DNA from: Paramecium tetraurelia
Lineage: Eukaryota; Ciliophora; Oligohymenophorea; Peniculida; Parameciidae
Reading direction: 5' to 3'
Assembly (NCBI RefSeq): GCF_000165425.1
Contig: NW_001799288.1
Location: 709,067-773,066 of the forward strand
Length of the DNA: 64,000 bases
Shown here: positions 1 through 64,000 of the stretch, one piece after another
Layout: each line of letters opens with the position of its first letter
Position numbering within the stretch: position 1 is the stretch's first letter
The notes under the pieces: model-generated
What the model was told of the DNA's origin: nothing
The model's database searches: none
The model's input: the letters and a program-made list of their open reading frames with translations, nothing else
Made by a program: the position numbers and the translations under genes

Positions 1-32
1 ACTTTATTTATATATGATTGATACTCAGAATA

Positions 33-630
33 TCATAAATTCTTCAAGAACTTCTCTTCATAAAGTTTAATGCTTTCTTCGATAATTTTGTAGGCATCTT
101 CTTTTCCTTTGAATTCTTCAACAACTACATGTTTATGTTCAAGTTTCTTGTAATCTTCAAAGAACCTTTGGATTTCTAGAGTAGTATGCAAAGGAATATC
201 CTTTAAATCATTAATTCCCTAATAGGATGCATCATTTTTGGCTACGGCAATTATCTTATCATCTATTTCTCCCTAATCAACCATATGCATGACTCCGATC
301 ACTCGAGCCTCCACTAAACACATTGGTTCTATTTCAACTTAACATAACACTAATATATCCAAAGGATCTTTATCATCACAATAAGTTTATGGGATGAAAC
401 CGTAATTGGCAGGATAATGAACAGATGAAAATAAGACTCTATCCAATTTCAAAAGACCACTATCCTTATCCAATTCATATTTAGCTTTGCTGCCTTTTGT
501 GATTTCTATGATAGCATTGACAATTCTATTGTTATTGATATATTTACTTTGGACTATCATTACCATAATGTACATGATGCCATGGATTCTTAGCATATTT
601 CTGGATTAAGTGGACAGATTAATGATTCAT
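33..630 (-). CDS. soluble inorganic pyrophosphatase (family I)
   Basis: Hydrolyses pyrophosphate to two phosphates, pulling biosynthetic reactions forward; expected cytosolic. The product is about 191 aa, close to the short bacterial/plant type rather than the ~285 aa animal/fungal type. Visible family motifs are NPWHHVHYG near the N-terminus, [36 protein letters not shown] (which holds the metal-binding Asp cluster) and FFEDYKKLE near the C-terminus. One 22-nt intron (526-547, GTAAAT...AATAG) restores the frame from ...GNDSPK into [11 protein letters not shown]. The start was chosen as the ATG at 628-630, giving [25 protein letters not shown] inside the domain are read as Gln; the gene ends in TGA. 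Family assignment is firm; the exact start is less so. Confidence 0.88.
526..547 (-). other. 22-nt spliceosomal intron
   Basis: Read on the minus strand it starts GTAAATATATC and ends AACAATAG. Removing it joins the two halves of the pyrophosphatase domain in frame. It is a clear example of the minute GTA...TAG introns used across this window. Confidence 0.8.
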
Positions 631-721
631 CAAATTATTAATAATAATAAAATAATTTTAGATAATTGTTATCTTATAAGTATTGTATCATTGTCCATTA
701 GTTTAGAGGAAATAATACGAT

Positions 722-2095
722 ATGATGTACACTTCCTATAATGGCTGTTAGAAGCCTTACTCTGATTCCATTTTATAATTGCAGGATATATTGGAGAACT
801 AAAATTATTTATATCCTTTTTTAAATTCATAAAAATTGAAAATTAAGTCATTAGTAAACTATAATTGGCTAAACTATTTACTTAAATTAATTAGAATTTG
901 AGGTTAGTAGGTATTGGAAGATAAACATGATGCAATAATAAATTGTTCCCTTATTTTAATTCTTCTTTAGAAATGCTTAAAGTTAAAGTTATTAAATTTT
1001 AATGACTATCTTTTAAGTTATAGCTACATGATCAGTTTCCTTTCCCATCTGAAATCGAATGGATTGTCAAACTAAATTTGATTGAATACTATTTCATAAA
1101 ATGGTGCTATAGAAATTAATTATTAAAATTCAATTCATTAGCTAATACAAGAAATGAATAATAGAATGAATCATTAGGAGAAAAGAAGGAAATGGGGGAG
1201 AAGATGAAAAAAGAAGCGAATTGTGAGTTCAGAATAAGAAATTAGCACTTAAATAATAGTAATCTTTACTGAATTAAATATATGTTCTGAGAAACATTAT
1301 TATGTAAACCAAAAAAAGGATAGAATAAACTGAAATGATAGGAGTAGATCGTATTGAAACAACTGAAGTAGTTGAATTGAATAACAAAGTTAAACTGAAT
1401 TATGAAACAGAGGAAGAAATTTAGGTTTAACCAAGAACTATATATTGATAAACTCTGCCAAAGAAAGCGATATGAAGTTACATCAGAAGAAGAAGATTGA
1501 GGTTATAATAAATTAAAGCTGATTCTCTTTATCAAACTGATAAAATAAATACTAAATAAAGTTAATGTTCCAGGGCAAATGGGGAGAGTATGTTATGAGA
1601 ACTAACAGATGTCTTAGAAGAAGGTTTAAATAATGATGTCTATGATGAAAAATCAAGTAAGATGAACCTATTTATAATAGCTAATAAGATTAAAAATAAG
1701 TAGAATTCCTTGAGGGATTCAGATAATTACTTCAAAGATGTTAGTTGAATAATGTTTGACTAAATTCTGTGTGACTGTATAAGAAATAATTTCAAATTCT
1801 AGATTAGGTATGAAGGGATCCACTTAAACTTAAATGGAGAGATAAATATAGAACCTACAAAAATGCTGGATATAATTTTACGAGACTTTGTTTGGTATTT
1901 TACTAAATCAAGGGTAGATTTAAATGGTATTCTATAGGAATAATTAAATGTTTGCTTATTTTTAATATATAAATTCATCGATAAAATATTTGAGATATTT
2001 AATATTTAAATTATTAAACTAACTCCAACTAGCATTAGAAAAAGTAATATCTCCTCCTTCTTCTCTCACATCCCTCTCATATATTACAAAGTGTT
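722..2095 (+). CDS. putative multi-exon gene of unknown function, possibly decaying
   Basis: No family is recognised. The plus strand shows long stretches free of TGA whose frame changes several times. Protein-like pieces include PSEIEWIVKLNLIEYYFIKW (around 1049-1110), a Lys/Glu-rich stretch to about 1210, TEMIGVDRIETTEVVEL (around 1330-1380) and CWIQFYETLFGILLNQG (around 1865-1915). Some changes fit short introns, for example 23 nt starting GTGAGTTCAG near 1221 and 21 nt starting GTATGTTATGAG near 1590. At least one change near 1000-1045 and an in-frame TGA near 898 fit no intron of normal size. It may be a real gene with odd introns or an ohnolog losing its frame. Start and end are approximate, and the end abuts the next gene. 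Confidence 0.35.
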
Positions 2096-4531
2096 GATTT
2101 TTTTATTCTTAGTGAATCCGTCGAATGATGAATATGCTTGGAATTAACATTAATAGGATGGTAATAATTTTCTTTTTTGATTTATCTCCCTCTTTTAGAT
2201 CTTCCTCGGAATCAATTCTTCACGCCTTCTATACCACCCGAGAAGAATATGGAGAAGAACAAAAATTGCAAATTGCACATTGGAAACCTTCCTCTGTAGA
2301 TTACAGAAGAGACATTGCATCGTGTGTTCTCCAAATATGGTTAAATTAAAGAAGTTAAGATCATTCGCAAAAATAGTTAAGGGGTTTACTTTTTTATATA
2401 TATTTAAATAAGTAACCACTAAAAGATTACTGCTATGGGTTTGTTCTTATGTGCGATGGTGATGGAGCTTAAAATGCTGTCACGGAGTTGAAACAAAACA
2501 GTCCCTTGGGAACCACGTGGACAGTTGCTTTTAGTAAAGATAAAAATGATGTATGCTTCTACGTTTTTGTATTCTTTCTTAAGGATTCTGCTGGTGCCGG
2601 TCATTAGAAGTCTGATAAGAAGAAGGATGACAAGGTGAAGAAGAAAGAGAAATCAAAGGAGAGATTAAAGAAGGATAAGTCTAAACCAAAAAAGAAAGTT
2701 GTATTTGTTAATTAATAAAAGAAGAAGAAATCGGAATCATCGTCCTCATCTGATTCTTCAAGAGCAAGATCTGCTAAAAAATAAAAAAAATAAAAAAAGC
2801 GTAAACATTCTAGTTCATCTGAATCATCTTCTTCTAAATTGCCACCTAGAAGTGCTCTTGTTAAGGTTGAGAATAAGGACATTGCAGAGATAGTATTTTC
2901 AGGTGGCGATTTGTAGTCTCATCTAATTTATTAATAAGTATGTTAATGTCTAAAAAATAAAGTAGCCATAGTAGCAATATCAAATAACTCATCATGTGTA
3001 TGTAAGAGAGTTGTTTATATCTGGAATACCTCAATCCAAGATTTCTGCAGACATACAAAGGATCTTTTCTGCCTATGGCATTGTAGAGAGGATTGACATT
3101 GTTCCAAAGCAATTGGTCAATTATGCCTATGTGAAATTCAAGAGACTAGAATCAGTCCTCTAAGCTATGCAAAACTCATCCTTGATAGCAGAACTATTGG
3201 AGAGTGCAGGACAAGTCAAAATCTATTAGTCTGATCCATTTCGAAGAGTTCAGATTGTAGGCAATGCTGAAGATAGTGAACGAGTAATTTTATATAATAA
3301 TACCTATAAAGGAGGAAGAAATGTGGCCAGTTATGTTCATTGGATTTCCTCCAAATTAAAATTATGTTTTGGATGAAAAGTTCTTGAAAAAAATGGCTGA
3401 GAAGTTCGGAGGTGAAGTTAAAGGAATCCAACATTTCCAACCAGATTCTCCTTAATTGAGATCCTATGTCTTAATAGAGTTCTCCTTTTTAAAGGATTGC
3501 AAAAAAGCCAGAAGGAAATTCTGCAGATATAAAATACAAATATTGGGTGATAAAAAGTGTGATGTGGCCATCTTATCCAATTATCCAGCTAATGTATAAA
3601 CCAAAAGACAAAATAATATGTTCATGCAATAATCATATGCAATGGGTAATCCGTTTATTTTATAATCAGATTACATGCAAGTTAATTAATAAATACCTAT
3701 GCATCAATAGATGGTATCTAGATAAATGCCATAATAAGTATAGATGTTGGCTCCATTTCAAAATTAACCTCTACCTCAATAACATATAGCCCCTACCAAT
3801 CTACAAAATATATATGACTACAACTAAATACCTATGTTATATCCTTAATAACAACAAAACTAATAGCAAATGATGTTCATGAAAAATCAATAGCAATAAC
3901 TTTAAATTCCTGCTCAAACTTCTGTTCAACCTCAATTCAGACCATAACCTCAACCAGTTCCTTAAACTTAGCAGCCTCCTCCACAATTACAATATTACTA
4001 ATAGCTAAATCCTTAAACTTAGACTCAAAGTTATTTACCATAGCAATACTCAATGGATATGATCATTCCTCCTCCGACTATGAAGCAAGACGAAATCAAT
4101 TCGCCATTTTGGTGCGGTTATATGAATAGAGGCAAATAACACCGCGTTGGAATTGATGCAAGGATGCACAAAACTAACATGGATATCAAGAAGAGTATTA
4201 TTGATTAATTATTTAGTCAACTTGCCGTCTAATTTAGAAATGAGTTATAAATGCACTTATTAAGATGCCTATCAGAGAGCAGGATAAGAACAATCAGCCA
4301 TTTTAATATTTAGTCCTGCTCAAGAGACTGACTTTCCAAAATTCACTGAATATGTGCAATACTTAAGAAATAAGGTATTAATTAATTGCAATTTAGTAAC
4401 GGGCTGGTGTGATTCAAAGTGAAGCATTTACAATTTATGTTATTCCTCCAGGGGTATCAGAGGCATAACTAATTTGCAATATCAATTAATAAGAAATGAT
4501 AGCTATTTATTGTCATAAGGAATAAAAGTGA
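2090..4531 (+). CDS. RRM-SPOC (Spen-like) RNA-binding protein
   Basis: Spen/RBM15-type proteins bind RNA through RRMs and recruit partners through a C-terminal SPOC domain, acting in nuclear RNA processing or silencing; the role here is inferred from that architecture. RRM1 (KLHIGNLPLQITEETL, from about 2265) is followed by a Lys/Ser-rich linker, RRM2 (ELFISGIPQSKISADI, about 3010), a third RRM-like unit (VMFIGFPPNQNYVLDEKFL, about 3335), a long Gln-rich linker (about 3590-4060) and a SPOC-like end (FWCGYMNRGKQHRVGIDA, then INLPSNLEM and AGVIQSEAFTIYVIPPG). Several introns of 22-38 nt were placed by frame; some appear to end in AAG rather than TAG. The first certain in-frame ATG is 2249-2251. 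An upstream exon (NPSNDEYAWNQHQQD) is open and would need an ATG split by an intron at 2091-2112, so the start is uncertain. Confidence 0.72.
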
Positions 4532-4567
4532 TAGATTTATTGATATATTATAAATATAACATTTGGA

Positions 4568-6100
4568 TCAAATATCTTGTGTTTCTACTTTTTTCATCTT
4601 CTTCCTTAATGAATCCCTTAAATATTTTTTTGAAATATTCAAATTTTTTCTTGCTCCTTTAACATCAATGATGTATAGGTTTACTACATCAACCATTAAT
4701 TCTAATATCACTCCAAATTAACAAGTTTTGTCTAAATCTCTAATCAAAAATTTGCTAAGCTATCTTCCTTGTTGCTCTTTTATATCAATATTAGATTTCA
4801 TAACATCATCCAATGTCTCATTTGTCTCAAATACTATGTTCTCACTTTCTATCATAATTTTTTTGAAGAAGTTCGTTACATTCTTTTGGAAGTTCTTAGC
4901 TTTATTAATATTTCTAAACCTAAACTCGTTCAAACCTACTTATTCTATTTCCATTGTTTCAGAAATAGCCTAGCCGTTTGCCCCTTAAACCTTAGTTAAA
5001 TCTATCTCATAAAGAGCCCTAAAATCTAATGTTAATAATTTACTTTAGTTGCAAATGTTGCTACATATATGTAATTATTTAGTCTTCAGTAGTTTGATAT
5101 AAATTCAAATAACTGCTACTCAACACCTAATCTATACTTGGTCTTTTTTCTGGAACATCATTAAGCATATTTTGTATTAGAATTTTAAATTCTTTCTCGA
5201 TATGTAATGTTAAATTTTTTTCTTTTTTAAGATGTTACTCAAAATTAGTCCAAAATTTTTCGGGTTATTATAGGAGATCCTGATATACTTATTCACGATC
5301 GTTCTTGTATATATATAAAATTAATACATTCGAAAATGGATTTACACCTGTTTTAATCTCAATAAATGAGGATCCTAATGAAAAAATATCAGCCTTTTAT
5401 GTAAGATAAAACTTCCCAGTACCTACTTCTGGTGCCATATAAGATACAGTTCCCACTCCATCATTTGCTTCAGCTTTGTTGTCTGTTAAGCCAAAGTCAC
5501 CTAATTTTAGATTAAAGTTTTCGTCTAAAAGTACGTTATCGGGTTTTATGTCCTTATGAGCATATTATAAACCATGTACTGTTTGAATTGCTACTATGTT
5601 TTCGATATTTTACCTGTGGCCAGTTATTTGATGTATATATAACCTAGAAAATCTGGAAGGCAATTATTGTTATAAATAAAATCGTCTAAACTACCTATTT
5701 AATTTCATTTTTCATAATGTACCATTTCTAGCGAACTCTAAAACTAAGACGTGCATCACAGCATTATTTTCCAAGATTGAGAGGCTATCCCTATAGGGTT
5801 AATGCATTTAAAATACTTATATCTATTGATATATTTAAAGTCATAAATAGACGATTCGCCCATTGATATTCTGTATTCTATGTAATTTAAAAAGTTGAGT
5901 TCATTCCCAAAACAATAAGTTTTACCATCAACTTTATTTTGATTTATGTAAATCGGTTTATAAAACTTAATTGCATATTCTTTATTATCCATCTTTGACT
6001 TTCCTAAAACAACCCTTAAATTTATTTATGTTGAGTACATACAGGTTTTTCCATGTCCCAAAAATCTTATTAATTCATATCTGCTTTAAATTTCATTCAT
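4568..6100 (-). CDS. protein kinase, Ser/Thr type, with C-terminal extension
   Basis: Read on the minus strand: MNEIQSRYELIRFLGHGKT (glycine-rich loop), then YAIKFYKP (the Lys of the VAIK motif), VHGLQYAHKDIKPDNVLLDE (catalytic loop), LGDFGLTDN (DFG), SYMAPEV (APE) and MLNDVPEKRPSIDQVL closing the domain. The catalytic-loop Arg of HRD is Lys here (HKD), while Asp and the downstream Asn are kept, so activity is plausible. About 170 residues follow the domain with no recognised motif. Four introns of 20-28 nt (such as GTAAAATATCGAAAACATAG) restore the frame, and one more 24-nt in-frame intron is likely in the glycine loop. The gene ends 36 bases from the Spen-like gene, tail to tail. The kinase group is not resolved. 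Confidence 0.8.
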
Positions 6101-6233
6101 AATTTATTTTATATCAATAATATTGTTATAATCAATTATTTATGAACAAAATATATATACTAGGAATTTAGTACTTATTGTAAGAAAATTATTTTATAGA
6201 ATGATAAATTTAATAATAAAATTTAATCGTTAA

Positions 6234-7338
6234 ATGGATTACTAACAAAATCAGTGTCAGCATATTGATCTTATTCCTTTTAATAATAAGTTCTTTTGTA
6301 AATCATGCGGAATTCATATGCCAGAAGATGGTAGTGTTGCAATCAAGGCTATGAACTTTTGTTTCCCAGGTTATCTGAATCCAATACAAAATCTTAAGAA
6401 ATAATGGAATCGAGCAGTTCCAATAGGATCATTGCCTAGTGAATATTAAAAAGTATTCATCACTTAAATTTGATAGCAACGCTTATCTCTAATAGATTAC
6501 ATGATAGAATGGAGTGAAAAACTAAAACTCTCAATGAATTCTTTATTTCTAGCAGTCCAATTTTTAGATTATTTTGTATCATAAAAGAAAGTGGACCCTG
6601 TTTAATACCGATTGTATGGTGCTACATGTCTTATGTTGGCAGGTATCCATGTCTTAATACTTTAGCCAAATCCATTGAATTAGATGAAAGAATCCCTTTC
6701 ATAAGTAAACTAAGAAGATATACGTATTTACCTTATGCAACTTTGGATTTCAGAAAATGCGAGTGTCAAATCATTAAGTAGTTGAATTGGAATCTGCAAT
6801 GCACTACTTTAATTGATTGGGCCGAGGCAGTGATCTCTTTGGGAATAGTCTATCAATAGGATGAATTGACCCAATCAGAGAACATCCTGAAAGAGAAAAG
6901 CACCAATATTCTTTAGCAATAAACCAATCAATAGATCAAATAAGATATATTCAAAGAACATTTGGATACAGTCTTTAAATAGCCTACTACAGGACCTAAA
7001 TAGATAAATGAGAAGGTTCAAGAATAGTTAATAAGATTATGTGTTTCAGTATTAAAGGATGGTTCTTATTTGGATAAGGATCCAGCGGAATTGACAGTTT
7101 CAGTTGTTGGTTGTGCTCGTAAAGCAAGTGGATTGAAAACTTCGATGTAAATAATCAAAAATAAATTAGACCAAAATGCTTGTTCGAATTATTGGAAAAT
7201 GTAGAACCTAAGTTTTAAGAAAGTTTAACTGATCATTTTATAAAATAAGTAAAATAGCCAACAAGCGTCTTGGGACGAGCTTTTACAACAGACTTAGATT
7301 TTTTTAGTCTGTAAAATTACAAACATAGAATAATGTGA
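6234..7338 (+). CDS. cyclin-like protein with N-terminal CxxC motif
   Basis: A cyclin-box protein, expected to bind and activate a cyclin-dependent kinase. The box is seen as SLIDYMIEWSEKLKLSMNSL, FLDYFVSQKKVD, YGATCLMLAAKSIELDERIP, then YTYLPYATLDFRKCECQIIK and LNWNL, matching the helical pattern of the first cyclin fold. Before it lies a short Cys pair (FFCKSCGIHMPEDG) like half a zinc ribbon. A 24-nt intron (GTATTC...GATAG) carries an in-frame TGA and a 23-nt intron lies inside the box. A third, about 35 nt near 7219-7253, gives the ending PTSVLGRAFTTDLDFF. Without that last intron the frame would run on to about 7615, through a gene on the other strand. An in-frame ATG at 6201 is an alternative start. 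Confidence 0.75.
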
Positions 7339-7375
7339 AATATAATAGTTAATTATAATACTACATTGTATAAAA

Positions 7376-7872
7376 TCACTTTAATTCATCGATTGTGTGG
7401 ACAACTTTGCTAAACTAGCTCTTTTTTAAAGGATCCTCTCTCATGGATTATACGGATTTTCTATGATGGGGTATAATTTCCTGATGTGTGGAGATGCCTT
7501 CGTGTTTGGGAGATGTTATTTTCACTTCTTTTAGTTCATTTTTGAAAGCCAAACCATTATTGGCATCAAATCTGGGCGATATTTGTATGTAGCATCCATT
7601 AAATTTATTCTTTGAGCTTTCTGAACCCTGAGATGATATGGATGATTATCTAGAATGATTTGCTGATCGTAATGTTATTTGCTTTTTATGTTTCATTGTT
7701 ATATATATATATATATTAGTAATTAATTTATCTTGAGTTAAATTCCTTATTTCATCATTTGTTGGCTCAATTGATTGGAAATGGTAATGTTCTTGTATTT
7801 CTATGAAAATGTTTTTATGATCAGATCACTATTCTCTGGTATTGGTATTGATTGGATAAACAGACAAAACAT
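7376..7872 (-). CDS. hypothetical protein with a TA repeat at a frame change
   Basis: No family recognised. The downstream part (from 7696) reads without a stop: MKHKKQITLRSANHSRQSS, FNGCYIQISPRFDANNGLAF, then HQEIIPHHRKSVQSM, ending VVHTIDELK. Upstream, another frame is also protein-like: MFCLFIQSIPIPENK, a 29-nt intron (GTGATC...CATAG), then IQEHYHFQSIEPTNDEIRNL. The two parts meet at a TA dinucleotide run (7701-7716) where no GT...AG intron fits. Removing one TA unit would make the frame continuous. This could be repeat-length variation, an assembly slip, or two separate short genes. It lies tail to tail with the cyclin gene, 37 bases apart. Confidence 0.5.
7701..7716. repeat. (TA)n microsatellite
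   Basis: A run of eight AT units sits exactly where the reading frame of the minus-strand gene changes. Confidence 0.85.
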
Positions 7873-7990
7873 ATAAATCTTATTTTGTCTAAAAATAAAA
7901 ATTTTATTTTCTCCTTATCAAATATTATTTATTATATTATTATATCAATATTTTGTTTTGTATTTATATTAATATATAATAATGCCATTA

Positions 7991-8330
7991 TCATTCTTAG
8001 AGCATCTTTTTCCCTTTCTCTGCATACTCTTTATTGAGTTCTTCCCAATTTTCCAACACCATTTCAAATTGTTCAAAGATCATTGAATGTGTCAACCTAT
8101 TTCTAGAAGGTCCCACTTCCATTGAATAGATCTTATGGGATGTATTTGTTTCAATTGTTCTATTCAAATAGACTCCGTAGCTAAATGTGATATAATCATT
8201 CATACACATAATGAGGAATCCAAATAACTGCTGCTAAACCAAATGAAAGTCTTGTTTCTCTTCCAATATAATCATCATACAATCCTCTGAACCACCAATG
8301 TCGATTTCTTACTGCAATAGCTGCTCCCAT
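7991..8330 (-). CDS. small hypothetical protein, one possible membrane segment
   Basis: A protein of about 104 aa beginning MGAAIAVRNRHWWFRGLYDD. The stretch LSFGLAAVIWIPHYVYGVYL is a plausible membrane helix near residues 28-47. The C-terminal half is charged and helical (MIFEQFEMVLENWEELNKEY). One 25-nt intron (GTATGAATGATTATATCACATTTAG) joins HYV to YGVYLNR. Size and layout resemble an accessory subunit of a mitochondrial membrane complex, but I recognise no family, so this is a guess. The gene ends in TGA after KGKKMLQE. Confidence 0.62.
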
Positions 8331-8545
8331 TTTTAATTAAATATATTTAATTAAGATTTTATCGAATATATATATAATATGATTATACAATTTGGACCTA
8401 ATCAACGAAGGTCTCTGACTCTTATGTGAGATCTGCACAATCCAATAATTACATTTATTAGTTGAATACAAAGAATATTAGTAACGAGTAAGGAATTACG
8501 ATAGAGTAAATAACAAATTTATTAAGTTTTTAATTATATTATAAA

Positions 8546-11500
8546 ATGAATACATATGAGGATGAGAAGAACAGAATAGCACTGAAAAGCATCATTGATG
8601 AAAGAAATAAGAAAATTGTCAAGACTCCATTGCCTCAATTCTATTTGGATTAGGTTTGTGGAATAGCAGATAGACCAATCAGCAATCAGTTGACATTCAT
8701 ACAAGGAAGTATTGGAAGTTATATTAATTTGTAGATCTAATTGTGTTTTATGCATCTAATATGATTATTGTTCAGAATGTAGAGACAGGATAATAGTAAT
8801 TTATACCAGGAAGATATAAAAATGTGACTGCAATTGCTGCTGCAAGTAGAAAGGATGGTTTAATGATTGCTGTTGGTGAACACTTAGAATAATCATCGAA
8901 TTTAGTTATTATAATAAAGGATAAAATAAGAACTATCTCATTGTAATGCAAAGGAGCTATCACATTAATTCAATTGAATGTAGAGAAGTAATATTGCGGA
9001 TTGCAAATATCAAATTAAATCTAAATTTGGAATTATGAAAAGGAAAGACTCTTGGCTTCAGCCTTCGTTAAAGCACCTTTCGATAAATTTAGTTTTCATC
9101 CCTTGAAACACAAACACATTTTGTTATCTGGTCATAATTATTTAAGATTATGGGAAATGCAATTCTAAGAAAAACAAATCAAAGAAACCCACGAAACTTT
9201 GATTCCACTGAAAATAGAAAAGGAGAACAAATTCTTAGATCATGGATGGGTCATGCTCTCAGCAAATTAGGCTTTGTTAGTCTTATTAGCAGCTGGCAAT
9301 AAGATTCTTATTCTAATTAATGACCATTTCAAAAAACCTATTGACATTGATCCTCAAAATCTAAATTTCATTGATGCACCTGTCTAGGATTTCAATGCGG
9401 AAGATAATGACGATGTGATTGGTATTAATTCTGCACTTGAAGATGTTATTAAAGATAAAGTAGGGTAAATTGTAATGAATAATCAAACTAAATTAACTCA
9501 AAATACAACAATAATGACTTAACAATAATTGGAATTCTAATGTCTATCAACTACTAAAAAAGGATTCATTTTAGGAGGTACAAAAGGAGCGGTGTGCATT
9601 TATGAATTTGATAAAAATTATAATATTGTTAGTGCCATGTCTTTTAATATGAAGAGCAATCGAGGAGAACATAAAGTTATTCAAATCTCTAATAGTGGTG
9701 ATCAACTCATCTCTATTATCAGTTTATTTGGCAATCAATTGTATTATAGTATTTTGAATACTGCGCAAATGGATACTGAAGTTAGTCCCATCTAACCATT
9801 CTTTGCTGCAGGATTTCATAACAAAAGAGTTAATTCTATCTCACATGCTAAAATTAAATAAGTGTTTGTTACTTGTTCGGAAGATAACTCTGTTAAAATT
9901 TGGAATTATTATCAAAATGAAAACAATGACAAAAAAGGAGTCTTAAGCAAATATTTCAAAGAAGAACCAGTTTGTGCTTCTATGCATCCATTTGGCTTAT
10001 TTGTTGCCGTTGGATTTACCAATGGGTTTAAGGTATTTGCCATCCTGAATGAAGGTTTCTTCCCACTTAAGGATGTCACCTTAAACAACTGTAAGATTGT
10101 TAAGTATAGTCATGGTGGCCATATGCTTATTACTAATGAAAAAACAAACGTATACATTTATGATGCCATTTATTATGAACTCATTCATCAATTTGAGTTT
10201 CATAATTCACCTATTAAAGATATTGCCATATCTCTAAATGATCAATACATAGTTAGTACTTGTACAAGTGGATATGTGTATTGTTACAATTTAGCAGAAC
10301 TAAATAATAATGTTATTAGAGAGCAAAAACATTAAGAATAAGGAATTTTTAATTCAATCTAATACGATGAATATTTTATTGGTTGTACTAATGAGAAATT
10401 AATGGTGATTTTCGATAAACATTTCAAATTAATTACTGAATTTCATGTAACTGATTGCTATCTAACCAAATTATTGATGACTGATTAACATATTATTGCA
10501 GGTACTTCTAAAGGAACTGTGAGAATATATCCAATTAGAGATGAGGATAATTTGGAATTGGAATTAATCAATTAAAAAAATGAAACTATGTATAAAATAC
10601 CTGAATGCTATGAAATTGCAGTTCATGCAACTGCTATCACTTGTATTGATTATGATGGTTAATATATTTTTACAGGATGTGAGGATGGATCAGTCTGTTT
10701 GTTGAGATCCAAAAGTGAGATTTCAGAAGAAAGACAAAGGATGGCTGCAGTCTCGAATGATCTTTATTTAGAAGTCATATTTAAGATATAAAAGGAAAAC
10801 GACAGAATATAATCAAAAAACTTTGAAGTCATCAAATCTGAACAAACTGTAAGGATTGAAACAGCTAAATTGGAGACTTAATTTAAATAGAAAATTGATT
10901 AGATGACTAAGAAATTTTAATAAACTATGTCTGATGATAAGAATTTAAAGGATAAATTTGTTGAGAAATCAGAATAGGATTATGATCAATTATATAGTTA
11001 ATATATGGAAGAGAAAGTCAAATATGAAAATGAAATTAATAAACTTAAATAATAACATATCGAAAAAATAGAATATGAGGAATCTAGAAATCAAGAAATT
11101 GAAGATGAAATTAAAAAAGTATAAGAACAACACAAAGATGATTTACAATCATTATTAGAACAACATAAATAGGAATTGAAATAGATGAAATTATAATTCT
11201 ATGAAAAATGTAGAAAAGTCTAAGTCAAATACTCTAGTGTTGTTGATAATGCTAAAAATTATGGAACTGCATTTATTTAGAGATTAGAGAAGGAAGAGGC
11301 TGAATATGAAAAGGAAATTGATGAATAAATAAAGGATTTAGAAAATCAAATTGCAAAAGTTATTCAAGATAATGAGAAATTAGAAAAAGAGAATAGAGAA
11401 TTAGCATCACAATTTGAATAATTAAAAAAAGATGATGATGATTTGCAAATTCAATTCAATGAATTGTTTGACGAACACAATAAAATAAGACTTGAAAATC

Positions 11501-12488
11501 TAAAAAATGATGATGATATTTTGAAGATGTAACATTAATTGCTTGAAAGATTATAAGTTATTGATTCAAAAGAAGAAACATGTAAAGCTGCTAAGGATGA
11601 ATAAATCAATTTGGAAAATTTCAGATACATGTTAGATCAGAAAATCAAAAGTCTACAAAATGATAAATAATTATTGCTTGACAAAATTACTGATAAAGAA
11701 GTAATATATAGTTTATTATTTATAGTATAAATTAAGAGTAATGTTCAAAGAATTGATTGATGAATCAAATAAAAATGAAATGAAGTATTAACAATTAGTT
11801 TAATTACGAGGATAATTAGAGGTCATTGAAACATAAATAAAAAAAACTGAAATTTAAATCTTCTTAAATGCTAATAAATTGAAAAATTACGAAAGTGTAA
11901 GAATTCTCATTTATTCATAATTAGACATTATTATCCATCATGAAAAGTAATGATCCACCCAGCCTCATAGCCTAGAAATTGAGATAAATTATTAATGATA
12001 AGGGAGAAGAAAATGAAGAAATCGAATAATTATCATAAAAGAAGTCCATTTCCAATAAAGATATTAAGGACATAATCAAATTGAAATAAGATAAACCTAA
12101 TGAATTAAATGAAGAATTGTTAAGATAAGGCTAGTGGATGACTAAGAAGTTGTACCTTATCAAAGTAACCTCAGACAAATTAAAGAAGATCAGAGATGAC
12201 AACATCAACACTATTTTCAATTAAAATACAAAACTCATTGAAGAATGCAATATGCTCAGAAGTGAGAATGACAGGTATTCTAAGAAGATTAAGCATGTTG
12301 AAAAATTAGTAAAGGACGCAGACAGATTACTATAAAGATTAAAGCCTAAGTTAAACAAGTAACCTAAACTAAATCAAATTGAAAAATAAATTGAGGAATA
12401 AAAACAAAAGGTTCAAAGTCAGAAAACTAAACTTTCTAATTTAAAGGATTCCATGAGTTAAATCTTAAAAAAATCAGTTGTAGATTGA
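8546..12488 (+). CDS. CFAP57/WDR65-like WD-repeat coiled-coil ciliary protein
   Basis: CFAP57 is a ciliary axoneme protein involved in assembling inner-arm dyneins; the assignment rests on architecture and local similarity. Residues from about 35 to 700 form WD40-like blades (FIPGRYKNVTAIAAASRKDG, LLSGHNYLRLWEMQF, VFVTCSEDNSVKIWNYY, YIFTGCEDGSVCLL). The remaining ~550 residues are coiled coil rich in Lys, Glu and Gln (FRYMLDQKIKSLQNDKQL matches the equivalent CFAP57 region). Three introns are inferred: 26 nt near 8721, 25 nt at about 11701 (GTAATA...TATAG) and 28 nt near 11900. The last links the coiled coil to SIMKSNDPPSLIAQKLRQ, so the far end belongs to the same gene. Total length is about 1290 aa, in the family range. 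Divergent from the small gene at 7991-8330. Confidence 0.76.
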
Positions 12489-12797
12489 TATTAATCAAAA
12501 TAATAATTATTAAAAAATAAATTCTGGTGACAAATATATTTATTTAATTTTGATTCTAACCAATCTTTAAAGCATGTTCTATTACATCATAATAAGTTAT
12601 ATTAATGATGTCATAATTCTGTCTTTAATAACCTGTGATTAATAAATTACTCAGTTGAGAGTAATTTAACTTGAAAAATTGGAAATAATTCATTAAATAT
12701 TATAAAATATATATTGACGTACTATAAATCACGTATTTAAATATTGGTTATTAGTCTAAAGTATTTTAAGAATTAAATTAGTTCTTTAATTCATTAA

Positions 12798-13802
12798 ATG
12801 TCTTAAATCATTCGGAATATTTCAAGCTTAAGAGAAGAATGGAAATAATTGGTGAAAAAAAGGATAATTAAGAACAAAAGAAGGAACTAATATACTGTAC
12901 CGTATTAATTCAATAACACTCAAAACAAAAATATAAGGAAAGCTGACTTACTTCTGATCGTAAAGAATATTCCCTATACAATACCTAATAAAAATGTATT
13001 TAAACTCAAAACAAACATCCAATTCTCTATGAGCATAAACAATGAATACTCTTTGGGTTCGCTTTCAATTGACCCTCATTCAAACAATTATAAAGTAGTT
13101 AGAATTGATAAAAGAAAAAACCTTACTATTTTAACATTAGATGAGATACATAGACCTATTACACCATCAGATGTGCTTTATTAAATCTTTAAAACCAGAA
13201 ACGAATAATTAGCAGAAGCATTTCACCTTTATGAATAAAGGAATCTTGAACCCTCAAAATTTAAAATAAATTAAATCTCAGAAATGATTGAATTTGAATC
13301 AACTATCAAAGGTTCTCCATATGCATGTTACGTACAAATATATGAGAATGGAATGTGGAGAACATTTTAAAAGATATTTAATTAAAAAATGCTTTAAGTA
13401 TTAGCAATTTCTGAAGAAATGCTTATAAATTACTGTAATGAAACCAAATTGATTCCCCTGAGCGCATATATGGATGCATCTGATGAATAACTCAAGGTAT
13501 TCTAGAAGATTTTCTCTGGAAGAGCAGGATAACTTGAATCTAAAAGAGACTATATAAATTATAATGGTGATAGATTCACTGCTACTTTGAAGATTAAGAG
13601 TTTTTTCATAAAAGATGAAAATAAGGATTAGTTATTTGAATATACGTATTGCGTAACTGATTGTGAAAATAAATGGATTTCTGAAGATAGAGCAAAAAGG
13701 AATTAAAGGGAATATTTCAATATCAAACCAAGTAATTCTACGACAGATGAATCATCATATATAGAGTGCTAGAAAAGATGTGGATTCAAGTAAATGATCT
13801 GA
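12798..13802 (+). CDS. hypothetical protein, single exon, 334 aa
   Basis: One uninterrupted frame from the ATG at 12798 (MSQIIRNISSLREEWKQLVK) to TGA. The N-terminal 30 residues are basic (KKRIIKNKRRNQ) and could be a nuclear localisation signal. The middle (residues ~150-260) mixes alpha and beta predictions: MIEFESTIKGSPYACYVQIY, LQVLAISEEMLINYC, FTATLKIKSFF. The pattern faintly recalls PAS-containing fungal regulators, but no diagnostic motif is present and I do not assign it. The nearest upstream gene ends about 310 bases away. Confidence 0.62.
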
Positions 13803-14129
13803 TATTCCAAGCAGTTGACAGTTGTTTATTACAATTTATAATTTATTATAAACTAAATTAAATTTTGTTTAAAGACTTTATTAAAATATATACATATTTA
13901 ATTTTCCTTCCATTTAATCATGTTTATTTTATTTAAATTGTTCTAATTTTATTAGACTTTATTTGTACAAATATAAATTATAGTTCATAGGAATATGTAA
14001 TTATTTTATCAAGATTTGTTGTATAAAAATATATATGTTTAGACCAAATTCTGACAGCTGCTGCAAAATTCTAAATGAGAATACCTTATCAAATGACAAT
14101 TGATTTAAATGTAATAGATTTATAATAAT
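13803..14129. other. intergenic, no feature seen
   Basis: About 330 AT-rich bases between two convergent genes. I see no frame with protein-like composition and no tRNA-like folding. Confidence 0.5.
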
Positions 14130-14917
14130 TCATTAATCGTCGTTAGCTTCTTCTTCAGGATTATTCCATAAAGTCAAATTGTCTCTTAATAATTACATAA
14201 TGAGAGTGCAATCTTTATAATTCTCTTCATTGACTGTATCTACTTAAGCAATAGCTTATTCAAATGCATCATTGGCTATTCTTATAGCTTCAGTTGCATT
14301 TTATAGGATTTCATAATAAAATACTGATTAATTAAGATGTAAACCCAGTCTAATAGGAGATGTAGTTGATAAATTTGACTTGGCCAGGACATCAGCTTCT
14401 CTAGAAAGAATAAGAATTCAATTACTTGTAAGCCTGTGTCGCTTATTCAACAGCAGCATGATACTCATTATCTAATAAGAATTCTGCCAAATATCTATTA
14501 TAATCTCCCTTCATCTTTAAATAAAAGACTTTGCTATCTACTTATTTTGCATTTGGATAAAGAGTGCTATCGATTAAATTGAGTATTTCTGCACATGAAT
14601 TCTTAAGTTCTCCTTCTATTTTATGTTTGTAATTTCTTATATAATTTAATGTGTATTGATCAGTTTATTTCCTTGACTCCTTTTGTTCAATGGCAGTGAG
14701 AACTCTCAATTCTGCTCTTTTATTACCCACCTAAAAATTTGAATAAGCAATTTGATGATACCACATTTTTATAGGCTGCAGATAATATGCTTCTTTCATC
14801 TTTGTTTAATTCTTGATCCAAGAAATGCTTAATGAATTCAATCATATCATTAAAGCGTTCTGTTTGTTAGGCAATTTTAGCTAAGAATAAAAATTCTTCT
14901 CTGCTAAATTTATTCAT
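14130..14917 (-). CDS. 14-3-3 protein (downstream tandem copy, A)
   Basis: 14-3-3 proteins are dimeric adaptors that bind phosphoserine/threonine peptides. This copy reads [31 protein letters not shown], then after a 31-nt intron [18 protein letters not shown]. Helix 5 is present as [17 protein letters not shown], which holds the Arg-Tyr of the phosphate pocket; the Lys in AYKNV matches the conserved pocket Lys. After a second intron (25 nt) come [20 protein letters not shown] and [15 protein letters not shown], the standard C-terminal helices. The acidic tail is short ([10 protein letters not shown]). The start ATG (14915-14917) overlaps the TGA of copy B by two bases. Confidence 0.92.
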
Positions 14918-15701
14918 TATTAATTTAATATATTCATTTCTAAATTAGTTTCCTATTCCCAAAGTTGTATGTTATCACTAAGCAATTATAACAAACATTA
15001 GTAATCTTTGATATTCTCCTCTTTGACATGGTCCAAAAATAATATCCCTTTTTCATAAGACTCTTTTGCTAATTCTCTGGCTCCCTCGACATCGGATAGA
15101 ATATCACAAATGAATACAGAAGTATTTAGCATTAACCTCAAATACAAAGGCAATGTTGGAGACAATTTTGTTTATGCCATAAGAACAGCTTCTCTAATTC
15201 TAAATGATCAATACTTATAAGCTTCTTTTGCTTGATCAATTGAATTGTGTTAATCATTCTCCAAATGGAATTCTGCCAAATACCTATTATAATCGCCAAT
15301 CATTTTTAAATAGAACACTTTGCTTTCAGTCTATTTTGCATTTTATAATAATTTATCTCTGACCAATATAATTATCTCCTGGCATTTCTACTGCAACTCT
15401 TTTTCTATTTTAATTAAATAATTCTTAATATATAGTAAGACTTATCCATCATTCTATCTATTTGATTCTCTTTCTTCGATTTCCTAAAGTACCCTTAACT
15501 CAGCTCTTTTAATGCCAATCTAATGCTAATAAATAATTGTAATACCACATTATTATAGGCAGATTGAAGAGTATTACGTTCCTCTTTCGTAAGCTCTAAT
15601 TCATCGATTTATTTAACAAATTCAATCATATCATTAAATCTTTCTGTCTATTAAGCAATCTTAGCTAAAAATAAATACTCTTCCTTATTAAATTAATTCA
15701 T
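14914..15701 (-). CDS. 14-3-3 protein (upstream tandem copy, B)
   Basis: Second 14-3-3 gene in direct tandem. It reads MNQFNKEEYLFLAKIAQQTE, RNTLQSAYNNV, a 26-nt intron, then [39 protein letters not shown], a ~21-nt intron, and LPLYLRLMLNTSVFICDIL and YQCLLQLLSDNIQLWEQE. Both introns sit where those of copy A sit, so the pair arose by tandem duplication. Unlike copy A, the conserved pocket Lys of the YKNVV motif is Asn (YNNVV), which may weaken phosphopeptide binding. The gene ends ...NILNQQ then TGA, which overlaps the ATG of copy A, leaving no spacer. Confidence 0.9.
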
Positions 15702-15873
15702 AAAATAATTTAATATTCTTGATATTCATAATTATCACTAAGAAAATATCTAACATAAAAGATTTTACCAGAAGGAATATATAAGAAATGTTTTAATTTT
15801 ATACGTATCGATATAATTCCTATCATTAAGATTGATTAATCACCTCTATATTAACAATTTATATTATAATTAT

Positions 15874-16620
15874 ATGTCTACCTGGGATAAAAATAAATTT
15901 TTCATTTCTATTCCATCATTAAGAGATTTTTCATTACGAATATTATTATTATATCATTTTTATGTTTGTTATAATCTTTATCTCAATTAGTCAGATATGG
16001 TTATGAAAAATAATATTAGCATAAATAATGTAAATAATTGTAATAAGGTAAGAATAATTCAAAATGGAATAATTAATCCACTAAATCATAAAGTGAGAAC
16101 ATCTTATATCCATTATTTTAAAGTAGATTAAGAATATTAAGAAGAATTTATTTGGCCCGTTCTTAATATATAGAAATGCATTTATTTGGTTCAATATTAG
16201 ACTCTTTTAAGATCAAGAAGAAAAAAAGATAAGTTATAAAAAGGATATTGATAATTGATTAGATATATAAAGACACAAATATTGACCAAACATTTTATTC
16301 TATTTTAGTTCATGAAAAGGAAATGAAGATGAAATGATTACTTAGGAAATGAAAATGTCATACTAGTGCCAGGTTGTGATATTCTTTTAAAGTTAATAAG
16401 TTCTAAATTTACTGAAGTGGTCTGAGAGTTGAAAGATAAGAAATTTATCTCACTGAAAATTTTAAAATTCTTTGAGGCTATCAAGTTTAATTGATAATAC
16501 AGATATATTCTATAAGAAAATTAATTACATCAAAACGAATGGTTTCAAGATTAGCTTTAAATTTCTTATGAATGATAATAAAGAATTTATTTAATGTTGT
16601 TTATATTTAAATTAATATTA
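15874..16620 (+). pseudogene. degraded or unresolved coding stretch
   Basis: From the ATG at 15874 one frame is open for about 370 bases (MSTWDKNKFFISIPSLRDF, then VRTSYIHYFKVDQEYQEEF and IQKCIYLVQYQTLLRS). Past about 16230 protein-like pieces continue in shifting frames: ILIIDQIYKDTNIDQTFYSI, ENVILVPGCDILLKLISSKF and DKKFISLKILKFFEAIKF. Only some changes fit a short intron (for example 30 nt starting GTTATAAAAAGG), and several TGA codons lie in the way. No family is recognised. It may be a dying duplicate or a gene with introns I cannot place. It lies between divergently transcribed genes. Confidence 0.33.
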
Positions 16621-16625
16621 AAGAA

Positions 16626-18022
16626 ATGAATTATGATTACATAGGGGCTATTAAAATTAAAGATGGGCTATTTTTAGGAGATTAATTCGCTGCATAGGTA
16701 TTCTATAATGGTTAGATTAGGATCTGGAATTTATTGTTACTAATAAAGTCTCAAGAATTATTAACTGTGCATCCAAATAAATACCAAATCATTGGGAGTC
16801 TATTGGCATTATTTATATGTCATTCCCGTGGATGGATAATGATTAATAAGTAAGAAACCATTAAATAAATTATTAGATCATTTTACAATAAGATGAGATA
16901 ATTAATAATATAATGAAATTTATAGATGATGCATTAAATAATGGGGAGAGTGTTATAGTCTTATCAATTAAAGGACACAATAGATCAGTGGCAACATTAT
17001 GCGTTTATTTTATGAAGAAATATAGATGGACTCTTTATAAAACCCTTCAATATATGCATAATAGAAGACCTGATTTAGAAATCAGAGCTCACTTCTTTAA
17101 TTAGTTATTATCAGTTGAAACAAGATTGTAGAAATAAGGATATGGTGCTAAGACCTATAACTGGGATGAGATTTACACATAAGGCGAGAATGATGAAATT
17201 CTACTTAGAAATACTTACTTGAATTCTCAAGCATAAGGAGTAGCTGAATTCAAGGATCATGATCCCAAACCAAAGGAATCCAAGTTTATTGATTATGATA
17301 TATATTAGGTTGAAATTCGCTGAAAAAGTTTCCATGTATATTCCTCCATATGATAAAATAGTATTCTCTAAAGCAAAATCTTTGCCATAAGATGCAAGAC
17401 CTATTATAAAAATGTCAGGTTCATCAAAACAAATTGACCCTTCTTTTTAACAATAAGCTTAAAAATCATAATCTATGAATATATAGGATCAATCCAATTA
17501 ATAACCTTAAAAAGATTAGCAAAAATCTAGTTTACAACAAATTTAGCCTTAATATCCTTAAAGACCCTAGTCGTAGGGTGCTCAACAATAAAGGTTAACC
17601 AAAAGTGATAGTGTTAAATCTGGATCGGTGTTTGATAATAATGCTGCATGTATATAACATTTATTATATTGGATAGAACCACAAAGGATTTAAATGAATA
17701 ACTTCATGGACTCAAGAGATTAATTTCTCTAGAAATCCCAGCAACAAAATGGTACTCGTAGGCCCTAAACTGCTCCAAATTAATTGAAAGCTCCTAGAGT
17801 TCAAACTACTCCATATAAAAGAAATACTAGTTCAGGTCAAAGACAAGAAGCAGGATCATAACCAAATTCTTAATTTAAACCAATGAGATAAAGAGCATAA
17901 TCTCCAAATTCTACGTATAATTCATAAAATCCATATGTCCAAAGATAATTCAAAGCCAAAACATGGAAAAAAATGAAGCTCTATTTGTTCTTATTTTGTT
18001 CGCTCATCAAATAAAATTTTGA
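16626..18022 (+). CDS. catalytically dead dual-specificity-phosphatase-like protein
   Basis: The N-terminal ~170 residues follow the DSP fold: IGAIKIKDGLFLGDQFAAQ, VSRIINCASKQIPNHWESIG, IYMSFPWMDND, then the loop VIVLSIKGHNRSVATL and YKTLQYMHNRRPDLEIRAHF. The signature HCxxGxxR(S/T) reads LSIKGHNRS, so His and the nucleophilic Cys are replaced by Leu and Ser while Gly, Arg and Ser remain: a pseudophosphatase, perhaps a phosphoprotein-binding module. The C-terminal half is Gln/Pro/Ser-rich and disordered. Introns of 23, 27 and 25 nt are inferred near 16699, 16849 and 17283. The C-terminal end is uncertain: the frame used through the disordered tail stays open to about 18320, and a neighbouring frame stops at 18022. 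Confidence 0.68.
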
Positions 18023-18303
18023 CAAATTAATAATATAAAATAGTCTATTTCCATTTAAAATATAATATTATTGTTATTAAAATAATTCATAAATAGAAAA
18101 GAAGGAAATATCCTTTTTAATTGCATTGAATCCATCACCCGAATTTAAGAATAGAATAATTAATATAAGATATCAACCTACTTAACAATAATTAGATTAT
18201 CATTACAAACCAAAATTATTATATTATATTAATATAATTTATGAAATTCAATTTCTTTTTGTAAACTAAATAAATTCAATACTTTTATAAATTAATCTTT
18301 CAT

Positions 18304-21300
18304 TCATTTAACTGCTGCTATGATATTTCCCTTAAGAAATGCGTTTTTCAAACTCTCTTATGCCTTTATCATTTCAAATGGAATCATATTTAGCATACCT
18401 TTTGTTCTCCAAATTTATCGACTCATTTCTTTGTTATAAGGTGTCCAAATGAATAAAAATATGAATACTAGTCCTATGATAAAGACAGAAAATTTAATTT
18501 TCTCTATTTATTGTTCAGAATCCACAAAATCTGCCATGCCTAAAGAGTATTAAGCATTTAAATATACTATGGCTTAATCGATATAGTAAACTTATTCTAT
18601 ATAGTTTTTAACCTATTAACTATCTAAAATCTTAATGTCTGTGGATATAGTATTGCTAGCCCACAAAGCCAAGGAGGTAATTGAATTTCTCAAACCTCTA
18701 TCCAATATGCCTCCAGATAGAACAGAACATTGATTTACATCTAATACAAATTGTTCTGTTGAAAATGATTGTAGACATAAGCTCTGTAGGTTGAACTAAT
18801 TATAGAGAGATATATAGGGATCAAACTTTGATGAGAAGGATTACTATAAAGATTCCAAACAGAGTCTTTCATTTTCATACAAAGCTTCGATATACTGTTC
18901 TTTATAATTGGTGGCCTACAAGATTTATTCAATGGTAAAATAAATTGAATATTTGAGGTCATAAGCTCTGATTGAACTATATTTCAGATGGTTATAAATA
19001 ATGACAGATTGATCAGTCAACTATTGTTCTAAAGTGATATTAACTATAAAGTAGGCCATAAATATCATCATCATCAGAACAAATTTCATAGATACAGAAA
19101 AAGTATTTGAAGCTTTAGAGTTCAATAGTTTCTATTATCGCATAGCTTCTGAGTCTAATATTTGTTATTCATCGTGTTCTTATTGCTATTGTAATTGAAA
19201 TTTGTCGATATTCTTATGAGTTGGTAGAGATGAAGGTAAAGGCTATTAATTAGATGATAATGGAGCATCATTTGATGGCTGTGGTTACTCGTTATTAATC
19301 TCTACAATCACATTTGATTGATCATTCAAATTCTAATCCTGGTTCTTCAATTTCTTTTGCTTTTCTTACAATTTCTCCAATTCTGCTTTTGCCTAAGCTT
19401 ATTCCTTTATGGTATTTTGCATGTTCGATAGATAAGTATTCTTGAATTATTCACTTCTCTAAGCTAATTCTTTGATATCCTTCTAAGTCAATAATCCAAA
19501 TAAGGACATGACTTTATTATTGATATTGTGAACTTTTAACACAATTGGAATCAAAAAGAATTATGCAATAACTAAAGATGCTATGGCTAATGATAAGACC
19601 GCATAGAAGATTGAATCGTAGTCTCCAATAATAAAAACAAAAAAGTCGTAGTAGATTTCAGAAACATCTTGAGATCCTTATCTCAGTAATTGATATCCAT
19701 TTCTTATTATGAAAAATACATTTTTGACAGTATTTTCAGTCTATTTGATAATATAAATAGATTACACTATTGGAATCAATGAAAGATGTCAAGGATGCAT
19801 TTCTTATAATAGAGGCAGATGTGACTAATTAAAATATAGCATCACTTAAAGAGCTAGAGTAATTCTGTTCTACATTCTCATACAAGTAAGTCACATTGAT
19901 AGTAGTATCCGAAAATACATTCTTCTTAGCTTCCATATCAATTCGAGACTTTATAAGAGAATATTATGTTGACTTAAGTTGATTGACTTATAAACTTAAC
20001 TAAAATAGATTTTACAATAATTTACTTTGTCTCTAAAGCTCTGATCATATGTAACATTTCCATAAGCCATTAATTATAAATATCTGGTATAGAATACAAC
20101 ATCAGCCATGACTCCAGTTCTATAATAGGCCATTGTAATGGCTGAGTGACCATTTAAAAGTTCATCATTTTGTTGTAATCGATATCCTAATTGAACTGAT
20201 GATAAAACAATTAAAATTGTGGATAACAAAACAATAATTCTGTTTAACATAATAATTTTAGAGGCTTCTGATTTCTCTCCCATCTATATTTTGAATTCTT
20301 TTATCTATCTAATTTCTTCATTCACAGATAGACCGGAACCTCCACTTACTTCAGACTAAATTACATTCTCTATAACATCTGGCTATTCCTCTTCTACTTT
20401 CTTGTCTTCAATTACTTTATTTAACAATTCTTCTTAAGACTCTTCAATAAATTATATAATTTTAATTTTAGCATTGGCATATTCTGAATCTTCAACGAGT
20501 ATTCCCTTTACTAAAGCACTTTTGTATTTCAAAGACTTGTGATTAATTAATTTTGGGTCTTGTGTGATAGTTTTCTCATTAAACATTGATTTATCGTTAT
20601 TTGCAGTTTTTTCATTTATTTGACTGTATTCCTTTCTCTCCAGCAATACATTTTATTCATATGGATCTCTTGAAATGCCATAAAAAGCAGATTAATCCTC
20701 TTGTTATTATATATCATCTAGACTTTCATCTTGTGCAATCTGATAGTTATTTGATAATCCCGTAGTGTCAATTGTAAAATTGAAGGCTCCTTGTTTTTTA
20801 CAGAACTCAAGTAATTCAGGTGCTATATCAAGAATTGGTAGATCTAATTAACCATTGGCAACGCCTGCTGGGACTCCGAACTTATCATAAACTGTTTCAC
20901 TAAATCCTAGTATAGAATGTGATAATTCATCAAACATGAGATAGAAAAATTTATCAGTATTGTCACTTTTCTTTAAGAATCCTACTATCTATAATCCATT
21001 CTTTAAATTTGGTAAGACTCTTATCATTAAGGAACATGGAACTAAGAATCCACTTTTATTCAATGCAAATACTTATCTCTCTATTCCTAAGACTTTACTT
21101 TAACTTGTTTAAATGAAGTTCCTGATAAAATCATCATGAACACTTGCCAAAATTCTAGGCATAATTCTTGATACATTTGATCTCAATAGATCAGCTTTTT
21201 TATAACCTAACAATTTTTGTATTTCATTATTGCAATTAGTAATAGCACCTAAATTCTCAATATTAACTGAACATGTGATTATGCAAGTGTCACTATTTTA

Positions 21301-23110
21301 ATCATATTTGAATTTCTCACTATCAATAATTCGATTGATTTCTAGATTCTTACTAATTTAATCTGATTTGTCAATTATTCTAGTTCCTTCAATGTCATTA
21401 TTAACTACATGAGTTAAGAAATTTCCATATATTTCTAATGTCTTTAAATGGATACTATTTATTTTAATCAATTTATCATAAAGTTGTTCTGTCTCATCAA
21501 TTGATGATGTTATTGATGCTCCCAATTATTGCAATTTACCAATATCAGGTGACTCTTCTTACAATTCTCTCCAATATTCTAAATGCAAATTCACTGATTT
21601 CTCAATTGCTGTTTCAAATTGGATGTAGAAGTTTTAAAAATTTACTATTTATTACACATCTATTTCCTAATTCTTATCCTATTCAATCATCTCCAATTCA
21701 ATTTAATTCATCACTCTGTAAATACAAAACTCATCCTAAAATTATAGTCTCTATTTTTGGGCTATTGCCAACTCATAAAATGCTTTAAATTTATTTTTTA
21801 ACTTTTTTTATAATACATACGAACGAATTATTTATATTCTTGTTGTCTGAAGTCTATCAGACGAATTCTATACAAGAGCTTAAACAAAAGCATACCATCT
21901 GATTGTCTTATCTAAGGACTATTTATCATTTGTTTTTTCATCTTAATTCCTTAAAGTATCTTAATGTATTGAGGAACATGGACATTGTTCAACAGATTTT
22001 AAACAATCTTTTTAATGAAGCTTTACAAATCCTTCTAATTTCATTCGATTAATTGGTTTTTCTCTATTTTCTATCAAGAATATCATTTCTTAAACAGTTT
22101 CTTCTAATTATATATCTTTTTTCATATGAGTTGCTAATTCAGGACTTTTATTCAATTTAAAACAACAGTAGACAACAATAGGTGAACATACTACTTCATA
22201 AAAGAATCCCATATCATCTACATCACCTTGATCTAAATAAGCATGGCAAACTGATACAAAAGATGTCCAAAATAATAATGAAGTTTAACTCAATTTACTT
22301 ATGTTAACACTATTTTCGATGAATTACCTTGTTTTTAATCTCATAGTGATCATCATCGCATACATGATACATAATATTGTTATAAATGGTTTTTCAGCAT
22401 CTTGTTAAGGATCCATTACAGCAAAAAATGGCAAATAAATTTTGAATATCAATTCAATCCAATTTAATTTTGTGTATTTAGATGCATACGGGATTGGAGT
22501 GAATGGGCTAAATAATGAGTAAATCATACTTGTAATCCACTAGGAAGATCTCAAAAAATATTAGACAAATTAATAGCATGACAATTCCCAAAGAAGATAA
22601 AATTACCATTATGTAATAAAGGATTGAATCGCATTGCATTTATCCTTCACACTTAAAAGCTGCTAAAAAGATGCTTAAAAATGGCATAACGAAGACAGTA
22701 ACAAGCATCACCATAAGGAGGTTATATATTCTAATTGAATAAATTGTGAACATTGACTTTTCTGCTAATAATACATAAATGAACAATGCCACTGACAGAG
22801 ATAAATAAAAAAAACCCTAATTTTAGATAATTTATTACAAATATAACAAATACTGAAAATAGTGTCGAATCTATTGTTGTTAAGTATTTCACAGGTTGAA
22901 AATATGATATTGCTTCAACAAAGTAAACAAAATAATTTGTCTTAAATAAATATGTTTAATATACTGAATAATATAACTAAGAAACTAATTATTTATCAGT
23001 GATACCATCTATAAAAATTCAATGAATAATAAGAACTAATAGGACAGGGTTGTAATAATCTAGGTTTGGTACATCATATCCATAGCTTCGAAAATTTTCT
23101 ATTTTATCAT
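18304..23110 (-). CDS. TmcB-like PAS-domain multi-pass membrane protein
   Basis: A protein of about 1570 aa of the ciliate-expanded family related to Dictyostelium tiny macrocysts B. Starting at MIKQKIFEAMDMMYQTQ, the first ~250 residues hold several membrane helices (LSLSVALFIYVLLAEKS, YNLLMVMLVTVFVMPFL, IMVILSSLGIVMLLICLIF). A soluble region follows with the family pattern YLDQGDVDD and LNKSPELATHMKKDIQ. A PAS-like domain lies around EIQKLLGYKKADLLRSNVSR, IMPRILASVHDDFIRNF and FALNKSGFLVPCSLMI. A long acidic linker leads to more helices (IIVLLSTILIVLSSVQLGY; IIGLVFIFLFIWTPYN) and the ending MLNMIPFEMIKAQESL. Two introns near the 5' end (29 and 22 nt) were placed by frame. Its role is unknown; a sensory function is a guess from the PAS domain. 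Confidence 0.75.
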
Positions 23111-23148
23111 TCAAATTTAAAATAAAATATTTATAATTTAATAATTTT

Positions 23149-23849
23149 TCATAGCTTTTGAATATGTGAAGCATCATTCTAAGTCACTATTTTGACTTCT
23201 CCTTTTGGTAAAATGTATTTTACAATAGTAATTGAGCAATTTAAAGCACTATTATTATAAACAGGCTGTTTTTTATTGATCATATAATTAATCTAATTCA
23301 TAAATTCCATAATAAATCTAAACATATGATATTATAGTTACCCTCCATGAGTAACTAGAAGCACAGTGATGTTATTCTGCTTCAAATCACTGCATCTTTA
23401 GATAATTAATTAAAGCATTTATTAGGCTCTATTGTTTACATCGACCCAAGATTCTCCTTAGTCAGGTTTAAATACTCTAATATCAACTCCTTATTCAGCT
23501 GCTAATTTTTTAGGCAATGTTAAACTTTGTCCTTACAAAACACCCAATTATAATATCAATCTGTACCTGCATGTTTTTCTCTCAGAAGAGGTTCAAAATT
23601 TGGCATCATTTATTTGCTGTGGTGCTTTTGAATCAATTCAAATGTTTATTTTGTTCTTGCTAAATCACTTACATAAACCACATCGAATATTTCCTTTTTA
23701 ATTCTTTTTCCCAAGGCTTCCGCCTACTTTATTCCTAGGGCAGATAGTTGTCCATCATCCTATCCTTACAAAATCTATAGTTTGTTTCCTTCAGTTTATC
23801 CATGCCTAACCAACCATATTTAAATTGTCTTTTATCCGATTTGAATCAT
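23149..23849 (-). CDS. TIGAR-like histidine phosphatase (phosphoglycerate mutase superfamily)
   Basis: The N-terminus WLVRHGQTEGNKLQILQGQ carries the phospho-accepting His of the RHG motif. SDLARTKQT and LREKHAG supply the conserved Arg and acid, and LLVTHGGQLQYHM supplies the second catalytic His. The order and the RTKQT motif are closest to TIGAR/fructose-2,6-bisphosphatase-type enzymes; the substrate is unknown. A frame change after LREKHAG marks an intron starting GTACAGATTG. A 35-nt reading ending GTAAG is canonical at both ends; a 23-nt reading would keep more sequence but lacks an AG acceptor. The gene starts just upstream of the TmcB-like gene (38 bases between). An in-frame ATG at 23879 is an alternative start. 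Confidence 0.8.
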
Positions 23850-23886
23850 TATTAATAAATTAATAATCAGCTTATTCATTAACATG

Positions 23887-23958
23887 AGCAGGGTGGCGAA
23901 GTGGAATCGCGTTGGGCTCATAACTCAAAGGTCGGTGGATCGAAACCACTCTCTGCTA
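23887..23958 (+). tRNA. initiator tRNA-Met (CAT)
   Basis: A 72-nt cloverleaf. The acceptor stem AGCAGGG pairs with CTCTGCT followed by discriminator A. The anticodon stem TTGGG/CTCAA encloses the loop CTCATAA with anticodon CAT. The T loop is ATCGAAA rather than TTCGAAT, and the first acceptor pair is A-T. These are hallmarks of eukaryotic initiator tRNA, and the sequence is close to the well-known vertebrate initiator. No intron. A run of T (from about 23961) follows as a Pol III terminator. Confidence 0.93.
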
Positions 23959-23979
23959 TATTTTTTATTTTTTTATTTT
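23959..23979 (+). terminator. T-rich Pol III terminator
   Basis: Runs of six and seven or more T directly follow the discriminator base of the tRNA gene, as expected for RNA polymerase III termination. Confidence 0.7.
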
Positions 23980-24054
23980 AATGTATATATATTTATAATT
24001 ATTATTTAAATAAATAAATTATTATTATTAGTATATTAAATACGAATAAAAATA

Positions 24055-26102
<2,048 letters not shown>

Positions 26103-26628
26103 TTTCTTAGTTTCATCTCATTCATACTAGATACATAATCCTAAACTTATACAATTTTAATCCTTATTTAAGATGAATTTAATGTTTTTTCATATATGCT
26201 TTTTCACATAAACGAGCCACTTGCAGATTTATTTAAACTTATTTTTTTCGATATTCAGCGTTATTTTTGCAATTTTAATTGTGGATATCCATTAAGTTGA
26301 TGTTTATGCTTTCATTACAAATTCTGCATATGCATTGAGAATTCCATTATAATTGATTATGATAATAGAGCGCCCTTTCATAAATCTGNGAATCAAATAT
26401 ATAATAGTTATGCTATATATATATACATTTATTGGCATAAACTCAAAAAGCAGTTATTTTTCTTTAATTCCTAAGATTTAAAATATATTTAATAAAGTAA
26501 ATTTATATATATTATTGTCTTTTTATAACATCATCCCAAGAATTATATATCAAATAATTATGAATGACAATAAGATCACTTTACAAGAATAAAAGTAATT
26601 AATGTGATTATTGTATATTGAATACTTA
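26103..26628. other. intergenic, AT-rich, contains one ambiguous base
   Basis: About 530 bases upstream of the AGC kinase, with several short AT runs (about 26414-26426). One base at 26389 is N. A short ATG frame at 26560 meets TGA after 15 codons and then continues into the next small gene, so the 5' end of that gene may lie here. Confidence 0.5.
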
Positions 26629-26865
26629 ATGAATCTAGAGTTCTAAAAATATACATTCAATCAGAATGGAAATATGTCTCTATAATAAGATTAATATGTA
26701 GATAAATTAACAGAATTGTTGAATCGATATTATATTTACTTAAATAATATTAGATTTTAGAATTTTGACATTCTTATAAATATGTTAATTTAAAGAGACG
26801 ATAAATCAGGATTCCTTATTCCTCTCCTTGATATTAGGTCCTTCATCCATTAAGGAATTGGATGA
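26629..26865 (+). CDS. small hypothetical protein (uncertain)
   Basis: A short frame starting MNLEFQKYTFNQNGNMSLQQ. The middle (YVDKLTELLNRYYIYLNNI, then FDILINMLIQRDDKSG) has the look of an amphipathic helical protein. The last ~20 codons run antisense to the neighbouring minus-strand gene, so the true 3' end may differ. An upstream ATG at 26560 is in the same frame but separated by one TGA; no short intron clearly removes it. No family is recognised. Confidence 0.35.
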
Positions 26866-27045
26866 TTCTTTGGGGGTTTCATATTTATCGTCTTAATCTT
26901 GTGCCTCAAATAGATCAAGGTTCTTAATTCCTGAAAATTTCTTAACCTGAATTTATGTTAATGGAGATCCATTATCCAATTATGAAATGATAGCATCAAA
27001 TTCAAATTTTGATTATACTCTTAAGTTATTGAAATTTCTATTCAT
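26806..27045 (-). CDS. small hypothetical protein, 79 aa
   Basis: One exon reading MNRNFNNLRVQSKFEFDAII, then SPLTQIQVKKFSGIKNLDLF and a Ser/Glu-rich tail (TPKESSNSLMDEGPN). Low hydrophobicity and many Asp/Glu/Ser residues suggest a soluble, partly disordered protein. No family recognised. It lies downstream of the CK1-like gene on the same strand, about 120 bases away, and overlaps the tail of a weak plus-strand frame. Confidence 0.55.
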
Positions 27046-27162
27046 TTATTTGTAATGAATTCTATAATTAATATTTTTGAATTAAGAAATTTAAACACAC
27101 TTATAATTATTATAAACTCGTATAATTATATTGTGAATATTTTATATTAACTTTAAGTAATA

Positions 27163-28608
27163 TCAGCTAAATTAAATTACTTTAAACTCTTAAATAGGAT
27201 TTTTATAATTGTAGAACACTGAAGTATAATGTAATAAATTATATTTAATTTCTAAGTCTGATTCTTCCAGTTCATATAATTATTATTCTGATTGTATTGG
27301 TATTATTGAAGATTCTTTTAATTATTGACTTTTTTGATGTTTCTTACCAAAAATACTTTTCGAGCTTTTCTATCTGAATTGAGAAACTTTTGAAACTTTA
27401 GTTTATTCGTAACTAATGGAGTAGTCCACAAAAATGCTTTTTTGATTCGAAACTTATTTTATAGAGTTCGAACGCTCGTCGCTGGATTCTTTTTAACCAA
27501 ATGTATTATGATTATTTTTACTTTAAATCTTCCCGTAGCTTTCTCGTTTTATATTGGAAATAGATTGAAATTGTTTTTTATTTTTATTATTAAATGAACT
27601 TTTACTAATTTGAATATTGTTTAAAGATCTTAAAGATTTAGAGGATTTTAATTTTAATTCTTAGAATTCCTTCTTATTCCAATCAAAAACCAAACAATTG
27701 CCTATTTGATTTTCGTTTATGAATAAGTTTTTCAATGATTAATAATCAGGTTTCTATTTATGCTATAATTATTTCACATATTTCATGTATCTAAATATTA
27801 AAAGGAGTACTTTAATATTGCCGATGGTAGGCCTTTACATAATGTTTCTAAAGTAATTTCTTCTTTCATTTAACCTATCTTTTCAATTCTGAATACATCT
27901 TCTTTATCAATATTTGTCCAAGGCAATGTTTGATTAATGAAGAAAATAAGGATATAACCTAATGATTCTAAATCATCTTTTTTATTCTATTCAACTCCCA
28001 AATGAGCAGCTAAGCTAGCATATCTGGTTGTCCCAATAAAGGATAATTTATCTTTAGATTTTTTATTTTACTCCAAATCTTTGGCAATTCCAAAGTCAAT
28101 CAAATATATTTTAGATGAATCGGGTGATCCTAAAATATTTTCTGGTTTCAAATCTCTATGTATGATATTTCTTATAATTATAGATTTAATTCTTACCTTT
28201 TGTGGATGAGCTCCAAAATTTCAATCATTTGGATGGCTATATTGCATACACACTAATAGGAAAAGTGCTTAAATTTATGAAAATAATAGATTAAATCCTT
28301 TCCCAGCATATTTAGAATTATGACATCCATTCCTTTATAGTAACCATTCCAATAAACATTTGGAATTTAGGCAATTCCTTCTAATTATTTCAATATTGTA
28401 ACCTAAGTTGTATTTAATAAGAAGCACTAGTTACTTCTTTCTATAAACTATTCAGATGAGCAACTTCATTTTTTTCAACTTTAATTGCGACCTCAATCTA
28501 TTATGATAGTGATCTTCCAAAATAAACCTTTCCAAAAGATCCTTGTGATAATAAATTGATTATTTCATATTCTTCAGCAATTATATCTCCTTTTTTAATT
28601 TCTTCCAT
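27163..28608 (-). CDS. CK1-like protein kinase (copy 1)
   Basis: The start MEEIKKGDIIAEEYEIINLL leads into the glycine loop SQGSFGKVYFGRS and the lysine motif VAIKVEKNE. The catalytic loop is [13 protein letters not shown], followed by YLIDFGIAKDLE. The CK1-specific block GTTRYASLAAHLGVEQNKKD and [13 protein letters not shown] replaces the usual APE region. The domain closes with KGLPSAILKYMKYVKQLQ and PDYQSLKNLF, joined by a 20-nt intron (GTACTCCTTTTAATATTTAG). The C-terminal ~220 residues are Ser/Lys/Gln-rich and probably disordered. It is a tandem paralogue of the gene at 28749-30233. CK1 enzymes are acidophilic Ser/Thr kinases with many roles. Confidence 0.85.
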
Positions 28609-28748
28609 TCAAATTTAATTAATTATTAAACTAGTCAACTTATCTAATTTTTTATTAGTGATAAATCATTATTTTACATAATGAAAAAGACTTATGAAAA
28701 TGAATAATACAAATGAATTAGTAATCAAAAATAATTAAGAAAATCATC

Positions 28749-30233
28749 TCATTGTTTCGATAGATGTTCTTTAAAATGAACATTAATCATTCCAACTTTT
28801 CTTTGTACTTAATAAATCTATTCGTCATCATCATTTAATTCATCATCAAAATCATCAAACTCTGAAAAATTGATTGGACTTTTCTTTTGTTTGTTTTCTT
28901 GAACATCGAAATCTCTAAATTCTCGATTTTAGAAAAATACTCCTTAAAATTTCTATCCCTTAGGTTATTTTACTAATGACGACTCTCTAGAATATGATTA
29001 TTTTGAATTTTATCGAGATCTCGAAATATTTTTATTATTTCTATTGGATACTATTGAAGGAGCATAATTGAGAACAACTGAAGATTACTACGAAGTTTAA
29101 TCGATTTGATAAGATTTACGTTTTTCACTCATCTTTAGTTTAAAGTAATCACCTTAGATATTTGAAATATCGATTTCATTAGAAGATTACTAAGCTTAAT
29201 CTGAAGATTTAGTAGAAGTAGTTTGATTGTCCATCCAATCAAATTTTCTATCAAAATTGAAGTTATTTTATTGAGCTATTCTTTTAAATAACCCTTGTAA
29301 ATATTAATAATCTGGAGTAGATGCGAATTTCAATTTGTAAACGTAATCCATATATTTCTAAAATTCAATAGGCAATCCTTTGCATAAATCTTTTAATTCA
29401 AGTTCCATTTTTAATTTACCTACTAACTTAGTTTTCTCTTTGTCGGATGTGGATGTGATATTTTACCATGGTAGATTCCCTATTTTCATATATATTATTA
29501 ATTTACCTCTGAGCAAATATATAAAAACATATCCTAAACTTTCTAAGTCATCCTTTCTCGATAATTCATAACCCTTATGAGCAGAAATGCTAGCATATCG
29601 AGTTGTGCCTATAAAAGGTTTATTTTCTTGGAATGGACTAGATAAAATAAAAATAATACATATGCTAATTGTTATTGCGAAATTTTTTAGATATTCCAAA
29701 ATCAACCATATAAACTTATTGAGAATCATTTCCTCTTCCCATTAAGATGTTTTCTGGTTTTATATCTCTATGAATGACACCCCTTTAAATATTTTTATAT
29801 GGTACCTTTTATGAATCTCTTCTAGTATAGTAAGCAATTATTCAGCTAGGTTGCATACTGTTTTTAACGAGTGCTTCTTAAATTTCTTTTAAAAATGAGA
29901 TAAGTCTCTTCCAAGCAATTGCATAGCCATACAATTTTGGTTATACTCATTTCCATACCAATACAACTTTGGAACACCTTGATGTATTTAAATTTAAGAA
30001 TACCTGTTATTCCTCGAAGTTCCTCTATGATTTAAATTTCTCGTTCTAAACTCATTAAATCTTTATTTTCCTTTTCTACTTTTATAGCAACATAATCTCT
30101 AGTAACTTTATCATGGCAAATATAAACTACTCCAAAAGACCCTAAAAAAAAGTTTTATTCTCTTCATACCTTGGCTTAATTTATCTCTCTGGACAAACCG
30201 ACCATAATATATCCTGCCTTTGTCCTGTTGCAT
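28749..30233 (-). CDS. CK1-like protein kinase (copy 2)
   Basis: Starts [20 protein letters not shown]; a 28-nt intron (GTATGAAGAG...TTTTTTTAG) splits the glycine loop, which then reads [20 protein letters not shown]. The catalytic loop is [15 protein letters not shown] and the next motif is [12 protein letters not shown], both typical of CK1. The family block [20 protein letters not shown] and [16 protein letters not shown] follows. The C-terminal part is Ser-rich and ends in an acidic stretch ([14 protein letters not shown]) and [15 protein letters not shown]. It is about 140 bases upstream of copy 1 in the same direction. Exon boundaries in the middle were not all resolved. Confidence 0.84.
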
Positions 30234-30552
30234 TGATTACAATAAATATTAAATATATTAAAATTTCCCTAAAGTTAATATTTAGAAGATTTTAAGATTA
30301 TTTTTTAAGAGAACTTCAACACATTATTCAAGAGAGATTATTTTAGAAAGACTCTTCAAAATTACACATGTATCCATTACTGAATTCTCTAATCACAACT
30401 TCTAGATATACTAATATTTTAATCAATAAAAAACTGCATATTTGTATTTTTAGAAATTAATCGTTTAGTTGTTTGAATTTTTTTTATATATTCATTCTTT
30501 TTTATCTGTATTATATAAATACTATAATATATAAATAGTTTCAAAACATAGT
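30234..30552. other. intergenic, no feature seen
   Basis: About 320 AT-rich bases between the coiled-coil gene and the upstream CK1-like gene. I see no protein-like frame in it. Confidence 0.45.
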
Positions 30553-32069
30553 TCATCCTACTTTATTATTTAAGATAGGATCGATATTTTCTTTTTATTT
30601 GGCTTTTTTTAAACCATCTAATTCAGTTTTAACTACCATTAGCTATTCTTAACTAATGTGGTATTGTTTATTGATTGATAAGAACTTGCTTTTCCAGATG
30701 TCAATCTCTTCTAGGTATTTCTTGTGATTTTCTTCGCATGATCTAGAAGTTTAATTTTCGAGTTCTGTTAATTTTTATTTTAAAATTTTATTTAATCTTT
30801 CAACCTCCATAACCAAAGTTGCATTCTTCTTTTCAAGATCTCTGATAATGACTTTTTATTCATTCTTAATCTACTTATTACAATTACAATCCTTCTGCAT
30901 ACTCAATTCCCTTATCATCAGATCCTTTTGTCTAAATTATAAAATAAATAACTTACTCTATAATAATTTGTAACTTTTAGATTTAGGCTTTTTACTCATT
31001 TTAAACAGATGATTTAATCATTTATGAGAGTTGTACATCTTATTTTTACAATTAATCTAGATAATAGGTTTCTATTGCTTATTTTTCTTTTATGGCACCT
31101 AGTTTTTCTTCTTTGAGATTTTAGCATATCAAATTTGTTTGGTTCAATTGTTATTGTAATATTGTAATTTATTAATTTAACTACTTGCAAATTTATATTT
31201 AGCTTTCTAATTCAATTTAAAGAGTTTTAATTTGTTATTAATGCTCTTCTGTTGTAGAAATAATAGATTATTTATCTAATAACAATTAGTTTTCTTTGTT
31301 TAGACGTTAGATTTAACTTTGATAAGAATCTATCAATTATTTCATGCCTTCAATTTCTTATTCTTTTTCTTTTTTATAGAATATGAATTCCTTTTAAACT
31401 AATTCAAATTTATTTTCTAATATTAAAATAAATTCATTAGCATTTTGCTATTAACTATTCTATAATATATGTTCTCTCTATTTAACAATTTCCTCTTAAT
31501 ATCTCTTTATCTCGCTTTATTAAAATCTTAATGGATAATTATCAATTTTACTTAATTTCCTTCTCCTGTAAGAATTCTTTTTCACTTCTCATTTCCTTCT
31601 CAAGATTGTTCTTCTTCTAAATTTACTCTATGCTCTCTTGCAATACAATTATCTGTTATTTTTATGTATCATAATTGTCTTATAAATAATTGTACTGTTC
31701 CTCCAATCTCTAAACTTATTGCTAATAAATGAGAGAATCCTTCTTTTCAATTTGAAGTTTGAATTCTAAATTCTCTATAACTTATTATTATTATTTATTC
31801 TTCAATCTCTGCTCATTCAACTCAATACAAATTTAACTCTACTGCTCTAATCTATCAAATTGGATATGTCTACCTTTTGCTTCCAGTAATTCAGCCTCTT
31901 AAACTTTCAACTTCTACTTATATAAATCTCTATCGAATTCTCTGTTGATTAATCTAAGAGGCTCTTCCATCGTAGTAGCAAATGAAACTGCTCTTGTCTA
32001 TGGAGATGGTTTGTTGTTAGTATAGAATTTTTCTTAACTCTATCTCAGAGACCTAGAAGGTTTGTACAT
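30553..32069 (-). CDS. coiled-coil protein, about 490 aa
   Basis: Starts MYKPSRSLRQSQEKFY with a short Ser/Thr/Pro-rich head. From about residue 35 to the end it is almost continuous coiled coil rich in Gln, Glu, Lys and Leu (for example EFKLQIEKKDSLIYQQQVQR, LQESIEQIQKKNNLEKEMRS, KTLQIELESQIQICKQLN). A 25-nt intron (GTAAAATTG...CATTAAG) and another of about 22 nt near 30945 restore the frame. The end reads LDGLKKAKQKENIDPILNNK. No globular domain or family motif is visible; a cytoskeletal or basal-body role is only a guess from composition. Confidence 0.68.
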
Positions 32070-32269
32070 AGATTTTTATCAGTTAAATTAAATATTGTAA
32101 AATTTATCCATCTTTTATCAATGAAAAATAATCAATACATGTGAAGCGAGACTCATCCTTCTTCAATTAGTAAATTATTATTGAATAGTTGAATAGATCA
32201 TGGTTCTTGTTTTCAAATATTATATAATAATAATTCCAATTTTATATAATTTATTTACGGTGAGGAATA

Positions 32270-33284
32270 ATGTCTAAGGACTTTTCAGAGTATTTGAAAG
32301 GAATGAAGAAAGAAGAAACAACTAGCAATATTGATTTAAAGGAGTTAGAAAGTGTGTTTGATCAGAAGAAATACGAAGTTAAATGGTGGTAGATTGTAAT
32401 AGGAAATTCATTCACAACCACTGCCTTGGGGTAAGAGATTGACATTTAATAAGATAAGAATATTGACATAGCCATTACAAGTTATACATACTACATTTTA
32501 ACTATCAATTAAAAGAATGGATTTTTAAGTGAACAATCTTAGAGACATCATGGAGGCAAAGATCACTTTGGGACAATAAAAGAAACTAGAATAGATATTG
32601 AAATTAAAAATTGTTAAGTACCAAGGCCCATCCTATCAAAACTATAATGCTGTTTTCAAAGGATTAGGTGAACAAGGAGTTTTAGGGTTTTATAAAGGGT
32701 TAGGAACAGGAATCCTCTATTAGATCACAAATTCTTAGTTGAGATACTTCTTAATCTAGAAGTACTTCAACGAAAAGAAGTTGATCCAAAATTTGTATGC
32801 TTCCTTGATTGGTATGGCTGTTGACGTACTCACAAATCCATTCATGCTGATATAATCCAAAATGATACACCAAAATAGATTACCAAATTTTAGAACATAT
32901 AGATCGATCTATGACCTATTAAAGAAAGAGAGAAATCTGTATAAGGGTGCATTGGGACATATTTATAAGCACATATTTATCAGTTTATCTTAGATGCCTT
33001 CAATCTACATAAACGATTCAAGGTTGTGTTTAAGTTATTTATTGATGATTCAATAAGTAGTATCGTACCCATTTTTAACTGTGATCAGGAGATTACATTG
33101 TTAAGGGTCGTAGCCATTTATGTTACAGACCAACTATAAAGGATTTTGGGATGGAGCAAAATAGATATATTAGCAGGAAGGAATTTTGACATTTTACAGA
33201 GGGTTTGCTGCTTTTGGAATTGCAAACTCATTTATGGCTTTTGTATTGTATTCAACATAGCTTTTGGGAGAAAGTTAGGAATGA
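32270..33284 (+). CDS. mitochondrial-carrier-like protein
   Basis: Carriers of this superfamily have three repeats of two helices with a signature PX[DE]XX[KR] in odd helices. Here the second repeat shows ASLIGMAVDVLTNPFMLIQS and the third QQVVSYPFLTVIRRLHCQG, where the acidic residue after Pro-X is missing in both. Matching loop motifs are present: YNAVFKGLGEQGVLGFYKGL and YKGFWDGAKQIYQQEGILTF, each followed by a Gly-rich turn. The first repeat is the least clear (WWQIVIGNSFTTTALG). The ~40-residue N-terminal extension is charged. An intron near 32488 (GTTATACATAC...) is inferred. The transported substrate cannot be told. Confidence 0.68.
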
Positions 33285-33442
33285 AGCATGATAATTTATT
33301 TTTGTGTGTAATTTATGGTATTTTTAATTAAACATTCGTGTACCCAATTAAATTAATTATGAATACATCATATGCAAATATTTGAATTCTTAAGACATTT
33401 AATGCAGATATTTTATATCATTTTTAAATTAAAATATAATAA

Positions 33443-36400
33443 ATGGAAGAAAGTGAGACATAGCTGAATGTGAAAGTACAAGAATAGGGCAAATTGTACA
33501 GTGCTAATGAGATTGAAAATTTCAATTAGTATTTAAGCGCAATTTGCTTGAGTTTATTGATCATCGATAAGGATTAATGGAATGTAGCATGTCACGAGGA
33601 TGTGAATTAATAAGTATGAAATTGTAATAATCGAATAGAATATTTGTCAATTTTTATCGGATTCCTAAATAAAGGCTCTGATAGTTAGTAAGACTGTGGA
33701 GAATGAGAAATTCAATATTTAAATTCGCTCAGAATATGAGGCATCCAACAATTATGCTCATACAATTTGCTTTTTAAAGAGACACACCTTTCAATATGAC
33801 AATTAATTACAACCATAGTAATTTAGTAACCATGTTTAAGTGATAAACGTTGGATATGCAGAATCACAAGGAGGAGCAAATCCCTTCACTTTGTCACACA
33901 ATTACGTATAAAATTGTTTCATTCCAATCTTCACCCAATACAAGGGCGAGATTGACAAAAAGAGGATTGTAGATCAATCGAGTTATAACGATTTGATTAA
34001 GAAGCTGAATGAAGTTAATTTGGCATTCATTAAATGCAGATAGAATGTGGAAGTGCCTGAAATCATTTTACAATTCGATCCTCGTATCAAGGAAGCTGTC
34101 AAATAGAGAGGAGGCAAGCCAACAATTGAAGATGCAGCTCAATTGAATAAGCCTGACATAGTTTAATCAATATCTCAGACAGTGACAAGATGGATTTCAG
34201 ACATAAATTAAATATCAAACACAAAGTTGGAGTTGACTAATGCAAGTATAGTGGATGAAATAAACTATTGGATGAGCATGGAGAGGTCGTTGTTTTTTAT
34301 TGAGAATCAATTGAAACAACCTGAAGTTGATTTCACAATCGAAGTGTTGACTCAAGCTAAGAAGATGAACATCACAGCACAATTTAAGGAGATAGCCTTG
34401 AAGTAGAGCTTATAGAAATGTCAATCATGCAACTAATTCATGAAAGAATTCCCAATCAACAATTTATTGATAGCAACAAATTTGGTGGAAATCAAAGATG
34501 CTATGATCTAGATATTCTAACATATGAAGAAATTGTCAAACATTCAAGAGACATACACCATTCCTAGATCACTTCAATTGGCAGAATCCTTTTCAAGAGA
34601 ATTGACAAATGAAATGATCAAATATTTTAAGGGATTTTAGATACTCCACATTAAGTATGTTGACTTCAAGGGCTTAATCATCAAGACTCAGGAGATCTTC
34701 AGTCAATGGGATGAGGAATATAAGATATTCAAATAAAGTATTGTCAAGAAATCTGTGCATCAGAAGGATTAATATGGTTAATTTGAGCACATCAAATTGC
34801 AAAAGCAGATCCAACATATTTAGAGACTTAGGGAAATGCATGAAAATCTCAAAGAAGTTATTGAGTAGATCATTCAAAATGATTAAGAAGAGTAGAAGGA
34901 GAATGTCCAATAATTTGCCACCTTATAAGAAATTCAATAGGCATATGACATTTTCAAAAATGTTGAAGTGTTTGATTTGAGTAGAGATGGCGAAGATTAG
35001 TTTTTCAGAGCATTGAAATAATACGAAATTGCTATTGAATCCGTTGAAGCAACTATTACTACAAATTTGAGAGATTCACTTGGTTCAGCATCGTCTGCCA
35101 AAGAAATGTTTAGAATATTGGCTAAATTCAATAAGTTGTTTTCAAGACCAAGAATCAAGGGGGCCATCCAAGAGTATCAATCACAATTGTTAAAGACTGT
35201 CCACAAGGATATTCAATCCTTACAGAATAAGTTCAAGGAAACTTATTAAAAGAGTTAGAATTCGAGATTGGCATCAGCAAGAGATATTCCATTGACTTCA
35301 GGATTTGTTATCTGGTCCAAATAATTACAAATTAGATTGTAGAAATATATGCAAAAGGTAGAACAGATCTTAGGTCCTTAATGGGCAGAAGATACTGATG
35401 GCAAGAAATGTAAAGAAATGGGTGAGACATTTGAAAGGATTCTGGATTCAGGACCAGCTTTGGAGGATTGGAAACAAGAAATTAATCATCATAATAAGGC
35501 AGTCAGTCAAAATGAAAAGTTATTTGAAGTAGTTACAAGAAGGAGAGGATTAGAAATTAGAGTCAATTATGAGAAAAAGCTAAGCTAATTATTCAAAGAA
35601 GTGAGAAATCTAAGTAATATGAAAACAAAGGTCCCATATTCAATATCTCACATTGCTAATGATGCTAAGGCTTCTTATCCATTTGCCTTATCTTTACAAG
35701 AATCATTGCACACTTACATCTAGATAACATCTCAATTGAATGCCAAATCTGCCAAATTGGTAGCTGCTTTAAGAAAGGAAGTGTAACTATAAATTGGTTA
35801 AGGATTCAACTACTTGTGGACTCACAAAACCTAGTTACAGCCATACGTGAAGAAATTCACTGACAAGGTCTTTGAATTGGAGTAAGCTGTTAATGGATTG
35901 AATGAGAGAATTGGTTAGATAGAATCATTATGTGAAGCTATGAAGACATGTCCCGTAGATTCTTTGGCTGATAAATTAAAGGATATCCAAGAAGTTATAG
36001 ATTCACTATGCTTCAATAATTTCTCAAATTTACACATTTGGATCTAGGATATTGATAAATAAATTGAAAGCATTTTATGTGATAGAGTGACTGTGCAAAT
36101 GAAGGAATGGTTAAATTAATTCATCAATTATCAGAAAATTCAAGAAAGAGGACTTGTAAATTAGACAGTTGTGCATGAATTGAAACTACAAGATTAGATC
36201 ATTTATGTGGACCCTCCTGTTGAGTATGCAAAGTACTTCTGGTTCTAAGAGTTTCATAAAATGATTGGATAGATTTGCAGCTTACCCAGGTTAGTTGCCA
36301 ATAGATTCGACAATACAATATAGTAAAATACAGGCCCATGGGGTACTTAAAGAGACTTAGACTATTCAACTACTATAAATAAGATAAATTAACAGTTGAT

Positions 36401-39400
36401 AAAGGATGCTTATTCATAAATTGGGTAATTATTGGAAGACATGGAATAATACGTGTAGACATGGTTAAATTATCAATCACTATGGGAATTAGATATTAAA
36501 TAAGTAGAATAAATACTATAAGATGATATTGAAAAGTGGTAATAGATGTTAACAGATATTAAATAAGGAAGAGCTACATTCGACAATTCAACAACAGAGG
36601 AACATTTTGGAGCAATTATAATTGATTATAGAATGGTTTAAGTCAAGATTAATCATAAGTATGATGCTTGGCATAAGGAGTTGTTAAATCATTTTGGTAA
36701 TAAGTTTGGAGAGTAGTTGAGAGTGTTTAATAAGAATGTTACAACAGAAAAGGAGAAACTACTCAAAATCAATTTCTAAGATTTAACATCAGACATCATT
36801 GAATCCATTACAATAATATAAGAGTAAGATAAGAAATTCCCAGGATGGTCTGCAGATATAGAATCCTTTAAGAATGGTCAAAAGGTTTTGGATAGACAAA
36901 GATATCAATATCCAGGAGATTGGCTGAGTTTTGAATAGGTAGAGATGCAGTGGAATCAATTTAAATAGATTCGTAGTAAGAAACTACAATCACAAGAGAG
37001 TGAAATGAATAACATTCAGTCTAAGATTTAATAGGATGAGAGATATTTGAATTAATAAATACAAGAGATTGAAGAACAATGGAAGACATCTAAACCTGAT
37101 TCTGGAGATTGCTCTCCAAATGAGGCTGAATAGATACTCAAAAGTTTGAATGAACAACTGATATCAGTTTAAGAGAAGTATGAGAAGTGCAGTTAGGCTA
37201 AAGAGATTTTGAAGATGGATCCACCTACTCATTAATAGAAGTTGAATGTTTTGTTGGAATCAATTTCAGATCTCTAGGATGTTTGGTAGGAATTGGGCAA
37301 GATTTGGAAGGTGATGCAATCGATTAAGGAATAATTGATATCAGCTCTATAGAATAAGAAGATCAAGGATACATGTGATGAGGCTTAGAAACAATTGAAT
37401 GGAGTATCTACTAAGACAAGGAATTACGATGCATTTGAAAAGATGAAGGAGAAGGTAAAGAACTATATTAAGATGAATAAACTCATTATGGATTTGAAGG
37501 ATGAATCAATGAAGGAGAGACATTGGAGACAATTATTGTCAAAATTGAAAATCAATGAATCTTTAAATTAATTGTAAATGCAACATTTGTGGAATGCTAA
37601 TCTTTTGAATTATGAGAATCTAGCTAAGGACATTATGACAGTTGCAAGAGGAGAACAGGTGTTAGAGACAATGATTTCATAAGTGAAGGACTTTTGGAAT
37701 TCATTTGAATTAGAATTAGTCAAATATTAAACTAAATGTAAATTGATCAGAGGTTGGGATGAATTGTTTTAGAAGTTAGATGAGGATCTTAATAACTTAG
37801 CCTCAATGAAGATTTCTCCTTTCTATAAAACCTTTGAGGCAGAAATCTCTTAATGGGATGATAAATTGCAGAAAGTGAAATTGACCATGGATATTTGGAT
37901 TGATGTTCAGAGGAGATGGGTTTATTTGGAAGGTATCTTCTTTGGTTCTTCTGATATCAAAACATAATTGTAAAATGAATACAATAAATTCAAAGATATT
38001 GACAGTCAATTCACTAATTTGATGAAGAAAGTGGCTCAAAAACCATAATTAATGGATGTCTAAGGAATCCCCAATTTGGCTAAGACCTTAGAAAGATTAA
38101 GTGATTTCCTATAGAAGATCCAAAAGGCATTGGGTGATTACTTGGAGACTTAGAGATAAGCATTCGCTAGATTTTATTTTGTGGGAGATGACGATCTATT
38201 GGATATCATTGGTAATTCAAAAGATGTGACAAATGTGTAAAGACATTTCCCTAAGATGTATGCAGGAATTGTGCAATTGTAGAGTAGAAAGGATGGAAAT
38301 GATGATGTTGTATTGGGAATGTCAAGTAAAGAAGGAGAGGTGGTTCCATTTAGTAAGGAGGTGAAGATTGCAGAGGATCCCAGAATCAACATATGGTTGG
38401 GTAAGGTTGACAATGAGATGATGAATTCATTGGCTCTGGATTTAGAGAAATCAGTCTTAGATATCCAAGCTAATCAATAGAACAGGATGAAAGTAATTGA
38501 GGAACATCCAGCTCAAATCATTTTATTGGCCTTGTAAGTGGGATGGTGTTTTTCAGTTGAATCATCATTCAATAATGAATAATAGATGAAACAAACATTG
38601 TAGTATGTGTTGGAATTCTTGTCTGAATTGGCAGAGAGTGTATTGAAGGATCATCCTAAATAATTGAGATAGAAGTTTGAGTAGATTATTACAGACTTTG
38701 TTCATTAGAGAGATGTGATCAGATTGTTGATGAACAATAAAATAAACAGTAAGAATGACTTCGGTTGGTAATACCACATGAGATTCAATTGGAATTCTAA
38801 GGAAGCAGATCCTGGAAAAAGGTTACTGATTTAAATGGGTAATGCACAATTCCATTATGGATTTGAATATTTGGGAGTGGCAGAGAAGTTAGTCTAAACT
38901 CCATTGACTGATAAATGCTTTTTGACATTGACACAAGCTTTGCATTTGAGAATGGGAGGATCTCCTTTTGGACCAGCTGGTACAGGTAAGACAGAGAGTG
39001 TTAAGGCATTGGGTGCATAATTGGGTAGATTCGTTTTGGTGTTTAATTGTGATGAGACATTCGATTTTAATGCCATGGGTAGAATCTTCGTAGGATTGTG
39101 TTAAGTAGGAGCTTGGGGTTGTTTCGATGAGTTCAATAGATTGGAGGAACGTATGTTGTCTGCTTGTTCATAACAAATATTATTGATTTAAACAGGATTG
39201 AGAGAGAAGTAGAAGCAAATAGAATTGATGGGCAAGGATGTGAAATTGAGTTCATAGATGGGAGTGTTTGTTACTATGAATCCTGGATATGCAGGGAGAT
39301 CAAATCTACCAGAGAATTTGAAATAGTTGTTCAGATAAATGGCCATGGTTAAACCAGATAGAGAATTGATTGCTTAAGTCATGTTATTCAGTTAAGGATT

Positions 39401-42400
39401 CAGAACAGCAGAAAAATTAGCAGGAAAGATAGTTTCACTATTTGAATTATGTGACAATCAATTATCATCACAACCACATTACGATTTTGGTTTGAGAGCC
39501 TTGAAATCAGTATTGAACTCTGCTGGTAACATGAAGAGACAAGAAATGATAGACAGAAAATAAGAACCTGTTCCATAATCTGAAATTGAAGAGTTCGAAT
39601 AAACCATTTTATTAAGGAGTGTTTGTGATACTGTGGTACCCAAATTAATCAAAGACGATATCAAATTGTTGGAAACATTGTTATAAGGTGTATTTCCAGG
39701 ATCTTGCATTCCAGAAATTAAGGAGGAACAATTAAGAAAGGAATTAGCCTTGGCTTGTCAGAGAAAGAATCTACAATCGAGTAAGAACTTCATTGAAAAA
39801 GTGTTGTAATTGTATTAGATTCAGAGATTACAACACGGTTTGATGTTAGTTGGTCCATGTGGTTGTGGCAAGAGTGCTGCCTGGAGAGTCCTATTGGAAG
39901 CGATGTATAAATGTGATAAAGTGAAAGGAGAATTTTATATTGTTGATCCAAAGGCCATATCCAAAGATGAATTATATGGTAGATTAGACAATACCACTTT
40001 GGAATGGACTGATGGAGTCTTCACTTCTATACTCAGGAAAATCATATCTAATCAAAGACAAGAGAGCACCAGAAGACATTGGATTATATTTGATGGAGAC
40101 GTTGATCCTGAATGGGCTGAAAATCTCAACTCAGTGCTTGATGACAATAAACTATTAACCTTACCTAACGGTGAAAGATTGGCTATTCCCCCTAATGTTA
40201 GAATGATCTTTGAAGTCGAAACTCTTAAATATGCCACCTTAGCTACTGTTTCCAGATGTGGTATGGTTTGGTTTAGCGAAGAAACCATCAATGATGAAAA
40301 TATCTTCTATCACTTCTTGGAACGATTGAAGTAGGATGATTATGATCAATAAAAATCTGAAGATGACAACAACAAGTAAGTTAATTCTCAAGAAAGTGAA
40401 CTAAGAACTAAATGTGTTAAAGCCCTAGAATCAATCATCAAGTTTTTATCCTAATTCCTCTAAATTGCCTAAAAACCAGAATATAAACATGTCATGGAAT
40501 TCACCAGAATCAGAGTCTTAGAAAGCACTTTCGCTTTAGTTAGAAGAAGCATTTCAAATATCATCGAATACAATGAAAATAACTCTGAAGTTCCATTGGA
40601 AGATGATCAAATTAATGATTTCATGGTTAAACAATTTCTTATTGCTGTCATGTGGGGTGTCGCTGGTTCCATGAATCTTTATTAAAGAACACAATACTCC
40701 AAGGAAATCTGTTAATTATTACCACACAATGTTATCCTACCATAATTCAATGATAGCGCACCTTCATTGATTGACTTTGAAGTCACTCTCCCAGAAGCTT
40801 AATGGAGCCAATATAAGAAGAAGGTACCTCAAATTGAAATTGATCCACAAAGAGTCACAGATGCTGATCTCATCATCGAAACAGTTGATACTCTCAGACA
40901 TAAAGATGTTCTCTGTGGATGGCTTAATGAACATAGACCCTTCTTATTATGTGGACCTCCTGGTAGTGGTAAGACCATGACTTTAATGAGCACACTAAAG
41001 GCCTTAACTGATTTCGAAATGATCTTCATCAATTTCAGTAGTTCCACTATGCCTCAATTAATCATTAAATAATTTGATCATTATTGCGAATATAAGAAAA
41101 CTACAAATGGAGTCTTCTTACAACCAAAGAATTAGAAATGGCTCGTTGTATTTTGTGATGAAATCAATCTACCTGATCAAGATAAATATGGCACCATGGC
41201 TATTATCACTTTCTTACGTTAATTAACAGAATAACACGGATTTTGGAGATCTTCAGATAGACAATGGATTTCCCTTGATAGAATCTAATTCGTAGGAGCA
41301 TGTAATCCTCCTACTGATGTGGGTAGAAAACCACTTACTCCAAGATTTCTTAGACATTGTCCTTTAATCCTCGTCGATTTCCCAGGACCTGAATCACTCA
41401 AATAAATTTATGGCACTTTCAATAAGGCAATGCTTAGAAGAACAGTTAACCTTAAACAATATTCTGAATAACTCACTAATGCTATGGTTGAATTTTACAC
41501 CAAATCATAATAACATTTCACAGCTGATTAATAAGCTCATTATATTTATTCACCCAGAGAATTAACTAGATGGAAGTATGCTTTGAATGAAGCCTTAGAA
41601 CCACTTGAATCTGTTGAAGATTTAGTTAGACTATGGGCACATGAAGGTTTAAGATTATTCCAAGATAGATTGGTACATGAACATGAAAAAGAGTGGTGCA
41701 ATAAACTTATTGATCAAGTTGCTTATAATAATTTCAACAATTTGAAAGATGAAGCTTTACAAAGACCAATTCTATTCAGTAACTATCTCCATAAGGTTTA
41801 TCAAAGTGTTGATAGAGAAGAGTTGAGAAAGTACATCCAAGGAAGACTCAAATAATTTAATGAAGAAGAATTATCTGTTCCCTTGGTTGTTTTTGATGAT
41901 GTACTTGATCACATATTGAGAATCGATAGAGTTCTGAAATAACCTTTAGGACATCTACTATTGGTTGGATCTTCTGGAGTTGGTAAAACAACACTCACAA
42001 GATTTGTAAGTTGGATTAATAATCTTACAGTCTTCTAAATTAAGGCAGGTAGAGATTATTAATTAGCTGACTTTGATAATGATCTGAGGGAGGTAATGAA
42101 GAGGGCTGGTGCTAAAGGCGAGAAGATTACATTCATTTTTGATGAATCAAATGTATTAGGTCCATCTTTCTTAGAGAAGATGAATGCATTGTTGGCATCA
42201 GGTGAAATTCCAGGATTGTTTGAAAATGACGAATATTTGGCATTGATTAACTTGCTTAAAGAAAACTCAAATCAAAACAAATAATTTGATTCTTCAGAAG
42301 AATAGTTATTCAAGAATTTCACTTACTAAGTGTAAAGAAATTTACACGTTGTATTTACAATGAATCCTAAGAATCCAGATTTTTCAAATAGAACAGCTTC

Positions 42401-45400
42401 TTCCCCTGCATTGTTTAATAGATGTGTTATAGATTGGTTTGGAGATTGGACCAATGAAGCTCTCTTTTAGGTTGGTAAAGCATTTACTATGTACATTGAT
42501 CCTCCTGAAAATGCATTCAGCAAAAAGATTAAAGATGAAACTTAAAGATAACATATTTTAGTATCCACTTTAGTCTATATCTAAAATACTATCATTGAAT
42601 TGAATAACAAATTACAGAAGGGAGCTAAGAGATTCAATTATATAACTCCAAGAGACTATTTAGATTTCTTGAAGCATTTCGAGAAATTGCATAATGAAAA
42701 GAAATCGCAATTGGAAGATTAATAGTTGCATCTGAATGTTGGTTTGGATAAGTTGAAGGAGACAGAACAACAAGTATTGGAGATGCAGAAAAGCTTAGAT
42801 CAGAAGAAGGTTGAGTTATTGACAAAGGAGAGACAGGCAGGTGAGAAGTTGCAGACAATTATTGAAGAGAAGAAGATAGCTGAGAAGAAGAAGGAAGACA
42901 GTACAAGATTATCAAGTGATGCTGAGAAGAAGGCTAAGGAGATGGAAGTAAGGTAGTCTTAGGTCAATAAGGAATTGAATGAAGCATTGCCTGCTTTGGA
43001 AAATGCAAAACAATGTGTGAATAGCATTAAGAAGGATGATTTGAATTAAATCAGAGCATTGGGATCACCTCCTGCCTTGGTTAAGTTGACAATGGAAGCC
43101 GTTGTTTGTGCAATTAATTCATTGGAAAAGAGTCCAGAATGGAAGGACGTATAGAAATCAATGGCCAATATGAATTTCATCAATAATGTTATTAACTTCA
43201 ATACAGAAACAATGCCACCCAAAGTGAAGAAATTCATTTTAACAAAATATTTATCAGCCCAAGAGTGGAATATTGACAGAATTAACTTTGCATCAAAAGC
43301 AGCAGGTCCATTGGCTATGTGGTTGGATTCACAATTGAAATATGCCGATATTTTATAGAAAGTGGATCCACTTAGATAGGAAGTGGCTAAATTATTGTAA
43401 GAGAGTGACGAACTCAACACTTAGAAGAAGATCTATGATGATGAAGTAGCAGCTGCTGAGGCTAAGATTCACAACTTACAATAGGAGTATTCGGAATTGA
43501 TTAGTTAGAAGGAATCAATTAAGTCAGAGATGTTGAAAGTGTAAGAGAAAGTAACAAGGTCCTAGGCATTATTGAGTGATTTGAGTGGAGAAAGAGTACG
43601 TTGGGAAGAGGCATCATAAAACTTTAAAAGTTAATTAGCTACAATGATAGGAGATGTGTTATTGTCATCAGCATTCCTGTCTTATATTGGGTTCTTTGAT
43701 CATTTTTACAGGAAGGTGGTAATAAACACTTGGAAAGATTATCTCTCGGGCTAAGCGAATATCTCTTACAGACAAGATCTTTCATTGATTGAATTCTTAT
43801 CTAGACCTTCAGACAGATTGAATTGGCAATCACATACATTGCCTTCGGATGATTTGTGCATGGAGAATGCCATCATATTATATAGATTCTAGAGATATCC
43901 TCTAGTTATTGATCCATCTGGACAGGCATTGTCTTATATTTCCTCATTGTACAAAGATAAGAAATTAGCAAGGACATCATTCACAGATGAATCATTCTTG
44001 AAGACCTTGGAAACATGCCTAAGATTTGGTTGTCCATTGTTGGTACAGGATGTGGAAAAGGTGGATCCAATTTTGAATTCAGTTTTGAACAATGAAACAT
44101 ATAAAACAGGAGGAAGAGTGTTAATAAGAGTAGGCAATTAAGAAATCGATTTTTCACAAGGCTTTACTATGTTCATGATCACCAGAGATAGCACAGCTAG
44201 ATTCACTCCTGATTTATGCAGCAGAGTTACATTTGTCAATTTTACAGTCACTCAAAGCAGTTTGTAGGAACAATGTTTGAATATCTTCTTGAGAAATGAA
44301 TCCCCAGAAACTGAGGAGAAGAGATTAAATTTAATGAAATTGCAAGGAGAATATATAGTTAAGTTGAGAGAATTGGAAGATCAATTATTGGATTCATTGA
44401 ATAATAGTAGAGGATCCATATTGGAAGACGAGAAGGTTATCTAAACATTAGAGAAGTTGAAGAAGGAGGCTGCTGTTATTGTTTAAGAAATGAAATAGGC
44501 TGACACTATTATGAATGAGGTCATGAATACAACACATTCATATGTTCCTTTGGCTAATACTACCTCTAAGATCTTCTTCAGTTTGACATCTTTGGCCAAT
44601 ATTCATTATTTGTACTAGTTTTCATTGTAATTCTTCATGGATACCATTTATAATGTGTTAAATAAGAATGAATAGTTGCAGAAGATTCCCAAACAAGATT
44701 TGATAAAGAGAAGAATTCTAATTTTCAATGAAATGTTCAAAGAAATATACAAACGAATGAATTTCTCTTTGTTATAGGAGGATAAATTGGTGTTTGCAAT
44801 TACCTTGGCCTAAGTGAAATTGGGAGACAACACCTTGGGATAGGAATTCTTGAATGTATTCAAACCACCAACAGTGATGGAGACTACATTTTCAAATACA
44901 TTCTTGTAAGGGAAGTTGAGTATCCAATAATTGAAATAATTAGAAGGAATAACTCAATAGAATTAAACTTTCAATAGACTCATAGACAACTTAAATAAGA
45001 ATGAAGATCGTTGGCTCAACTTTTTAAATGATGAAGCTCCAGAAAATGACATTCCAACATAATGGTATAATGAAGTTTAAAGAGATGACATTGTTAAATT
45101 AGACTGGATTGATAGTCATCAATTAAAGAGATAATTGGATGATTTACACATCCTAAGAATATTCAGAGCTGATAGATTCTAAATAATAGCTAGAAAATTA
45201 ATCAATCAAATTTTGGGAGAGGGTTTCATGGATGAACAAACAGTGGATATGAAATTGGTAGTTGAGAAGGAAGCATCGAACAAGATTCCTATTCTTTTAT
45301 GTTCAGCCCCAGGATTTGATCCATCCTTTAAAGTCGAATAACTCAGTAGAGAAATGGGAATCAAATTGACTAGCGTGGCTATAGGAAGTGCTGAAGGTTT

Positions 45401-47090
45401 TGATTAGGCCGAATAGGCAATTACTCAAAGTGTCAAATCCGGATCTTGGGTGATGTTGAAGAATGTTCATTTAGCTACCAGTTGGCTTAATGATTTAGAG
45501 AAGAAATTATTTAGATTGACTCCAAATGCCAATTTCAGAATATTCTTAACCATGGAATTCAATCCAAAGATACCAACTACTTTGATTAGATAATCCTATA
45601 AATTGGTCTTCGAACCCCCTGATGGTATCAAAGCATCTCTGATTAGAACATTCAAAACTGTCTTGTCTCAACAAAGAACAGACAGATAACCAGTGGAAAG
45701 AGCAAGATTACATTTCCTGTTAGCTTGGTTACATGCTGTTATTCTGGAGAGATTGAGATTCACTCCTATTGGATGGAGCAAAACCTATGAATTTAATGAG
45801 GCAGATTAAAGATGCTCATTGGATCTCATTGATGAATATGTAGATGCCTTAGGTATAAGATAAAATATAGATCCATCTAAATTACCATGGGATGCCTTTA
45901 GAACTATATTGACATAGAATTTATATGGTGGTAAAGTAGATAATGAATATGACCAAAAGATTCTTCAATCCTTGGTTGAACAATTCTTCACTGAACAAAG
46001 TTTCAATCATAATCATCCTCTATTCTTCACCTTAGAAGGCAAAGAAGCCATCACAGTTCCCGAAGGCAGAACTTATCTAGATTTCATGTAATGGATTGAA
46101 CAATTACCAAAGACTGAAAGTCCAGAGTGGTCAGGTTTACCTTCCAACGTAGAAAGAGTCCAAAGAGATCAATTAACTCAAAAGTTGATCACCAAAGTCT
46201 AAAATCTCTAACAAGAAGGCGAAGAAGAAATCACTTAAATTGAAGTTCAAACTGAGAAGACTCAAAAGAAGGATAACAAAAAGTCTGACCAAGTTTAATG
46301 GCTATAGGATCTTCTAGAGAAGGTTGAGAAATTCAAAGCCATACTCCCCAATAAAATCTCTCCCTTGGAAAGAACAGCCGATTCTATCAATGACCCCTTA
46401 TTTAGATTCTTAGATAGAGAAATTACTGTGGCCTCTAAATTATTAAAAGCTGTAAGATAGAATATTGAGGAATTAATTTAATTGGCTTAAGGAAAAATCT
46501 TAGCCACAAACATACTAAGATAATTGGCTAAGGATGTTTTCAACAATATTGTCCCAGCATAATGGAATAAATACAATGTAATCACTATGCCTTTGAATGA
46601 TTGGGTTGGTGACTTTAAGAGAAGAATTGATTAATTCGATCTCTTAGGAAAAACTAAAGACTTCTAAAAAGGCCAAGTCTGGTTTGGTGGATTGCTATTT
46701 CCTGAAGCATATCTTACAGCCACCAGATAATACGTGGCCCAAGCCAACAAATGGTCATTGGAAGAATTAGAACTATAAATGATACCAGAAGATCAAGGAA
46801 TTGATGAGGATTCCTTTGTTATTGAAGGAGTATCAATGGAAGGAGGACATTTAGACTCCAAGACTTTACAAGTAAGAATTGTCAATGAAATCTCAGTCGC
46901 ATTAAAACCAATAACCTTAAAATGGTGCAAAACTTCCCAAAAAGGAGTTGTAGGAGATGATGAAATTGTTTTACCTGTTTATTTGAACAAAACAAGGAAG
47001 AATCTTATATTCTCCCTTAAAGTCAAGATGGGTAAACTTAATAGATACACACTCTATTAGAAAGGTTTGTCATTTATCCTCTTTAATTGA
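33443..47090 (+). CDS. DYNC1H1-like: cytoplasmic dynein 1 heavy chain
   Basis: The minus-end-directed microtubule motor subunit, about 4540 aa. One 25-nt intron (33614-33638) is followed by about 13.4 kb in one frame. AAA1 has [15 protein letters not shown] and [19 protein letters not shown] (residue ~1834), nearly identical to cytoplasmic dynein 1 of animals. AAA2 has [11 protein letters not shown] (~2129), AAA3 [11 protein letters not shown] (~2495) and AAA4 [13 protein letters not shown] (~2834). The stalk coiled coil and microtubule-binding head run from about 42640 to 43620. Cytoplasmic type is supported by [17 protein letters not shown] and by [17 protein letters not shown] after AAA1. 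All four P-loops are intact. It probably carries vesicles and serves intracellular and mitotic transport rather than the ciliary beat. Confidence 0.95.
33614..33638 (+). other. 25-nt intron in the dynein heavy chain
   Basis: Starts GTATGAAATTG and ends TCGAATAG. Removing it joins EDVNQQ to [11 protein letters not shown] in the frame used for the rest of the gene. Confidence 0.8.
38966..39000 (+). other. AAA1 Walker A of dynein heavy chain
   Basis: Encodes [11 protein letters not shown], the main ATP-hydrolysing site of the motor. Confidence 0.92.
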
Positions 47091-47248
47091 AACATAAAAT
47101 GAGTTATCATACAAAATAAATATATAATTTATCATTCCATCTATTTTCTAAAAAACTCTCCCAAGTATTTCTAGTAAAAATCCATCTGTTTATAAATAAT
47201 TTAAATTATGATGATTCTCTAAAGAAAATGTATAATATTTAAGATAAA

Positions 47249-49255
47249 TCAAAAGAATTCTTTTTATTATTGTATTGATTTAGACAGTTCCTTACATTTT
47301 GAAATGGTAGTGTTCAAATTTGATTAGCAATTCATTCCTTATTACTATTAAGTATATATTCTTTAGCGTGCCTATGATTTTTCGTACATTTATAATTTAC
47401 TAACGTAATTGTCTGCCAATGTTTTAAGGTCCTATATTAATATCAGGTATTAAATTACATTGAATACATCTTTATAGATCTGTTTGCCGTCTTTTTCATC
47501 CAATTAATCTGTACTTGTTAGCATAGATGGTTACTTTTAGATATATTTCATGTCTGAAATTAATTTATCTGATATCATCTTTTTCTATTACTGATCTTTG
47601 AATGATTTTATGTTCTTTAATTTTGAACTAGCCTTTTAGACTTCCATGTAATATAGAGATTTAGCTTCTATTAGATTAAATATGGCCATCTTTGTCTATT
47701 AGTTTATTTCTTGTTTATTTTCTCTAGAACTCTTCGATCTTAACATTGATCTTTCAGTTTTCAATTACTTTTATTCATCGCTATTGATCGAAATATTCGT
47801 CTCCATGTCCTTGCTAAGTTCATTATATGAATAAAATGACTCTTTCTTTAAAGAACCTTGTATTTGTGTGTCCAAATACTTCATAGATTATCTATCTGAT
47901 TTTATGTAAGAAAAGCTTTCTTTTTTGATGCTCTTCTTTAAAAACGATTATTAGTATTTAAAACTAGAATGAGGAGATAAAGATTAATTTTAAGTTTGTT
48001 TTACATTAGGGTGAATTGTTGTATCATAATATTAGGACAGTGGTTGAGTTTACTACATCGTTGTTGGACTATTTTATCTTTTATCCTTTCCTTTTAGTAT
48101 AATAGAACATCTCTATTTGATGATGGTAAATTGATGTTTGGTTCTAAAAAAGGCTTGGTCATTCATTTCCTTTACTTGATATTTCTTATAGAAGTGTTCA
48201 TCTATATAGTTAGGTTTTTCTTCGGCTTAGATTTCTGGAACATCATACATATGTGACATAATTTTCTAGATTTCCCCTTGTTCTTGGAGGTGGATCTATA
48301 ATTTTAGGTTATGTTGTTTGATAAAGTCCTTCAATAGTTTAGATTGTTCTCCATTATATTAATTATGCTTGTTTAAGTAATACAGTAATTTTAATAGTTC
48401 TTAATACTTTGACAAATTATCAGAATATAGATAAGATATGCAAAGTAAAAAAAATATATGAAATAGCATAATCATCTAAATTCATTGTTAACTTTATTAC
48501 TTATCTTATAGCATACTTTTTGACTTCTTCTTTCGGTAAACTCTTTTCGATCTTATAATTTATTATTTAATTTATATTTTTTTGAATTCTCACCAAACTA
48601 TCTTAAAATTCAATGCTGGCTAATTCATAGCTTTATTTTGAATGAATATAATTACTTCTAATTCTATAATAACATATTCCCCATTATTAAATCAGTCCAA
48701 ACATCTCTTGATGAATGCTACCAAATCTAAGAAAAATGAAATAAAATATTACTTTAAATTTAAATCCATTGAGTTATTCTAAGACCTGTTTCGATGCATT
48801 GCAATAATAATATGCTATATGGTATGATTCTTCTCTCTAAAATTTAATGCTCAAATTCTGAGTGTACTTGAGCAATTCATATAAGTACAACTGTATCATT
48901 TTAATGTCTACAGATACATTAATTACATAAATTACTTGGCTTTTTATATTTAAAGTGTGATCTTATCAGCTCGTACCATTGTTACAAAAATAACTTTGCC
49001 TTGCTAATTACAATAAGAGCAGTTTTTTTATAGAAAGACGCATTTCTGTTGAGATAGCTCTCTAAAATTTTGTTTAAAGAATAAACTTATCTTCTCAAGA
49101 TTTCCATTTCCTCTAGTTTATTCATTATAATATTGTTATTCTTTACTCTTTCTAACAATTATATATTCTTTCTAGGACAACCCTATAAGTAATGGTAAAC
49201 ATCTTACTTTCCTTATTAGCTTAGTCGAATCCTTCAAATAGTTTTCATTAGACAT
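47249..49255 (-). CDS. hypothetical protein, coiled-coil and Gln/Ser-rich
   Basis: Starts MSNENYLKDSTKLIRK. After a 25-nt intron (GTAAGATGTTTACC...) comes a helical region (CPRKNIQLLERVKNNNIIMN, EILRRQVYSLNKILESYL), then FLQQWYELIRSHFKYKKP. Further introns of 25-28 nt follow near 48930, 48760 and 48640. The C-terminal ~400 residues are Ser/Lys/Gln-rich with helical segments (QYLILIQDLKTLADNYVSKL). No family motif recognised. Its start codon is only 32 bases from the start of the divergent gene at 49288, so the two share a minimal bidirectional promoter. Confidence 0.62.
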
Positions 49256-49287
49256 ATTATAATATAAAAATTAGAAATAACATTAAA

Positions 49288-49734
49288 ATGTATAGAACCA
49301 AATAATCCTATAGTGAGTACGACTCTTCCAACATGAATAATTCAAAAATGATAACTTAGAAATACCAAAATTAGCAATATTATAATGATAATAGTGGAAG
49401 GTTAGGAATAGCATTACCTGAATTATAAAAATATCAAAAGCAGTGCTTGCAACAAACTAATCCTACTTAGAGAAGCGATTTCGATAGAGACATGACTTGG
49501 ACGAAGAAATAAATTATTAAAGAATAAAAGGTCCAACACAATCGAAGGGTCAGATAGAAATTAGATTCAGATAATTCGTTTAGTTAGAATTACAGTGTTG
49601 ATGATCAAATAAGAATAAGGAGAAAGGCAAATTTATCATCTTATATGTTTGGTGGCTTTGTTCTGTAGGATTATAATGAATAAGTTAACAAATTACACAA
49701 ATTATTGTTAAAGAAAGTCATCCTCAATAGATGA
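49288..49734 (+). CDS. hypothetical protein, 148 aa
   Basis: A single exon from MYRTKQSYSEYDSSNMNN to TGA. The N-terminal two thirds are polar and likely disordered (Gln, Asn, Ser, Tyr). A short conserved-looking segment near the end reads RRKANLSSYMFGGFVLQDYN, followed by a basic helix (KLHKLLLKKVILNR). No family recognised. Divergent from the gene at 47249-49255. Confidence 0.6.
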
Positions 49735-49863
49735 GAAAGTGAAATATATATTTGTTTTGCTAATTTCAGTTTTATTTTAGTTCACAATCAATTGGATTCT
49801 ATTGATTAAATTGATCATCGCTTGAATATTTTGTTTTGGTTATAAATAATTTTATAAAAATTG

Positions 49864-51588
49864 ATGTAACCTTACTACGATAAAGACACTGACGATGAAT
49901 GTAAATTTAATAAAAATCCAATCTTAGCTTCCGATAATGCTTCGGTTGAAGGAATGATAAATAGGCCATAAACAGCTCCTCCGAGTCCAATTACAGAACT
50001 TGAAGAATTCAAAAGGTTTTTTTATCCAATCATATTATAGATAAGACGAATTTAATATTTTGGATAGAGCTTAACGTTACTAAATTAAATTAATTTAAAG
50101 AGATTTTCATAAATACGATCTGGATAACCCTGAAGGCTAGCGAAGTTGTAAAAAATACTTAAAAATATTAGAGGAAATGTGCATAGTATTTGTTTTCTTT
50201 TATATACTTTCTAGATTTATCAAGTCAAAACTCTATCAAGAGATTACAGAAATACCTTTTCCAAGGCTTATAAGATCTTGTATAAAGAGGATAGATTATG
50301 TTATCTTCCAGAAATCTTGGATAGTGCATAGGAAGGTTTTTGTTACCTAATTACTTAATAGGTTTTCCATACTTATGGGTCAATTCCGAAAAATTTGTAT
50401 TTTCACACGATGTGCTTTCTAAAGGATCGAAATTAATAGAACTATTTTATAAAGTTTAACATATAATTAGACTTTCATACACAAGAACACTCAAAGAAAG
50501 TCCTGATTTCTCATCAAAACAATTGAAACAAGATATTGTAATTATTCTAGAGGATTTCGATTAAATTTGGGTAGATTTTGAAAAAGTAAAGTTTTAAATA
50601 TATTTTGTAGCTCTATGTTAAAGAATTGATGGACATCGAAGCAAAAGCCAGAAGGTTTATTCTCTTAGCAATAGAGATTGATAAAGAGATGACATCTATT
50701 GAGATTAGGGAAAAGTTAAGAGGTAAAATACTAGTAACTAGTGAAAACTATATTTAAAAAAAAGAACAAGTATTGATTTAATTTACATTTTCAAGTTCTG
50801 TAAAGTTATTGCTTAAATCAATTCAGTTGCCAATGTAGAAGGAAAAGGAAGAGACGACTTAGGCATTAACATACTTTTGGAAGCAGAAGGAATCACAAGA
50901 AGAGTGACTAAAGAGCAATCTAGTGCTGTTCGTAATCTAGCTGATAGTATCAAGGCAAAGTATTTTTAAACTTGAAATTAGTTTCTAGAAGTTTAGAGAA
51001 TAAATGAGAAAATACGAAGGAAATATAGAAATGGTAGACCCCTAATTGAAAAACAATTAAGAACTTGTGGATTTATTAGTTGAATATGAATCCTAGTGGG
51101 AAAAAGGACTATATTATTTATTAGACCCGACAAAGTGTTAATAATTGATGTACTTTTCACATATAATTGAAACTACTGCAGAGAAATATTAATAATTTTA
51201 AGAGTAATTAGAATGCAGAGACTCTGATATCTTTGTAACTATTCCTTGTTTGATTGCTTTGAAATACTTAGAAAATGAGGATAGGAATATTTGCACTTAT
51301 TTCTTACCAACCCTAAAGGAGGAATCTTCGAAATTATATCAATACTATGCATCATTAAAGAATCAATTTTTAGAATGGAGAAATTTGCATGCCAAATAAT
51401 ATGAATATTATAACATTCTAGAAAAATAGTTATTAGGAATACCTTTAAATGAGAAGGAACAAATTGCACTGTAAAATTTTAAATTAGATAATATTATGTA
51501 AAAAATTCGATAAATGTCTATTGAATTATAAAGATATAATGCAATAGAATGGAATTACTTTATTGATGCAGCCATCAACAATAATTGA
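49864..51588 (+). CDS. hypothetical helical protein with many tiny introns
   Basis: Starts MQPYYDKDTDDECKFNKN with a polar head that includes NRPQTAPPSPITELEEF. About seven introns of 20-29 nt are inferred (for example GTTTTTTTATCC...TATAG and GTTACCTAATTACTTAATAG). The body is helical: FPYLWVNSEKFVFSHDVL, KLIELFYKVQHIIRLSYT, LYVKELMDIEAKARRFILLA. The C-terminal half continues with QLMYFSHIIETTAEKYQ, YFLPTLKEESSKLYQYYASL and LEWRNLHAKQYEYYNILEK, ending FIDAAINNN. A helical adaptor or scaffold is plausible, but I recognise no family. Confidence 0.62.
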
Positions 51589-51780
51589 AAATTTTTAAAT
51601 TTATATATTTAATTATATTAAGTACAATCTCTTTCATTATCTACTATTTCACAGGAATTGTTGATTCCATAATTACCAATTAAGAAATACTTAAATTTTA
51701 ACTTAAAGTTCAAGTTCTACAATTATAAGAAAATAAATAAATTTTATCTTTAAATTTAATAATAACAAATAAATTTATTC

Positions 51781-53882
51781 ATGATTTAAATTCCTTATGC
51801 TAAGCATCACTAATCATAAATATAATTTGCTGAAAGCCAAATCACAAATCTAGATAAAAACATTATAAAAGTCTTGCAACTATTCTCTGTAATAGGATAG
51901 TTGGAAATGGACATAGAAAACATTAGTAATACATGATAATAAAGAAAGGACTTGAGTTATCAGAAAATTCTCATTTTTACCCTGAAGCCTTATTTCAATA
52001 TTTAAAATTATACTTGTAACCAATAAAGCCAGAACCAATACCAGAAAAACCATAATTTTTTAATTTTACTGTATATATGAATTAATAATTAGGATCTCTA
52101 AATATAAGCACCTTTAGTAATAAATGTAATAAATAGCGCAAAGGATGGGATCATCAAATTTGAAAATATCATAGCATTTATGCAAGATAACACTTCAGTA
52201 CCTCCGAGTGCTGAGAGTCTGAGGACAATAGAGAGAGTATTTCACATAAACTAATTTGCTTTTTAAAAGGATAATGTCCTGGACACATTTAATAATGAAT
52301 ACCCATTGCCTTAGGATGTTATTCCCTTATCTTAAATTCCAATAATCTAAATTTAAGGTACTTCTAAAGTGCCATTGCAATAAAAAGAAAACATTGAAAA
52401 GGTGAATTCTGGAGATGGGTTTAATTATGCAACATTTCAAAAGATGTTACTTTCAAAGTCTATTCCTTAAGCAAGTCAAAAGGCATAAAAAAGGAAATTG
52501 ATCTATGAAACCAATTAAAGATAACAAGTAGACAGCAGCATTCTGAAATTGTTTATAAATCTACTCTAAAATGAGATAGCATTGATTGAAAAATCTGAAT
52601 AAATTAGACTCGTATTAAATACTGATAGTTCATACAATCATGTTACTATGTTCAATATATTTGATTCTCAAGGAAATGGTGAGATTGAATATCGCTATAT
52701 TGAATAATTGATGAATAAAGCACAAATACCGTTCAAGCCATTTCACTTTAAATCTTTAATCAGAAGAGCTAATATTTTAGCTAAAAACGCTTCAGCTTCT
52801 GAAACCTTGAATTTTGAAGGGTATAGACTAATTGCAACAGTTCAATGTCCTTATTTCAAGATACCAAAACATGAGGAGGAATAACTTCAACTATAACATT
52901 AATATTCACGAATTTTAGGAGCAGAAGTTAATGGATAAAATTCATCATAATTATCTATTTCTCGCATTCCAGAGAAAATTAGAAATAACTCTCAAAATTA
53001 CAGATCTACTCCTTTACTATCTACATACAATAGTGGTAGTCCATATGTTAATGAGACTCTAAAAAAATAAAGTAAAATATCCACTAACAATTATCATTAG
53101 GATGAGGCTATATATCAAGATAATGTATCAATTGTTTTAATATTTAGATTGTATATGGAACAAAAAAAGAATGGGATGAACTACAACATTCTTTATGTTA
53201 GAATAATTTGATTGACTCCAGATCATTAAAATCTTAAATATTAAGAATATAGAACCCTGAATTATCAGTGAATAATTAAAGAATAGGCAGCAGAAATAAT
53301 ACTCCAAGGGAAAATAAGAACCAAATTGAATTGATCTAATAATAGGCATTAGTGGAGAACGTTGAGAAAATGAGGTAAAATGATATGTCGAAACAACTCT
53401 AATATGCTATGGGGGCAAATACTAAAGGATTATACTCCAACTTTGTTAAAATTGAAAGAGATAATAAAATGAAGGAGGATCTTCATTCATTCTATAATTA
53501 GGCACCTTGGTATTAAACAGATAATAAAATATCCAAAAATATCGATATCATCAAATTATAATAAAGTCAAATTCAGAAAGTTTCAGGAGTACAAAATAAA
53601 GTTCATCATGAAAGTTAATAATAAAATGTAAATAATTAGAATGCCGAAATCAGAAACTAAATAGCTAATAACAATTAATAATCAGCAATTGATTCATAAT
53701 AACAATAATCAAGAATCTAATAAAACCAATCAAATATTTAATAAATAAATAAATTATCACCAGTATCCCCAAGAATATTTTCAACGTAAAAGCTAAATCC
53801 TCTTATTGGCAATGACAATTAACAAATAATCATGGATTATAATTATGATATTCCAAAGAGAGTATTTGATCATTAGAATTGA
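51781..53882 (+). CDS. Gln/Asn-rich protein with a degenerate EF-hand
   Basis: Begins MIQIPYAKHHQSQIQFAES; two introns (25 nt starting GTCTTGCAAC and a 19-nt one, GTAATACATGATAATAAAG) join it to LELSENSHFYPEALFQYLKL. Near residue 255, VTMFNIFDSQGNGEIEYRYI resembles an EF-hand loop with Asp1, Asn5 and Gly6, but position 12 is Tyr rather than Glu, so calcium binding is doubtful. A partner segment (GFNYATFQKML and LLQNEIALIEKSEQIRLVL) recalls paired EF-hand folds. The C-terminal ~350 residues are very rich in Gln, Asn and Ser. Another 23-nt intron lies near 53125. It may be a ciliary or cytoskeletal protein; this is a guess. Confidence 0.6.
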
Positions 53883-54033
53883 TTATATATATATTTTTTA
53901 TTAATTTAAAATTGATAATTTACAAAAGATAGCTTTTAGGGATTGATAATTTATATTATTTATTTTTTTTATTAATTTTTAGCAAAAAATAATGGTATAA
54001 AGTTGAGTAATAAAATAGAACAATGAAGATGAA

Positions 54034-54211
54034 ATGGAAAAATAGGCTAGATTGATGGCTGAGAAATATAAAGATGGGCCTAAAAAGAAGGGAGCTTTGG
54101 TGAAGAAAACCTAAGAAGTATCTCTTTTTAATAAATTATTTATAGAGAACTTAGTTTGATTCAGCAACACATGAAATGTAAAAATAGGCATAATAGCATC
54201 CTCCGAAATGA
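54034..54211 (+). CDS. very small protein, endosulfine-like candidate
   Basis: About 49 aa in two exons. Exon 1 reads MEKQARLMAEKYKDGPKKKG and ALVKKTQE; after a 28-nt intron (GTATCTCTTTTTAATAAATTATTTATAG) exon 2 reads RTQFDSATHEMQKQAQQHPP. Endosulfine/ARPP19/Igo proteins are small and carry a motif of the form K-Y-F-D-S-(G/A)-D-Y phosphorylated by Greatwall/RIM15 kinases. QFDSATHEM after a basic segment resembles it but lacks the last acidic-aromatic pair. The assignment is therefore tentative. An upstream ATG at 53992 would extend the N-terminus only if a very short intron is used. Confidence 0.42.
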
Positions 54212-54477
54212 CAATTTGATAATTATTAACATATTATCTTATAAAATTAACTCACTTATCGTTTTACTTAGTCTGATCTATCTGAATCCATCTAAATTCT
54301 TCTATTTAATATCACTCTGAATTCCTTTCGAGCCAAAGAGTTTTATTCTGATGATATTGGTATTAGGTATTTTAAATATAATATTTAAATAGGAATTGCC
54401 AATATTATTGGATATTCAAAATCAATTATTATTTTCATAATAAGATAAAGCATACAAATATATTACTAATAGTATTT

Positions 54478-55356
54478 ATGAAAGTAAAAATATTCTTGGG
54501 AGAATACGCCTATATATACCGAGGAAATATAGATTTAAGAGAAATGAACGAATATGTGAAAACATTGACAATCAGACCTTTTATACTAAAATGGAAGGAT
54601 TAAGAAGAGGATTTAATTACAATATCAAAAAAATAGGATTTAGTTTATTTTTATCAATCATGGACTCAAAATGAAACTACTCAAAGTCAGCCATTTCGTC
54701 TATATGTTCAAGAAATACCCTAGTCGATTCAGAATACTTAAATTACATAGTTATAATCACAATCTCACATTAACTCTAAGATGATAAGCCCTTCTTAAAA
54801 GTATTCTTGTACCAGACAGTATTAAGGAGTTACATAATTTACATTTGGTCAATAGATAAATGATTTACCAAGGAGTCAAGAGGCGCAAAGGGAGAGACAT
54901 TCTTAGTAGATATATTTATAATCAATTAAGGAAATAAATGGTTCTTCCAAGAATATAAGTAATCAAAATCTAGATTAGTTACAATTTTATAATCAATATA
55001 ACGAAGAGACTACAAAGTTTAAGATTCAATAAGACTTTAATAATATTCCATCTTAAGACCCTTCATCATTTTTGAATATGGATATGAAATAGAGCATAAA
55101 AAATCAATTTATTGATGTGCAAATGCCAAATGAAGAGGAGGATGTCTTGGATATCAAAGATGAGGAAGATGAAGAAATATTTGATAGCAAAAATATCTAT
55201 TGTGACTATTGTTCTGATATAATAGAGCCATAAGATGAAAAAACAATACTTTATATATGTTAGCAGTGTGAAGATTTTCATATTTGTAGATTGTGTTATG
55301 ATCAAAATTAAGAGCAGGTTCATGTGCATCAATTAAAAGAAATACCTATTCTATGA
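54478..55356 (+). CDS. PB1-ZZ protein, p62/NBR1-like
   Basis: A single exon of 292 aa. The N-terminus MKVKIFLGEYAYIYRG with the acidic OPCA motif WKDQEEDLITISKKQDL (residues ~45-61) is a PB1 domain, a module that homo- or hetero-polymerises. The C-terminus (residues ~240-285) is a ZZ zinc finger: YCDYCSDIIEP, then ICQQCEDFHICRLCYDQNQE and VHVHQLKEI supply the Cys4/Cys-His set. PB1 followed by ZZ is the order of the autophagy receptors p62 and NBR1. The ~180-residue linker is Gln/Ser-rich and turns acidic (NEEEDVLDIKDEEDEE). I see no clear LC3-interacting motif or UBA domain. A TBC1D5-like gene lies nearby. Confidence 0.78.
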
Positions 55357-55488
55357 TTATTTTTTATTTGTTATTTATTAAAAATGATGTAATATTTCAT
55401 CTATAGGACCATTGGGAAAAGAAAGAAATTTCATTTTTTGATTTATTTAAACTACTTATTTTTAATCTCTATTTGGTTCTCAAGAGTT

Positions 55489-55968
55489 TCAAACTTTGTT
55501 ATTGAGTTTTGGAACACTCTTTGTAAAACAAGCTATGGAAACTTGTGGTTCTCTTTAAGTTTTCAACGGTTTTTGATATTATAATTGATTTTATAATGAG
55601 ACTGTGATTATAGAAGGTATACAAATAGTTTATTTTGGATTTTATTATGTACAATTAAATTAATTACAGACTTTATTTGGTGTGAAACCCATTTTCTTTT
55701 TTATCCTTATTCTATTTATAGTTTTGCTTTTAGCATAATATCTGAGTCTAATCTTAAAATTTAGAAATAGTTCCTCATCTTGGGATTTCATAAATATTTA
55801 AATATTTATTTTCAATATACTGGATCTCATCTCATGAGTGTGTTATTCGATGGCATCATTTTAATAACTAGCTTGAATTATGTTAATGTTTTATTGAAAT
55901 AAATTTAGATATTAAATCATTAATTGATGGAGAGTATTTAAGATTTAAAAAACTTGATGTATAGTCAT
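55489..55968 (-). CDS. hypothetical protein, 159 aa
   Basis: One uninterrupted frame on the minus strand: MTIHQVFQILNTLHQLMIQY, then FLNFKIRLRYYAKSKTINRI and KKKMGFTPNKVCNQFNC, ending VSIACFTKSVPKLNNKV. Its central region is basic. Codon use and composition look coding, and it is preferred over a hydrophobic plus-strand frame in the same bases. No family recognised. Its start codon lies 52 bases from that of the divergent TBC1D5-like gene. Confidence 0.58.
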
Positions 55969-56020
55969 TTGCTTATTATTAAGAGGTCACAATTTCAATG
56001 CTGGGAATTTTAGTAAATAT

Positions 56021-57937
56021 ATGATAAACAATGATATTGCAGATGTCGATTAATTAATTAAGGATTGTCAATTAGAAAACTCAGGGCAAAGATTCAATAT
56101 CTGGAGATTATTTTTAAGGTAATCAATCGTTGAAAATTAGAATATATTCGAAAGAGGATTCATTTACCCAAAAAATAGAAAAGCTAACGAAACTTAGAGA
56201 AAATTATAAAGAATTAGAAAATAAACATCTGAAAACTTCGAATACCTAAGCCCAAAACAAAACTGAAGATTCAACTAAAAAAGGACCATTAGGAGGTCCT
56301 CTAGGAGGTCCCTTAGGCGGTGGCAAATAAAAATAACAATCCTCTAATGCAATTGATAATGTAGAATTAAGAAATGAAATCCGAAAAGATGTTGAAAGAA
56401 CTTATCAAGAATTTGAATTCTTTTCTTCAAAGCGAATTTAATAAATACTTACAACAGTATTATTTATTTGGTGTAAAGAGAATAGTGAGATATCATATAG
56501 ACAGGGAATGAATGAAATTGCTGCTTCATTAATATATATTTATACTAAGGAAGCATTATATAAGGAAGAGGTTGAAAAATATGAAGAAGTAACACTCAAC
56601 ATAATCATTAGGCAACTGAAGAAGAAATTAACATACTCTTGTAATTCAACTCTTGGGAATATGCAGAACCTGATATTTATGTATTGTTCACTGCTCTAAT
56701 GAATGATGCTTAACATATGGAGATGTTTAGACCAAATTACACTGAATAGCAAAAAATCAAGCTTTAAAGCAAGAAACCAAGTGCAATTTTAACAAGAGTT
56801 GCAAAATTACAAGACATTCTATTGAAGTAAGTGGATTTGCAATTATTTCGACATCTAAAACTTCTTCAAGTTGAATTCCAGATCTTCCTGTTAAAATGGA
56901 TAAGGTACAGCATTTAGTATAATCCTTAGATGTATGTTTACAAGAGAATTGTCATTAATAGAATCATTTCATGCTTGGGATGCAATCTTTTAGGATTTCT
57001 TTTTACAATAATGTGATACATTATTCTTTGTAGATTGTATAGCTATTGCCATGATAATTTACTTAAAAAATCAATGTAACTTTATATAATCTAACAATTG
57101 TAGTAATGGAAAATGAAGAATCAAGTCAATGTTATCAAAGGTTCTTGAAATACCCTAAAATATCCAATCTAGCTAACTTATTAGATACAGCAACTTAAAT
57201 AAGAAATATATTGATTTCTTAAAAGTCTTCTAATAATTTAGATGACAACCTTGAAGGAACAGAAAAAATAGAAAAACTAATAAGCCCAGCATTTTTTGTT
57301 GGTGATAAAGTAGATACAGATCCTAAGGCATAATAAGACAAAGTCAAAAGTCGTGAATAACCTTAACAACCTTAATAAAAGTCACAACCAGTTTAATAGT
57401 AAGTAACTTAAAATGAGGAAGAACAATCTTAATCACCCTAATCATAAATTAATGAAAAATAACCAGTGAAGCAATAAGAGTAACAAACAGTGTTCTTTGA
57501 TGACAAAATTATGGCATCAAATACAAAGGCTTAAAAATCATAGTTTAGTGTTGAAGAGAATGCTTAGCAGAAAGAGGTAGTCTAGGAAAGTGAAGATAAA
57601 TAAAAGCCAATTAAATTATCAATAAAAGCGGTAGAGGACATCTGTACAACTATAGAGGAAGCCTTTAATGTGATTAAGAAAAGCAATGAAAGGTATTATG
57701 ATGTTCTTATTAATTAGTTAAAATCATTAAGAATTGATAATTAGTTTGGCTGAACTTAAATCATATCTGACAAAATAAATAACAGAAGTTGAGGGAAGAT
57801 AAGGGAATTCATAGGATGATGGTTAAAGAAACAAAAATGGTGGATTTGTAATTAAGAAATAGCTCACAGGGTAACAACTTCCTCAAGAAGATAATGGAAT
57901 AAAGAGTAAGATGGCAGGCTTCTTTAAAAAATGGTGA
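56021..57937 (+). CDS. TBC1D5-like Rab GTPase-activating protein
   Basis: TBC1D5 is a Rab7 GAP linked to retromer and autophagy. The N-terminus RFNIWRLFLR is the RxxxW region. After an intron comes QKIEKLTKLRENYKELENK, then a GPLGGPLGGPLGG repeat. The arginine finger is IRKDVERTYQEFEFF (IxxDxxR) and the glutamine finger is YRQGMNEIAASLIYI, so both catalytic residues are present. SWEYAEPDIYVLFTALMNDA, REFSLIESFHAWDAIFQDF and LFFVDCIAIAMIIYL complete the domain in TBC1D5 order. The C-terminal ~280 residues are Gln-rich and disordered. Five introns of 22-28 nt were placed by frame, for example GTAATCAATCGTTGAAAATTAG. The start is the ATG at 56021. Confidence 0.82.
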
Positions 57938-58225
57938 AGTATGATTTATTAAATTATAAAGTTTTTTATGTATTGTGAAATTAGAATGGTATTATTTTAA
58001 TAATAAAAATTTTGTTTTTTGGTTAATAGCAATTTAAAATGATATAATTGTATTAGTAATTTCAAATATGAAGCTTTCTATGTAGAAGATGAGAGAATAC
58101 TAAATATATATTAGAATCTATAATAAATTAATATCATTTTTTTAGTAAATTCCTCATTTTAATCAAGTCGCTTTGCAGTTCCTCTTAATTTATGCACTAA
58201 GTAAACTCTCCTAATTATTATACAA

Positions 58226-58786
58226 TCAGAAACCATTTTTTTTTAGCAATTCTTCTAAGAATGTATTTTTTTTCAACCAAGGCTCATAGATTTATTAAAT
58301 GCTGGCTTCTTCTAAAGAGATTTTTTTAATTAAAGAATGTATATATTCTGGATCTTAATCAGACTAATCTGCTTAATCTTAATTTATTGATGATTTTGTA
58401 ATTTGTGATTACTTTTTCTTTTTATCTATCTCTATCCTACACCACGGACATTTGTATCTGAAACTTCTATGCTACAATTGCGATTCGATGTCTGATACTT
58501 CGCAATCAATGTGTGTCTAACAAAATCATGATAATTATTATACCCATTTCCCACAACGCTGGTTATCACATTGAACCCACTTTTTGCCATCAAGGAAGTT
58601 CTGTTCGTCATCCTTATAGACTTGAGCACAAAAGTAGCAGCACTTCCTTCTCTTGTAAAGTTCATAGCAAGTACAGCATAATAGGATTGTTGAATCTGAA
58701 AACTTGGCCGCTTTTAAATCAAAGGAACTAGGGCAGTATTAATTGAAACATTATCTAACAGGCGGATACTCACCACTTGTTGACAT
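58226..58786 (-). CDS. PHD-finger-like zinc protein, 177 aa
   Basis: Cys-rich N-terminal half: CFNQYCPSSFDL, then LCCTCYELYKRRKCCYFC, followed by KWVQCDNQRCGKWTHIDCEV and RYKCPWCR. The second block has the PHD pattern (C-x-x-x-x-C-G-x-W-x-H-x-x-C ... C-x-x-C), so the protein probably reads histone tails or another peptide in the nucleus. The C-terminal part is polar and helical, ending PWLKKNTFLEELLKKNGF. One 27-nt intron (GTATAATAATTATCATGATTTTGTTAG) interrupts the PHD. The preceding Cys cluster could be an extended PHD or a separate finger. Confidence 0.7.
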
Positions 58787-58949
58787 TATTTCGATTTTAG
58801 TTATAATATTTATTACTTCATAATTATCATACTATAATATGTTTTTGAAGAAATCATTGTATTTCAAATGACAATTAAATTGAAAATAGCGCTATTCTCG
58901 ATCCAATTCTACAGAAGAATATAATTGGGTTTAATAATGAAGGTCAATA

Positions 58950-59670
58950 TCATAATCTCAACTTTTTTATTATAATGATCAAAAATTGAAAGAATACGCA
59001 GGCCAAGGCTAATGCATTAAGTGCAATGATGACGATGAATTTGATTGACTGAGTATCAAGTTCTGATAGAGTTCCTCTACAATAATGAATATACTCACTT
59101 ACTTGTCTGAATCTGATAACTTGTTTAGATTAATGAATTTCTTTATCAATTCTTATGCATAAAAGTGACCATTGGAGCTGAATACTATTCCTATTGATAA
59201 AGCTAATGCCTAATTGATAGATGTTCATACTAGGGTTAGGATGATGAAGGCTTAGGTCACTGCAATATTGCTCCATTCTAGTGATTGTTTCAATTTGGCT
59301 CTGGTTAGATAATAAGTTTCAGGTTCACCATCATTCATACTGGCTACCATCTAAAAGTCACTAATTATTCGGGGTTGCAAATTACATCTTGAAATACTCC
59401 ACCGTTCTGACCACAGCTACGAACAGAAATATGCAAAAGGCAACTGACTAAGAATTCTAGGCCAGATATTTACTTCCAAATATGGAATCTAGGAGGCATA
59501 GATTTCTCTGGTTCTGAAAAATGCTGTTCTACTAATGTCTAAAGACATTGATCCCAATTGAACTTTCAAACTAAACTCATATGACAATCATCGTACTCCA
59601 CGCTTATGGCAAATGCAACTATGGAGGCAAGAAATCCCACTACGGATACTAGAGGCAATAGAAAACTCAT
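58950..59670 (-). CDS. four-pass membrane protein
   Basis: Four hydrophobic segments are visible: LLPLVSVVGFLASIVAFAI (start), SVAFCIFLFVAVVRTVEYF, ITQ-type WSNIAVTQAFIILTLALALS and FIVIIALNALALACVFFQFL near the end. Five introns of 21-26 nt restore the frame (for example GTAATTTGCAACCCCGAATAATTAG), giving a protein of about 195 aa. The topology resembles tetraspanin/SUR7-like or other four-helix families, but no Cys-Cys-Gly motif is present and I do not assign it. The first extracellular loop would be about 35 residues and the intracellular loop carries MNDGEPETYYL. Confidence 0.66.
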
Positions 59671-59708
59671 AAAAATTATTATTATATTTTAAATTCTTTT
59701 TTCTATAA

Positions 59709-60247
59709 TCAATCTTAAGTTTTATTCAAAACTATTTTAGGCAACTTTATTGGAGGAACCCCTATCTCAATAAATACAAAGAATATACTTATGGCAGTAG
59801 GCATATACACATCATGGGATAAGGCTTTGTCTGAAGAAAACATCTTCTTGGTGATGGAGCCCAAAGTACTCTTAGGTTTATTGTCAGATTCAGTGGCCAG
59901 TAACTTGCTTATGGATTTTAGTGGAGGCAGTTTAATTTGAGTTTGATTGTTTTTAGAAATGCTGTTGGTCCTTTAGGAATGAAATTATTAATTTTATTAT
60001 GATTTAGTGATTGCTAATTGTTGCTTTTTGCCGTAATAATATTTGAAAGATTACAAGTTGTCAGGATCATTGATAATGTTTCTTGAAATATTTTATGAAA
60101 CAATATTATCTTTGATATATATTTATTTAGCTTACCATGTTTCTAATATCAATTTCAAATTGATCTATTCCGTGGAACGACTCTTCTTGTTTTTACTTTT
60201 GTTGGGTAAGGTTTCATTAATTGAAGCAAGTTATGAGGGTTCATCAT
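59709..60247 (-). CDS. hypothetical protein, 168 aa
   Basis: Starts MMNPHNLLQLMKPYPTK; a 32-nt intron (GTAAAAACAAG...GGAATAG) joins it to INLKLILETWQAKQIYIKDN. Later segments are FKYYYGKKQQLAITK, SKNNQTQIKLPPLKSISKLL and VYMPTAISIFFVFIEIGVPP, the last hydrophobic enough for one membrane segment. It ends KLPKIVLNKTQD then TGA. It lies head to tail with the four-pass membrane protein, 38 bases away. No family recognised. A hydrophobic plus-strand frame in the same bases was rejected. Confidence 0.55.
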
Positions 60248-60416
60248 ATTGAATGTTTGAAATCAGTTTAGGATTTTAAGATAAATATATTTTCTGGTTT
60301 TTTTTAAACACATCAATGATTGTTAATAAATCATTGATGTCCTACTTATTCTTCTTTGGACTTCTAAAAGTAGATGAAACATTTATCATTTAATTTATTA
60401 TAAATAAAATAAATTA

Positions 60417-62072
60417 ATGAAAAAAGTGTTAACGCTTGTATTCAATATCACTATCATTAGGATGGAGCCAACCTATCAATTCAGGATTTGAAGGACATTC
60501 TGTAAGGGAATTTGGATGTCGTAGTTGAAATTCAAGAACATGTCAAAAGCGTAATTATTTTTTTTAGCGATGAATTAGCATATACTTCAATCCAGAAACA
60601 CAGTAGATTTGATTGTACAAAAGAAAATTCCAATCTATGGAATCAGCACAGGCTTTGGTAAATTTAAAGAGGTATTTATCAAACCATCTAATCAGATTTA
60701 CATTCCCCATTAAGAAATGGTGGATCTGTAGAAGAACTTGATTATCTCTCATGCTTCATGTGTTGGTGAACCATTAAAACCAAATATTGTTTTGGTAATG
60801 ATGATTTTGAGGTTGAATTGTCTCATCAGAGGATTTTCTGGTGTGAGAATGTCTCTTATAGAATCACTACAATAAGCGATAAATAAGAAATTGATTCCTA
60901 AGGTTCCATGTCAAGGTTCAGTCGGGGCATCTGGAGATCTGGCACCTTTATCTCATCTGGCTCTAGGACTCATGGGAATTGGTGAAATTTGGAATGATGG
61001 ATAATATATAGCTGCTGAGTAGGCTTTACAAATGCATGATTTTGAACATCTAGAATTCATGGAGAAGGAAGGATTGGCAATGAACAACGGAACTCAAATG
61101 ATGGCAGCCATCAATTTAGAAACCTTAATGAGATCATAGTACGTTATGAATGCTGCAGATCTAGCTTTGGGACTAACAAGTTATGCTTTATAGAGTAATC
61201 TCTATTATATAATTTAGCCAATTATCATTTCTTAAAAAACTACTCTAAGAATGATAACAAATCAAAAAATATAGTATTGAGTTTAATTGGAGAAGGATGG
61301 GCAGATTAAATTAAAACCAATCCTAAAAGTATATCGACGGCATTTACTACACATTAAATTATTAGATAGTCTATTGAAGAGAATCTAAGGATTGTGGAAA
61401 GAGAGATTAATTCAACAAGTGATAATCCAATAATTGATAATGAACGTCAATCAGCAAGATCAGGTGGTAATTTTCATGGAGAATATATGGGAATGTTGGC
61501 TGATAATATGTGTATAGCCTTACAAAGACTGTGCATATTTAGTGAGGTAATATTATTGCATCTATATTAATCAATTAGAGAAGACAAGAAAGATTGGTAA
61601 ATTCAGAAGTTGGAGATTGTGGATTGCCTATGTTTTTGACATCAAAGGGAGGATTATTGAATGGATATATGATTCCACAATATACCAGTGCTGCTTTGGT
61701 TTCTGAGAATAAAGTACTCAGTCATCCAAGTTGCATTGACACAGTTCCAACATCTGCAAACATAGAAGATCATGTGTCAATGGGAGCGTATAGTGCTAGA
61801 AAGGCTTTACAAATTGTTTAAAATGCAGAATACATAATTGCTATTGAATTGATGTGTGCAGCATAAGGATTGGAATTTGCAAAAGTCTAATTACCACCTA
61901 AGATTTAAAGTTGTCTTAAATTCATCAGAAATATTATACCTGATGTTAAAACTCAAGTAAATTCTTTAATATACTTTAGGATATCTTTATGAACTAATAC
62001 ATCGAATTAATGGCTAAGAATCTAAGGGATGGCCAAATCAATCAATTAATGGAAGAATTGTAACTATTATGA
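60417..62072 (+). CDS. histidine/phenylalanine ammonia-lyase family enzyme
   Basis: Enzymes of this family deaminate histidine to urocanate or phenylalanine to cinnamate using an MIO group formed from an Ala-Ser-Gly triad. The triad is in [18 protein letters not shown] (ASG at 60927-60935). Other signatures are [68 protein letters not shown] and [14 protein letters not shown]. These favour histidine ammonia-lyase (HAL) over PAL, but the substrate is not proven. A 23-nt intron (GTATTCAATATCACTATCATTAG) gives the N-terminus [19 protein letters not shown]; more introns lie near 60553, 61190, 61550 and 61957. The product is roughly 500 aa, in the HAL range. Confidence 0.85.
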
Positions 62073-62338
62073 AATATTCATGTTTATTGTATTTATGATT
62101 TTCCTATTAAACTTTGTTGTTATGGCCCAAATTAAATAGAGATGCCATTTCAAAGAGAATGCATTGTATCGTATTGAGTTTAAATAAGAATTCTCTCAAA
62201 ATTTAAGGATTTTAGAATATTCTTATTGAGTATCTTTGTGAATAACTTATTTAAAAACGATTAATTATTTATAAACTGCGAATAAATGGATCAAATGATG
62301 AGGTTTTATTAATTTTATTTTATAATAAATTACTTATA

Positions 62339-64000
62339 ATGGATGATACTCATGAAGAAGAAAATAATAATGCTTACTTGTACATTGGGTTATGGCAAAA
62401 GATCACAGTTACTATAAGGATCGTTGTAGAATATATTTACTCGGATATTAAAAAGAGACCACGATCATTCAAGATTGGGTTATTTACAATCTACTTAGTA
62501 GTTATGTTTTTAGCATTGATACAGAGTGCCTTCTCACTCAGTCCTCTTATTTTCATTCAATTAGCTGAAACTACGGCTGGTGATACTGATTTAGTGTTCA
62601 CCCCAGTACCTACGGAGAATAAGACAAGATCGAATACTGACATTGGACCATAGAATTCAAACTTCTAAGCATCCTAGAACTTGGTAAACGGATTCAGTTT
62701 AGTGAATCAGACTGAAATAGTTAAAATCACGAAGGAAATTGGTGAAATATTTGATTCAACTCCAAGATGGTTAATGATTGGAAATTTGCAAAACCCAAAA
62801 GAAAATATAACTAAAATAAGTGATTAAATTCGATCATTCTTTTTATTAATTGATAGTGAGAAGGAAATCAGCATAGGATTGGGAAGGAGATTGGACACCA
62901 ACATAATCAATAATAATGAAGTGCTTGTTACATCGAGTGGATTAAGAGGTTTGAATGCCACTATTGGAGACATTTTAAATATGAATATTGATGTCATTCA
63001 ATTTCTATCAACTTACGTTATTACTGAGAACAATAACAATGACCCAACTACTTTCATAATGGCTGCTTTTGACACCTACTTGAATCGTCCTTTGGAGTTG
63101 ATCTACGGAGAAAATTTCACAAGGCAAGAATACACTGGGTATTAATTAAAGGAGTTGTCTTCGGAATTCATGATTTTCACAGATATTTTAGATAGCAATC
63201 CAGATTAGAAGTAGTCATTAAAGGAAAGCTTTCAGAATTAAATTAACTAATCTGGTATTTCGGGTGATTAAAAGGATATTGCAAATACAGCCTTCGATGT
63301 CTTATTTAACCAAGAATTAGGATATTTTTCAAGACTTTTAGCCACCTTTATTCAATCATTAGGTGACAATGATGTTGTTTCTATTTATATGGTTGAGGAG
63401 GTAGTGGCTGATATAATTGCAGATTCATTAGACTTTGACATTTAACTGAGGGTTAAGGAGAGTATCAAATCACCTAAAGGGAAGTGGGCAGATGGTTTGG
63501 GTAACATCGTAGTGATGGACTTTAGAAATGCAACTATCATTTTAAGGGAAGCATTCATAATCACATTGAATAATACAATTGAAGATTATAAATAAAACAG
63601 TCCAACCAATAGCATAGAAGAAATTGTAGCTTATAATATTCCTGCTGAAGATCTTTTTGGCTACATCAGAAATTTTACTGATGCAATTAAATTGGAAGAG
63701 TTTTCATTAACTAGTAATTTGGTAGTCAGAGACAGAGTTTCCAAATACACTAATTAAGATAACATCGATAATTTTGTTTTGGATGTCTCAAACTCCTTTT
63801 TTGATAAAGTTGGGTATGATTATCCTGTTAAGATCTCTGTTCCATTGGCAACTGCAATTAAATAATACTTGCTTTTGGGAAATTTTGTAGACAATTTAGT
63901 AGTTTCAGCAACATTTCTGTTATTGATGTTATCAATTCTATTGATTTATTCATTGATGATTGGAGATGTTGAAGAGAAGACTTATGAGTTTGGAATGTTA
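62339..64000 (+). CDS. FtsX/MacB-like membrane protein (partial, 3' end beyond window)
   Basis: Starts MDDTHEEENNNAYLYIG with a short acidic cytosolic tail. A membrane segment follows (FTIYLVVMFLALIQSAFSLS), then about 390 residues probably outside the cytosol (for example LVVRDRVSKYTNQDNIDNF), then a second hydrophobic segment (SATFLLLMLSILLIYSLMIG) followed by DVEEKTYEFGML. A large soluble domain between a first and second helix, followed by a short loop with Glu-Tyr-Gly-Met, is the layout of MacB/FtsX-type permeases; ciliates carry many such proteins. No introns seen in the part present. The substrate and partner ATPase are unknown, and the gene runs off the window. Confidence 0.66.

Follow-up and report, generated by a model that had tools for sequence, protein, structure and literature searches.

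Structure of the overlapping pair

The window, by which we mean the whole 64,000-nt stretch of Paramecium tetraurelia DNA analysed here (contig handle C166), carries two tandem 14-3-3 genes on its minus strand, an upstream, divergent gene that we call UP and a downstream, conserved gene that we call DN. Translated under table 6, in which TAA and TAG encode glutamine and TGA is the sole stop, the spliced exons of both genes give complete proteins ending at a TGA, of 246 amino acids for UP and 243 for DN (Table 1). Both proteins match the whole 14-3-3 profile of Pfam (PF00244; positions 1-223 of 223 for UP), with 224.3 bits for UP and 284.7 bits for DN at a cut-off of 33.2.

The initial annotation had proposed that the two genes overlap stop-to-start with two shared bases, and direct reading of the sequence bears this out: the ATGA at 14917-14914 contains the start codon of DN (ATG, 14917-14915) and the stop codon of UP (TGA, 14916-14914), the TG being common to both. 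Its further claim that both intron positions are kept was also correct, the introns lying after CDS bases 156 and 461 in UP, in DN and in the three close paralogs of DN. A base error at the ATGA junction is unlikely, because a protein annotated in P. octaurelia (P0001) has the length of UP and an identical C-terminal tail.

Table 1. Positions in the window of the two 14-3-3 genes, their overlap and associated predicted features
Feature	Position	Strand	Basis
UP exon 1	15546..15701	-	spliced translation; Pfam PF00244
UP intron 1, 26 nt, GTA..TAG, after CDS base 156	15520..15545	-	position as in DN and three paralogs
UP exon 2	15215..15519	-	spliced translation
UP intron 2, 21 nt, GTA..TAG, after CDS base 461	15194..15214	-	sequence, intron comparison
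UP exon 3, with TGA end at 14916-14914	14914..15193	-	sequence, spliced translation
Possible fusion intron that would skip the TGA (26 nt, GTG..TAG), considered spurious	14953..14978	-	sole phase-compatible bridge found
Putative ancestral DN 5' leader, which also encodes the final ~9 residues of UP (LEMNILNQQ tail); DN start site expected here	14918..14945	-	blastn, shuffles
ATGA stop/start overlap	14914..14917	-	sequence
DN exon 1; UP 3' UTR expected to end here, ~14870 if 44 nt	14762..14917	-	spliced translation; UTR length from the available part of PMC5485702
DN intron 1, 31 nt	14731..14761	-	sequence, intron comparison
DN exon 2	14426..14730	-	spliced translation
DN intron 2, 25 nt	14401..14425	-	sequence, intron comparison
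DN exon 3, with TGA end	14130..14400	-	spliced translation
3' UTR-sized stretch past the DN stop, within the match to the C181 paralog	14093..14129	-	blastn match 14093-14945, 89.9% overall

Relatives and age of the upstream gene

A PF00244 profile search of the genome placed 14-3-3 genes on at least 13 contigs, among which C166 alone has two adjacent; the search covered 69.07 Mb of the ~72.1 Mb published (PMC5485702, cited here and below from the part of its text available to us), and small contigs may be absent from it. DN has counterparts on contigs C181, C25 and C230 (loci L009, L010 and L011, respectively), which lie in blocks with neighbours common to the window and differ from DN at 5, 8 and 5 of 243 residues (96.7-97.9% identity); the product of the C230 gene is identical to a P. 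tetraurelia protein (P0002, macronuclear). No recognisable counterpart of UP was found in these three paralogous blocks. UP and DN are alike at 133 of 240 residues, and the comparison of UP with DN and the three paralogs gives 132 to 134 of 240 aligned positions. The stretch from the 14-3-3 gene to the gene at 16626-17976 differs between the blocks (window 15702-16600, L009 3276-4446, L010 823-4490, L011 5328-7213): on C166 it comprises UP and a long piece without a predicted gene, and L010 and L011 have a coding-like piece in common.

In the protein tree, in which the gene models of L012, L016, L017, L018 and L020 are uncertain (extra or missing pieces), UP and P0001 group with the DN clade of four genes (support 79), whose members cluster apart from them (support 73); the UP branch is long, at 0.92 substitutions per site, the stem of the DN clade measuring 0.08. 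The codon model likewise favours a position of UP outside the pair of DN and its C181 paralog, by 2.8 lnL units. From these trees UP looks older than the last duplication; its age is uncertain because a long branch can be drawn outward. Another very divergent 14-3-3, at L020 2523-3316, has a branch of 1.33; in its gene model, which is uncertain, S replaces N173 and K replaces R60.

P0001 is the one close relative of UP (99%) among the best 120 of 301 protein-database matches, the next reaching 55%. It is annotated as a protein in its own right and equals UP at 243 of 246 residues, the differences being N75S, R193K and Y200F. The P. tetraurelia UP protein itself is absent from the 120 listed of the 301 matches, and P0001 has one member. 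A control with a neighbouring gene found P. octaurelia, P. pentaurelia, P. primaurelia and P. sonneborni all represented in the protein database. UP may thus have been lost in the last three species or may merely be unannotated there, missing annotation being conceivable because the P. tetraurelia protein is likewise unlisted. The window gene at 13029-13802 shares 77-81% identity with the nearest relatives listed for it, from four other Paramecium species, and its C166 copy may be evolving fast.

Constraint and conserved residues

A codon model of five sequences and 240 gap-free alignment columns gave an omega of 0.011-0.021 on the UP branch, against 0.004 elsewhere, over three topologies; the value is rough, as synonymous sites on that branch are saturated and its length ran to the maximum allowed for two of these topologies. 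For this reason we use from the model the rejection of omega = 1 alone: when the UP branch is constrained to that value, the likelihood drops by 20.4 to 60.4 lnL units (2*delta lnL 40.8 to 120.8) in the three topologies. Judged by its sequence, UP looks like a real 14-3-3 that has evolved fast under selection.

Residues were mapped via a zeta-like fish sequence (P0011) and are given in 14-3-3 zeta numbering. We take K49, R56, R127 and Y128 to be the phosphate-binding positions, and R18, D21, Y82, K85 and E89 to be those of the dimer interface. DN has all four of the former. UP and P0001 retain R56, R127 and Y128 together with N173, N224 and W228, and all five dimer positions; in both, K49 is replaced by N, E180 by D, L216 by C and R222 by S. 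The change at K49 occurs in UP and P0001 only, the other 20 of the 22 aligned sequences having K, and leaves UP with an incomplete phosphate-binding set (three of four). UP resembles the 14-3-3 proteins of PF00244 in its full-length match, its dimer residues and most of its phosphate-binding residues, and differs from them in lacking K49 and R222 and in having, in place of the acidic tail, a non-acidic one encoded by what appears to be a leader. We file it as a 14-3-3 protein by descent and profile, a filing that makes no claim of canonical phosphopeptide binding. The residues suggest that UP is a modified subunit that probably forms dimers with those of DN type and whose binding would be altered. 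As a conserved 14-3-3 with a changed groove, it may be a natural half-blind dimer partner.

Origin of the overlap

DNA homology between DN and its C181 paralog (blastn) does not stop at the start codon and reaches 14945, 28 nt 5' of the DN ATG. Within this leader 24 of 28 nt are identical, a level that none of 100,000 mononucleotide shuffles reached. When the last 28 or 45 nt of UP were trimmed, the flanks of L009 and L010 had no similarity to the remaining UP end above that of shuffles. For the L011 flank and the trimmed UP end (28, 45 nt), the number of shuffles, out of 200, that did as well was 6 at the 300-nt setting; at 150 nt it was 30 and 55 for the two trims, respectively, and at 790 nt 42 and 68. 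We read this similarity, weak at one of three lengths, as chance and not as a relic of UP. The untrimmed UP end matched the L009 flank at a level reached by none of 200 shuffles at 150 nt, by 3 at 300 nt and by 27 at 790 nt. A tblastn search for UP relics upstream of the DN paralogs, run to an E value of 5, returned weak matches only (best for UP 0.22), which were also taken as chance.

The 14-3-3 core of UP ends at the conserved tryptophan W228 and is followed by EQETNLEMNILNQQ, where DN has its acidic tail. Because the leader homology spans 28 nt, with none significant beyond, and because the core ends at this tryptophan, the last ~9 codons of UP are, on the strength of the comparison, the old leader of DN, and the UP stop is the TGA within the ATGA of DN. 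UP would have arisen long ago by tandem duplication of DN, with its 3' end becoming fused into the short 5' leader of DN; the UP frame would then read through that leader, where TAA TAA are glutamines, and end at the TGA in ATGA. A single-stop code can in this manner make a new C-terminus from a neighbour's leader and start codon.

That the 5' flank of UP carries the old distal promoter of DN was rejected, as this flank gave no significant match to any of the three paralogs over 40-700 nt. The UP and DN leaders resemble each other marginally, at a level reached by 25 of 300 shuffles over 40 nt and by 15 of 300 over 100 nt. As a single control for the DN leader, the neighbouring gene at 16626 has, by eye, a similar block of ~30 conserved nt before its ATG. 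By eye, too, the leaders in the window (14914-14937) and at L009 each have an additional ATG farther upstream, which opens a short frame closed by the TGA of the main ATGA and reading MNILNQQ (the UP frame) in the window and MIILYQQ at L009.

Rarity of the overlap

We surveyed gene spacing with a home-made gene finder in 151.6 kb, made up of the window and 12 loci each around a 14-3-3 gene, a sample biased towards 14-3-3 neighbourhoods; the counts at the default setting take in predicted CDSs of at least 240 nt, and those of the penalised runs take in genes with a span above 250 nt. With non-GTA introns penalised by 2 or 4 nats, 35 or 36 same-strand pairs were predicted, of which UP and DN alone overlapped and one other was separated by 20 nt or fewer (17 nt). 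At the default setting UP and DN were fused, and the other 35 same-strand pairs had a median gap of 294 nt; the overlap was likewise uncalled at a penalty of -1. An earlier version of the program, with a crude intron score, had fused the genes via two doubtful introns. The gene finder does not decide between overlap and fusion, since at the default setting it called overlapping genes in iteration 0 and a fused gene in iterations 1-4. Predicted starts read ATGA in 40 of 89 cases in the sample, and a stop placed one base into a start codon is therefore easily come by in a code with TGA as its only stop.

Expression of the pair

In P. tetraurelia, 5' UTRs average 21.7 nt (median 19, n = 10,087) and 3' UTRs 44.6 nt (median 44, n = 4,641), some genes overlap, the addition of Cap-Seq data split 649 gene models in two, and no exon skipping was found (PMC5485702). 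With UTRs this short, a start site for DN fits within the last codons of UP, and a 3' end for UP within exon 1 of DN. DN transcription would start at most ~28 nt 5' of its ATG, inside the UP coding sequence, and the UP transcript would be cleaved and polyadenylated within DN exon 1; a start site in 14918-14945 and such a 3' end would both be of ordinary size. The DN leader is indeed a conserved block of 28 nt, a normal length for Paramecium and what a separate gene would have. The distal upstream sequence of DN is unlike that of the three paralogs, and we therefore assume that DN is driven by a core promoter of ~28 nt together with UP coding sequence.

The initial annotation had seen no room between the genes for a 3' UTR, poly(A) signal or promoter. 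This holds for the gap itself and overlooks that a neighbour's coding sequence can contain such elements. Of the options it listed, a downstream promoter inside the upstream coding region is the best supported, given the conserved DN leader and the tiny UTRs (PMC5485702), and it stands as a prediction. Overlapping transcription units described in Paramecium, with start sites told apart by Cap-Seq (PMC5485702), are similar in being close neighbours whose tiny UTRs run into each other; UP and DN differ from them in that the coding sequences themselves overlap, at ATGA, and that the genes are paralogous. No paper on this gene pair appeared among the matches listed in our literature search. Most likely, to judge by these features, the pair consists of separately transcribed genes in a very compact genome and not of a bacteria-like operon, and we hold it probable that the whole account is right, namely that UP was fused into the DN leader, that the two genes are transcribed separately, and that UP is translated into a modified 14-3-3 partner under selection. 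The locus is a compact natural test case, both for the minimal sequence that a Paramecium promoter requires and for the way in which a eukaryotic gene terminates if the next gene's coding sequence has to accommodate its 3' UTR.

Alternatively, one mRNA from the UP promoter could carry both frames, with DN translated by termination-reinitiation at the ATGA, so that the two potential dimer partners would be made in linked amounts; we consider this unlikely. It is consistent with the dimer-interface residues retained in UP, and with DN's upstream sequence being UP beyond 28 nt, unlike the upstream sequence of the paralogs. The DN leader is conserved, however, as for a start site of its own; reinitiation would be needed after a frame of 246 codons; and DN-type genes work without UP, since no recognisable UP-like gene lies upstream of the three paralogs. 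Long untranslated tails with introns are likely targets of decay. On a dicistronic mRNA UP would have such a tail, of ~800 nt with two introns, against a median 3' UTR of 44 nt (PMC5485702).

The -4 nt stop/start overlap of UP and DN has the geometry of translationally coupled ATGA pairs in prokaryotes (PMC6728339, PMC10666635, in the parts available), which often encode subunits of one complex (PMC10666635); UP and DN differ from these in being eukaryotic nuclear genes with introns and a conserved leader for DN itself, for which a shared mRNA is hypothetical. Human mRNAs whose second ORF is translated by coupled termination-reinitiation (PMC3923131, in the part available) resemble the pair in their overlapping ORFs and offer a possible mechanism, whereas here the single mRNA is hypothetical and the two frames are full-length paralogs. 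No dicistronic nuclear protein-coding mRNA of Paramecium was mentioned in the titles and abstract openings of the literature matches listed, and 'polycistronic' in the available text of PMC6735861 refers to pre-rRNA. Dicistronic expression is less likely than two transcripts, and we think it quite unlikely that this is a ciliate nuclear dicistronic mRNA on which reinitiation at ATGA co-makes a normal 14-3-3 and a partner without Lys49. Were it so, a dimer with one working groove would be set by translation.

The initial annotation had also suggested a spliced double 14-3-3 protein, which is possible on paper and in our judgement very unlikely. The one phase-compatible GT..AG bridge that we found, at 14978-14953, is of normal length (26 nt); its removal would take out the end of UP, skip the TGA and join DN in frame, and our gene finder used it (in its first version and in iterations 1-4 of the corrected one). 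With a score of -4.66 it falls above the 5% and below the 10% quantile of the predicted introns, and it is one of only two among 168 predicted introns that start with GTG. A bridge of some kind turned up in 1059 of 2000 null joins, and one scoring as well or better in 307. We rejected the fusion as not better than chance and as removing conserved residues of UP, for it would delete part of the last helix (N224, L227 and W228, common to other 14-3-3s), which is intact in P0001. A fused query of UP and DN found no close Paramecium double 14-3-3 among the 120 matches listed, the best listed matches spanning both halves having at most 45% identity.

That UP is a decaying duplicate or an annotation accident without a product, so that the overlap would be meaningless, accords with its long branch, its lack of a recognisable counterpart in the paralogous blocks and its loss of K49, and is highly improbable against the rejection of omega = 1, the intact frame and introns, and the near identity of P0001.

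Elsewhere in the window, the gene finder predicted a gene of ~4541 codons with one intron at 33443-47090, and a single N lies at 26389.
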